Shown here one piece after another: positions 1 through 64,000 of a stretch of DNA of 64,000 nt. The translations under genes and the position numbers were made by a program. Within the stretch, counting starts at the first letter, position 1. Each line of letters opens with the position of its first letter. This stretch comes from Sipunculus nudus (Eukaryota; Annelida; Sipuncula; Golfingiida; Sipunculidae), in contig CM049314.1 of NCBI GenBank assembly GCA_026874595.1, positions 4,053,318-4,117,317 on the forward strand, in the 5' to 3' direction. The notes under the pieces were generated by a model. That model was not told the DNA's origin. It was given only the letters and a program-made list of their open reading frames with translations, and ran no database searches.

Positions 1-2190
1 CACGTAAATGTGTCATAAGTCAATAAGTTGAGATGTTACACCAGGCAAGTACACTATATGACTATAAAAACAAATCAATACCGTTTTTTGTTCAAATTTT
101 GTTTTTAGAAAATGAGACCATAATAGTACGATTGAGATCGAAACCAATACTGAGATCAAAAGCAGGAGCTCTGGGAGCGAAATAAAGACCTGCGAAAAAC
201 TATGCAACATAGTAAAATTTGCCTAACGAGTTAAAGATACCTAATAATTTCATCTAAAAGACTGATTTCTCAATTATAAAACATTTTTAACATTTAAATT
301 ATTAAATACTCATTCTCACTCGAAACAAAATATTCTATATTCTTATGGAGTTTTTAGTCGCATCGCATGGAATATCTATTTTTGAACTGAGATTCATGGT
401 GACATGTATGAATATAGCTTACATACGGTAAGGTTGTACATTAAATTGTGTTTGTGACGTTTTAATAAATCCTACTTATCAACATTAAGATATTGCGGAA
501 AGTGATTCAGATACGCGATGGAAGATCAAAGAATATGTCTTATCTAAATGAGTGCAGACTTGATTAAGGTAATTTAGGTGTATAGAAAAAGTATCTTTAT
601 GTCTTCATGATAGATGATGGATGGAATTGCAAGTCTCTTACATAACAAAAAGAGGTAACACATTATAATCATATATCAGTTCCCCGACTTTAAAGGGCGC
701 TTTCCCGTTTATAGATACACAGAGCTGACACAACTCCCCTTCCTTCTGGTATCTTAAACATCCATAGCAATAAATAGCGTCTTCCTAAAAATATTGTGAA
801 TCGTTCGGAAATATTTCAATTTTAATAGGTATAATTTGTTTAATGAATATACTATAACGACGAAACGTTATGTTATTTTTGCCGTCGAATGTGGAAGTTT
901 GTGTAGAAGGCTAAATATTGCATATTTAATGGCATGTTTTGAATTTAACACTAAATAAAGCTGAATTAAGATCACAAAACAAATCTATCAGTTACTTGTG
1001 GAAATACCCGAAACGCATGACTGCAGATGTCACATAACATATCAGACCACTGATATGTGAATATGTATATCGCTTATCAATGCGTTCGTGATCAAACTTC
1101 GACCATTATCATCAAGTTATCTACGGGTTTATCTTGTGCCTTTTGCCGCCTCTGTAGACTTTACGTCCAAAACATACAGCACCCGCCAACGATCTGGACG
1201 GCCCCCGAATATGGGAAAGGGAATGGCGTAATAATCCTTGATCAACTAAAAGTTTGCTTTAATCTTAAAGTGAAAAAAGTGAAACGTTATATGTATATTC
1301 GTTGACAATCCTTCCAAAGTGTATACAAAAAATATACAAATGAATCACCCGTTTTAATGTCATAGATAAACGTTATGTGTTTCACTAAATAAAAACATGA
1401 TGGCACTGAGAAGCAAAAGAGCTTTTACCGTTATTATTAAAGAAAACCTATTGAGGTATCCCCTTTAGAGCCATACGGTGCTGCCACTTACCAATAATTA
1501 ATTAATTTAGATTTAACAAACTTTGAAAAGTCGGTGTTGATTATATATTGATAAACCTTAATAATGATAAACCTTAATCATGTGACATAACACCTGTTTT
1601 GATCTGTAGTTTTTGATCTGGGTTACTGACCAGACTGACCCATTCACCCCAGATCCATCCTCATTTTTTATTTTATTGTACCAAAAAAGGTTAAGATTCT
1701 GCTCTTGAGACTGTCACCAAAGGTACTGACTGTGAAGAGATCTTTAGGTATACTCAGCGGAATCAGCGGACGAGTATCAAGAGGGGGATGGCCCACTGCT
1801 CTTGACCACTATTTTTGTTTCATCCAAAGCGTCAATTATGCCCAAATATTTCGGATTATCCTTAGAGAGAGAATATTTGCCATAATATGCTGTTTTAACC
1901 TATAATCTTGGACTCCTGGGTGCATGCAAAATGTATATCTCCCTCGCTATTTGTCGATATTGAATGTCTAATAAATGTAGTCATTATATTATCTTTTATG
2001 CATATTTCGTATTTTGGCTATGCAAATATGCATAGTTGTCATCATTAAACGTTTCAGTTTGAAACTGAAAATATAAGAAATAATATATATAAAGACAGTC
2101 AATTATAACCAATGTAATTGCTTTTGGCTCACTCAAGAGTGGACTTATTTGACAGGTGGTCTTATTAGAAAGTTGGTCTTTCAGACAAGT
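1..2190. other. No gene recognised
   Basis: AT-rich non-coding sequence. Only short unsupported open frames are present, none with a recognisable domain. Nothing else was identified. Confidence 0.5.
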
Positions 2191-2196
2191 TTTACT

Positions 2197-2200
<4 letters not shown>

Positions 2201-2235
<35 letters not shown>

Positions 2236-2268
2236 CGTTTGTGTATGTGTGTGTGTACGTGCGTGTGT
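2201..2268. repeat. (TA)n followed by (GT)n microsatellite
   Basis: About 32 bp of alternating AT running into imperfect GT/GC dinucleotides. Confidence 0.95.
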
Positions 2269-2299
2269 TCATTTTTGTTGTTAAGATTATTCGTGGTGA

Positions 2300-3288
2300 A
2301 CAAAGAAGAAGAGGAAATTAACAATAACTAATGTAGGAATTGACAGAATAAAATGTTATAACATATAAATGGATTCAAAGGTTTATAGCGAAAGCCAAAA
2401 GACGGACATTATTATTAAGACGATTTGATTAGTTTGATTCCAAAGATTCCAGAGAATAGTGGACTGTTTGTTAAAGGTTCCATGTGAATATGGTAATAAT
2501 GATACAGCCATAGTACAATCTCTCTGAAAAAATACTGTAGACCGTTTATTAAAAGTTAAAAATACCACATTAAGTTCAAACAGAGATTGGATGAAACCAA
2601 CACATCTGTATAAATCCTCGTCATTTTATTAATCATTATTCTCTACATTAAATATATAATCGATCTGAGACATTACAAACGATGTGGACGGGTTCTTAAG
2701 GACCAACTCTCATGATCTTAAATTGGATATGACATAAAACCTTCCACTTGCATGCGCAGAATTCTTGATAATCGTCTTCTGTGTTCGACACCAGTAAATC
2801 AGCATTTCATTCTAGGTAATAGTTTGTATTTTTATGAAATTTAACACACAGAAATGTATGATCGTTTGATAATCTACTCCACTGGTTGACACCGAATGCA
2901 CTTTGAGGACTATTTTCTTTAAATTAACATATTTTTACAAAGTTTGGCACTAAGCCGACGAGGGTTTATCGGGCTAATCTAAACTTAATGGTACAAGCCC
3001 ATAGAGACTCTTACCTCAGTGCCTTTATGATTCAACTTTTATGCAAGGTATGGATTTGTTTTCATCTGTTAATTATGCCTATGTCTCATTTCTTCTATGC
3101 AGCTTACTATTTGGAAACGACGTGTCACTTTTTAAAACATTACCTTATTTCAATGAGTACCTCACTATGGCACAGACAACAGTCGATTTAACGGAACCGA
3201 ATACTTAGAGTCATTTCTCGCGACAAGGTGTCGCTATTGTGGTAGGAAAGAATTACATTACATAATATAAGATTTCATCTACATAACA
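2300..3288. other. 3' flank of the SLC16-like gene, no other gene seen
   Basis: This is the region downstream of the transporter stop codon. A TTTTATT at about 2626 reads AATAAAA on the minus strand and could be a distant polyadenylation signal, but no transcript evidence ties it to the gene. Confidence 0.35.
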
Positions 3289-3458
3289 CTAAGCATTAGG
3301 CTTTTCCTCTATCCCTCCCCGCTCTAGGTCTCCTTGTTCTTTCACTGCCCTCCTTTGCAACATAAATGCCCAGATGCCACAGCAGCCTCCGAAAATCTGC
3401 ACAAATCCAAACACCAGGAAAGGAATGGCAAAACTCCCCGTGATGTCTACAATCCAGC
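3289..3458 (-). CDS. SLC16-like transporter, coding exon 5 (terminal)
   Basis: Encodes residues 374-429 and the TAG stop at 3289-3291. Begins WIVDITGSFA, the equivalent of the MCT W-L-Y-D-x-T-G-S motif, followed by TM12 and a roughly 25-residue charged cytoplasmic tail ending in KPNA. Acceptor is GATTTCAG. No PDZ-type ending is evident. Confidence 0.9.
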
Positions 3459-6400
3459 CTGAAATCAAAAGCAGCAAGAACACTAAATGCCTGCAATCAG
3501 CAAGAGATAACAGGAAGCCTCCAACTCCACGGGTGGTCAGGAACGGAAAGATAATCGCCGACTATTGAGTGTGCGACCTTAGAAATAAGGTCAACGTAAA
3601 GGATAAATATCAGATATCAGGTGCAAATCTGTTTCCTAGTGCTTATACTGTGTTAAAATTTCAGCCCGCTTGAGATCAGGCGCAAACCAAAAGGCAGAAA
3701 AATAGTTGTTTACCCAATGTATGGATATAAACTCGTCATCCCATGTCAGCCTCTCATTCTTATAAATTACTAGTATACTGTACAAAAATCTTTCGGTCAA
3801 TCTGTCCTTCGAATGTTACTTTTCAGATATTATTCATATACAAAAAAAAAAAACATTCGAAAAGATTAAGGAGTAATTCATCAATGTAAGACATCCGAAA
3901 TATCTGTCAGGTAAACCTGTTTGGATAACTTTGAGCCTGATTAAGTTCAAAACGCCAATTTCTAAAAATAATTCATTGCTATATTTGTACATGTATATTC
4001 AATGCAGGGTCTTTGGATGTTCAGCAACCGTCCACTTTTAATTAAAGAAGGGAAAAGAATTAAAAAAGTGGATCTAGTTTCCATACCTTTACTAAAATAT
4101 ATCATATATTAATAGAGAATAATTCATAACATCTTCGCAAAATAGTCTGCAGGGTCATATACCACAAGCAAATCGATAGTGCTGCAATTGCGTATAACAA
4201 ACACAAACTGAACCGCAAAGCGGGACAACATGCGTTAAAGGTTAAGAAGAAAACCGGTGATCTCTGGGGCAGCGCCAATTGATATGACTGCAACTTGTGT
4301 CGACTAGATTACACCAGGTGTCACTCTACGCCACTGAGCACAGATGTGCAAGGTCTGATGGATAAAATAATCATATTTGTAGACCGACGCTTCATTTTTT
4401 CTATTGATATCTCTTTACTATTTTCCTTTGACATCTGTAGATGGAAGCATTTTTACACATGTTTTATGTTAACGCGTTTCATGTACCTTGATTTACAAAC
4501 TATTGTTTTATGGTGCAGGCACAATACATCGGAGAAGCATATACAAAAAGTGTTATTTACTTACCAGCAATCGGGGGAGACAAAAGTGTCGACACCCCGC
4601 AAGTGAAAATAAGCAGTCCTGAACCCGTCGCCAGTTTATCGGAGGGCACCAAATCTCCGATTATTGTGCAATCTAGGGATACGTAACCAGCTACAAAGAA
4701 CAAGGGATTTTATGTTTTTATGTGGTTCAAAACCGCCTGAGCTATTTTTTTCTTTCTTAATTTATAAAACTATAAATAAGCTAAAATTTACGCCGATTTT
4801 TATTTGCCATTTATAAATTGGCCATTGAACTCATATCAATTCTTTTAAATTCTAACAAAACACGGGATTTTGGCGGATGAAAAGATTCACGAGACTTACA
4901 CCTTTGAAACAGCAAGAAAAAGCAAATAATATACCTTACATGATTATACAGTAAAACCTCGAAATTAGGACCACCATCGGGACCTCGATAGAGTGATCGC
5001 ATTTCTCTGGCGAGGTCTTATATAAAGAGCGAAAAAAGAATCAGCAGAATCAGCAAAGTGGTCGTTGTTTTTAGGTTGTCGCACAACGTAGATGATTGAA
5101 ATGTCTAGGTTTTACTGTAAACTTAAAAATCCTTCCAAAAATAACTTACCGCTTAAAGCTCCAAAAAAACCGGCGTAGGTTGCGATCAAAGCATAATCAT
5201 CAAAGAAATAGAAAATAATACTCAGGCTACCAGCTGTGATTCCGGCCCCTGCATGTACTAAGGTTCTCCCATAACCGATCTTATCACCCACAAACCCTAC
5301 AAAGGGTCTCAAGGCGCCGCTGCATACTCCAAATATAGTCATTGAGGTAGCTGCCCTGAAGCTGTCGTATCCTGCACCGATGACCCTCGCAGGAAGCAGA
5401 ATGAACGGGACTATGTGTGAAGCAAGCACAAAAGCGTCCGCCAATAAATAGAGTATTACTTTCAAGTCTTTCAAAAGGCCTAAGTCTAATAATCGAACTG
5501 CCCTTTGAAATATTGACAATCGTTTGCTATCTTCCGAAGTACTGGACGATTCGTCGTCATCTTCTCTGGGGACTTGTGGTTTCAGTAACGCGCCGGCCAC
5601 TACGCTGTTGAGTTGTATACCGCCAAGTATAACTAAAGCCCCTCTCCAACCGTAGGTATCAATGAGTACTCGGCTCAGTATAGGAGACACGAACGTGCCA
5701 AGGCACAAACCAGTCATAGCAACCCCAATAGCGAGCGCACGACGTTTCTCAAAATATTCCAGAAGAGCTACCACGCCTCCAATGTTGTAAGTTCCTGTGC
5801 CAAGACCTGTAAAAGTAAGAGAGTATCAAACTTTTGGAGGGCTTGGTAAATCAAATACCTAAATAATATAATTCTACTGGCTACGTCATTGCATTCGGAT
5901 GTTCACCAAAGTTTTAATGATGTCTCCCAAGACCCATGTGCCACCCCTCCACAACGTTTTATCGAATAGGTCGCAAGGTTCTTGCATAATCCTGCTGGAA
6001 TACAAACAAATCAATTATAAATAATCACCTAAATACAGGGAAAATAATAAAAAAGATACACATAATTTATAGCAAGAGTAATCTTACTCAAATTTGAAAA
6101 AAGAGTTTGTTCGCTCTCAGTTTTATGAAGACCCCTTACCACCAAACACTCACAAGTTTAGATTCTCGCCTGTACGCACCCCGGCGGCCTTATCGAAGCC
6201 TATCAGGTTTACTTCTCATAGTTACAGTGCTCATGGGGGCTGTCATTTTGCGTACACACAAACACCCGGATGTCAGGTGTTATTTTATTTTTAAATTATG
6301 GGTATACCGCTAGTTGAAATAATATTCCTGACCAACGTTAAGCCAGGCATAACCCACTGAGGCCATTTGACATACAAATATGAATTTAACTGAACTTAGG

Positions 6401-8231
6401 CAACTACAGGAAACAGGTATGAGAAAAAATTGCCAAATGATGACATTTCGTGACCTAACTCCATTATGATTTTTTTGTAAACGTACACGTAAAATTTACT
6501 CATAGATTTAACATTATTTAATTTTGTACCTTTTCTATTTCCACTTCCTTGAGAAAAAAATCATCAAAGGCTATGACTTATTAAGGAAAGATCAGTTGTG
6601 AGGTAAAGAAACATTTAATCAGGATCTTCTCATGGATTCAGTGTCACATTTGTCTCAATTTCTACTGACGACATTCGGATACATTGAGGTCGTAATAATC
6701 TAGTATTAAGAGAAGTCCGTTAACCAGGAATTTGATCTTGGATTATTTTCCGTTGAAGAGGATGATGATTATTATCATAGTCTTAGGAAACGGTTGTTAT
6801 ATCAGTGATTGAAAAATAAAAACGACTGATGATTGATTATTAATAGATTATCTCATGTACCATCTATATTATTGTAAAAATGTTTATAGAATTAAACCTA
6901 AAATAAAAACGGAGGAAATTAAGTTCATCAGGCCGAGAGGTCAAGGTTATGACACGTATTCGTTGCATAAGATTATGGTTCGCTGTTTCTTGCCTATTCT
7001 TTGTTATATCTCTGACAGAATTGGATTATTTTATCGGGATACTTTGACTTCTTGAATGTATATACATAATCGATAATGATTCGTTATGAAATATTCAATG
7101 GATCAAACCGATTTAGAAATAAAACGACCAATCGATATAATCGATTAATTTGCACACCACTAATTATCAGTACTATTATTATTTTTTATTATAGTTAACA
7201 TTCCATTTATTACCTGGCACCATTCCATAGAGGATATTGACGATTATGATATTGGTAGAATACCCTGCAACAAATATGCCAAGCCCTGCAAAAAATCCTC
7301 CGACCATCACGACGATTCTAGTCCCGAACTTCTTGACGACGGGGCCGAGAGCAAGACCTGTAAGTAACAAAAAGTTTATCAAGAAGTAGTCGCAGACCAC
7401 AAACCTCCCCGAGGATGCATGCGTCTGTGTTGTGCACATGGTTGTCACGGTTCAACTTTCTATCGCAGGTTACCCACAGAATAACCCCTACCAAAACCAA
7501 TAGAAATTTCTATTAAAAAGAAATATCCATGTGTTATAATGAATACTTTGAGCTAAATAACATTACCGAGATTCAGATTACTTGCAAATTGTAATATTTT
7601 TTACTGATATCATGGGTTCGACGGAGGTTATAAAGTCATAAAACAAATAACCACGCAAATGACCCACAAGTAAAACGTCGAAACAAAAATGTCTAAATGT
7701 GGTATGTTTTTTAACGAATTTTCTTATATTTAACAACTTCGTCTACAAACAATATCGTCCATAACAACTAGATTAGGTAATGCTGTGAATTTGTGTTTTT
7801 AATTTATTTTAACCATTTTCCGATGATGAATGAGTGCATAATTACCAGTGACAATTTAACAAACTGGCTAAAAAAATATATATAGAGAACACCCGTGCAA
7901 GAAAATAAGTAAAATCTGAATTAACGTTAAATATATTTTTTTCATGTTTTACCTATTATCATTCCTCACCCCTGTCATCAAGACACTAAAGCTACTATAC
8001 TATGCTAAAGGGATCACGAATTTTTTTAAACGTCTCACCCAATATTCCACTGAGTCCAATACACAATGACCCAGCCATGGCCGCGGAAGCTTTGCTGACT
8101 CGGAAGTAATCCACAAATTCCGGCAGGAAGACGCCGTATGACGAAAAATTAATTGTAAACAAAATGTACAATCCAAAGGTTCCAATCATGACCAGCCACG
8201 AATAACCACTGTCCACTGTTCGCTTTGGCAT
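3289..8231 (-). CDS. SLC16-like (monocarboxylate transporter family) MFS transporter, five coding exons
   Basis: Plasma-membrane major facilitator of the SLC16/MCT family; substrate not assignable. Joining coding exons 8231-8039, 7357-7214, 5806-5150, 4690-4565 and 3458-3289 gives 1290 nt (429 aa plus stop). Every junction has GT donor and AG acceptor, and all four coding introns are phase 1. Seen in the protein: a degenerate N-terminal MCT signature VDSGYSW (residues 6-12), the TM4-TM5 motif YFEKRRALAIG from residue 130, YGWRG after it, an acidic/serine-rich central loop (about 186-208), and LRP with the conserved TM8 arginine at 279. MCT1 has Asp four residues before this Arg; here it is Ser275. 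Hydrophobicity suits 12 membrane helices, and the C-terminal tail is short and charged. The start ATG lies 13 nt after a splice acceptor (8245-8247), so at least one 5'-UTR exon lies upstream. An out-of-frame ATG at 8239 precedes it. Introns hold no recognisable genes. Family is certain, ligand unknown. Confidence 0.93.
4565..4690 (-). CDS. SLC16-like transporter, coding exon 4
   Basis: 126 nt, phase 1 to phase 1, residues 332-373. Reads GDLVPSDKLATGSGLL followed by LLSPPIAG, matching the conserved MCT stretch D-L-x-G-x-x-K-L-x-x-x-x-G-L-L ... GPP-x-AG at TM11. Acceptor is CTTTGTAG, donor is GGTAAGTAAA. Confidence 0.9.
5150..5806 (-). CDS. SLC16-like transporter, coding exon 3 (large central exon)
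   Basis: 657 nt, phase 1 to phase 1, residues 113-331. Contains GLGTGTYNIGG, the YFEKRR motif, TM5-TM6, the central cytoplasmic loop rich in D, E and S, and TM7-TM10 with R279. Acceptor is CTTTTACAG, donor is GGTAAGTTAT. The large exon covering the middle of the protein is the usual SLC16 arrangement. Confidence 0.95.
7214..7357 (-). CDS. SLC16-like transporter, coding exon 2
   Basis: 144 nt, phase 1 to phase 1, encoding residues 65-112: GLALGPVVKKFGTR followed by the glycine-rich TM3 and start of TM4. Acceptor is TTACAG, donor is GGTAAT. The MCT-family TM2-TM3 pattern (G-P-x3-FG-R, then VGG) is visible. Confidence 0.92.
8039..8231 (-). CDS. SLC16-like transporter, coding exon 1
   Basis: Encodes residues 1-64 plus the first base of codon 65: the N-terminal signature and TM1-TM2. 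The exon begins at 8244 after a polypyrimidine tract and CAG; it ends at a GTGAGA donor (8038-8033). In-frame ATGs further upstream, to 8393, lie on the intron side of the acceptor and are not used in this model. Confidence 0.9.
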
Positions 8232-8244
8232 GATCGCATGTATT

Positions 8245-9591
8245 CTGTAAAAGGAAAAAAAGAAAACCTTTTCCACTTCGTTCCTATTGCCGTCTCCAGA
8301 TGGCGCAGCTTCCATTTGATTTTCTCTAAATATGGTACCTATTTTTATCAAATCAACGTGACATAAAACATAAAGAAAACAAGACATCATCATTTAAGGG
8401 ACGAAAGCATTGTTTCTTTTTAAGACGGCGTATCACTAACATGACAATGACTGATGGATATTGAGGAGTATAAGCATGGCTGTACCCGTGAAAGATATTC
8501 TATATGGCTTAATCAAAGCTGCGACAGTTAACTCTGTAAATTTTGCGTCGTATATTTCATATTACTTCAGCCCCCAGTCTGTAAAGCGGTGGTTTACAAT
8601 ACGATTAACCATTTGCACTATAATCCGGCAGACAAAGGTAAACTTTTTCTGCTTATCTTGTATTTTTTAGCTTTTTAATTATTTTTTGTATGGATTTAAT
8701 TTCCATTATATCAGATGAAATATTGTTTCCCTGCTGATTTCCTTTTGGCAATTTGAATTATCTGCATAAAACAACGAAAACCAAAATTACCATAAAATCT
8801 GTTAAAAGGTGACGTAGAGAGACAATCAATACATTGGATTTAAGGCCTAATGACCTTGTGAGATCATGTCTGATATTTCCATATTGATATTGGCCAGCAT
8901 TTTTAAAATGGCTGTACTGCCTTATGAAAAAAAAATGTGCGAATGATAACCGTGTCACACTAAATGCTGACCACTGGATAAAATGTGTCAGAGTCCAAAA
9001 CAAATTTTATGTTGTTATATATTAATGATCTGGTACAAAATTCCTAAGTAAGTATACCTGTGGATGATAAAATCTTCCCAACAATAGTTGATACACATTG
9101 TTTTTATGTATGGAATCTTAGTTTAAATATGTTGATCTTGTGCACTATAACATGGACCTTGTTGGCTGTGCTGTTAGGACTTTATTTCAAGGTCTACTGA
9201 AAGGATGTGGTAGGATAACCCTTTCTTAAGGATGGATACGTATGTGGGAAGCTTTCGGTACTATAAGTCGTGTTTTATTATTAATATGTATTATTCGATG
9301 TGGAACCTGCACTACTGAGAGTTTATTTTATCATTACCGTGTTCCTTGGCCAAATCGGAGTAACTATCACTTGTAAAAGTCATATAAACATATTTTTCAT
9401 TTGCAATGTCAAGGGCAATTTCTATAGGCCTTATTTCTCTCCCTTCCTCTCAACAAAAAGGGTGTTTTATTTACATGAAATTACCCCTATATCACTAAAA
9501 GAATCCCCATAATGAATTAAATAGTGCGACAATAATGCCTCGTAATTAAGGGACCATGAGTTTAGCGCAAGAAACAATCCTGAATGTTCTG

Positions 9592-9597
<6 letters not shown>
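8245..9597. other. 5' flank of the SLC16-like gene
   Basis: An acceptor at 8245-8247 implies an upstream non-coding exon somewhere in or beyond this stretch. I could not place it. No other gene is recognised. Confidence 0.4.
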
Positions 9598-9643
<46 letters not shown>

Positions 9644-9645
9644 GT
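9598..9645. repeat. (CT)n(TA)n compound microsatellite
   Basis: About 30 bp of CT dinucleotide followed directly by about 16 bp of TA. Confidence 0.95.
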
Positions 9646-10980
9646 TTTTGATGTTGAACACAAGCTATTGCCTGTCAGTTATCCAGCACAGAAGCCTTAC
9701 AAGCGTATTCATTGACACTTAATTGTTAACAACACTATATTTTCTCATGATCTGGGTAAATCATTTATGTACAAAAAAATCATATTGACGTAAATACAAG
9801 TCCCACGAAACGTAATCCACGTTATAAAACTATATGTTTGTTTATTTATTTGTTATATTTTTTTTTCAACTTGACTATATTATATTTGAGGAGAGCAGAT
9901 AGCTTGCTAATATTAAGAGATGGTTAGTTTATGCATGGATTACCTTCACTTGAGTGAATTTGACGTCGGTCCGGCGAAAGGCGAGGCCCTTATTTTATAC
10001 TCAGGTTGAATCGTTTTATGCCCCAATAACTTATATGATTATTTGCTATAATGCTCGAGCATGTCCTCTAATGTGATCATCAAAATCCGAGTGATCAGCT
10101 TTTAACAATCTTGTACTCTCCACCTCCCCTGCTGGTAAGTAGAGTGTTCGGAAAGGCACAACACAAGGCATGCGCAAGGCATTTCCTACTTTCTGCTAAT
10201 AATGTAGATAAAGTGATTGTTACTATCGCTGATAAATGCGCTTGATTTATAGTTTGTAACTTTATGATTTTACTAATGATGTCTTAAACATAAATCAGAG
10301 GGATATTAGAAGCGTGAATCGTATATTTAAAGGGCAAGGTCATTTCCTGTTGGTGGGGCTCTCTTTTGACTGAGGTTGAAGGGATCTAGGTCTATGTAAT
10401 AAAAATGTTGTTGGACCTTGTTATTATTAAGCCTTCTGATATCCCTGGATACGCTTTCTGAATTTCAGGTTTTTACATATGCTTTGACCCAGTAGTGCTG
10501 GGGCCATTTCCCAAACAGGCCCTTAATTTCGAGTTTGCTGCACCCACCGTCATTATTAGGTTTGAATTAAGTCATTTTTTTTTGGTGAAAATGATTCATC
10601 CAGATCATATTTCAAAACATCATCTCCCTGGAAAGTTTCCAACAGGCATGAGATGACAGTATAATAAACTAACCTCTGAACATATTTTTTGTTGAATATA
10701 TGGGTCAATATCAAAGGTTCACTGTACGAAATTGTTTTGCGGACAACTATTTGCTGCTTAATTTAATCAGGGCTACCATTTCACCTAATTTTGATGTGCT
10801 GAATACATAAAAAATTAATTTCGAAACTCGTTTCCATTTGTTAGCCTTCGAAATATAAATTTAACTAGAATATCAGCAGAAGCTGACAAAAGCCCTCAGC
10901 CAAAAGAACAGTGTTTAGAGGTGGTAACAGTAACAAGTACTAAATATCTGTTCTCACATGGATGTATATCTGTACATTTC
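9646..10980. other. No gene recognised
   Basis: AT-rich sequence without supportable open frames, repeats or RNA motifs that I could identify. Confidence 0.45.
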
Positions 10981-10984
10981 TCAG

Positions 10985-11590
10985 TTATAAATTTAAAATT
11001 GAGAGGTATGTACCATGATTCATAACAATCCACCAAATGCTTCCTGAAAAATAAGCTCAGTTTTATTCTATTATCAGCTCTGTGATCTTGAAAAGTAGGT
11101 CAAGGTCAACCACCTTCGAACTTGACCGAGATTTTGTCGATATACATATTCACCAAAGAAATAAAATTCCTATTGTGAATCCTTTTAGGGATATCCCGCT
11201 CATAAGGCCAAAGTTGAAAAATCCAAGAAAAATTCATTTAAAATCAGAAATTGCAGGTGGCGCCCCAAACTTGTGCAGCACTTACAGACCATCACTCCCT
11301 ATGATCATAGTAAGTATTTTTGAAAATCCAGCCAATGGTTCCTGAGAAATTAGCTTCTAAATGTTTTTTCTATAATCAGCTCTAAAACGTAGAAAAATAG
11401 GTCAAGGTCACCCATATTCGAACTTGACCGAGATTTTGTCAATATACATTTTCACCGAAAAAATAAAATTCCTACGGTGAATCCTTTTAGAGATATCCCG
11501 CTCACAATCCCAAAGTTGAAAAATCAGATAAAAATTCATTAAAAAATCAGATATATGCAAAAAGCATATAATTTCAAAACCTGACTGAGA
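10985..11590 (+). repeat. Two tandem copies of a ~302-bp repeat containing AGGTCAAGGTCA
   Basis: The phrase GAACTTGACCGAGATTTTGT recurs at about 11118 and 11420. It is preceded each time by TAGGTCAAGGTCA and followed by AATAAAATTCCT, GTGAATCCTTTTAG and ATATCCCGCTCA, so the period is about 302 bp. Copies are diverged by substitutions and small indels. This resembles the AAGGTCAAGGTCA repeats common in molluscan genomes (general knowledge, not searched). Confidence 0.85.
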
Positions 11591-12884
11591 TATGGATGCA
11601 AGATTAGTCCTAGTTATCAAACTGATGAGCCAAATGAAACAAACATGTTATATTTTGTTATTCAGCGTATTTTAAGCTATTTAAAGTAATTAAATAAGTG
11701 ATTATTTGATTATAATAAGGGTATACAACGTGTTCTGCAGGCAAGTAAAATCAATATGTATACAATCCTTGTGAATGGAATGGAGCAATTGGTTTGTCGT
11801 TTCCTTAATCCGACTGAAATGAAGGTACAAGTGAATTTTTTCTTTTAAAAAAAATTATATGAATATCAAAAGGTATATATTCTTGAAACGTTACTATTGC
11901 TTTGGATATAAACAGGCATTATTGGTTCTAATCATTAATTAGATTAAATTATTCACTCAATTCAGTCCCATGTCTCTTTTTTTAATTAAAAATTCACTAT
12001 TTTAAGATTGTTTATTGGATTAAATATCAAATAACGTTTATATTTTGAGTATTAATTGGCTTTTTGAGCTGAAGCACATCAGAATTATGGTGGATCTTTT
12101 CTACTGATTAGGCATGGACAATTCATTTTTAATATTTCTAAATTTGATCTCGTTTAAATAAATATTTTACTTAAACCCTGATATTTTTATTTAATTTGAA
12201 ATAAAAATAAACTACTATGGAAATTTACAGTTGTCATGATATTTTGCATAAGATTTGTATTTTCATGAGGTAAGTCTTAAACATATATTGCTAGACAATA
12301 ACATGTTCCGTTTATAGCCAAAAATGAAATGTTAAACAACTTTGAGTACGTATATATGTATATCAGCTTCATTATTGTAGCCGGCAGCATAGCAATGCGT
12401 TTCCATGCAAACCGCATGGAAAAGTTTTACTATCATATTGAGAAAAATATTATTAGAAAATTAACATAAAAATTTAATGAACAGAAACCAATAAAATGGT
12501 GTCATAACATCTAGGACCTATAACTTACAACATAGTCCATTTGGACTTAAAATATGCACATATGGGATGTACGTTAGCATTTTGAGTTAATTTTGTTTTA
12601 TGTCCGACAGGACAGCAAAAACTTCAGTGTGATCATTCCATTAAAAAATATCTAATTTTAATGTTTCACTTAAGTTTATCTTAGTTTCTCAACTTTTAAA
12701 TCTCAAATACCCCTTCTATATATAAAGGTGTAAGCAAGCATTCAGAAGAGAAACTAATTTTGGACTAATTTTAGGCCATATGCTTTGTGTGAAAAAACTG
12801 CCGAACCCAAAAGAGAGCAAAGTTTATCTTTACGTTTAGCTTCAACCATTAAATCCTATACGGCAGGAGTACAATCTGGTAGGG
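11591..12884. other. No gene recognised
   Basis: Very AT-rich stretch with no open frame over 60 codons and no structured repeat noticed. Confidence 0.45.
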
Positions 12885-12885
12885 G

Positions 12886-14515
12886 GCATAAAAAAGAGTT
12901 TGTACAACGGACACTACATCCAAGGTTTTATGCCATAGGGAATTAGTATGGACCTACTGGAACATAATCAGGTAAGTAGTACAGTTGAACTGTCGTATCA
13001 CTTTTTTGCTGCAGCATGTTGTATAGTGGGCAGTGCTGCGACCCATAAATTGGTCAAAATTAAGGGGTTGTGGAACCAAATAAAAAATTTGCTTATCCAT
13101 TTTTCACTCAAAAGTCATTAGTATGGTATCGATTTATAGCCAATTTATTTTTGTGATAAATTATGTATAATCAATTGTTTTCTACTAATGCCCTGATGTG
13201 ACTTTTGGGTCAGAGGTCACAAAATTACTAAATTTCGACATTTTATCATGTTTTATTACTGTTGGAGTAAATGCCATTTGTTTACTTACTTTTTTTTGTG
13301 AAACTGCAGGCTTTGAGTACAGCAACATTAAATACTATACTAAAGTGACAGTACCGGGCATAGCTTTTCCTTATATGGTTCTTGTGTAATTTATATATTC
13401 ACTAACATGTATCCATGTAACATATATCAGGCGGATACATGACTCTCCTAACTAATTTCATAGCATTTTCTATGATTGAGATTTTTATTTTAATAGGCCC
13501 TGCTTATATTCTATTTATTTATTTTAATTTGAGTACATGTATGACCCTGCCTGCTCACTGAATTGAATAAATTGTGCCAAAGGGGTCAGAAATCAGAAGT
13601 CAACTGAAATGTCAACTAAAAAGAGGAACTGGAAAATAACTAGGCGTTAGACCTATACATTAAAAAGATAAAATAAATATGTACATTGATTTTTTTTGTT
13701 TAGCAACTAAAATGCTAAATTGATATTAGTAGGTATAATGAAGTTGGAGTGTCCCATTTGGCTTTCCATAAAAACATTTAGCATTGATATGATGAGAGCT
13801 GTCAACTGAACTTGATTGGGTGAACGTTTGTGCAGTGAAGATTCACTTCTTCTAGTAATCTGGTAAGTTCTATTGAACCTGTTGGTGTATTTTGTTTTAA
13901 AAATAGAGGATAAATTGGAATAATGAAAATGCTATGAAAGTAGTCTGGGGAGTCATGTATCCGCCTGTTACATGGATACATGGATGTACATGATCTTGAA
14001 CATTACACAAGTATCATATTAGGAAATGCAATGCAAGGTACTGTCACTTTAGTATATTATTTAATGTTTGATGTACTCAAAGCCTGCAGGTTCACTAATA
14101 GGGAAGAACACAAATGGCATTTACTCAAACAAGAACAGGGACAAGAATAATTGTAAACCAGCAGTAATAACACATGATAAAAATGTCGAAATGTAGTTAG
14201 TGAGCTCTGACCCTAAGGTCACATCAGGGCTTTAGTAAAAAACAATAAATTACACATCATTTATCACAGAAATGTGTTGACTATAAATTGATACCATTCT
14301 AATGACTATTGACTGAACAATGGTTAAGAAAATCCCTGATTAGCTAACTCTTAATTTTGACCAATCTATGGGTCCCGGTACTGCCCATTATATAACATGC
14401 TGTAGCAAAAAGGTGATACCACAGTTCAACTCTACTATCTAACTGTCGATGTTCTAGGGGTCCATACATTTCCCTATGACATCAGACCTTGGATGGAGTG
14501 TGGGTTGTAAAACCA
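12886..14515. mobile_element. Large inverted repeat (two ~565-bp arms, ~500-bp spacer), foldback-like
   Basis: Left arm about 12886-13448 and right arm about 13949-14515 are reverse complements over their length, with a constant coordinate sum near 27400. Landmarks on the left are CATCCAAGG, GCAGCATGTT, TTGGTCAAAATTAAG, ATGCCATTTG, GGCGGATACATGACTC; each is found inverted on the right. The arms are diverged (my estimate is roughly 80% identity), so the structure is not recent. No long ORF is inside. It could be a foldback/MITE-type element or two head-to-head copies of one repeat. Confidence 0.8.
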
Positions 14516-15279
14516 CTTTTTTTACAGGTCCTTGCTCTTCGCCTGTGTTATATGTACTATCTACAACAATACTATCACAATAACGAGAAAACCAATTGAA
14601 ACTTGGATGAATAAAAAAATATATTTACAGGAACATAATATATCCAGTGCCGCCGCAGCCAAGTAAAGTGCATATGCGTCAGATTGTTACATACTTTGAC
14701 AGGTGTCAGATCAGCAGTGCAAGTTGTATCGATGACTACTGTGATTCTGTATCCATACCTGTCCTTTCACAATAATGATAATTTGATAATCGACAAGATA
14801 TTAATATAACACGGAATTTACCAACAAAATAAAAGCGACTCCACCCTCTCACCCACCCACACATAAATAAAAACACCCTGATACATTACAAAAAAAGTAA
14901 GGGACCACTCCACTAAATCGTTTTATATTCCGCGTAAATCAATAAATAAATTTGGTTCTTTGAATACTTGGCAATTATATAAACGAAACCTAAAAAAAGC
15001 AACCTACCTAAATTTTATACCTGATGTAGACTTAAAACCGGAGTAAAAGAGTAAAATGAAACCAAACGGCATATACCTCCAGAAGGAAAAATGTACGCTT
15101 TCCATAGCCCTCAGGACCATGTAAAATGAATGCAAATAAATATAAATTTTGGTTAATTTCTTCCATGTACGGATCTGTTGTATATTCTAAATATCATATT
15201 TGCCTTTCTATTATACCGTAACTATTGTGCCCAATTCTTAGTATATTTCTACATTTCCATGTATTCTACTGTAGGTACA

Positions 15280-16060
15280 TGCCCTAAAAACTCCTGACCA
15301 TTCAGACCCATTGAACCCGACGGGTTAAAACCTATGTAAACTAGCTAATATTATTAAGACAAATGAGATACTTAAGTTTGAGACTTCACCGTGAAGCCTG
15401 TTCTTGTGCCTCTGGGATTTCCTGGGTCAGACTCCCTTCCGATCACTTCCGATTAAAACTATGTATATAAGCTTATACCAAAGAGAGAGAGAGAAAAAAA
15501 AGTTCTGCATCAACAAGCATTTAACCGGGCTCCTTTGAGTCGTTCTGATGACAGCTACATAAATGTATAAATGCAAGTTAACAAGACAACCGATGAGATT
15601 TTCTAATGTTCATGTATTTTCTGGCTTTCTTCACATATGAAACTCCTGACTGGCCTGGGCCCCTTTAGTCACTAAATATTAGAACTCTATATTTACATTT
15701 CATGAAACACGTGACTTCATCATTTTTTAGCTTTTTCTTGTGCCTCATTGGAATTTCCTAGGCTAAAAAAATCATCTGAGACTTCCACATTTTCAAACAT
15801 TTAATTGGACCCTATACAAAATTCCTGGCCGGTACGGGTCCGTTAATGTAGACCCCTCAATATGGATTTAAAACTCCATATACATAATTTATATAAGCTA
15901 AAATAAAACCTAAATGAGACCCACATTTTTAAACATATTACTAGTACTCTACTCTATAGAAAATTCCTGGTCAATCCTTCACCCCTCGGGCCCGTCGTGC
16001 GCACGTTACGATGTACTTGCTGAATTCACCGCTCATAGGGCCTACCTTAAATTTGAGAAA
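15280..16060 (+). repeat. Degenerate dispersed/tandem repeat units
   Basis: The phrase A-A-(A/C)TCCTG(A/G)C or AAATTCCTGG followed by a GGGCCC/GGGTCCG-like block and AAACTCCATATA-like text recurs near 15289, 15645, 15823 and 15960. The units are irregular and highly diverged. No coding content was seen. Confidence 0.4.
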
Positions 16061-16612
16061 ACCCGGCAGGGATTGATCACCAGACACTGACGTTACCTGA
16101 AACAATCACAGAACCGGTATTTAATGGCTTACCGCCAGGACTGTCGTGCTCCATGACCTATGCATGAGCAGCAGCTTCCAATGAGGATTTTGTTTGGTCC
16201 ATCACAGCTCCTTGAGGGTGTCATCCATTACTACTAAATCGTAACAGGTTAAACTATGCCCTAGGTTTTACGAATACATCTTGGTGAGCTTAATTTGCTA
16301 AAGGTTTAGGCACGCCCTGACAATTTTCGAAATTTGGTGCCCCTATACATTGTTGCGCTCCCCCCCCCCCCCTCTAAACACGTCCCTGATGAGTCTTAAG
16401 ACAATTTCAAAGTTCTTAACAACTGCTGCAGACATTTGCAAAATAGAGCTGTGGCATCTTGTTTTATACCTAATATTCATACTTTACATAAAATATCTCA
16501 GTTAATTATAACCTGATTTTTTTATATGGTAAGCATGATAATCATGGATAACATTTGCGTTTCAGCTGTGAGTAAATAGTGGCGCCATCTACACTTTCTT
16601 AATGGTTATACC

Positions 16613-16616
<4 letters not shown>
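16061..16616. other. No gene recognised
   Basis: Contains a C12 homopolymer near 16360 and nothing else that I can support. Confidence 0.4.

Positions 16617-16661
<45 letters not shown>
16617..16661. repeat. (TA)n microsatellite
   Basis: About 45 bp of uninterrupted AT dinucleotide. Confidence 0.97.
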
Positions 16662-16667
<6 letters not shown>

Positions 16668-17548
16668 GAAGTTCTAGCCATCCGTTAACTAAGATCAAAT
16701 CTTATCCGCTCGAACAAGAAATTTCTCACTTAATAATAAGTTAAGTCTTTTGAAAACTCCTTGCATATAAATCCTATAATTCACGGGCATGACAGGATCA
16801 CCGAGTATCTTAATAAGTTTAGATTTGCATTTCTAATAATAGATGACTGAAACGCATTTCCGTAAAATGCTCGAAATAGTTTGGATTATTTTCATATGAG
16901 GAAAGGAATATTAGTTTTAATTTTGTGTCATTTACGTAACCTTTTTATTTGGTTATAAGTTTTGATATTGTATTAAATGTGATTTATTTTAATAATTTAT
17001 TTTAGTAAATGTCAGATATATTTTTAGATATAGCCACAAGACGGCAGAAATTTTCCCAAGAATGGATTTATATTGCTCAAGGTATATCCCAGAGATATCT
17101 GTAAATGTATTACGTAAGTAAAACACATCAACAATAAGTATTAAAATAAGTTATTATATTGCCATGCAAGTGTTTTTTTTTTACATGAGCGTTGTTGTAG
17201 TGTGTCATCTTAAACCTTTTGACGGTCGAACAGATTCTTTGTGTAAGGGAGTGGAGGCGGATATTTATTTATTTTTTTATATTTTTAGAGAGCTGAAAAC
17301 TCGTTTACTTAGTCTCGTCGACACTAGGGCTGCAATATATTTTCGACAATGATCGGCCTTAGACTGGGGCTCCGTGGGAGAGGCCTGCTTTTATGTACTC
17401 TGGGTAGATGGTCAGTTACAAAAACTTCACAATTTAGATCACACTTTTTAAACGCTCAGTGAACACTGAAATCTTGCAGCTGACGTTTAAACTATCAAAT
17501 TACCGGTGTGCACATGCTGGGCAAGTTTCCAGGAATAGTTAATCAGCT

Positions 17549-17567
17549 ACCCCCCCCCCCCCCCCCC
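17549..17567. repeat. Poly(C) tract
   Basis: About 19 consecutive C residues. A matching poly(G) run lies about 1 kb downstream at 18571-18592. Confidence 0.9.
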
Positions 17568-17689
17568 TCGCCCCAATGTATGAGAAACGGCCTCCCATTA
17601 GCCTGAAGAACGCTCAGCCTGGGTTTTGGTAGCGGCAGCCTGCGACCCGAACGTCCATATTTAATTCTAAGCCCATTAAAAAAATTAAA

Positions 17690-17800
17690 GCCTGTGAGCC
17701 ATGTTTTCATGGTTTGGGTTGGGGTTAACCATGAACTTCTTATGGCTCTTCGGCTGATATTCAAACTCACGAACTGTGCTCTGTTTTGTCCTGTGCGTGG
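17690..17800 (-). repeat. Possible degraded tRNA-derived SINE fragment
   Basis: On the minus strand GTTCGTGAGTTTGAATATCA resembles the B-box/T-arm of the clearer SINE at 36.5-36.8 kb (GTTCGTGAGTTCAAATCTCA). The rest is too diverged to align by eye, so this is tentative. Confidence 0.3.
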
Positions 17801-17879
17801 CCCACACAGCGAGGCAAGTAAAACGCAAAGTTTAACACAGGAGGTAGAAATACCAATCATTTTACATCACTGTAAAAAG

Positions 17880-18891
17880 TGACGTTTCCCTGACGTTTAA
17901 AAAACACGTTTCATGGATTATTTATAATCATGTATTGAGATGAGTCATGTTTGATACATGTCACAAGCTATTCCTGCAGGATGACCTAAACGAAACATCA
18001 CCTTCTTCATTTGCATGTTTCAAACATGTTTGAGGCATGTCGGGTATACTTGGCATGGACTTTCCCCCAAAAACAAGGTGAGTGATGGTAGTGATAATGC
18101 ATTACCGCCGGGATGTTACACCGTTTTTTGTAATAGATGCGCGGAACTCGTTACAGGTTGATGTTGAATTTTGTCTTAAAAAAGTGTACTGTGTTCCTAA
18201 GGTTTTGATGATCATCCATGTTCAGATTATGGAAAAAGAGTCCGAAAAGCCGTCGATTTCTTAAACATCTGCCATACAAGATGTATCGAGCTAGGTATCC
18301 CAACGATGCAAGGGGATAGTCATACAAAGGGTTGTGATAGATGATAGGTGTTTTCTTACATATCACTTTATCTTAGTTATCTTATACTTGCACATACAGG
18401 ATGAGAATAGGTGTTTAATCATTATTTACGGGATTGATATGCGCTTGTACCTCCCCTCCCCCACCTCCAGACCTCCTGCCTGACACTTCACGGAGGGCCA
18501 GCATACACTCGCCCGTGGCAGTTTAATCTTATGACAACCATAGCCTTTTCACCTTGGGACTCCCGTTGCAAAGGGGGGGGGGGGGGGGGGGAGGGGGGTT
18601 TATTGGGAGATTCGAGAACCCATGTCTTCAGTGTCGACGGGCTATTCAAACCCACTCGGACAATTCTTTAAAATTAACAAATTAATTAAATTTCGATATT
18701 ATCAAAATGGCATCTGCTGGCTTGCGCGTTTAGGTTACATGACTATATTTAAAACCTCCTTCGTCGCGTTATTAGTATTTATGGTAGCTCAAAACTCTTG
18801 GCGATGACTTCTGCTTTAGGTTATGGTTTATGTGTTTGTGGTAGGCTTACATTTTTGGCATGTTTGATATCTTGACTTTTTTCTATCCCTG

Positions 18892-18937
<46 letters not shown>

Positions 18938-19740
18938 GTATTAAGTCACCTCTTTAGTAGGTAATTTGAATTGGAATTTTCCCTCACAAAGGATAGCTTA
19001 TGTGCTCTCTCTCTCACTTATCCCCTCTTTCTCTCATCCACCCACACATTGCAAGTCCCCCCCCCCCCTTCCTCTCTCTCTGTCTCGCTCATATTTATTA
19101 AATAAGAATAAATAAAATTCAGACGTTTCCCGTAAACCATTGTATATTTCAAAATGCACACTTGATAGACACACACACACACACACATATATATATAAGA
19201 CTAGTTTTAAAATCCATGTAAAATAAAGTTTATATTTATGTATCACAAATGCTTTATCTTTAATAATATATTAATTTTATAATATATATCATTGCTTTAT
19301 CAACTAATTTCTCTTTGGTTATATAATACACAGACACAGGTGTAAGCATATCATTGACAAAAACCCATATTTTAGGACTAAGTGACATTTAATTAAGGTA
19401 AATATTACCAATGGCAGTTACAACAACAACCCGTTCAACATAAAAGGAATTTCCCGCCCACGCCCGGTCCATGCACAACCAATCAGGATGAGTATGTGAC
19501 GTGAACACAGGGACTACAAAACAGATAAAACCGTAGTGGGGTGCGCGTTTATCATTTGCTCGGATAAAACCTGGTCATGAAACCAACTGGGGCCAACTGA
19601 GGCTGAACAGGTGAAGACATTGTGCAAGTCAAAAAATGCTTTTATATTTTCTACTGAATGTTTACCATTAGTTGCATTGTAAGCATCCTCTGAAATGTAG
19701 AAAACATATATATCGTGAGCCTGGATGATGTGTCAACAAA
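17880..19740. other. Simple-sequence-rich region, no gene recognised
   Basis: Holds poly(G) at 18571-18592, a (CT)n run at 18895-18934, a C10 run near 19059, and a short (AC)n(AT)n at 19169-19198. Open frames here are unsupported. Confidence 0.5.
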
Positions 19741-19746
19741 TACTGT

Positions 19747-19751
<5 letters not shown>

Positions 19752-19801
<50 letters not shown>
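19752..19801. repeat. (TA)n microsatellite
   Basis: About 50 bp of TA dinucleotide, immediately left of the TIR element that begins at 19823. Confidence 0.96.
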
Positions 19802-19802
<1 letters not shown>

Positions 19803-19822
19803 CAGATGCTCTTTTTATTGTG

Positions 19823-21098
19823 TAGCCCGATTAATCAGACTTAATATTTTTAGGCCCTGCCATATATTGAGTCCGATGGCTATACAGTGAGAGTTTCTCC
19901 AATATTTGCTGCAGTCTTGCAGCGCTGACATGTATAGTAAACAATACAAGCGCTGCAGCCTCTGGCGGGGAGAGTCTATACTACTAAGTTTGTACGGATC
20001 CGTACAGACCCTCAGACACGTATATGCCTTGTGAAGCGTGAGGACACCAAACAAACCCCACATATTATAATTGTTACAGATGCTTAGACTCCGTTGAGAC
20101 CAAAACTTTTGCTGGATGATCAGCATTAATAAAGTATGGGCACTTACTCTGGATGAAGTCAGATATTGCTTCGTCTCCGTCTGGATGATGGCGCTTTCCG
20201 GTTGGAACAACCAATAGGAAATTAGCATCATTGACAACACGCGATGTATGATGGGAAGGATGCTTATGAAAATATGGTCTATCCTAGTGCACGGCACTGG
20301 CATTCCTGGGAAAAGCCCCCCTGAATTCATCTTTTGCATAGATTGCCCACCTAATTTGCATGGGATTCCTTTTCCGGCGGTGTCCAGTTGGCATGCAACA
20401 ACTGAACCCCGGCATAGGATAAAAAAAAACATTTACAGGCGCACATAAAGGTGATATATCGATTTAATTTGATACATAAAAAGTTTATTTCTATATATAA
20501 ACTCAATCGCACAACAAGCAGTGATAATTCATGTTACAGGTCCCTCCATGTACGGCAGGGTGAACTCTCACCGCTAGACGGTCGGACTCCATATCACAGA
20601 TAAATGGAGTCCGTACGTGGCGGACTACTCCAATATAAGCCTCAGACTACACACCATCGAAGCCAGGTGTTTATTACCCCGTGCTAGCGGTCACTCTTCA
20701 GAGCCGGGCCCGTTGAAACAAAATGTAACAATATTTTAGCTGTCAATCACTCGAGTCAGCAAGCCTATCAGTAAGGTCATCAAGTGCGCCTGTTCCACTG
20801 TTCTTCTCTGTCCCTATTAAACACGCTGACATGCCTCTGGTAAAAAGGTCAGTACATGTTTAAAAATGATGATCCAAGTTTAATTTTAGAAGCTATCGAT
20901 ACCATGACACACATACTTATTGGCGTTAAAATGGTATAATCCTGTGTCTTGTTGTTTGGCAGTAAACAAGCAGTCAAAGAAGATGCAACGGATCCGTTGC
21001 ATCTTCCGTGGTTTATATTGTAGAAACTCTCACTGTATGGCTATCGGACTCAATATATGGCAGGGCCTAAAAATTTTGAGTCCGATTTAATCGGGCTA
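19823..21098. mobile_element. Non-autonomous DNA transposon with ~78-bp terminal inverted repeats
   Basis: 19823-19900 and 21020-21098 are inverted copies. Both outer ends read TAGCCCGATTAA and continue through TTTTTAGGCCCTGCCATATA, TTGAGTCCGAT, GCTATACAGTGAGAGTTTCT with few mismatches. A terminal TA on each side could be the target-site duplication. Near each end sits a palindrome centred on GGATCC (16 bp at 19991-20006; 28 bp at 20979-21006). A further hairpin, GGACTCCAT/ATGGAGTCC, lies near 20565-20595. A 205-codon open frame inside (20432-19815, minus) overlaps the TIR and has no recognised domain, so I do not call it a transposase. Best fit is a MITE-like derivative about 1.28 kb long. 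Confidence 0.8.
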
Positions 21099-21289
21099 TT
21101 TAATGTGTGACACGGGCGTAACTCATGTTGTTAGTCCAGTCAATGAACGATTTTTATCAACTGAGGTTGGACAAAAATGTTATCATAGGTTTCTCACCTG
21201 AAATGGATTCACTGATGCTGTCTTAGTGCACAAATAAAACCCCACCCGATTCCACCCATGGCAAAGTGTTATTTTCACCCCAAATCCAA

Positions 21290-21900
21290 GATGGCCGCCA
21301 GTATAAGGGTTGAAATATTTAAATAGCCATAATTCCACAACTAAATGACATAGAAACACATTTAAGGTGTCATTTCCATCTAACCTTAGGTTGCCCGTTC
21401 ATTTGGTGACACTTCTGAGGTCATAAATGGTACACTTCCGGTATAAGGTCAAGGTCAATGTCAAATTTTGCAGATATGAAATGGCATTTGTTTCAACCAA
21501 ATGTTATAAAAACATATCTCAAGTATTATTTCCATTCGACATTAGGCTGCCCATTCTTTTGGTGATTCGTCCGAGGTCAAAATGATATATATCATGCTGT
21601 AAGGTCAAGGTAAAACTTGGAATAAAAAAAGCAACAATCGCCATGAGATGGCATGGATTTTGCATGAAAATGACATATAGAAATGCTTTTTAAGTTGTCA
21701 ATTCTAACTAACTGTGGATTGTCCATGCATTTGGTGGTACGGTACTTCTAAGGTCATAAAAGGTACATACCATGCATAAAGGTGAAAGTCAAAGAAAAAA
21801 GTAATAATCGTCATGATATAGCATGTGTTTTGCAGAAACGTAAAATAGAAACTCGTTCAAAGGGTCATTTCCATCTAAATTTAGTTTGCTAAATCTTTTT
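21290..21900 (+). repeat. About four diverged tandem units (~155-170 bp) with AAGGTCAAGGTCA
   Basis: The block GCCCGTTCATTTGGTGA recurs in variants near 21392, 21549 and 21720, each preceded by TTCCATCTAA-like and followed by GAGGTCA(T/A)AA and AAGGT(C/G)AA(G/A)GT text. The last unit is truncated near 21900. Confidence 0.7.
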
Positions 21901-21918
21901 AGCATACTCTTTTTTAAA

Positions 21919-22024
21919 GAGTCTCAACGTCTACAGGGTATGTTCTTCCACTACCACCAACACAAAACCCAGAGTGTCAACTTCTACAGGTAAAGTTCTT
22001 CGACTTCCACCAACACAAAATGTG
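21919..22024 (+). repeat. 53-bp tandem duplication
   Basis: Two copies start at 21919 and 21972, each beginning GAGTCTCAACG/GAGTGTCAACT and ending with CCACCAACACAAAA. Confidence 0.8.
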
Positions 22025-23338
22025 CATCACGATGCTTAGGCCTAATGATATATGTGATGATTATAGAAGACTGAACTTTGTCAATGCCACATGGGCTACA
22101 GATGGTGAAGCGTCTACCTAAAGAATGTAGACGGAGAGGTCATTTCATGTTGTCAAAATCTGACTACTCTTCCATGGTGTCACACAAATTGTCCGTTTTG
22201 ATGTTATCATAAACAGGTTTAAACATCATCGTCTTGCCAGTGGTATCACCATAAATATATCACAAACCTCTGCAACAACAGATTGGCTGTTAAGTAGCAG
22301 AAATAGAGGTTGTATACGCTGTTGTGCAGATTTGGCATTCTGCATTTCCTTCTGCATGCTCATCAGAAATGTTTACTCAGATCTTCTCTTCTGCATATCA
22401 CTGCTACCTATCAGAATCTGCCATTGACAATGATTTTTTAACCGTGTAAAGAATGCATCCGGGGTAAGAATTCAGATGGATTTCCAATGTCCTTATCTGC
22501 GGCTTATCCTGATAGATGTCAAATAGATCCTTCTCCTAAATCTCCTGACAATATCATCAGGTCCAAGCATTGTGTGAAAATAACATCCCCCGGAGTTGTT
22601 GGGTTTGAAAAATATCTCCCATTGCCCGTTTGCCTCTCAGGGTTAAACAAATAGCTGCACCTGAACATATCAAAATAGGAACGTGTAACTGTAGGGGGAA
22701 CCTGATCTCATAAGCGTTTACCTGATGAACTGCTTTTTGAAAACAGTATGTGGCTAATGCCAAAAAATTGCTTGCAGGAATGTTACACAAAATAAGATTA
22801 GGGATACGCTTGAAGGAGATAATGCTGAAGGTTCCCAACTTCATGGAATGTACATGAATTATGCATATATATGGTAAGATACATTCATATTAATCTTGTT
22901 ATATGTGAAATTTGTTTCCGTTTTCGATGATTGGCCAAAATCAAATAGTCACAGTGACAAGTTAATAGATCTACCTACATCTCATTACTGTCATATTTTC
23001 CAAAATGTATCATATCATAGCAAGTTTGGCTTATTTCCCCTACCTAATTTGATATTAACCTGGAACATAATGCATGATATATTCGAATTATGACCTAAGC
23101 AATATCAGCAAATGAGTGGGAATACTATTGTTAGCTGGAAGTGATGCCCTTGATGTTTTTCTGTGTTATTTTCTTGCAAAAACATGCCACATCATCGAGA
23201 GTTAGCAGTTCTTAACTTAACTTAACCTAACCCTTAATGCTTGATAAACCTTTCCTGGACTCAGAACTATCACCACATTAAAGTCTATTCTAGATTTAGT
23301 TGGAAAATTCTCGGCTTGGGGCGAGAAGTTATAAATAG
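22025..23338. other. No gene recognised
   Basis: A 95-codon open frame on the minus strand (22844-22557) has no recognised domain. The sequence is possibly repeat-derived but not classifiable by eye. Confidence 0.35.
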
Positions 23339-24270
23339 GGGGCTGTGTCAGATTTGATTTTTGGGAATATTACTGTGGGCATGAGAACGACTTTACCCTT
23401 TAAGGGAATTCAGTTGCTACTAGGCAATGATGTTGCAGGTGACAAAGTACAGCCTGTACCAATAGTGATAGAAAAGCCGTCACTTGATAAGGAAACTGAT
23501 CCGGAAAGTCAGGAAATTCCTGCTTTGTATCCTTCATGTGCTGTAACTAAATCTATGGCCAAGAAAAACACACATGAGGTTAATGGTCCAGATAATAACA
23601 CTCTGGGAGTCACTAGTGACACAACTATCAACTCGCCCGTACAGGATACAGCATTTTCAAGGTCAGAACTTATCGCGGAACAGCATAAGGACCATGAAAT
23701 TTCATGTTTGTTTCCCAGGACAGTTTCTAAAGAAGAACTATCACAGAACCCAGTTTGTTTCTATGTAAAAAATGGAGTGCTTATACGTAAATGGCGACCA
23801 CCTGATGTTTGTGCTGATCATGAGTGGGCCATCAAACATCAAATAGTAATGCCCAAAAGCTTTTGCAATGAAATTCTAAGCATGGCACATGAGGCTCCTT
23901 TGTCTTGCCATTTGGGTATAAATAAAACTTATCAGAAAGTTAGTCCACACTTTTATTTGCCTAACCTCAGGAAAGATGTTGTACAATATTGTTAGTCATG
24001 CCATACGTGCCAGATGATAGGCAAGCCCAATCAGAATCCTCCTAAGGCTCCACTTAGGCCTATTCCTGCTTTCGAGGAACCATTCAGTAGGATTATTGTT
24101 GATTGTGTTGGACCACTGCCCAAAACAAAATCTGGACATGAATATTTGCTGACAATTATGTGCTCATCTACCAGGTTCCCTGAGGCAATAATATGCGCAA
24201 AATTAATGCCAAAAGAGTTGTCAAAGCTCTGACCAAGTTTTTTTATAACCTTTGGATTACCTAAATCCGT
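23339..24270 (+). pseudogene. Ty3/Gypsy retrotransposon pol relic: protease C-terminus joined to integrase (Gmr1-like order)
   Basis: The frame opens with the tail of a retropepsin-type domain (LPFKGIQLLLGNDVAG), a linker with SCAVTKSMAKK, then the lead-in to integrase (RKWRPPDV, HQIVMPK). A zinc-binding HHCC domain follows (AHEAPLSCHLGINKTY ... YC-stop-SCHTCQ), then the start of the integrase core with the first catalytic Asp in IIVDCVGPLPK. It is broken: an in-frame TAG at 23994-23996 sits within the zinc finger, two frameshifts lie near 24205-24250, and the sequence ends at FGLPKSV before the second catalytic Asp. No reverse transcriptase lies between protease and integrase. That order matches Gmr1-like Gypsy elements (protease-integrase-RT-RNase H). 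Non-functional. Confidence 0.88.
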
Positions 24271-24620
24271 ATAAAAATAGTATATAAATATTTTTTTAAA
24301 TTAATAAATTTTGTTCATTTCATTTAAAAAAATGTTTTTTTTTAATTTTGGAATATTTCTAAACCATATATACACCCGTGTATATTTCTATATAATTATA
24401 TGTTAAAGTTTAATAAATTCTGCACTCTTCTTTTTTAAACAAATATATATTAGAAGATTCTAAGACCATATATACACCCGAGCAAATTTATGTATAATTA
24501 TTTTTCAAGAATAATAAAATATACACATTTAAGTTTGTATAAAGTTCATTAAGACTTGGCAATATCGGGCATTCTTTTTAAAAAAAAAAGAAATACTGAG
24601 ACCATATAAAATGACAAATA
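24271..24620 (+). repeat. AT-rich region with degenerate ~105-130-bp repeats
   Basis: The phrase GACCATATATACACCCG (or ACCATATA) recurs near 24363, 24467 and 24600. It begins directly after the Gypsy relic breaks off. Confidence 0.5.
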
Positions 24621-25256
24621 TACAGAGGAATTGGATAAATGACGTAAACATTATCTTAAAGCCTCTAGGTGGCAGGAAGATGATTTAAATCTTGATGCCA
24701 GTGGGCATATAATTTTAATATTGACAGCTTTCACTCAGATTCCTACGGCTTGTTTCCTATCTCAGTTACCAGTAAACAACAAACTGACAACAAATCTAAA
24801 AATAAAAGCTGCTTCCCATCCAAGCGCTGATTGTTCTGAATATTTTTATAATGAAAACATTACGGACATATAAAAAGATTTTTTTTTCTTGGCGGCAAGA
24901 AACTTGTCTCTCATAATTTTTTTTTTGGCTAAGCACAACTGGTGATAAACCCTCGGTCACAACCCACTGTGGTCACTGCACACCGTAGAGTACCGTACGG
25001 TTTTTTGGACTGCAGGATTATAAGCGCATACTCCTAAGGTGATCCTAAGGAAGACTATGATAGCTAGTCAATAAGATCCAATGTCCATTTTTATTCCCGG
25101 AAAAAAAAACAGCCTATATCCTGGACCTGAATCTTACAAATATTACAATATTATATGACATTCCTGTACCCGAATTCAAGATATTTTAGCACAGATTGTT
25201 TGAACTAAAATGCTGAGAAGTTTATAGGAGTTGTGTAGGAATAGTGACAACTTATA
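24621..25256. other. No gene recognised
   Basis: Non-coding sequence with several short poly(T) and poly(A) runs. Confidence 0.4.
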
Positions 25257-25440
25257 ACAGGGGAAATTATGGACGGGGAATGATGGGGGTTACAGGGGAA
25301 ATTATGGACGGAGAATGATGGGAGGTTACAGGGGAAATTATGGACGGGGAATGACGGGAGGTTACAGGGGAATTATGGACGGGGAATGATGGGGGGTTAC
25401 AGGGGAAATTATGGACGGGGAATAATGAGAGGTAACAGGG
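25257..25440 (+). repeat. 35/36-bp minisatellite, five copies
   Basis: Units begin ACAGGGG at 25257, 25292, 25328, 25364 and 25399, with a partial sixth at 25435. Each contains AAATTATGGACGGGGAATGA or a close variant. The purine-rich strand is the plus strand. Confidence 0.95.
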
Positions 25441-26349
25441 TTCTTAGGAAAAACTTAAAATGATAGGCTTATTTTCGATCGCATGACCACTGGTTCAGTT
25501 TTATTTAATAGGACTGGGTTGTCTCTGGACGATTGCCGTGACATAAATAATTTTCTATGAAAATAAAACGTGCGAATAACATGCTTATTTGCAAAATATT
25601 TGTAAACGGTAACTATATATACACAATAGAACATTCTGTGATAAGATGCTCGTATTATCGCCCGGTTAATATTTTGTTTGATACCTTGTTTCATCGAGCC
25701 TCTTTGGTATTTATTTAATTAATCAATATATGAGTTTTATGTTACTTAGATGGTACGTGCATGATTCTATAAAGTAATTGAATACCGTAAAATCATTCAT
25801 GAGAAAAACCACTTTGTCTCTACCAGAATAAATATAAATAAATATTATTTTTTTCTGAATAGATCTTCACTCATGGTTTCAGAAAGCAGAAACTGAACTT
25901 TAAAAAAAGCGACTTGATTCAGGCCGTCATTTCTCATTATAAAGAAAAATCTACCTGCAATTCATTTTAATCTTGGTGTACCTTTGATGAGAATTCTTGG
26001 CACTGGCTACAAGAACTTCCCTCGAGATCAAAGGGATGATACCTTGGGACCCATTTGTCATGCTTAATTACTGAAAAGCTAGATTGATAATGGTAGTACG
26101 TTATTGATTAATGTAAACGTAAAGTTTGGGGTTTATAGTCTGACATCGGCGACGATGGTATAGTCATATCCGACTTTACACTTTGCTTTCCTGATCTTCC
26201 GGTTTATTTATTCTTGTAGCTTTTCCGGCTCCCTTGGGAGCACACAACCAAAGTAGCCATTACAGTAGCGCCATATCGGTCCTCTGACATTACTCCTCCA
26301 GATTACTGGCTGTCAGAGTGGCTTTACATATAGGTCTGAAGTACGCATT
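25441..26349. other. No gene recognised
   Basis: Non-coding between the minisatellite and the dispersed repeat at 26.35 kb. Confidence 0.4.
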
Positions 26350-26815
26350 ATACGGCCTCATGGCGATGCAAATATTTCGTCATTTTTGACAACGCCTCAT
26401 AGCCTACAGGTACATTGACATAAACCAGACTAATCGTTAGAATGTTTATTAGACTTTTTAACAACACCAAACATGTGCGAGAAGAGTTCCGTTTTAACAC
26501 AGCATACCGGTAAATCCCTCCATAGTTTGTTGAATTCCTGACCGCATGAACACAGGCAGGGCTCGCACGGTTTACTGGATGCAGACAACTTGTACGCGAT
26601 ACAGGGAATGATTCGATACCATAGAGAGAGAGTTTCAGTTTGGGTTGTGAGTTCACATGTATTCTCTTGTGTGAATTTATCATTCATAGCATAATGTTAA
26701 GATTATATGTTGTTTACCACATTATGAATGCAACTTGATCGAAGACCACTGCGATGCATTCTTCTATTTGCTTGTATCACGACTCTAGTAGGCTTACATT
26801 TATAAACGTGCATGC
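26350..26815 (+). repeat. Dispersed repeat family, copy A
   Basis: Aligns along its length with 42430-42900. Shared landmarks include AATATTTCGTCATTTT, ATGTGCGAGAA, GTTGAATYCC, AACTTGTACGC(A/G)ATACAGG and TTGTATCAC. It ends near a TTATAAA-like sequence. No conserved reading frame explains the similarity, and the family is unidentified. Confidence 0.75.
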
Positions 26816-27660
26816 AAATCAGTTACAAAAATACAACATGCACTTTACTAGTATTTGTTTATAAAATCCAGGATTTAATCAGGATATGATTTGGTTGAGC
26901 CATTTCGATAAAACCCGCTCTGTGTTGATTGTTAGTTTAATCAAATTATAGAGCAACCAGTCAACAATCGAGGAAAACTACGTTTCTTGTTTCAAGATTT
27001 ACTGACATCACAAACATTTACTTTTGAATTAAATGTAAAATGCAAATATTTATAATGGAAAATAAAATATCAAATAATCTCTGTTACTTACATTATAAAA
27101 GACTCCTTTAACTTGATGGCCGTGAATTCGTCAACACAAACACTAGACCACACTCTACAATGTACTAGGTAGGAAACTAACTACAGAACTCTACTGCACA
27201 ATCTACAGAACTCTACTGCAAAATACACCAACTTATTTTCGCTATTGAATTAATGGTTGCAAGAAATACTGGAAGGTATCCAATATCTTTTATTCTCTCG
27301 ATACAAAAGATTAAAATATATCTTAATAAATTATTGCTGAAAAGTGCTCAGAGGACACAGTTTAGACAAAACTATTTTCATACTATACCACAATCAATAA
27401 TGTTTAAACAAAAATAATACACCGGATATAACAACATCTTTTCTTATTCAACAGGCATTATATTTTTCCTTGCATTGTCATAAAACATATTTTCTTGAAA
27501 AATATAAATTCTTTAACGAAAGTAAATAATTCATCCCGTCTCATTAAATGATATCTTCAGAAAACATACATCATAAGATTCCAAACTTGTAACATTCTCT
27601 GGCATTTAGTGTAATTTTTTTTTCTGAAATGAAAATTGTCCCTAATGTTAGTGAATGGCC

Positions 27661-28830
27661 CTAACGTCGAGAGTTTCGTTCTCCCAACATAAAAGACACT
27701 GTGTGTTGCGGAGCTGTTTGAATCAACTGAGTCGGGGAAGACGCAGACCGAAGCAACTGATTTTCCCTGAACATCGCTCTCCTCCTGCGTCGTCTCTGCA
27801 TGGCTGAAAGTTTCCTCTTCACTTTATCGTAAGCAAAACAGAACAAATATATAAACATCATTCCAACCAGGGAAGCTGCAATATTCACACCCGTTCGGTA
27901 GTCATACTCACTTATATAAGGCTTTTGTGTTGGGTAGCTTAAAAGAGGACAGCGCCTTGTTTGGGTTTCGCACACCAGATGGCGGTACGATACATTGAGC
28001 AAACTCTGTCCTGAAAAAGATGACGGGCTGTCACATTTAAGTACTCTCCATTCACGTTTAAGGTAACTTTGGAATGTTAACCAGTATTTCATAATCCTGA
28101 TTGTACAATCACACGTCCATTTGTTTCCGAAGAGTCGTATCTCTCGTAGCTTATCAAACCGTTGAAGTGTTTTGAAATTTATAGACGTCAAATTGTTATA
28201 GGATATGTCGACCGATTTTAAATGGAAACTGTTATTAAACAAATGTTCTGGAAGAACTTTCATACCTAAACCACTAATATTAATATTTTCTACGCGAGAA
28301 GGCAATATGATAGCTTCAAGGGATTCCCATTTTATAGGATTATACCCGATGCTAATACTCCTCAAATTACGTAATCCCCTAAATTCCGATGACGGTAAGG
28401 TCTGCAGCAAATTTCTTGTTAAATCTAATGACCGTAATAAATGTAGCCGCGATAAACTCCCATTTTCAATGAAGCTTAATTGATTATGACTCAAATCTAA
28501 TACTTCTAATCTATGTAGGAATTGGAAGGAAGTCCTAAATATTGCGTCGATTTTATTTTTGCGTAAAATGAGTGACGTAATTCCCGAATTCCTTTCAAAA
28601 GTCGTGTTTGGTATTGACTGTATGGCGTTGACACTCAAATCAACTTTGGTTATGTAATTCGAAAAATTTCTGAATGGAATGTGTTGAAGGTCACGGTTAC
28701 TGCAGTTCATTGTTCTGCCAGAAATGACGCATTGTGCATTGTTGTATCCCTCGCTGAGCAGGACAAGTTCCAGGGCGGCCAGAATAAAGGAAGCCAGTGT
28801 GCTGGCACGACATCCATCAGTGCTGCCCAT
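27661..28830 (-). CDS. LRR type I transmembrane protein A
   Basis: 389 aa, one coding exon. Hydrophobic signal peptide at about 10-28; LRRNT-like cysteines C34 and C43; about eight leucine-rich repeats at about 60-237 (for example LEVLDLSHNQLSFI, LRSLDLTRNLLQTL, LKSVDISYNNLTSI). An LRRCT cap follows with C240, C242, C266 and C287, then membrane helix at about 314-334. The roughly 55-residue tail has a run of arginines (346-351) and HTVSFMLGE (376-384). Several N-x-S/T sites fit an extracellular ectodomain. A splice acceptor TTTTGCAG lies 8 nt before the ATG (28839-28841), so an upstream 5'-UTR exon is implied. Its relative is at 37561-38778. The tail lacks a TIR or kinase domain, so it is not a Toll receptor. 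Adhesion or receptor role is inferred; ligand unknown. A TTTATT at 27289-27294 could be the poly(A) signal. Confidence 0.93.
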   Translation of the reverse strand: MGSTDGCRASTLASFILAALELVLLSEGYNNAQCVISGRTMNCSNRDLQHIPFRNFSNYITKVDLSVNAIQSIPNTTFERNSGITSLILRKNKIDAIFRTSFQFLHRLEVLDLSHNQLSFIENGSLSRLHLLRSLDLTRNLLQTLPSSEFRGLRNLRSISIGYNPIKWESLEAIILPSRVENINISGLGMKVLPEHLFNNSFHLKSVDISYNNLTSINFKTLQRFDKLREIRLFGNKWTCDCTIRIMKYWLTFQSYLKREWRVLKCDSPSSFSGQSLLNVSYRHLVCETQTRRCPLLSYPTQKPYISEYDYRTGVNIAASLVGMMFIYLFCFAYDKVKRKLSAMQRRRRRRAMFRENQLLRSASSPTQLIQTAPQHTVSFMLGERNSRR

Positions 28831-31361
28831 GCTGATTCCTGCAAAACATCAATAAGTTCAGTTATTATTTCACACAAAACATATACATGTTATTACCATA
28901 CCAAGGGCCAGGTATGTAACCAACATAATTAACCGTATGCAGTGATTACTACGCAGTAGTTCCAGCCAAGTTCATACAACTTCAGCGCACACGCACCAGG
29001 ACCTTAATAAACACACTTGGAGTCCTGCGTTGATGTCAATTTCATTAAGTACATTCAAACTGGCGACTGCTGCACTTGTCCAAATGTGTTATTCAAGATG
29101 TCACACTAAATCATTTCATAAATAAAAAAGGGCATTGCAAAAGCGACCACTGGGTATCTGCCAGATCACCGAGGTGTGCAGTAAGTTAGGTATTGGATGT
29201 CTTGGCGTTTCTGACACCCAAAATGTTGCCATACCACTTTTTTTTCAATTAGGCCTTGCTTGTCATATATGTTTATATGCTACTTAGATCAACAATAAAA
29301 AAAACTGTAGGTTGAGCAACCATTCTGATGTTCGGGTTATAACTATTAAAGTTCTGTAGACATGCACAAATAACAGGCCAACACATCCGAACACTGCTGA
29401 ATTAAGTGAAATTCAACAATAATAAAGGCAAAAGATATAACGGCGCCTATAGCGCTCTGTATTAAATCAAACTATCTAAGATCTCTGGACAGAGGAAATC
29501 GTTTACATTATTTAACAATAGAGATTAAATCTAGATTTATACAAAAGGTGGCTTCGGGTTTGCCATATCCTACCAAGGAGCTACAGGAATAAACAAGCCG
29601 AAAGATCAGGAAGGCAATTAAACAGTCGGATGGAACTAACCTTGTCTTTTGAATTACCTACAGTTCATTAAAGCGTACGAAGAGTAAGCAATATATCACA
29701 TGAATTCTACAGAGAAGATAGATGAATACTATTTTAGTCAGCATTGTTTCTCTCTGTATATGGTGTTACTCGGAAAGAAAAATATCTGATTGAAAAATAT
29801 CTGATTCCTGAGACGTTAAGCCATGCTAAAAAAGTCTTGCACGGACAAATATAGTATGGACCGAGTGGCCTTTTTTAACATAACGGTGGCGACAAAATGC
29901 ATGTCAACAGGCAGGTACGATCCTCAAGCAGAGGTTATACACCACAGTCGTTCCAAATGTCCTGCCATTGTAACCGCTGCTTTTCATAGCAAGATTCTGT
30001 GGGTCTCACCACCATGTCTAACAATGCATTGTTATCAGACTAATGAGAGAGTGGTATCTTATACCACTGAATGGCAATGGTCCTTGACCGGGATAAAGTA
30101 ATTGACTTATTCCACAATGAGAAAGAGTAATGAAATGTCTATAACAGTATTTTGGTGAGTTAGATTACCTCCAGTATTAAGTTAATTGTTCCTTGACTGT
30201 TATTGGACCCCCCCCCCCCGCTAGAAATTTATAAAAAAAATCCCTTCATAACATGATCAGAAAAGGTTGCTATTCACAAACTAAACTGCCGACCAAAGAA
30301 AAACATACTACTGGTGGTGGAGGTATAACTTGGTCTTAGATGTAGCGGTTTCAGATTACCCCCTCTTCGGATACCCCCCCCCCCCAAAAAAAAAAAAAAC
30401 TCCCTACAGTATCAGATTATCCCCTTTGCTTCTTTATGTTTATTTACTTTAATTTTTTTTAATATTTTTTATTTCTTTGTTCTGCATTTTTCAAATTAAT
30501 TTGAATATTTATTCCTTACGTTTACAGGTAATGGGCCATGCGCGTTGTTGAACTGTATGAATCAATATAAATGTAATTACCAAATTATTTAGATACTAAT
30601 TTGCGGCAATTATATTTTTTTCGGATTGATTGCAACTTTTAATATCGTGTCTTTCATGTGGTTTATCTCAAAATATCATGAGTGTAAAATACTTGAATTT
30701 ATAACTTTTTTATCAACGTTGTTATTCTGAACGGTACGGGGTTAACTAAAATCGGTTAAGATCCTTAGTCACAGGGTTCACACAAGGAAATAATAATACC
30801 CCGAAGAGGTTTAGCATATCAGCATGTGGTGTCCATATTAAGCATACCAAGATTCTCAGGTACATAACAGAAACTCCAAGAATTGTCATGGTAAGCGCAT
30901 AGACCCCCTCCCCTCCAGAAGCCGTCTCCCTTAGTACTTAGCCCCAACATTTAATCAGCTAATGTAGCCGCCTTTGTTTAGTAGATGCATTTAGTTTGGG
31001 AAAATGTGAAAAGGTGCAATACATTTATATTCGGGTCTGATGGTCTGTGTATGATCTAGAACTATAGTTTTTTATTGCATCGAGACGGGTTTAATCACAT
31101 TTAGGTGATCTCCCGGCCATCTGTCGTTAAAGGCATGGAAATTTGTTTTTGTGTAGAAGCATTTGACATATCAGTTGGCAAAAGAAAATCTTGAATTTAT
31201 TATCCTAATGAAGCTGGTGTTGTTTTCATCTATGTCTGTTTATTCACTGGCTTTTAGTCTGGTTCTTTTGAAGGTTACACAAAAACCACTTCACCTATAT
31301 CTATGACACTGTGTAGGGGTGGGATATGGACAAGAGATGATCCAATTAAATTTTGGTGAAA
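28831..31361. other. 5' flank / presumed first intron of LRR protein A
   Basis: The 5'-UTR exon must lie upstream of 28841 but cannot be placed. Poly(C) runs and TTTCAGATTACCCCCTC-like text near 30350-30425 resemble sequence at 61.2-61.5 kb, suggesting a small shared repeat. No further coding exon is recognised. Confidence 0.4.
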
Positions 31362-31625
31362 GAGCATTTATATAGGGCTTGTATGCCTACTTGGAGTCGT
31401 TAATGGGGGAATGTACTGCAACATGCATCCATCCTGTTGCATTGATACCCAGGTAAAATGCCGATAATCGCAACATTAGACTTCATGTGATGAATTAATG
31501 CAAAGGAATACATGTGAACTCACAAACCAAACTGGACACCCGTCTATGTGGTAACGAGTCGTTTCCTGTATCGCGTACAAGTTGACTTTCGTCCGGCAAC
31601 ACTTAAGAGCCAAGCCTCTTGTCAA
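31362..31625 (-). repeat. Dispersed repeat family, copy C (inverted)
   Basis: On the minus strand this aligns with 42640-42900. Shared blocks are AACTTGTACGC-ATACAGGAAA, GGTTTGTG-GTTCACAT, ATTAATTCATCA, GATTATCGGC, CAGTACATTCCCCCAT and a terminal ATATAAATGC. The TATAAA-like end faces the LRR protein A gene about 2.5 kb away, but plus-oriented copies elsewhere have no gene downstream, so a promoter role is unproven. Confidence 0.7.
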
Positions 31626-31689
31626 GCGGACAGATATTCAACAAACAAGCAGAGTAATATTATAATATTCTGATTTAAACAGTCCTTTT

Positions 31690-31765
31690 CTCGCACAGGT
31701 AAGTGTTGATAGAAAGAACAAAACTTTTCTGGCACAGGTAGGTGTTGATAGAAAGTATCCTAAAG
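31690..31765 (+). repeat. Short tandem duplication
   Basis: CACAGGTA(A/G)GTGTTGATAGAAAG occurs twice about 44 bp apart. The matching G-T dinucleotides are probably not splice donors, since no exon abuts them. Confidence 0.6.
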
Positions 31766-32129
31766 ACTGGTCTGGTTTATGTTAAGCTCCTTCATAGTGC
31801 CGTACAGTGGGGTCCTCGTTCAGCATATTATCTCCTCGTTCAGTGCAGTGGTCGTAGAGTCTAATGCCAGGGGGCCGATATTGCACCAGGGACCAAGGGG
31901 GTTTATATACCTAGGCGGAGGTATGCGTTCTACTTGGCACTATTCTAGTTGCAGTTACAGTTAACATATGCAGGAGTTACCTTTTTGCGTTTTTTTTGGC
32001 GTGAAGTTCTAATGCATATACTATAGTTAATCAGATTCCGTCAGAGTTTCAACTGTCAATACATACTTAGGAAAAGAATGAAATAAACCGATCGAAATAT
32101 TTATGGAAAAGAATCCAAACAGTTTGAGC

Positions 32130-32520
32130 AACTCCATAATGTACGTGTATTAATACATTATAGATCTCTATGTGAACACATAACAACGGACTGGAGATCA
32201 ATAAGCGGATACACATAGTGGAGCGCTGTGTAAACAAACAAACGCTTTGTGGATCTACGTAAAAACGCATAAAAACGTCAATATTGTGGCAACCCGTTCA
32301 TCAACACGAATTGTGGATCTCTGTATCTACGTAGAAAAAGCGTTAGGGATTTCTGTATCAACACAGAAAAAAAGCATTGTGGATCTCTATGTCGACGCTT
32401 AAAAATGCATTCTTGACCTGTTTATTCACGCCCACATACGCACTGCGGACAGTTTGTCAACACATAAAACGTAACGTGGACTCTTGTGTCAACGCTTAAA
32501 AATCGTTTGATCACATTCGC
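32130..32520 (+). repeat. Degenerate ~45-55-bp minisatellite
   Basis: Variants of TTGTGGATCTCTGTATC and of CAACGCATAAAAA alternate about seven times with many substitutions. Confidence 0.6.
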
Positions 32521-33720
32521 ATTCAGTCATAAGTGGGTATATCACCGATGGTTTTTTTATAACAGGATACTTTGGAATACGACTTTCGTTTTATGCGATA
32601 ATATTGTTTTTATTGTCTTCATTTTAAAGCTTAAAACATTTCACACATTTTGAAATATTTCACCTTTACTTAAAGCGTAACCTGCAATATATTATAAATA
32701 AATGTGTGTGTGTGTTGGGGGGGGGGAGGGCAATTGTGGGATGCTCCCAAAATCGTGCTCGCCTTCACTTATTCGCCCAGTAGTCCCAAGGTTCAATCAT
32801 GCATAAGTGAATTATCATGTGTGGATATTTGTTGCTTACGTCTCTAGATCCAGAACGATTTATTATTATTTTAGTGCAAGAGCAATATCCTGAACGGAGC
32901 TTAAATATACGTGTTCTATAAAAACTACAATCATCATCCGTCACACATTCTGTCACTTCATGAAATGTATTTGATGAAGTGGATGACTTGGCGGCATGAG
33001 AAACATAAAAAAAAAACTTACAACATCCTAGTGGGCTGAAAAAAGGAAAATTGAGATGTAATAAAACTGAAAGAACACTTTTTTCGAGGTTTAATCATGT
33101 GGCAGTCAGTCAACATTTTAACAGTTAAGTATTTATAAATATGACGTGATTCAGGCACGTCATACAAACAAGTAAAATTCCCTGTAATTCTCATTGCGTG
33201 TGGCGTAGTCGAAGGCATGGTCTAGTGACATGGTGACACATACAGTTATATACACTAGGGTTGTGGTATACAGACTGCCGAAATTACAAAATTTAAAGCT
33301 ATAACCAAACGTGACAGCTGACCTGTGCTTTCAAAACACAGGAACTGGTAAAAAAGAAATAACTCGGTTAAGAGTGAATTCTGAATCTGAAACATATTTC
33401 CTACCCTGCTGATAGTTTTTACCAAATAATTCGAAGTAGTTCTCTAGATATTAACTTGGGAGAGACAAACTATATAACCTCAGTTGGTAGTTTAAATTAA
33501 AACACGGTATGTGTGTCTTGATCAAGTTTTTTTTATTCATTTACTGTTTTCTAAGTAAAGTGTGGTTATAATTACTGTATTTTGGGTTAACTTGAACACA
33601 ACAATTTTATCTATATAATATGATGTATTTTATGCTGTATTTTATGATGTAACTTATAGCAACAGCTTTACTTTTTAGCTAGCGAACACTTTTATCCTGG
33701 AACGGCAATCATATCATATA
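32521..33720. other. No gene recognised
   Basis: Contains a short (GT)n/poly(G) stretch near 32703-32730; otherwise unremarkable. Confidence 0.4.
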
Positions 33721-33722
33721 AG

Positions 33723-33723
<1 letters not shown>

Positions 33724-33777
<54 letters not shown>
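33724..33777. repeat. (TA)n microsatellite
   Basis: About 54 bp of AT dinucleotide. Confidence 0.97.
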
Positions 33778-33784
<7 letters not shown>

Positions 33785-34131
33785 CGGGCGTGAGGCAGGG
33801 TGCAAGTTCACGGTGTTCCTGGTGGCGGCATAGAGGACAAGCAGGCTGTGTAAGTAGTGAATTGAGTTGGCATGAACGTAACGTGACCATCTGTACTTAT
33901 ATGAATGATTATCCTTCTGACTACGGAGAATTACACATTGAGAATTACACATGGAGAATTGAAAATAGTCGAACAAGTTGTTTCTGACTACAGTACAGAT
34001 GTAAATCGGTATCCAATAACCCGATCCATCAAGGAGCCCATTAGGTTTTGGGAGATAATTATAAACAAATCAGTTTATATTGAAATATTATCTCTTGGTT
34101 ATAATAACAAGCATCACACTTTGTCACGAAT

Positions 34132-35135
34132 ATGAGTGTAACACAGAATATGATAGAAACACAGAACATGATTGATACACAGAACATGATAGATACACAG
34201 AACATGATAGATACACAGAACATAAAAGAACCACAGAATATGATAGATACACAGAATATGATAGATACACAGAATACCGTGGATACACAGAATATGATAG
34301 ATACACAGAATATAATAGATACACAGAACATGAAAGAACCACAGAATATGATAGATACACAGAACATAAAAGAACCACATAATATGATAGATACACAGAA
34401 CATAGAGGAACCACAGGATATGATAGTTACACAGAATATGATAGATACACAGAATATGGTAGATACACAGAATATGAAAGATACACAGAATATGATAGAT
34501 ACACAGAACATGGTAGATTCATATAATATGGTAGATACACAGAATATGATAGATACACAGAATATGATAGATACACAGAATATGATAGATACACAGAATA
34601 TGATAGATACACAGAATATGATAGATACACAGAATATGATAGATACACAGAATATGATAGAAACACAGGATATGATAGATACACATAATATGATAGAAAC
34701 ACAAAATATGATAAAAACATAGAATATGATTAATACACTGGATATGATAGATACACAGAATACGATAGATACACAGAATACGATAGAAACACAAAATATG
34801 ATAGAAACATAGAATATGATTAAAACACAGAATATGATATATACACAGAATATGATAGATACACAGAATTCGATAGATACACAGAATGTGATTGAAACAC
34901 AGAATGTGATAGAAACACAGAACGTGATAGGAACACAGAACGTGATAGATACACAGAACATGATAGATACACAGAATGTGATAGAAACACAGAACATGAT
35001 AGATACACAGAACATGATAGATACACAAAATATGATAGATACACAGAACATGATAGATAGACAGAATATGATAGATACACAGAATATGATAAAAACATAG
35101 AATATGATAGATACGCAGAATATGATAGATACACA

Positions 35136-35138
<3 letters not shown>
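34132..35138 (+). repeat. 18-bp minisatellite (~55 copies), open in several frames
   Basis: Unit ATGATAGATACACAGAAT is repeated about 55 times with substitutions but almost no length change. Because the unit is 18 nt and lacks stops in most frames, it yields long artificial open frames: the hexapeptide MIDTQN on the plus strand, and FCVSII, SVYLSY and ILCIYH on the minus strand (longest 404 codons). There is no non-repeat domain, signal peptide or splice context. The array's right end merges into a (TA)n tract, as if the terminal AATAT had expanded. I call this a minisatellite rather than a gene. Confidence 0.9.

Positions 35139-35191
<53 letters not shown>
35137..35191. repeat. (TA)n microsatellite at the end of the 18-bp array
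   Basis: About 54 bp of TA, continuous with the last minisatellite unit. Confidence 0.97.
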
Positions 35192-35197
<6 letters not shown>

Positions 35198-36520
35198 CAT
35201 TTGAAATAAAATAATTTCCGAAATTGGCCATCCTCTCTCTCTCTTTCTCCCTCTGTCTTTCTCTCTCTCTCATTTTCTCTCTCTCGCTCTTTCTCGCTTT
35301 CTCTCTGTGCTGATTCAGCTTAACAGGCCCAAGAACACATTCTATTCGTTACTGTTGCAAACACATTTTATTGTTGTGAAAAAAACTACATAAAAACCAC
35401 ACTCCTGTGCAGAGTAAAGTGGCAAAATGCCAACCACAGCCAAATTGATGAAAGTATAAAGACCTCACACGCGAATTTACAATAAAACATTGTGCCATGT
35501 TGAAATGGATATTTAATATAATCCCTTAATTACAAAACCTATCACCTTCTCACACACACACACACACACAATAAGTAGCTCTTGTACTCCAAGGAGTTCA
35601 TACTAAAATTAAGCATTCCAACATAAATCTGAAAATATTATTAGTATGTGCTGACATCAAAAATACCTGTTTATAATATCCATATAAAAGTAAGATTTCA
35701 CATCATTAAAAAATTCTCATGAAAATACTGGGGTTTTTAATTATGAAACATAAATACTCTTCATGTAAAATAAAACGATCTTTAGAAACATTACAAAGAA
35801 TAAAATGCTTAAAATTTATTATCTCTAATTACCATGTACTTGAATCTTCTTTATCTCATATTAAATTGTATATATACGAAACTCTAATATGAGCACAAAT
35901 AAAATGTATACGGCGATATTGCATAATAAACAGCGGTCATAGGAACCTTTATTACTCAAGAGTTAATGTATTATATGGATATTAAGCAACACTTTATTGC
36001 ATACTGATACAGTTTATTCTAAAGTCTTGGTAAAATATGAACAGCTAAACTGAGTGCACCGCAACAATCTCACACGTTTTTAATAAGGGAATCTAAAAGG
36101 CCTTCACCGGTTTTACATATTGACAGTACAGTCCTATGCCTTCCGTTTTCGCGGCATAGTCACTGGTCACGTCAATTAGCAATATTACATTAAGAAGATA
36201 ATTTGTTGGATGATTCGTCAAGGGATTTTATGTTTGCCACTTAATAAGTAGTTATAGATTTTAGTAATTTCCTGTGTTTTTTTTTTTCAATTAATTTGTC
36301 ACGCATACTAACCTTTTTTTTCAAAGATATTTTTGGAGGAGGTAACTACCTATATTTTTTTATGCTGACATCACTTATTGTGAAGCTAAGTATGTACACC
36401 TGCGGAGTTCCCTTTCCGCTTGGGACTAAGTGGTGTCACCCAGGCCCGGTGTCTACTACATTTGCAGATCCTGGCTGTGTAATATACCCCATTGCTGGGT
36501 CACAACACCTAAGAACCTCG
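35192..36520. other. No gene recognised
   Basis: A (CT)-rich block at 35232-35305 and (CA)n at 35547-35571; otherwise AT-rich and non-coding. Confidence 0.45.
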
Positions 36521-36830
36521 GAAACACGCATTCTTTTGTGAATGATTCTCTGCTGTGGGGCAGAGCTTTCCCATAAAGCCAGCAGAGCGCTCACCCGAGG
36601 TGGCGGCTGACCGAGTACATCTCACCTCTCCTCGAGTGAGATTTGAACTAACGAACACGCAATCTTTTGTGAATGATTCTCTGCTGTGGGGCAGAGCTTT
36701 CCCATAAAGCCAGCAGAGCGCTCACCCGAGGTGGCGGCTGACCGAGTACATCTCACCTCTCCTCGAGTGAGATTTGAACTCACGAACACCCGGGTTTAAG
36801 TCCCGTGCCCTACCATTAGACCGCAGATGT
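36521..36830 (-). repeat. tRNA-derived SINE with an internal 131-bp tandem duplication
   Basis: On the minus strand 36826-36761 looks like a tRNA: A-box-like GGTCTAATGGTAGGGCAC, an anticodon-arm-like GGGACTTAAACCC, and a perfect T arm GTGAG-TTCAAAT-CTCAC. The acceptor stem does not pair, so it is not a tRNA gene. The adjoining body (GGTCAGCCGCCACCTCGGG ... GCTCTGCTGGCTTTATGGG) is present twice; copies start at 36541 and 36672 on the plus strand and are nearly identical. The close identity suggests a recent duplication. Confidence 0.8.
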
Positions 36831-37486
36831 AGAATGAAGAATGTTAACTTTGCATTTTATATTTAATTTCAGGTGACACATGACAAAAGTAGGTGTCACA
36901 AATTTCATTGCATTCACGGCCTAGTGGGTTTCCACATAAATTCAGCTTGCCAGCATTTAAACATTGAGCAATTTTTGACAAAACCTTAAAAATTCACCAT
37001 GTTAATAAAGGCAGTTTCAGAAATAGTTTGGACAACATATTTTTGTTCCAGGAAAAGTTGCATTTTATTTATTGCATTTGCTTATTTGAAGGCACGTCAA
37101 ATTAACAATTTCACTATGTGTCATTTATTGTTCCCAATGTTATTTCTGTATGTATATAATGCAAGGGATTTTGGGAACCTTGAGTTCTAGCTTTCCTATA
37201 TCTGCACCAACATTGACATATGCTTGTAGTGTAGGAACCATATAACATTAACCCAGAATATAAATAAAAAACATATATGAATCAACAGTATACTTTTGTG
37301 TTTATATCTTTCATAAAGAAATCTAAACATTTTCTCACGTCGGCATATCAGGAGTTATTATTCAGCTCTTTTTGACCATGTTAGTGTTGAAATAAATAAT
37401 ATAACCATGAAACTGTCACAAAATGATATAATACTGTTTCTCCTTTAAACGAGACAATAGAAACACGCAATGATATAAACACATGT

Positions 37487-37490
<4 letters not shown>
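36831..37490. other. 3' flank of LRR protein B
   Basis: TTTATTTATT at about 37064-37073 reads AATAAATAAA on the minus strand and may serve as poly(A) signal for the LRR gene, about 490 nt past its stop. No other gene is recognised. Confidence 0.4.

Positions 37491-37540
<50 letters not shown>
37491..37540. repeat. (TA)n microsatellite in the presumed 3' UTR
   Basis: About 50 bp of AT beginning only 20 nt past the stop codon of LRR protein B on the transcribed strand. Confidence 0.96.
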
Positions 37541-37545
<5 letters not shown>

Positions 37546-37560
37546 TGACTCAAGTCGGCA

Positions 37561-38778
37561 TTACTCCTGGTCACAATCTTCCTTATCTCCTAACATGAAG
37601 GACACAGTGTGTACGGAGTCAGAGTTCGGTAACTGAGTGTGGTTACTGTCAGAGATGGGTACTTGAATCTGCTCGCCATCCGCGTTACATAGCTGGGCCT
37701 GACTGGACATAACCCGCAGGAGATACTGCCGTCTCTTTGCCAGTATTGTCTTCTTCCCTTTGTCATATATAACACACAGCAGGAACATTAACCCGACCGC
37801 AACCAAGGGAGCCGCCACATTCAGCCCAGTCTTATAGGTGAAGCTATAAACATATGGCTTTCGTGTTGGGAACCTCCAAGGTGGACATCTGAATACAGGC
37901 CTCCAGCATGTGAGATCGGAGTATGATACATTCGCCAGGCTCTGTCCCGCCATATGCCTTGGGGCGTGGCAGATGTACTGATCCATCTCTCCCGCGGTTT
38001 TATTACTTCGGAACCTCAACCAGGAAACTAATACTCGGATCCTGCAATCACAGGCCCATGTATTTCCATCAAGATAGACCCCTGATAAAGTGCTAAGCCC
38101 CTGAAGAACTGGGAAACTTATGAAAGTCAGGTTATTGTTTGACAGATCCAGAATTTGCAAATTGCTGCTTTTCTCGAGAAGTAACTCTGGTAATGATGTC
38201 ATTCCAATACCATTTAATGAAATTTCTGTCACGAAGGATGGTAGGGTCAAATTTTGAAGTGAGTCCATCTTTATAGGATTTTCTCCAAAATGGAGATACC
38301 GCAAATTATCCATTTCAGAAAGCTCTTTTTCTGGAATATCTGTGATAAAATTGTTGCTGAGATCAAGATATTGTAATGAACTTAGGTAGGACAAGCTGTT
38401 TTCTTCGATAGTTCGCAGCATATTGCGACTCAAATCCAGCACCTCTAATCCATATACAGCATCAAAGTAATAAGGCTTTATGATTTTCAATCTGTTGTTG
38501 CTCAAATTAAGGTGCTTAATAAAAAGGCTTCCCTTGAAAGCTTTTGTCGGAAAGTGTGCTACTCTGTTAAAGCTATGGTCAGTCGCATACATCCGAGTCA
38601 AGGCACTTATCTGTGGAATTAGGTCAAGGTCAAGGTTGCTGCAATCCAGGGTTTCATATGAACAAGCGCATGGTTTACAGTTGAGACATTCCACCTGCTG
38701 GACCAGTGAAAATATCATCGGGACAGACCATTTCAATATGGCGACAGCAAGCTGAAATCGAGGCCCATTATGCGCCAT
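37561..38778 (-). CDS. LRR type I transmembrane protein B
   Basis: 405 aa, one coding exon. Signal-peptide-like hydrophobic segment at about 9-29; LRRNT cysteines C31, C34, C37, C39, C46; about eight LRRs at about 62-240 (LEVLDLSRNMLRTI, LQYLDLSNNFITDI, LQILDLSNNNLTFI). LRRCT cap with C243, C245, C270 and C291, a further Cys298, then PTRKPY and membrane helix at about 318-338. The roughly 67-residue tail ends with HTVSFMLGDK (390-399). It shares with protein A the order of parts, GQSL-NVSY, the RCP-PT-KPY membrane-proximal segment, Y-TG-N-AA at the helix start and the tail motif. A TTTGTTTAG acceptor lies 3 nt before the ATG, the same 5'-UTR intron position as in A. No TIR domain. Function inferred as adhesion or recognition receptor; ligand unknown. 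Confidence 0.93.
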   Translation of the reverse strand: MAHNGPRFQLAVAILKWSVPMIFSLVQQVECLNCKPCACSYETLDCSNLDLDLIPQISALTRMYATDHSFNRVAHFPTKAFKGSLFIKHLNLSNNRLKIIKPYYFDAVYGLEVLDLSRNMLRTIEENSLSYLSSLQYLDLSNNFITDIPEKELSEMDNLRYLHFGENPIKMDSLQNLTLPSFVTEISLNGIGMTSLPELLLEKSSNLQILDLSNNNLTFISFPVLQGLSTLSGVYLDGNTWACDCRIRVLVSWLRFRSNKTAGEMDQYICHAPRHMAGQSLANVSYSDLTCWRPVFRCPPWRFPTRKPYVYSFTYKTGLNVAAPLVAVGLMFLLCVIYDKGKKTILAKRRQYLLRVMSSQAQLCNADGEQIQVPISDSNHTQLPNSDSVHTVSFMLGDKEDCDQE

Positions 38779-38784
38779 TGTCTA

Positions 38785-39843
38785 AACAAAAGGACACAAA
38801 CATTACTTTTACCGAATCATGAACAATTTATTAAATTTACTGGTTAAATTTAGAATTGTTGGTACAAAATGACTAACTCAGATCTCAAAGCAGAGGGAAA
38901 AAAAAAATAAAAAGGGGTTGACGTTTAATTCTTACCAGTAAATATAAATCCAAGTGAATGTAAAGCAGGAGAAAAGCAAAAGCAGCTTTAAACGCAGACC
39001 ACAGCGATAAAAAAATAAACTCCATTCATGGAAAAGAAAATATATTCATGTATATTCGTGTAAATTCGTGTGCAGGTGTAGTAAAAGAACCAAGAAACAA
39101 TCGCAATGCCACTGACAGTCATAGAAAAAACATGGTGTCAAAAACAAGAGTGCAGAAAACATATGACAATAATGAGGTGAGCATATCTTATGCAAGTTAA
39201 AATCAATATCCCACATTCACGTTAAATGAATGAAAATGTCCTAGATTAATCTGTCTTCTTGAGCGTGGTACCACTCCATTTGGAGTGCCATATTTTTATT
39301 GAACTAGCGGGAACATTTGCAAAGGATAATTTCCTTTCCTATGACAGTACACGGAGTGAATTGTCTGTTACATATTCAGGAAATGTAACAAGGTTAGATA
39401 GAATTGATAAAATTGCATCCATGGGTCCTGATATGTCCCTTAATACAAATTGAAAAGTCATGGAGTATGATACTTAATGTAGTGTATCTTATTATCAACA
39501 GTTGAAGGGTGAAAAGTCTCATAGCGTGCGAAACATATGAAACGAAAATTATATTGTTACAAAACAAAACTTACACTCATCTCTTGTGAATGAAATTAAA
39601 CAAATGTAACCGAAAGTCATAACGATTAAGGTACTATAAACATTGAATTAGTTATATTGTTGTTAACCATACTCTGCAGTTGGTGAATGCATCCACATCA
39701 ACACATCAAAACCCAGGCATCTCCTGGTCAGTGTTACAGTATAACAGCACGTGACGTCAGTCAACTGTTCCACAAACACAGACATTTCCAATATGACCAC
39801 TAACACATATATTCGACCACTCAAAAAATAACTTTTGCTTGTA
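38785..39843. other. 5' flank / presumed first intron of LRR protein B
   Basis: Must contain or precede the 5'-UTR exon of the LRR gene, which I cannot place. No other coding exon is recognised. Confidence 0.4.
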
Positions 39844-41720
39844 TTCTTTTGTTCAAGGCTGGCAACCGCACTAGAAAGTATGACCATGGTTTCAAAATCA
39901 TCCGCTCGAGGACCTTCAAGGTCACTCTTCAAGGTCAAAGGGTCAAATGTGGTCACATTGCATTTTCTTCTTTATTTAAAAAAAACCTGCTATTTTAATT
40001 TGGTTAAGGGTTTTTTTTAGCTCTGCTGACTGTAAGTCATCTGAGCTTTAGCGATCACCCTTTGTCCGTCGTCCGTCCGGCCATCCGGCCGTCTCTCCGT
40101 TAACAGGGCACACATCCTAACCGCTGAACCTGGAATCTTCTAACTTTACATCCAGGGAGGTCCATGGAAATTCTCCTTGAAAACCTGGAATTTGGTCTCT
40201 GTTACCCATATTCTTCGAGCTATGGGGCTCCAAAGTACCCCCCAGAACAATGGAAAATTTGATACAAAAGCTCGAGTATATGAACAACTAATGCATTGAT
40301 AACCATGATTCTTTGCATAGATATTGATCATGGAGTTTTTCATCAGTTTCTGCAGACTGGTAGCCCTTCCTTGTATTTTTTTTTTTTTTATTTTTTACGA
40401 TTTTTTTTTATTCTCTATTTTGAGACCTTAAAATATGGGGACATCTGTTAACGGGGCACAAATCATAACAACTGGACCTAGAATCTTCTCTCTTAATGTG
40501 CAGGGAGGTCCATGAAAAGTCTCCTTGGAAACCTAAAATTAGGTCTCTGTTACCCATATTCTTCGAGTTATGGGGCTCCGAAGTACCCCCCAGAATAATG
40601 GAAAATTTAATACAAAGCTCCAGTATCTGCAGTATAATGCATTAATAACCATGATTTTTGCATGGATATTGGTCATGAAGTGTTTCATCACTTTCTTTAG
40701 ACTGGTGGCGCCACCTGTATTTTATTCGATTTTGCTGATTTTTGTCTCTATTTTTGAGACCTTAAAAGATGCGGGCATTATGTTAACAGGGCACAATTCA
40801 TTACAACTATTGATACAAAAGCTCCAGTATCTGAACAACTAATGCATTGATAACCTTGATAACCATGTTAACCATGATAACCATGAAGCTCTAGTATCTG
40901 AACAAATAGTTCATTGATTGCCATGATTCTTTGCATGCAAATTCAACATGGAGTGTTTCATCAATTCCTGCTGACTGATGGCGCCACCTGTATTTTTTCA
41001 ATTTTTAAAAATGTTTTTCTCTATTTTTGAGACCTTCAAAGATGCAGCCGTCTGTTATCAGGGCAGGGAGGTCAATGAAAAATATCCTTAGAAAACCTGA
41101 AATTAGGTCTCTGTTACCCATATTTTCTGAGCTATGGGGCTTATAAGCACCCCTAGCGTAATTGAAAATTTGATACAAAAGCAGGGCACAAATTATAACC
41201 CTTCGACCTAAAATCTTCTAACTTAAAATCCAGGGAGGTCCATGAAAAGACTCCTTGGAAACATGAACTGAGGTCTCTGTTACCGCTAATCTTTGAGCAA
41301 TGGGGCTTATAAGCACACCCCAGAATATATGAAAATTTGATGCCAAAGTAGAGCACAAATGATAACCATTGGACCAAGAATCTTCTCACTTGGCAACCTG
41401 AGAATTCCTCAAAAGTTCTCCCCTCAAAACCTGAAATTGGGTCACTGTGACCTATAATCTCAGAGTTTTTGGGTATGTTTGAGCATCCCAGAAGTTATGA
41501 AAAATACACACACATTTTTTTCTCGGCTGAGCGTCATGACCCATGGGTCACTTGTTTTTAAATAGAGGTATTTATTGGCATAAATAAGAGGGATATTTTA
41601 AAAATAAATGTAAATTGGCCCTTGAAGATAAAATGCCTCCATGGATAACGGATAATTCTGAATTCATGGACAATGGTCATACTTTCTAGTGAATTTGCCA
41701 GCCATGAACAAACTATACCA
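39844..41720. mobile_element. Inverted-repeat-bounded element enclosing degenerate tandem repeats
   Basis: Left arm about 39844-39990 and right arm about 41580-41720 are reverse complements (coordinate sum about 81561). Shared text includes AAGGCTGGCAA, CACTAGAAAGTATGACCAT and CTTCAAGG. Between them, 40015-41560 starts GCTGACTGTAAGTCATCTGAGC and TTTGTCCGTCGTCCGTCCGG. It holds irregular repeats of CAGGGAGGTCCATG ... GGTCTCTGTTACCCATAT ... GGGGCTC near 40153, 40501, 41064 and 41231, and ends GAGCGTCATGACCCATGGGTCACTTG. No ORF with a recognised domain. This is either one composite DNA element or a repeat inserted inside another. Confidence 0.65.
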
Positions 41721-41734
41721 TCTATGTCTTTATT

Positions 41735-42429
41735 TATTAAGCACGTTTCAGAGGTTTGGTCGTTCAACTAATTAATGGCTATAACTGACGATCAATGACA
41801 CATGTTCTTGAATGATTTGATAAGTGATTGCGAGTCTATTTTTTTTTCTTTGTTTTATTGTATATGATTCATCTAAAGATAATATTCCAAAATTAAAAAC
41901 ATCTCATTCTGATGCAAGAATAAATCCCCCTGGTTGAGAATTAAAAGATTTAATAACTGTTCCGAAGAGGAATTTACAGCGTTTCTCTTGTTTGTTTGAC
42001 TAAGAACGTTACCAACATGTCACTCGGAGTTGACGCACCCAAACCCCAGGTCAAGCCGCAAACTGGTACCTCCTATTACTATAAACACTACATGAAACAC
42101 ATCACATGGTCATTGTAAGACCTCCAACAGCTGGTGTTCACATTATGTATTGGGATATATCGGGCCTTGTGTTTATACGCCTTGGCCGTGCTATCCCTAG
42201 GCAATGCTTCTTAACGCTGACCAGGGATGGTTGAGACGTAAACATATGTATGTATGTAACCGACCACACTGCCAGAGGTCAGGCTTACACTTTTACCAAA
42301 CACTCGCGTAACCGGCGTTTGAGCTCTAGCTATAGAGAACCGCCGTTTTTGGCCCCCTGACATTAGAGTCTACGATCAGCGTAGTGACGTCAGGGTGCCT
42401 TTAAATTTTGCATCGAGAAGCGCACTGTA
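41735..42429. other. No gene recognised
   Basis: Non-coding between two repeat elements. Confidence 0.4.
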
Positions 42430-42900
42430 AGGCTCTAATGAGAATATAAATATTTCGTCATTTTGAACAACACCTCTTTGCCTACACATATGCTGTCTCT
42501 TCACATAAACAATCATTGTCTTTGTTAGTATACTTTCTACAACGCCTTCCATGTGCGAGAAAATTCACGTTTAACGAAGCATATCGGTAAAATCCCTGTG
42601 TATGTTTGTTGAATCCCGGCCGGATTCATAAATGCATGGCTTGCAGGGGTTACTGGACCGCAGCTAACTTGTACGCAATACAGGAAATGACTCTTTTCTA
42701 TAAATACAGATTTTCAGATTGGTTTGTGCGTTCACATACAATTTTTTTTATTAATTCATCATTTGTAGCCTCCTGTTAAGATTATCGGCTGTTCATCACC
42801 ATATCTAATGCAAACGGATGGATGATTGTTGTAGTACATTCCCCCATATGGCTTGTATCACCACTAAAGTTAGGCTTTCTCGCCCAATATAAATGCCTAC
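42430..42900 (+). repeat. Dispersed repeat family, copy B
   Basis: Best-preserved reference copy. It matches 26350-26815 in the same orientation and 31362-31625 inverted, ending CCCAATATAAATGCC. A fourth, more diverged copy is at 51050-51270. Confidence 0.75.
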
Positions 42901-42924
42901 TGAGTCCTGTGTTCAAAGCTAGCG

Positions 42925-43000
42925 TTAGGGCAAAAGACTCAAAGCTGGGGGATCGTGAGTTTTAATCTCAGTCGAGGAACGGTGATTTTATTTACTGTCG
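42925..43000 (+). repeat. Possible degraded tRNA-derived SINE head
   Basis: AGCGTTAGGGCAAAAGACTC followed by GATCGTGAGTTTTAATCTCA and GTCGAGG resembles the D-arm to T-arm order of the SINE at 36.8 kb. No intact cloverleaf. Confidence 0.35.
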
Positions 43001-43564
43001 TCCGACGACTAGGCTAGCACAAAACCTGTTTTGAATTTTTTTTTCTAATATGGTTTCAAAAACATTTTCAAAACATTAAGTGTATCGTTTCAACATGTTT
43101 TAATTTCTATTCTTAAGATGTTCTACAAAATGGTTGAAAAAAATAGCCTGTTATAATATATCAGAACATCTATTATGTTTTCAGTTTCATTTAATTGTTA
43201 CTTTTTAAAATGAAAATATTTCTCATTACATATAATGAATGTTATTTAAATATTTTCGTGCATAGGGAAATTGAATATTGAAAAGTTTCTGTAAATGTAT
43301 CTGTAAATGCTATATGTGGGAGATGAGAGATCTGCGTGTATAATGGGAAGACTATGCTTAACGACATGCATCACTCAAAACAAGTGCGACTTTGGGGGTT
43401 TCAATGGTGTAAAAACACACCATAAAAGTGCATCTTTTAGAGATACCGAGCATTCACTATGTTATATAACTCATCTTACTATGTCAGAAACAAGCCTTAA
43501 ACGCCATAAAAAATGTCGTTACGGTGTTGGGTTACCGAGCGGATGGTGTTGGGTGTATTATATA

Positions 43565-44010
43565 GTGGCTATCCTAGTGGTTAACGCGTTGGACTTCGGA
43601 GCGGAAGGTTCCCGGTTCGGATCCCGCCGGTTCCTCATTGGCGTAATGGTAACATCTCGTTATAGAATATCAGAGATTCTCTCTTTTTGTCTAAACGTCA
43701 GGTTATAACTTCTGGATGATTCCAAACTCCGTGTATATAAAGCCTGAAACCAAGAAGGCTTAGTAATAAACATAGCATTTTTATTATATGGATAGCTTCA
43801 TCCTCATTCGATTGACATGCCAACAACTTAGTATGGACCTATTCTTAAAAAAAAAACAGTGTAGTTCAGTTGAGTTTCCGCCAGAGATTCGGAGGTACAA
43901 TGATAGTATATCGATGGAACCTCAGAGATGTGCACTTATGTCGTTATAACACCTGGATTATTCCGGGCCCCGTGTTATAAAACATGAACCAAATTACGAG
44001 GCTTAATATG
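43565..44010 (+). repeat. tRNA-derived SINE with repeated 3' body
   Basis: 43565-43630 has the pol III split promoter: A-box TATCCTAGTGGTTAACGCG and B-box GGTTCGGATCC, with TTGGACTTCGGAGC between, recalling a Leu/Ser-type tRNA. The body (GTTATAAC-TCTGGATGATTCC, CCGTGT-ATA, AGGCTTAGTA) is at about 43640-43770 and again, diverged, at about 43880-44010. Confidence 0.7.
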
Positions 44011-44382
44011 ATTTTTTTTAATTGTATGATTTTTTCACCATTCAAGATACATGATACATCACAAATGATATATAAATATATAAGCACAGGTTATTTTCTT
44101 TCTGGAGTCACTAACACGTTCACCTAAATATTATTATATTATAACGTTTACACATATAGATATCTCTTTTCTAATTAACATGTAAGTCAACGTCAAATAA
44201 ACATCTGCCCATGCATGGTTCTCTAAATCGTAATTCGTAATCCCATAAGTGTTATAGACTAGATTATTCCCATATTCATGTTTACTGATGCACATTTTAC
44301 CTATTATTAAGTTTTTGTTAATAATCCTGAGGTCATGATCACTAAAGTTTTCATGACAACCTACATATTACATGTGCTTCTG

Positions 44383-45640
44383 TTATTTTAAAGTATTTCC
44401 CAATTCTAAAATTAATTGCCCCTTCCACCTTTTCCAGAATTTGGAGAGTTTATGACATGTAAAAACGAAGTGCTCTATATAATCAGTCTCTTCACAATAT
44501 GGACATTTATTACTAATACCTTCATTTGTTACAAAAATATATGTGTTTGGTAAATGATATGTAGAATTTTCCAGTGAAGCGACTGTAATCTTACTTCTTT
44601 GGTGCATTGTCCTGCCAGCAGCCAGGTGTTTTGGTTTTTCAGTGTGTCTGGATATTTCCTTAACCAAAAATTCTCGATATGGGGTCTCTTGTTATTTTCT
44701 TCCTGTAAGGCTAATCGAATGGTTTTTGTTGTCCAGTAATCCAATGTTTTATTACGGAAATAAATGTTCCCAGGCTGTTTAACTGTTAAATCAGTTGATT
44801 GGATCAGTTTCTGTACAGCTTTTACTATAATTGTAGTATATATGCTGCTGGGTTATGCTTTCAAATTAAAGTGGTTAGATGGTTACATGTTATCAAGGTT
44901 CCAAAATCTTGTGTCATATCATGTAAATACATAATTCCTACATTTATCAAGCCTTTATGAAACAGAAAATTACCAATAAATGTGATGCGTTTATTATTCC
45001 ATAAAACTGACGAACAGTGATTTTCTGTTGCGGAATTGGAGTCAAGCCAGGTGTTTATAAAAAGGATGATTCAAGTGTTCTTATCCTTTACAATGTTGTG
45101 ATTTAACCTCACTTTCAAAGATGTTAACAGGTTTGCCTTATTTGTTATAATAATATAAAGGTATGTATTTCCAGTTTTCTTGAGTATTTTCAAGCAGTCG
45201 CATGGCTAACTTGATATGCAGAGCGGCTTGCATGATTTTAATATCTATTAAGTAAAGACCACCTGCTTCATAATCTGATGTTATTGTGTTTTTTTTTTCA
45301 CCTTTTCAAACCCTTTTCTATGATAATATTTTTTCCACCAAAGAAATATATATATATTATGTGACTAAGATTCGCGAAAAATGATTCCGGGGCCCGTAAC
45401 GCTTGTAACTGATATATAATTTGAGAAACAATAAAAGTATTAACAACAAGTACCTTTCCCATAATTAAGAAATTTATAAGGTCGATAATTTTGTCAAGTT
45501 TATTTTTCGATATATCTGATGCTAATCTTGTACTACTATATTTGATTCCGAGAATTTTTATTGTGTTTTCCGGGTAAAGATTCCATTGAACACTGTCTAT
45601 TTTATCCTGTTTATATATCCTGTTTTAATTATATGGTTAA
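44383..45640 (-). pseudogene. LINE relic (L1-Tx1-like), C-terminal half of the ORF2 protein
   Basis: Read on the minus strand from 45640 down: IKILGIKYSS, then LIMGKVLVVNTFIVSQIIYQL, the conserved post-RT segment of LINEs. The degraded LWNNKRITFIG and INVGIMYLHDM follow, then LQSLHWKILHIIY and a terminal CCHC-like knuckle CPYC-x7-H-x4-C (CPYCEETDYIEHFVFTC). Multiple frameshifts and stops break it, including one near 44529-44560 between the last two open segments. The central RT and endonuclease parts are absent here. Confidence 0.82.
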
Positions 45641-47123
45641 CTTCGTCGCTAAAAGAGCAGTAAAGCCACTGACACAAAACTGGCATTACCCTAATTTTTT
45701 CCTCTAAATCAAGTTCGATATTGTCTTATTTTTATTTGAATCTTATACAGTGTGAACATGTTGTTGGAATCATCAGGTAATGTGTTAGCAAGAAAAATAA
45801 GGGAACAACCTAGATTTGGGCAGGTCACCAGTACTGCACTTTTACCCCTTCATCATTTATTAAAGGTTCCTATTCAGGTATCTGACGTCTACAATCTGGA
45901 GATACTCGCTTTAAAACAATCCGGATAAACGAAAATCCAGTCACAAAACAGGCTGGTTTGTTTACACCCATGTGTTAATAACAACACATAAGAACAGAGC
46001 ATAATATATCCTTTTAACACCCACAAGCTTCCAGGTTAGCATGCTCATATTTTGTTATACAGGTGTTATTTTATGAAGTGGATTTACCTAGAGTTAATAA
46101 ATACGTACGCAGTGTAAGCCAGAAACCAACCACATTAATCGACAGACAAGTTATATGCATAGCAGGCTTCAATGAGAACAATAATCTTATGATATAAAAA
46201 AGGACGAAAATTAAACATATGTTTAAGTCGAGGTAAAGGTTTACATCGCTTTTCATAAATGTGTCCGATATCCTTTCTATTACGACAACTTACATTTAAA
46301 TTCCATATCGGACATATTTTAGGCCTCATGCCGTAGGAAAGGGAAGCTGATAGGGGTCGATGAGTTTATATCTATATACATATTTTGGTAAAACGTGTGT
46401 GGGTAGATCTACTTAGGTCCCTACGAGTGTGAAACAGTCGATTTCAAATTTTTCCCTTTTTTGTCATATAATTTTTGTTTACGCTAGATCTCCAATAACT
46501 CAGATTTTAAATACTAAAAATGGGGCACGATAGTCTTAGATCGCAAATCTGCATCTGTTGTTCATTTTATCATCTTTATCTTATTCCCAAGGTCGTACAC
46601 GGAGTAGACTATTCCCTATTATTGCTCAGTTGCGGGTCTCGGCGATAGGGAGGCTACCCCTGGTCACCTAGTGATTACATCCATCTCTTTACATTTGTTA
46701 TAACTTGGTCTGAAAAAAATGATAAATACATGTTTTTATTGTATGTTTTGTAACCATAGCACGAAAGCATTAATTATTTCTTTGTCGAGGACTGACTTTG
46801 CCAGAGCAACCCAATTATTTACACGGCCAGTTAAATGCTCCAGCGAGAGGGTGCCCCGTGCAAGGTCTCATTAAAGACCTAAAACAACGCTCGCGACGAA
46901 GAACGCTAAGGTATATGGCTGTAAGGTATATGTAAGAAGCTTTATGGTTCTCCCCCAAAAGAGAAAAACAGTCTTTTGAGTATGTGATGCAGGACTTCTT
47001 TTGATATTTGCATAAGAATTCTTAGTGCTCAGACCATTTAATGTATTATGTGATAAATTTATGGAGTTGCATCATTTAAAATGCATTCCAGGGGCCAAAA
47101 GTCCTAGTAATATCAAGTTGTAA

Positions 47124-47128
<5 letters not shown>
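45641..47128. other. No gene recognised
   Basis: Could carry further decayed LINE sequence upstream of 45640, but I could not recognise RT motifs. Confidence 0.35.

Positions 47129-47187
<59 letters not shown>
47129..47187. repeat. (TA)n microsatellite
   Basis: About 58 bp of TA dinucleotide. Confidence 0.97.
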
Positions 47188-47190
<3 letters not shown>

Positions 47191-47369
47191 CATTGAAACG
47201 AATGCATAAATAATAAGGAATTGGATCGAGGAACCGTCAACAGCATGTTCTTTCTTATCCATTTATGACATAGCTTAACTTCAACTTCATTATTTTATTA
47301 TTGATTGATATGGTGGCTAATGCTATAAGCACTTTAGTGGCACATAAAATGACATTCGGTATAGTCTTT

Positions 47370-47520
47370 ACAGTTGGAGAAAACCGGAGAACCCTGAGAA
47401 AACCCCGACATTGGACATGCTGCTATAAGCCACTCTAATCGGCACGCCGGGAATCGATCCCAGGTTGCCATAGGGATAAAGCCGTACTTTTCCCACTCCA
47501 CTGTCCAGAACCATCCGGGT
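47370..47520 (-). repeat. tRNA-derived SINE
   Basis: Minus strand: GGATGGTTCTGGACAGTGG, then GGCTTTATCCC, then a T-arm-like CTGGG-ATCGATT-CCCGG that pairs over five base pairs. It is followed by GTGCCGATTAGAGTGGCTTA and GGGTTTTCTCAGGGTTCTCC. No closed acceptor stem, so this is a SINE head rather than a tRNA gene. Confidence 0.65.
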
Positions 47521-48818
47521 CTGATTTAACAAGTCATCTGCCGTTCTTCGAGAGATGTTACAAACCAACGGGTTAGCAGTCAAACGCTTGAAGTTGCGCT
47601 GAGCAATGTCAGCTGTTTCTTCTAATATCTTTATGTATAATTCAACAAAACCGATTTTATATAATTTGAATTCTATTTTTTTTTTCAAAAAACCTCTGAA
47701 TATGTCACCTATACAAGCCATTTATACATGATCAAGATGCCGTGTTAGTTTGTTTGCCACTACATTTGGCTTTCGTTTCCTTCGTTTTAACCCGGGATTT
47801 GTGCTGGGAATCTATTATATCATGTGGAAATCATGATTGATAAATAAAATAGACCTTTGAAAATACGGAAACGCAAAAAAAATCAACTTCTACGCATGCC
47901 TGCAATTGGAGTATAATCAAAATAAGTTATATGAACCAATGTATGCGTAACTAAATATAATTGAATTTTAATGAATGTCATAGCTCTAGGGTTTTTTTTT
48001 TTCTAAACTCTCCATCTTATATCAGCTGATGGCAATAGGTGAAATTTAAATGAAACAAGACAGTACCAGATGGTTTTATCCATCATGCTTTATAGATGCT
48101 TAAATACAAAAAGATCTTTTATAGTTACCAGAGTACACCATGACATTTGTATTAAATTCACGGTTTCTTTGAAGGACTTTATCTAAGGAACCACAGAAAG
48201 GTCATAACGGAAGTTCTAGCAACAAAATGGAACCGATTAGCTGTTCCTGTTCATCGACAAAGGTACCGTCGCCACTTAACTGCCAGGAAGATTAACTACA
48301 GGAAAATTTGTTTTTATTCCTTCGGCAGGTAAAAATAAGGCAGACCTGAGCGCTGGGAATCGGTGTGTCGTGACTGGAGTATTTCCGCATTCAATAAACC
48401 CCGTTCGACCGACTTAGATGAATAAAACAAGGTTTCAAATAGAAGAAGGGGGTAAAAAAACATCTGGCATAACGGATCTCTTGAATAAGATAACTGTGCT
48501 TATGGCAACAGATACGGTGAAAGAGTTCTTACCGTTAAGCTAGTCCTTGAAGGTTAGTTACAAAAAGAAAGAACATTGAGTAAGTAAAAAAAAATTAACA
48601 ATTTAAAAAAATTTTATTGTACACTATTTATGCATGAGTATGTCTAGTTTGTAAGAAGTGGATCAAATAATCAATATTTTAGGACTCCAGGCAAGCTCAC
48701 TAAATAATGAAGGAACGAATGATCTAAGTCTTTTAATCTTTAACAATAGATAAATGTAAAACATTAAGTTTATGCTATTGTAAAACTCCAATTTGTTACC
48801 AAATGCAGTGGTCTTTAT

Positions 48819-48820
<2 letters not shown>
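47521..48820. other. No gene recognised
   Basis: 48605-48760 shares text with 51390-51490 (TATTTATG, GTCTAGTTT-TAAGAA, GACTYCAG), so a short dispersed repeat is present. Nothing coding was seen. Confidence 0.4.

Positions 48821-48821
<1 letters not shown>

Positions 48822-48867
<46 letters not shown>
48822..48867. repeat. (TA)n microsatellite
   Basis: About 46 bp of TA dinucleotide. Confidence 0.96.
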
Positions 48868-48868
<1 letters not shown>

Positions 48869-49515
48869 TTTAAATTAAATTATTTTTCTTAAAAAGTAAC
48901 ATGGCTCTTGTGAATTGATGGTAGCAATGATTCACACACCCTGCGGGCAAATGTTTTACTTTATTGATGTAAATATCCTATATATTAAAATTAAAAAAGG
49001 AATGATCTGGAGAAAACGGTGCCCTGCACGGTTCAAACATCTGGCATACAGCCCCATGCACGTGGCCGCAGGCTGCTGAGGTTGGCCATCTGGTTTCCAG
49101 TGTGTACGGTTACATGTCTCATGTTTCCCTGTCCTCAGCAAATATAAATATAACCGTGCTGCCGATTAGTGTCCCGGCTTTTAGAGTAGGACTGAGAGTA
49201 AGACTGAATATGAGTAGTCAAAGTTGAGACGGGAGACGACATAGTGAAATATATATTTTTTTTTTATTCGTGCGCATGAATTACTAATCCGTGCGCAAGC
49301 ATTACTAATCCGTGCGCACGTATTAACATTTTGTGCGCACGGATTACTTTGTGTGAAAAATATATTTCCAAGGTGGGAAAATATTTATAAAATTCGTCCG
49401 CACGATTTACTAATCCGTGCGCACTTATTACTAGGTGTGAAAAAAAAATTAATTTTAACACATTTATGTATTTACAAATGACCAGACTGGAAAATTGCAC
49501 ACATATTCACACACG

Positions 49516-49517
<2 letters not shown>

Positions 49518-49562
<45 letters not shown>
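49518..49562. repeat. (TA)n microsatellite inside the foldback element
   Basis: About 45 bp of AT adjoining the inner edge of the left arm. Confidence 0.96.
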
Positions 49563-49567
<5 letters not shown>

Positions 49568-49779
49568 TACATAATATACTTTAATACAGATTGACATTCA
49601 ACATACACAGATACATATACATATATTATAACTGATAGGCGTAATACAATAAAACAATAAACATCTAAGTCCATATCCAGGTTATCAATGAGATTAAACC
49701 CATCAGTCTTTCCAATGGAAAAAAAGGTATTGATTTAAGCAACTGGCATCTAGTCGTAACCGAGTAAGGATAAATTCAG

Positions 49780-50460
49780 GTTGACGATGATAGTCACAAT
49801 AATAACGTTGTATTTCTCGAAAGGCAATGTTAAAATAAGAGTTTTAAAAAATCTATGGAAGTTCACTGAATTATTGGTATTGGAAGACTGTTCCAAAGAT
49901 GTGGATAGTACGGCCAGCTCTCTTCTTTTTTTATACTTGACAATCATAGCTTTTTTTACCATAGCTCTAGTGCTTGTAGTCGAGAGCGCTCCAGTACTTG
50001 TTAAACCTGCTTTCCGTTGTATACTCTCCACTTGATATGACTATCTGACAGGACAGTTGTTGAATATTAAATCACCATACTCCAGTACTAGCCATATAAA
50101 TGATTTATACATGCGAAATGGAATTTATAATATTCAAAATTCCCAAACGCTTTTTGGCTTTCAAACATATTTTTTTTATATGTTCCTGCCAGGAAAGCGA
50201 ATCAGTTGGGTTGCTCCCAAATATGACTCCTCAGTTTCTGTGAAGCTTATTTCTACTAGTTTATGTGTAATTTGCAATGTAGCATCATTATCAAATGGCG
50301 ATTGGAAACTGTAAATCTAGGTACTTTATGAAGCAAAATAACTGTTAAAAATTTCAGCCTGGTCGGCTTTGTTTATAATAATGTTCCCATTATGCCCCAA
50401 CGATGATAATGTAGTTTGTTGTTTTTTACCAAAAAAAGCCTTAGAAATTTTTCATCATGC
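49780..50460 (-). pseudogene. Internally deleted LINE reverse-transcriptase relic
   Basis: Minus strand, high to low: GNIIINKADQAEIFNSYFAS (pre-RT segment), ATLQITHKLVEISFTETE, then an abrupt jump to SLSWQEHI-KICLKAKKRLGIL and LEYGDLIFNNC. Next come SIQRKAGLTSTGA and KKRRELAVLSTSLEQS. These are in the LINE order around and after the RT core, but the catalytic core itself is deleted. Stops and frameshifts separate the pieces. The style (LEYGD, W-x-x-HI-x-x-I-x-x-KA-x-KRLG) is of the CR1/Jockey-type superfamily, distinct from the two L1-Tx1-like relics. Confidence 0.72.
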
Positions 50461-51049
50461 ACGACAATGCAGTATATGGGTCTGTGAGTTTTATATTTAT
50501 ATTCTTTTAATAAAGCTTATAGCCCTTTCTATTTTCAAAAACTACAGAGTTCCGAATTTTCCTAGGAGAAAGTCACAGATCTGTCGGAAGTCGTTGGGCT
50601 CCATTTTGACAACCGTGTGTGCCCGCTGAATCTGGCAGCCAGTGGCTAGACTGAGTCGATGTGTGCTTGCTCCTCATTGGCTAGTAATTCGTGCGCTCAA
50701 ATTAGTAGCCAATTAACATTGAGCCAGTAATATAAGAAAGCTGTTCTCATTGGCCACTAATTCGTGCGCACGAATTAATTAATATTTTCCAGCTTGGAAA
50801 TGTATTTTTCACACCTAGTACTTAGCGCGCACGGATAAGTAATTCGTCCGCACGCCTTAGTAATTCATGCGTACCAATTAAAAAATATATTTTCCACCTT
50901 TGAAATATATTCTCACACCTAGTTATTCGTGCGCACGGATTAGTAATTCGTGCGCACGAATTAATAAATATTTTTTACGATGTCGTCTTCGGGCTCCGTT
51001 TATATCAGATAATGTTTTCAATATCATTTTATTTTCTAGGAATCAAACT

Positions 51050-51270
51050 GTGGACAGATGTCCGTTATAACTCAGCATAACGGCAAATCACTTACTTTTG
51101 TTTTAATTTGTTTTAATCGCATGTCTAACACTGGTTATTGGAAAATAGGCAATTGTACGCGGCACCGGAAATGACTAGTTACCATACAGATTGGATTTAC
51201 ACTTTCGTCTGTCAGTTCCGTGTATTCCTTTTATGTTAATTCAACAGTCATTGCCACGTCGATACAATAA
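51050..51270 (+). repeat. Dispersed repeat family, copy D (diverged)
   Basis: Contains GCATAACGGCAAATC, TTGTACGCGGCACCGGAAATGACT and CAGATTGGATTTACACTTTCG, aligning with 42570-42760. It directly abuts the right end of the foldback element. Confidence 0.55.
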
Positions 51271-51294
51271 TATGAACGGACGTTGCTCTGCAGG

Positions 51295-51598
51295 TTCTTG
51301 TATGACTTTTGTCACAACTCAAGCAAGTCTATCAGACGAATTCAAAGGACACTTAGTAGCCAAATAAATAATACAAGAACGAAAAAGTCCATTCTACCCT
51401 ATTTATGTATAACTAGGTCTAGTTTATAAGAAATGTATCCAAAATCGATAGTTGAGGACTTCAGACACATTGTTTGCCAATAAATAAGCAATGCGTAAGC
51501 AAAGAATACACATTGCAATACGATGGATGACCCTTGCAGTGCAGCTACCCACGTGCATGACTTTTTTCACAACTCAAGCTGGCCTACCAGTCAAATCG

Positions 51599-51600
<2 letters not shown>
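51295..51600 (+). repeat. ~246-bp direct duplication, partial
   Basis: TGACTTTTGTCACAACTCAAGC near 51302 recurs as TGACTTTTTTCACAACTCAAGC near 51548, each followed by a C-TA-CAG block. Confidence 0.55.

Positions 51601-51602
<2 letters not shown>

Positions 51603-51650
<48 letters not shown>
51603..51650. repeat. (TA)n microsatellite
   Basis: About 48 bp of TA dinucleotide. Confidence 0.96.
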
Positions 51651-51656
<6 letters not shown>

Positions 51657-53015
51657 AAAGTCCGCAATTACAACTTTCAACAGTTTATCAATGCATAACA
51701 AAGCTTTTTAAGACCTTGATTCCATTTCATGAATAGGTAAAAGCATGTAGGCATTCGCTGCGAAATGACAACTGCCTATCAGATCCAAAGTATAAAAAAT
51801 ACACTGATCACATGCCGTTCGAACAAGAACACATGTGAAAAAAACGGAACAGGCATTACTGGTCCGATTTGCAATGCAAACCTCTGACCAAAACATCGAT
51901 CCAGGCATCAGCGTAGAAGAAGTGTCTGTGAGTCATTTGATTGGTTCATTGCCTTGTTCATTATTAATGAAATAGACACCAGAGCGGCTCGCTGAATCAA
52001 GGTCTGTGGAAACCTAGCTAGCTGCCACAGACTTGATAGAATGTTGATGGGGAAAATGAAAATCAAAGTCTTCATTGTTAATTTACTTAATAACGCAGTC
52101 TGCTGCGTTCATTTAGTGAAACATAGAACACGTGAGTTAACATTGATACACGATAGTTTCTCATACAGAAGATTTGCTTGTTAATGTGAACCGTATATTT
52201 TTACTGCAAAGGGCTACAATGTGATTTCAGCGACAGCTTTATAAAAAATGTTAGATATTTAAAATGTCTTAATCGTTCACCGCTTAAAGACTAGGTGGCG
52301 CTGGCTAGCACAGGCGATATAAAGGTAAAGAATTATAATCAATATTGCTTCAAGATATATATTCTTTTAATGATTCATACCAAGTTTAGATTATCAAAGC
52401 CTACCTCCATGTTTAACCAGTTCACCTTTTCAAGAGCCACCTGTAGCGAACATAACAATCTGTATTGTCTGGCTATGGATTCCCCGTAATTGCCGTACAA
52501 AACCATCACAGTTATCAACATTACCCACAGGCAATGCATGCTAAAATAACAATAGGATAGGCTATAATAGATTGATTCCCCTGTTATTTTCCGAATCATT
52601 AGTTCTCAGAGACTGCTTCTGGCTTTGGTTGTGGAGTAATTAGCTGCTGTTGTATTATATTTATGTAATATATAGGAATCACCCTAGGCAACTAAAGTTT
52701 TAATCAGGAAAAACTTCCTGCTCTATTCGTTAGTATTACTTAAAAACAGAACATTGATGGGTCAAGGCAAAGGCAACCTGGAGGAAACAGGTCCTGGGAA
52801 TTTTAGTGAAACGGTTCGAGTTTAATACGATCGGCCTACCAACATCAAGATATTAAGTCATCGGCCCACCGGGAAGCTCCCCGATCTGTCCCTGGGTTGA
52901 GTCCTTTGACACATTGAGATTTGCATGAGAAACATCTGAATTATTATAATTTCCCTCAGCTAGACTTTTGCTAACTAAAGTATTCAATGTGAGAGTAGCC
53001 GACCATCAATAACAA

Positions 53016-53018
<3 letters not shown>
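51651..53018. other. No gene recognised
   Basis: GGTTCGAG and GGGTTGAGTCC-like boxes near 52810-52905 hint at another SINE but do not form a convincing pair. Confidence 0.35.
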
Positions 53019-53079
<61 letters not shown>

Positions 53080-53099
53080 GTGTGTGTGTGTGTGTGTGT
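53019..53099. repeat. (TA)n(GT)n compound microsatellite
   Basis: About 56 bp of TA followed by about 20 bp of GT. Confidence 0.96.
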
Positions 53100-53690
53100 T
53101 ATAAGACTTTAAGCATGAGTGTATGGTATAATCATGTTGCTACAGGCAGACAGGTTGAGCCAGTTGTATATTTATTTTTTATTTTTATCAATACTCTAAA
53201 TTGTTTGTTTTACTTATTTTTTAATCCTAATTTATTTAATTAATATATTTCGCGACGTTTAAAAAATACGTCACAAGTTATTTTCATATGCTGCATGGAA
53301 AAGGTTTCGCAAAAGGTTTTCAGCATGTGAACGGTTGATGATACTGTTCCGTAGCTTACAGGATGCCAGATGATTTGCATTCAGCAGTTGATTTTTGGGA
53401 AACGGCGCTGCAGCTGATTGGCAATTGGTGTCATTACTTGTAATGTAGCATGGAAGCAGAGCCTGGTGAACGTGCAAGACAAAGCATTAACATGTGTGAC
53501 GCAGATTGTGACCGTGTTCAAATGCACATTATTGCAATCCATATTTGTTTTACAATACTACTTTACCGGGGAAAGTTGGCAACTTGGGACTAGCATACAT
53601 CCATCGCTTCTGGCATAATACGGCTGTGCAATTATCTCAGATAATCTCAGATATTTTTGACTTGTATCCTTTTTTGCAGTTTTAAAGAAA

Positions 53691-53691
<1 letters not shown>

Positions 53692-53731
<40 letters not shown>

Positions 53732-53745
53732 TTAGAGAGAGAGGG
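53692..53745. repeat. (GT)n(GA)n compound microsatellite
   Basis: GT dinucleotides pass into GA dinucleotides, with one interruption in the GA part. Confidence 0.95.
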
Positions 53746-55374
53746 AGCGATGGGTGCTATTTCTAAAGGTAAATAATCGTTTGCAATAGTATTTTTGTTT
53801 ATCTCACGCTATTAGTTCATTTTGACTTAATGCAAAAGTAGTGGTGGAAGTCGGTTCCTTTTTCATAATCGATCATCGGTTTAGGCAAACCGATCGATGA
53901 TCGTTTATTAATCGGTTCAGATTAATATAAAGAAATGTGCAATTATATGTGAAACTGTACTCTCTTAACCCAACAGGCATGTCTTAGTAATTCTACCTGA
54001 CGAAAAGAAGTTTTTGCATTTTTTATATTTTCCTTTTTTCACTAAGATATGCTATTCAAAGTTTCATTTTAATTAAATACAGTAATCAAGAATGAAACCA
54101 CAGTCAAGGACATCTTCTTGCTGGCCCTCATGAATACTCCCGCGTATCATTTTAACTTCACCACCAGGACTTTCATTTAATATCAATTATGATGACTGCC
54201 GACATGCATACTGGTTTCACAGGCCTGCCAGAAAAATTACAGGCCAATATAATTTTTGGTAAAAATTAAAAAATAAGTAATTGAAAGCTAAAAATATAAT
54301 TACTCATGCGGCAGCAGGACCTGACATCAATTGAGGAGATTATCTCTAAGAGAACCTTGCAAAAATGGCATAGACCTGGAGCATTATGGAGCATTTTAAC
54401 GCCATACCGCCCATATTTTGCAATGAACAACTCTTTAGAAAACTCTTCAGCTCCCTGCCAGTTCACAGTGACAGAGGTTTCATAAGTCCACCGTTCTTTC
54501 ATCTACCGTGTCATACTCAGTTATATACGAAGGTTATTTGACTCATTATATGAAGCACGGAATGTTGTAAAAAATGGAAGAGCGATTTTTGCCTATAACT
54601 TGAAGACATTCTGGTAAAAACAATCATGAGTACGATGTAATCGATAGTTGCCTTTGGTAACCGAGCGCTTGAATGTTGCAGCAAACTGACTGACTTTAAA
54701 AAAACTCGATGATCGGCCCACCACTATGCAAAAGCTACCTGACAAAAATGATCCCGACACACAGGCTGTCTCCAGTTTATCTATTTTATACGTTGTCATG
54801 GTTCTGTGTATGAGTATCAACACAGTCCACATCTGTCTCCTGCTACTTAACCTAATATCAACAGATCACGTAGTCGTGACGAACATAAATTTTGTAATGG
54901 AGATGAGAAAATCAGATTCTGTAACACTAGGCAGCGTGAAATGTCTAGGGGAATGAATAAAGAAGTCCTTGGTTTTTTGTTAACAAATAATTATAATTTA
55001 TTCTTAAATCAACTCTAACATTACAATACACTAAATCAATACAATTACACAGTACAATAAATAAAGTGTATAGTACCTGGATACCACCACTGTCTCAGCG
55101 ACAACAAGTCCTTTAAAGCAAAAAATCCAGATGAACAGTTTACATAAATCTTCTCAGAGAATAACAGTCCAGAACAATCACAAAATGAATTTGTTTTAAT
55201 CCAAAAGTTAATTTCTGATAGTGATCCCAAAAGCAAACTGAAGACAAATTAAAATCCGTTACAAATTCGAAGAAGATTTATAACTGCCACACTTATCGGA
55301 AAAGGTCCACAAACTGACTTACACTCTTCTGTGTCCGCTGCAATATAACTCTCCTCTGACAGACCATCATTCCC
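53746..55374. other. No gene recognised
   Basis: CGATCATCGGTTTAGGC-like text near 53870 and short frames without domains. The sequence next to the LINE relic (54960-55374) shows no LINE similarity that I can see. Confidence 0.4.
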
Positions 55375-56240
55375 AGGTGATTTATTGTTCTTCATGCTCT
55401 TTAATACATCATTTATTTCATCCATCGTTACAGGACCAGAACATATGTTAGCATCTTCCTCAGACAGGCAGGGTAGATTTATAGTGGAGAGGAAATCTTT
55501 ACACTCCTCTATAGAAAGTGAGCTTGTTCTTTCATACTTTTCTTTGTATAATTTTTTTAAATTCTTTTTTATATTTCCTGACCATCGGTTATTTCTTTAT
55601 CTCCTACCATCAATCTTCTAACACAACTTTTAGATTTATTTCTTTTCTCAAGGTTCAAAAAGTATTTTGTGCTTTTCTCACCCTGCTCATACCACTGTTT
55701 GCGGGATCTTATAATTAAACCCTCTGTTATATAATCATAACACTTTTCAAGTTTCTTCTTAGCTTCTAAATAAGCGGTTACTTTCTCATTTGTGGACACA
55801 CTGATGTCTTTTTCTAGTTCGTTAACAATTTTCTCTAAGTCTTTGTATTCTTTTTTAGATTTTCTTGCCTTGGTTTTACTGTATTCAGAGGTAAATTTCC
55901 TAAAAAGCTCCCATTTTGTTTTTGGGCCACCACACCAACGGAGTTCTTGTTTCCATTTCTCGATCTCATTCCTCATCTGTGTTTTATAAATTGTGTCATT
56001 TAGTAAAACATTAAATTTCCAATAACTCGGTCCATGCTTTTGCTCCTGAAAAGAAGCAAGTTTTAACAATATAGCCGAATGATCAGAGTCCACTGCTGTT
56101 AAGATGTCACTTTCTGTTACGTGTGGTTGTAAAGAAAATGAACTAAAGAAAAAATCTAATCTTCTTTGAATCAAAGGATTATACCTTCTCCATGAGTATC
56201 TTTTAACTAATGGGTTACGAATACGCCAGATATACATTTC
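55375..56240 (-). pseudogene. LINE relic (L1-Tx1-like), endonuclease C-terminus to start of reverse transcriptase
   Basis: Minus strand: YIWRIRNP, RYSWRRYNPLIQRRLDFFF and VDSDHSAI form the conserved C-terminal end of an APE-type endonuclease (SDHSAI motif). These lead into a linker and RSRKQWYEQGEKSTKYFLNLEKR, the pre-RT signature, all in one frame to about 55575. A frameshift follows, after which NLKKLYKEKYE, LPCLSEEDA and the RT motif NNKSPGNDGLS are readable; similarity stops near 55375. 5' truncated near 56240, 3' lost in the RT. Non-functional. Confidence 0.87.
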
Positions 56241-59200
56241 CCGAACAATATAAAGAACCCATAATACACACGCCCAAAGAGCAAACTCGAACAAAGAACG
56301 CTGTGTTTCTACATGTCAGGGTTCACACGTGGGCCGGCCCGGCTCGGCCAGGCGAGAAAGCCCTAGACTAGCATGACCGCTGTGTTTACACGTCAGAACC
56401 CACGGAAAATGCTAGCGCTGCACATACACATGTAAGACTGTTGCATACAATAAAAGAGACATCTGTAACACTCTATACCATAAGACGAGTACTTGCTTAG
56501 AGATCTTGAGCACGCGCGACGGCTCTGAAACATTATAGAAGAAAAACAGAAGAAACCCTGGATTGAACTTAACCTTTGGTTAAGTTTGGCGACCAGATGA
56601 CATGCCACTATGCGGATGTTCTGCGTCACTTGTCATGCCCGGTGCAATCTTGTTTCAACTTGTAAACGGTTTTACAAACAAACATTGGCAGATTAAATAA
56701 TATATCAAGGAGAAAACACTATATTTTATGTGCATTTAACGTACCTGGTAGGTAAATAGGTCCCTTTAAGATATCGTATATACATGTAACTCATTCCATT
56801 CACCACAGTGCGACCAGGTCCGTGTGACCATGTGAGAGGGTGCGGCGTGGACGAACATGGTGAACAAATAATCAATGTGGGCAGGGTAAAGGTGCGGTTG
56901 GGAACTAGAGTGTTGCTCTGCAGTCGTGCTTACTTATAAAATAAACATGCTGGCCAAGGAAACAGGTGCTGCACGGTAAATGTTAGGGCTTACTGCCTCA
57001 TAGAGACGGTGCTCTGTTTTGTTAATCAGCATAAACAGCCTCCTGCTCCGTTGTTAAGGTCTGTAAACCCTACGTGTCAATGGTAAACCGCCCCTTACTA
57101 TATAATGTTCGCATAATTTCAAGGACGCAAAATTTTCCGAAGGAGTCAACATTTCCTAATTCCTATTAATGGAGGTTTCTATCAAGTCCCGTTCCATTAA
57201 GAGGAAGTCTGTTGGTTCTTTTTGTGTTAAGACTGATACCATGCACTATAAAAATTCCCCAGCAGTCATACTAACCGGTGAAGACTGGTTATGTAACTAT
57301 AGAAAATATCTATAGGTATCTATTTATTTCTATGTAGCATAGTGATTGTTCTACATTGAACAGATTTTAAGATTAGCAATTTTAGGTCATAAAACATTGT
57401 GGTATCGCTATTGCCAGTATATGCCATATGATATTATAAAATTCAATTTCAGGAAAAAGTTTTTATAATGATAGTTTTAAAAATAACAGTACATGCATGT
57501 GTAGATGTTGCATTATTAACTAGTCATTGCTTAATTTATGACAAATAACTGCTACGATTAAACATGACATAATTTGTCATGGGTGCTACAGCTGTCAGTT
57601 TATAGCATGGCTCCGATTGAAGGACACAGAAATTAAATCTAACCTGTTATGGTTAAGTATCCAAGACCTACATTCAGCATGTAATGTTCGGATCTGCCTG
57701 CCAGGACTTTCATTATTTTATGGGCAAATAATAACAAATGAGTAGCCCTGTGACGGGCAAGGGTTAAGGCTAAACAGAGTAGAAATAATAAAAAAAAAGG
57801 TCATCCGGGGTCCAAGACGGAAAATCGGTACATATGCGTGACAAAAACATCACTCCACACTGATGACATACCTTTGAGACAACTTACACTTCGTGCTCGA
57901 GTCATTTATAAACTGACACAGATATGCTGAATTTAATAAATATTGAATATAAAAAAACGGTCTTTTCATTGACGATGGGTTTCCTGTGGGAATTCATTTT
58001 TATAACCCTTCAACGCAGACCCAAGTTGCCCGGAAACAGCGGATGACTGTTGCACGCAGTGCGCATGCTCAGAAAAAATGAACTGTTCTTTTGAAAAGAG
58101 ATAATTAAATATAGTGTTAATATGTCAACGGTGAACATTAGTATTATGTTTCCTTTAACTGAGTCTTAGATTTAGGACTCAAGGCACATAATACAAAATC
58201 AATAATTTGCTCAGTCATACGGCGTCATTAAACATCCAGGTAATCTGTGTGTTATCACGTGAGGATCGGACCGTTACTACTTTGGTTAATTCGATAACTA
58301 AACTATTAAATCCTAGCAAGTTTTTATTTTTTATTGATAGCCGAGATTTATAAAATGGCAGAATTCTAGAACTTAGAAGTTCCCCAGTAAAACTATTGTG
58401 TGTTTATTACATATGAATTTGCAAAATGGTCTAAATTTAATGCTAATTATTAAAACCATGCATAATCCAGGTACCTTGGATATTCAGGCATTAATTATAA
58501 AGACTGCATGGTTTATATCATAACACCAACTAAATTAAACAAGCTACGCAATAACTGGTATGATTAAAGAGCCACTCTTATCTAATTTATGTATCGGAAT
58601 GTTCTAGAGAATTCCTGAGAAAAACGAACACTGGAAAACACTTAACGGGCGCATTCCTCCACCGAGACCGAATATTAAACAGATCACCTTAACAATTTAT
58701 GTTGGATACCCCTGTGCGCCTATATGCTTATTTGCTCATTTCCGTAGAATATTCCATCAATTTAAGGCATATTTGGACAATTACGAAATTGAAGGCAAAA
58801 GCATAAGCTTACTAGGTTGAACACAGAGTTATACCATCCTCCTTTAACTCTGAAACGAGCTAATCACCTGCCTTGTCAGTAGAGTGCTTACCCTGCGTCC
58901 GTATTAATGAACTATAGGTAATATCTGCTGGAAAAGATCTATAAACACATACATGACGAATGTGTGGCCTTATTCAACACAGGCTACTGGTAAACGCGGC
59001 GCTTACACCTTTGTTGAGAAACAGAATAAAAAACTTGTAACTGAAGGTGCTTAGATGCTTATGTGCGGACGTTGATGGGTCAGTATTTGAAAAAACAAAA
59101 ACAAAAAAAAAACGAACAGCTTGGAATTGGCATGTTATGGGCTATATTTTTGAAAGGTACAAATAGTTATCATGAGTTAATAATAATACAACCTGAAACC

Positions 59201-59960
59201 TGAAAAACAATGACAAGATTCTAAAGTGAATTCAGCAATGTCAAAAATGTTTCATTTTTTTAATTTTCAGAAGATATGATTTGTTTCCAATATATTCCAA
59301 ACAATGCTCGTACCGTTAAAAAAAATGCATCAAAGTTATCTGATAAAAAAAATTAAAAATACATGTTAACCGCAATGTATAATAATTTAATCCTTCTATT
59401 AGTATTTGTACTGCCTCATAAACCATTCAAGAATGTTATCTGTAATGTAATGAACTATGACGTAACACGCTTCAGGGGCAGCGGAAAGCCATATCATCTT
59501 AAGCTCTGTCTACATGCTGCCAGATTTATTGGCTATTGATTAGTTTCGGAACTGCGGGAGGCACCTGTTTCCCTGCATTTATAGCTAGTTCTGCAACCCT
59601 AGCAGACGTCGACAGGTTTTATACAGGTCAATAATTTGTTGATGGCGCCTCATTTTGATTTAGGATAAAGGTATCCATGTAATAAGAATGATATGTTTTT
59701 GGTAAACCTTCTTGGCTCCGTTTTATATAGACAATGAGCCCGGGAAAATGCGAAAATTATAACGTGTCATTAGACTGAGTCTCATGATGCAGCTGCACTC
59801 TGAAGGTTTATGTATTTGTATCCTCAAATTTGCATACAATATTCATGACATAGGTACAATCTCCAAAGCAGAAAGAAGCGTGTCAAAGTACAATCCTGTA
59901 CCCACACTTTACCTTATATGACGCTTCTATCTCGACCAAATACCCATAAATAAATATATA
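56241..59960. other. No gene recognised
   Basis: The first 150 bp contain a short GC-rich patch (GGGCCGGCCCGGCTCGGCC near 56332) but no gene. The remaining 3.5 kb shows no domain-bearing frame, array or structured RNA that I could identify. Confidence 0.4.
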
Positions 59961-59967
59961 TAACCAC

Positions 59968-60015
59968 ATTCACCTGATGATCGGGTCGCATCCCGTGAAA
60001 CAGTCTGTTGTGAAT
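59968..60015 (+). ncRNA. Hammerhead-ribozyme-like motif (minimal type I)
   Basis: All core parts occur in order. Stem I is ATTCAC (59968-59973) with GTGAAT (60010-60015), 6 bp. Then CTGATGA (59974-59980), stem II CGGG/CCCG (59982-59985 with 59992-59995) with a TCGCAT loop, and GAA (59997-59999). Stem III is ACA/TGT with a 3-nt GTC loop (60000-60008), and the expected cleavage site follows GTT at 60009. Short stem III fits the minimal hammerheads of Penelope-like elements. Weak points are a T-T mismatch where stem II normally closes with G-C (59981/59996) and U instead of C before the cut. It may be a decayed copy; activity is untested. Confidence 0.5.
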
Positions 60016-60039
60016 TAACAGTGTTGTTTTTCTTCAGAG

Positions 60040-61235
<1,196 letters not shown>

Positions 61236-61239
61236 CAAA

Positions 61240-61545
61240 TCAACCTCTGCGATTTCAGAATATCCCCTCGAAACAGATAGTTCTTCTTAATATATATCTT
61301 CCTGATTTCCCATATTAGTTTGAATCTTTGTATATCTTATGCAATGTGTCAAGCGCTTTTGTGACATGTGTGAGTTTATATAATATGAATATTCGTTTAA
61401 TTAACATTTTGAAAAATATCATTTTCCAAAGTTTGATTCAGCACATTAAATATGATGCCTTTACGTGTTTTATTGAAAAAAAATCAAGAGTTAAAAGCAA
61501 GTAAGTTAAATCAGAGAGGGGGTAATCTGAAATGGAGTAACGTAT
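61240..61545. repeat. Possible small inverted-repeat element
   Basis: GATTTCAGAATATCCCCTCG near 61250 and, inverted, CATTTCAGATTACCCCCTCTC near 61515-61536 could be the ends of a roughly 300-bp element. A related ATTTCAGATTACCCCCTC-type sequence also occurs near 30350. Confidence 0.35.
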
Positions 61546-61584
61546 CTACACAGACGACAAACGCAATGTAGGTTTCTTAAACCT

Positions 61585-62812
61585 GCGCCATGTTTATTCA
61601 TGTTTTACCTGCGCCATGTATATTCATATTTTCCTCCGCCATGTTTATTCATGATTTACCTGCGCCATGTTTATTCATGATTTTCCTCCGCAATGTTTAT
61701 TCATGTTTAGTCTCGACTATGTTTATTCATGTTTTACCTGCGCCATGTTCATTCATATTTTCCTCCGCAAGGTTTATTCATGTGTTAACTGCGCTATGTT
61801 TATTCATGATTTTCCTCCGCCATATTTATTCATGTTTAGTCTCGACTATGTTTATTCATGTTTTACCTGCGCCATGTTTATTCATATTTTCCTCTGCCAG
61901 GTTTATTCATGTTTTACCTGCGCCATGTTTATTCATGATTTTCCTCCGCCATGTTTATTCATGTTTAGTCTCGACTATGTTTGTTCATGTTTTACCTCAG
62001 CTATATTTATTCTTGTTTTACCTCGGTCATGTTTATTAATATTTTACTTTCGCCATGTTTATTCATGTTTCACCTCCGTCATGTTTATTCATATTTTACC
62101 TCCGTCTTGTTTATTCATGTTTTACCTCCGTCATGTTTATTCAGGTTTAACCTCCGCTATATTTATTCTTGTCTTACCTCCGCAATGATTATTCTTGTTT
62201 TACCTCCGTCATGTTAATTCAGGTTTCACCTCCGCTATATTTATTCATGTTTTACCTCCCCCATGTCCATTCATGTTTTACCTCCGTCTTGTTTATTCAG
62301 GATTAACCTCCGCCATTTTTATTCATGTTTTACCTCCGTCATGTTTATTCAGATGTAACCTCCGCTATATTTATTCTTGTCTTACCTCCGCCATGATTAT
62401 TTCTGTTTTACCTCCGTCATGTTAATTCAGGTTTAACCTCCGCTATATATATATTGATGTTTTACCTCCCCGTGTTCATTCATGTTTTAAATCCGTCATG
62501 TTCATTCCTGTTTTACCTCCGCAATGTTTATTCATGTTTTACCTCCTCAATATTTATTCCTGTTATACCGCCGCCATGTTTATTCATGTTTTACTTCCGC
62601 CATGTTTATTTGTGTTTTACCTCCGCCATGTTTATTTGTGTTTTACCTGCGCAATGTTTATTCATGTTTTACTTAAGCCATGTTTAATTATGTTTTACCT
62701 CAGCCATGTTTAATTATGTTTTACCTCCGCCATGTTTATTTATGTTTTACCTCGGCTTAGTTTATTTATGTTTTACCTCCGACATGTTACTCATGTTTTA
62801 CCCTCTGTTCGT
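61585..62812 (+). repeat. 26-bp minisatellite (~47 copies) with higher-order periods
   Basis: Unit close to CCATGTTTATTCATGTTTTACCTCCG plus variants, 26 bp. Left part: a distinctive variant GTTTAGTCTCGACTATG recurs at 61705, 61834 and 61963, a 129-bp (five-unit) higher-order period. Right part: the variant CTTGTCTTACCTCCGC recurs at 62168 and 62376, a 208-bp (eight-unit) period. Because 26 is not a multiple of 3, the open frames it creates shift reading and are artefacts. Confidence 0.95.
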
Positions 62813-63518
62813 AGGTCATGGTTTTTAACCTTTTTTTAAATATATGAACGGATTATGCGATATTTTGTTAACTGTTCGATCAAAGCCAAAGGAAACATTA
62901 ATTGATTTTAGGAAATCTAAATTATCATAAAATGCTTTTAATCAAACGGGTGTATGGCATTATGACACACGTATATATGTTTGTCCTGTCAAGGGGACAG
63001 AGCCATTCTTTGGTATAGGGGCCGGCTTTGTTAGATGAGTCTCCGGCCTCTTCACCAAGATTTCCTGTGTAGTTGTGTAGTTTTATTAGCAATTTTTCTG
63101 GGTCTTTGACAACCTTTATGGTTATATATAAAGTCAAATTGTTCCGCCTGGTTTTGCACAGTTTTCGTTTTACCTATTCACTCCAGAAAATTACTATTTT
63201 TCCGGAGATATATTTGCTTACTTTGCCGGTGCAGCTATGAGTACATATTTTCATTAATAGACCATCGTACCGAATACGAGATCAGGGTTTTAGAAAATAT
63301 GATAATATACTGCAACAGTTAAATTTCCTCGATATAAGTTGTATTTTAAATACAGGTTAAATGTTATATTAGAAAACAGCTTTATTCTATCGACGCCTCA
63401 GTTGTTATAAAAACAGTCTATACATCAAAATCACAAGCTTCAATGACAATAAATAATATGACGAATTTTTAACACGGTGACTTCCTTATTCAAATGACAA
63501 ATCTTCAAATAAAACCAG

Positions 63519-63519
<1 letters not shown>
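62813..63519. other. No gene recognised
   Basis: Non-coding; nothing structured was noticed. Confidence 0.4.

Positions 63520-63575
<56 letters not shown>
63520..63575. repeat. (TA)n microsatellite
   Basis: About 55 bp of AT dinucleotide. Confidence 0.97.
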
Positions 63576-63577
<2 letters not shown>

Positions 63578-63814
63578 GCTATAGTGATACAAAAGATGCA
63601 CTTAAATTCTCAGGTAAAACATAACAGTCATGACATGATGAACTTAAGAAAGTTCTTTTTAAATTATGAGAAACAAGAGAGAGTCCATTAAGATGTCAAG
63701 GCAGTACTTGAGGAATCTAAAATGAAAAAGGCAAGATAGACAGCAAAGCTTTAAAGATTTCTGTAAAATCCTTGCTAGTTAAGTGTTGGGGAGAAGTGAG
63801 TGTTGCAAACTAGG

Positions 63815-63880
63815 CCAGTCCTGTCTACACAGCCTTTCACGGTTAGTTTCCATCCCCGGGAGGCATGGGTTCATTCCCGT
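63815..63880 (+). repeat. Possible tRNA-derived SINE fragment
   Basis: GGCATGGGTTCATTCCCGTTCTCG is B-box-like, and ACAGCCTTTCACGGTTAG upstream could be an A-box remnant. No cloverleaf. Followed by a short (GT)n. Confidence 0.3.
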
Positions 63881-64000
63881 TCTCGCGCGCGTGTGTATGT
63901 GTGTGTTTGTTCACGAGATGATTCGCGCAATCCCATGAAATTTCAGCTTACCTCGAGAAGGGGCCAATGAAGATTAGATCAGATTTTAGTAAGGGTCCGG

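Follow-up and report, generated by a model that had tools for sequence, protein, structure and literature searches.

The 83-bp segment at 59962–60044 (+) of the window, which is the whole 64-kb stretch of DNA analyzed here, is very probably a solo pseudo-LTR (pLTR) of a young and abundant Penelope-like element (PLE) that resides in a (TA)n microsatellite. The segment (AACCACATT...CAGAGTTATA) matches, with 100% identity, both the initial 83 bp and the pLTR at the 3′ terminus of a PLE unit in another locus (L029), and because of this identity with both ends of the unit we call it a solo pLTR of that PLE. It is preceded by a short AT-rich/(TA)n stretch (59950–59961, +) and followed by a (TA)n tract of 56 units (60041–60152, +), which overlaps the TATA end of the pLTR. 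The 3′ part of the pLTR (60016–60044, +) ends with TTATA, an insertion end point referred to as site 1 below. A tblastn search of the window with the PLE ORF gave a best E of 1.4, and no RT was thus found near the motif. The original prediction of a Penelope-type minimal hammerhead is supported, and putatively RT-bearing copies occur elsewhere in the genome. Its suggestion of a solo remnant or an independent small retroelement stands for the first part, since the copy is solo and has no RT nearby, but not for the second, as the copy equals the end of a ~2.9-kb PLE.

Hammerhead-like motif at 59968–60015

The motif at 59968–60015 (+) contains, by direct reading, a complete type I hammerhead (HHR) core with one flaw, a T opposite T at 10.1/11.1. 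Stem I comprises 6 bp (ATTCAC, 59968–59973; GTGAAT, 60010–60015) and encloses the core segment CUGAUGA (C3–A9), read as CTGATGA at 59974–59980. Between CTGATGA and stem II lies T 59981, with which the stem II hairpin (59981–59996) begins; the hairpin consists of CGGG (59982–59985) and CCCG (59992–59995), the loop TCGCAT, and the T–T at 10.1/11.1. T 59996 is followed by the segment 59997–60009, which includes GAA (59997–59999), a stem III of 3 bp (ACA, 60000–60002; TGT, 60006–60008) with the 3-nt loop GTC, and T17 at 60009. Cleavage is predicted after 60009, that is, behind the triplet GTT (60007–60009). All of these parts are on the plus strand. The motif thus has the CUGANGA and GAA segments and an N-U-H triplet, its three helices are arranged as in type I, and it is conserved in copies. 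The claim that all core segments occur in order, with stems of 6, 4, and 3 bp and a GTT triplet, was confirmed by this reading.

When both strands of the window were scanned for the structure, 59968–60015 was the sole hammerhead match; no second HHR accompanied any of the 12 further (TA)n tracts. Among 150 windows simulated by a first-order Markov model (9.6 Mb, scanned on both strands), none had a match with helices of 6/4/3 bp or better, and weaker helices gave 1 match at 5/4/3 and 11 matches at 4/3/2. A chance origin of the motif was rejected, as a 6/4/3 motif is improbable in a single window. Since the simulation covered 9.6 Mb only and chance copies are possible in a genome of 1.43 Gb, the motif alone is not proof. 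The hammerhead-like motif is real, and it is a good new example of a known thing and no new kind of ribozyme; according to two publications, minimal HHRs in the pLTRs of PLEs are already known (PMC7761336, PMC6155905).

Covariance models did not recover the motif: Rfam yielded 0 matches at the gathering score over the whole window, and 11 matches at E up to 10 in window positions 59800–60200, with no hammerhead family among them. The covariance-model check proposed together with the original prediction hence turned out negative in both searches. RF00163 found nothing over the whole genome (best 73 of 150758 candidates scored), and control genomes gave no match either. The minimum-free-energy fold of the 49-mer differs from the HHR fold and has an unremarkable energy (z = −0.51). 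For the monomer, the HHR fold has −6.9 kcal/mol versus −11.3 kcal/mol for the best fold, in which CUG of the core pairs with CAG of stem III.

A standard pair is expected at 10.1–11.1 of a type I hammerhead. This pair is absent from the window copy, and both T 10.1 and T 11.1 were invariant in 65/65 ungapped copies, including the tandem copies of L029 (68 copies were found, of which 3 with more than 8 mismatches were dropped). The T–T in stem II is therefore a family character. It had been taken as a sign of decay, a view contradicted by its invariance and by the identity of the window unit with the pLTR of an ORF-bearing element, and none of the 65 copies restores the G–C pair that had been proposed as something to look for in consensus copies. 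The sole frequent difference among these copies was the middle base of ACAGTCTGT/ACAGACTGT (39 T, 26 A). Double compensatory changes in the stems were not found in the 65 copies, which are too alike for this in a young family. That the motif is a hammerhead look-alike with no catalytic role, i.e., an accidental fold in a PLE pLTR, is unlikely given that every core base is present and in order, that HHRs are conserved in PLEs according to published work (PMC7761336, PMC6155905), and that the simulation gives a small chance of a 6/4/3 motif in one window, even though the failure of the Rfam window searches to match an HHR, the T–T at 10.1/11.1, the HHR fold at −6.9 against −11.3 kcal/mol, and the 0 double compensatory changes in 65 copies speak for it.

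Read as a hammerhead, a single copy of the motif folds poorly, and two copies joined in a double hammerhead would fare better. The sequence ACAGTCTGT is self-complementary except for its middle base, so that two copies can share a stem III of 9 positions, which contains one mismatch or, for a T/A subfamily pair, amounts to the full 9 bp. The predicted double hammerhead of two strands has −24.9 to −30.3 kcal/mol, compared to 2 × −6.9 kcal/mol for the monomer HHR and 2 × −11.3 kcal/mol for the best monomer folds; it is also not the minimum-energy state (−29.5 to −32.9 kcal/mol). This model prediction would fit the dimer mechanism published for type I HHRs with a weak helix III, as outlined in PMC6155905 and PMC7761336.

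The parent element, its copies and arrays

The PLE unit measures ~2.87–2.93 kb and consists of a pLTR with the HHR, a leader, an ORF of 703–713 aa, and the next pLTR. L029, which was reached with a pattern matching the sequence that follows the hammerhead, among copies continuing into other sequence, contains three HHR copies at 3154, 6028, and 8895 (spacing 2874 and 2867 bp) around a 703-aa ORF, and its 3′ terminus reads ..CAGAGTTATA followed by (TA)n. About 180 nt lie between the predicted cut site and the first Met of the ORF in this locus. The ORF contains FDIVDFYPSI and YRDDG, which we take to be RT motifs, and a C-terminal Cys-rich region, which is presumably GIY-YIG-like; in a second locus (L079) the motif HYIG...TRYNNH follows the Cys-rich stretch. 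Pfam RVT_1 gave weak matches to fragments of the ORF (E = 0.011, 0.0042, and 0.0032; 15.9–17.6 bits versus a cut-off of 29.6) and no match to the whole ORF, and Pfam GIY-YIG did not match the ORF either. A comparison of the ORF with PDB returned nothing relevant, the matches being at chance level (E = 0.62 and E = 7.2). In viral contigs, the HHR pattern had 0 matches, and the PLE protein had 4 pattern matches that included no relative. The copies of the unit display PLE hallmarks, namely tandem or partial-tandem pLTRs, 5′ truncation, head-to-head inverted pLTRs, a 3′ tail, and an HHR in the pLTR. Based on the ORF motifs and this copy structure, the unit is most plausibly a PLE.

Metazoan non-LTR retrozymes, which are small non-autonomous hammerhead elements spreading via circular RNA, share with the present element a type I HHR and an animal genome as host, and they are reported from mussels in PMC7229834. 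It is nevertheless highly improbable that the window copy is a retrozyme. Retrozymes are, in the same text, tandem repeats of 150–450 bp, whereas the present HHR belongs to an ORF-bearing ~2.9-kb unit that occurs in this form or as the 83-bp solo, with an HHR spacing of 2867–2874 bp and an array step of ~2925 bp. No tandem HHR repeat of 150–450 bp was found in the loci read.

In a search of the 1.43-Gb genome with window positions 59900–60080, the best 40 of 856 candidates were 93–100% identical to the query, and further rows of this search were matches to the TA tract. Conserved copies, which the original prediction had suggested looking for, are thus present in the genome, and tandem and RT-adjacent copies were encountered as well (L029, L079). 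The same block, flanked by (TA)n on both sides, is seen in the window copy and in seven further loci that were extracted. Duplicates were removed before counting (L010–L013 and L021–L028, which overlap; L014, which coincides with L077; and L020, which coincides with L030). Two further solos on C11 (L047 at 481046 and L067 at 451210) have a common left flank and right TA tracts of different lengths, apparently as a result of a segmental duplication.

A search with the PLE protein gave 4165 candidates, the best 63 of which had 99–100% amino acid identity, no internal stops, and mostly 713-aa frames; older PLE copies are outside these best 63 that were scored. In the region C17:42720302–42859899, 25 of the best 63 lie in register with a step of ~2925 bp, which corresponds to ~48 unit positions in a head-to-tail array of ~140 kb. 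Spot checks at five unlisted register points of this array (pieces of 201 bp) revealed a pLTR in 5/5 cases and the HHR core in 4/5, the fifth piece (L084) beginning just after the core. In L079, a 5.4-kb piece of the array, a hammerhead separates two ORFs of 713 aa. The arrangement of best-scoring units in this array partly recurs at a distance of ~38 kb (13 units), similar to a higher-order satellite repeat. The region C12:49443089–49506965 harbors 11 of the best 63; the first 5 of these units are on the minus strand and the next 6 on the plus strand, and this 64-kb block is a large palindrome-like PLE array. By exact count, the genome contains 997 junctions between element body and pLTR, including those of array units, and 40 of the 5′ junctions TATATATA|ACC that represent the type of the window copy, although not all of the latter end at site 1 (L068, L069). 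A second 5′ junction, (TA)n|TTCTAACC, was seen in several loci. The solo form looks like a minority of the copies, and the PLE family is young, with identities of up to 100% between copies.

Insertion end points and a proposed route of insertion

We aligned the unit by blastn to 18 loci, which had been chosen through the sequence downstream of the hammerhead, leaving out alignments below 40 nt. Insertions ended at position 83 (site 1; ..CAGAGTTATA) or near position 145 (site 2; ..CACTACCTTCTA). With a nineteenth locus (L019) included, the scored ends numbered 29; site 1 accounted for 11 of them and site 2 for 18, the latter at 138, 142, 145, or 146–148. In 24/29 cases the end was followed by 30 nt with at least 70% TA/AT steps, as compared to 59/6397 30-mers of the window, and the other 5/29 were followed by a shorter TA or AT-rich stretch. 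An exception outside this count is an arm in L032, which ends at 144 beside (CT)n. Of the head-to-head pairs with both 3′ ends readable, 10/11 have one site-1 and one site-2 end (L019, L030, L032, L033, L035, L038, L071, L076, L077, and L078; the exception is L074). In these loci, which were picked for a site-2 or short-TA end, the one-end-each asymmetry of the inverted pairs is suggestive only. By analogy, it would fit the tail that rotifer Penelope has on one inverted pLTR (PMC3846280) and the pair of RT start sites in the Anolis element PAc (PMC11167929). The head-to-head pLTR pairs of three loci (L014, L076, L078) are short, adjoin TA tracts, and meet around GGTTAGAATTCTAACC in a junction that is palindromic or almost so; they are tiny inverted mini-elements. 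The right TA tract was longer than the left in 33/36 solos; this was dropped as evidence, since 41 bp of the query came from the TA on that side. More generally, the search that gave the solos had TA in its query, which biases their 5′ junctions and the lengths of their TA tracts.

The role of minimal hammerheads in PLEs is described as still a mystery in PMC7761336. With a young family, stop-free ORFs among the best copies, arrays, and sharp ends, the present element allows a direct test of the model in which cut RNA serves as template. If it did, insertions should start at unit position 48 (GTGAATT..). Instead, the 29 pLTR alignments of at least 40 nt in the 18 loci start at positions 1–19, some of them continuing upstream into the element body. 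Because short arms could drop out of the alignments, we also turned to the segment downstream of the hammerhead, of which 31 copies had been selected in 19 loci by a pattern that did not require the hammerhead. The hammerhead region was kept by 30 of them, the remaining one being the plus arm of L030, which begins near position 36; a further arm, in L032, begins at position 81. The exact cut-site junction TATATATAGTGAATTAACAGTGTTG had 0 matches in the genome versus 40 for the pLTR start junction; the zero count covers TATATATAGTGAATTAACAGTGTTG, and ATATATATGTGAATT is an alternative form of the cut-site junction. That no insertion was found to start at the cut site speaks against cut RNA being the usual template. 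It also agrees with results for PAc, where HHR mutants were without effect on insertion in vitro (PMC11167929).

From the sequence identities, copies, arrays, end points, and TA flanks, which were read directly in the genome, we infer the RNA steps and any self-cleavage as follows. RNA from a pLTR or from tandem units would be reverse-transcribed at nicked (TA)n DNA, with RT initiating at an internal UA-containing site of the element, either 83 (UUAUA) or ~138–148 (CUA/CUUCUA). A cDNA from the first site that stops near the pLTR 5′ end (AACC, position 1) would give an 83-bp solo, and longer cDNAs would give truncated, complete, or tandem copies. For the window solo, we lean toward such a direct insertion rather than recombination. 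Recombination of a formerly complete PLE through its two pLTRs, in the way that solo LTRs arise, is a possible but rather doubtful origin, which rivals the route and not the PLE identity of the window copy: complete units do have the identical 83-bp pLTR at both ends, so that an exchange would leave a solo, and PMC3846280 reports solo pLTRs without other PLE sequence and explains them by recombination and/or deletion, but recombination between pLTRs alone explains neither the single site-2 pLTRs with a ~62-nt tail (L068, L069, L072) nor the short inverted pLTR pairs (L035, L071, L076), which fit direct short insertions.

Comparison with known elements and further features of the window

A literature search, which left most subscription papers outside, yielded no description of the present family, of the insertion of an HHR-bearing PLE into (TA)n, or of arrays of dozens of endonuclease-type PLE units. 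PLEs of the green lineage have been described in (CA)n repeats. The Poseidon element of Anolis, PAc, is similar to the present PLE in its single ORF with RT and C-terminal EN motifs, the HHR in its pLTRs, its tandem units, its AT-rich target, and two internal RT start sites, which leave a "tail" (PMC11167929). The two differ in that the ORF of PAc starts at stem II, whereas in the present PLE the first Met lies ~180 nt from the predicted cut site. Moreover, the present PLE occurs in (TA)n tracts and both of its end sites finish in TA, while RT in PAc starts at RNA that is non-homologous to the cut DNA (PMC11167929). Bdelloid Penelope (PMC3846280) likewise has head-to-head inverted pLTRs with a tail on one of them, solo pLTRs, and 5′ truncation. 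However, its pLTRs are ~180–220 bp long and its copies very few, in contrast to the 83-bp pLTR, the hundreds of copies, and the long arrays of the present PLE.

The Terminons (PMC6431247) also carry an HHR near the 3′ end that is followed by a short stretch with the capacity to pair with the target repeat, which in the present PLE would be UUAUA versus TA repeats. Elements of the Terminon type are said there to form long head-to-tail arrays. Terminons are endonuclease-deficient and attach to telomere repeats, whereas the present PLE has EN-like motifs and uses an internal microsatellite; furthermore, the Terminon repeat lies immediately downstream of the HHR, while ~29 nt extend from the HHR to the end of the present element. 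We tentatively propose that an EN-bearing PLE may have adapted its hammerhead-plus-UUAUA end for homing to TA microsatellites, as an internal counterpart of the telomeric Terminon ends. UA of the RNA would pair with nicked (TA)n and prime RT at two places, the 83-nt unit would be the smallest insertable piece, the fold of the ribozyme rather than its cleavage would matter for insertion, and the arrays of ~48 units would act as source loci.

Several other features were noted in the 64-kb window. Two leucine-rich-repeat proteins with long open frames and a similar layout are located at 27661–28848 and 37561–38781 (−) and are possibly paralogues; the Pfam comparison covered the first of them. Two minisatellites, at 34141–35141 (18-bp unit, 55.6 copies) and 61581–62802 (26-bp unit, 47.1 copies), have long open stretches in at least two reading frames. 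A retroelement fragment at 23339–23995 (+) contains an integrase H2C2 zinc-binding domain (E = 5.2e-13), and an open stretch at 5112–5825 (−) matches the major facilitator superfamily (E = 1.4e-23) and is probably a transporter exon.
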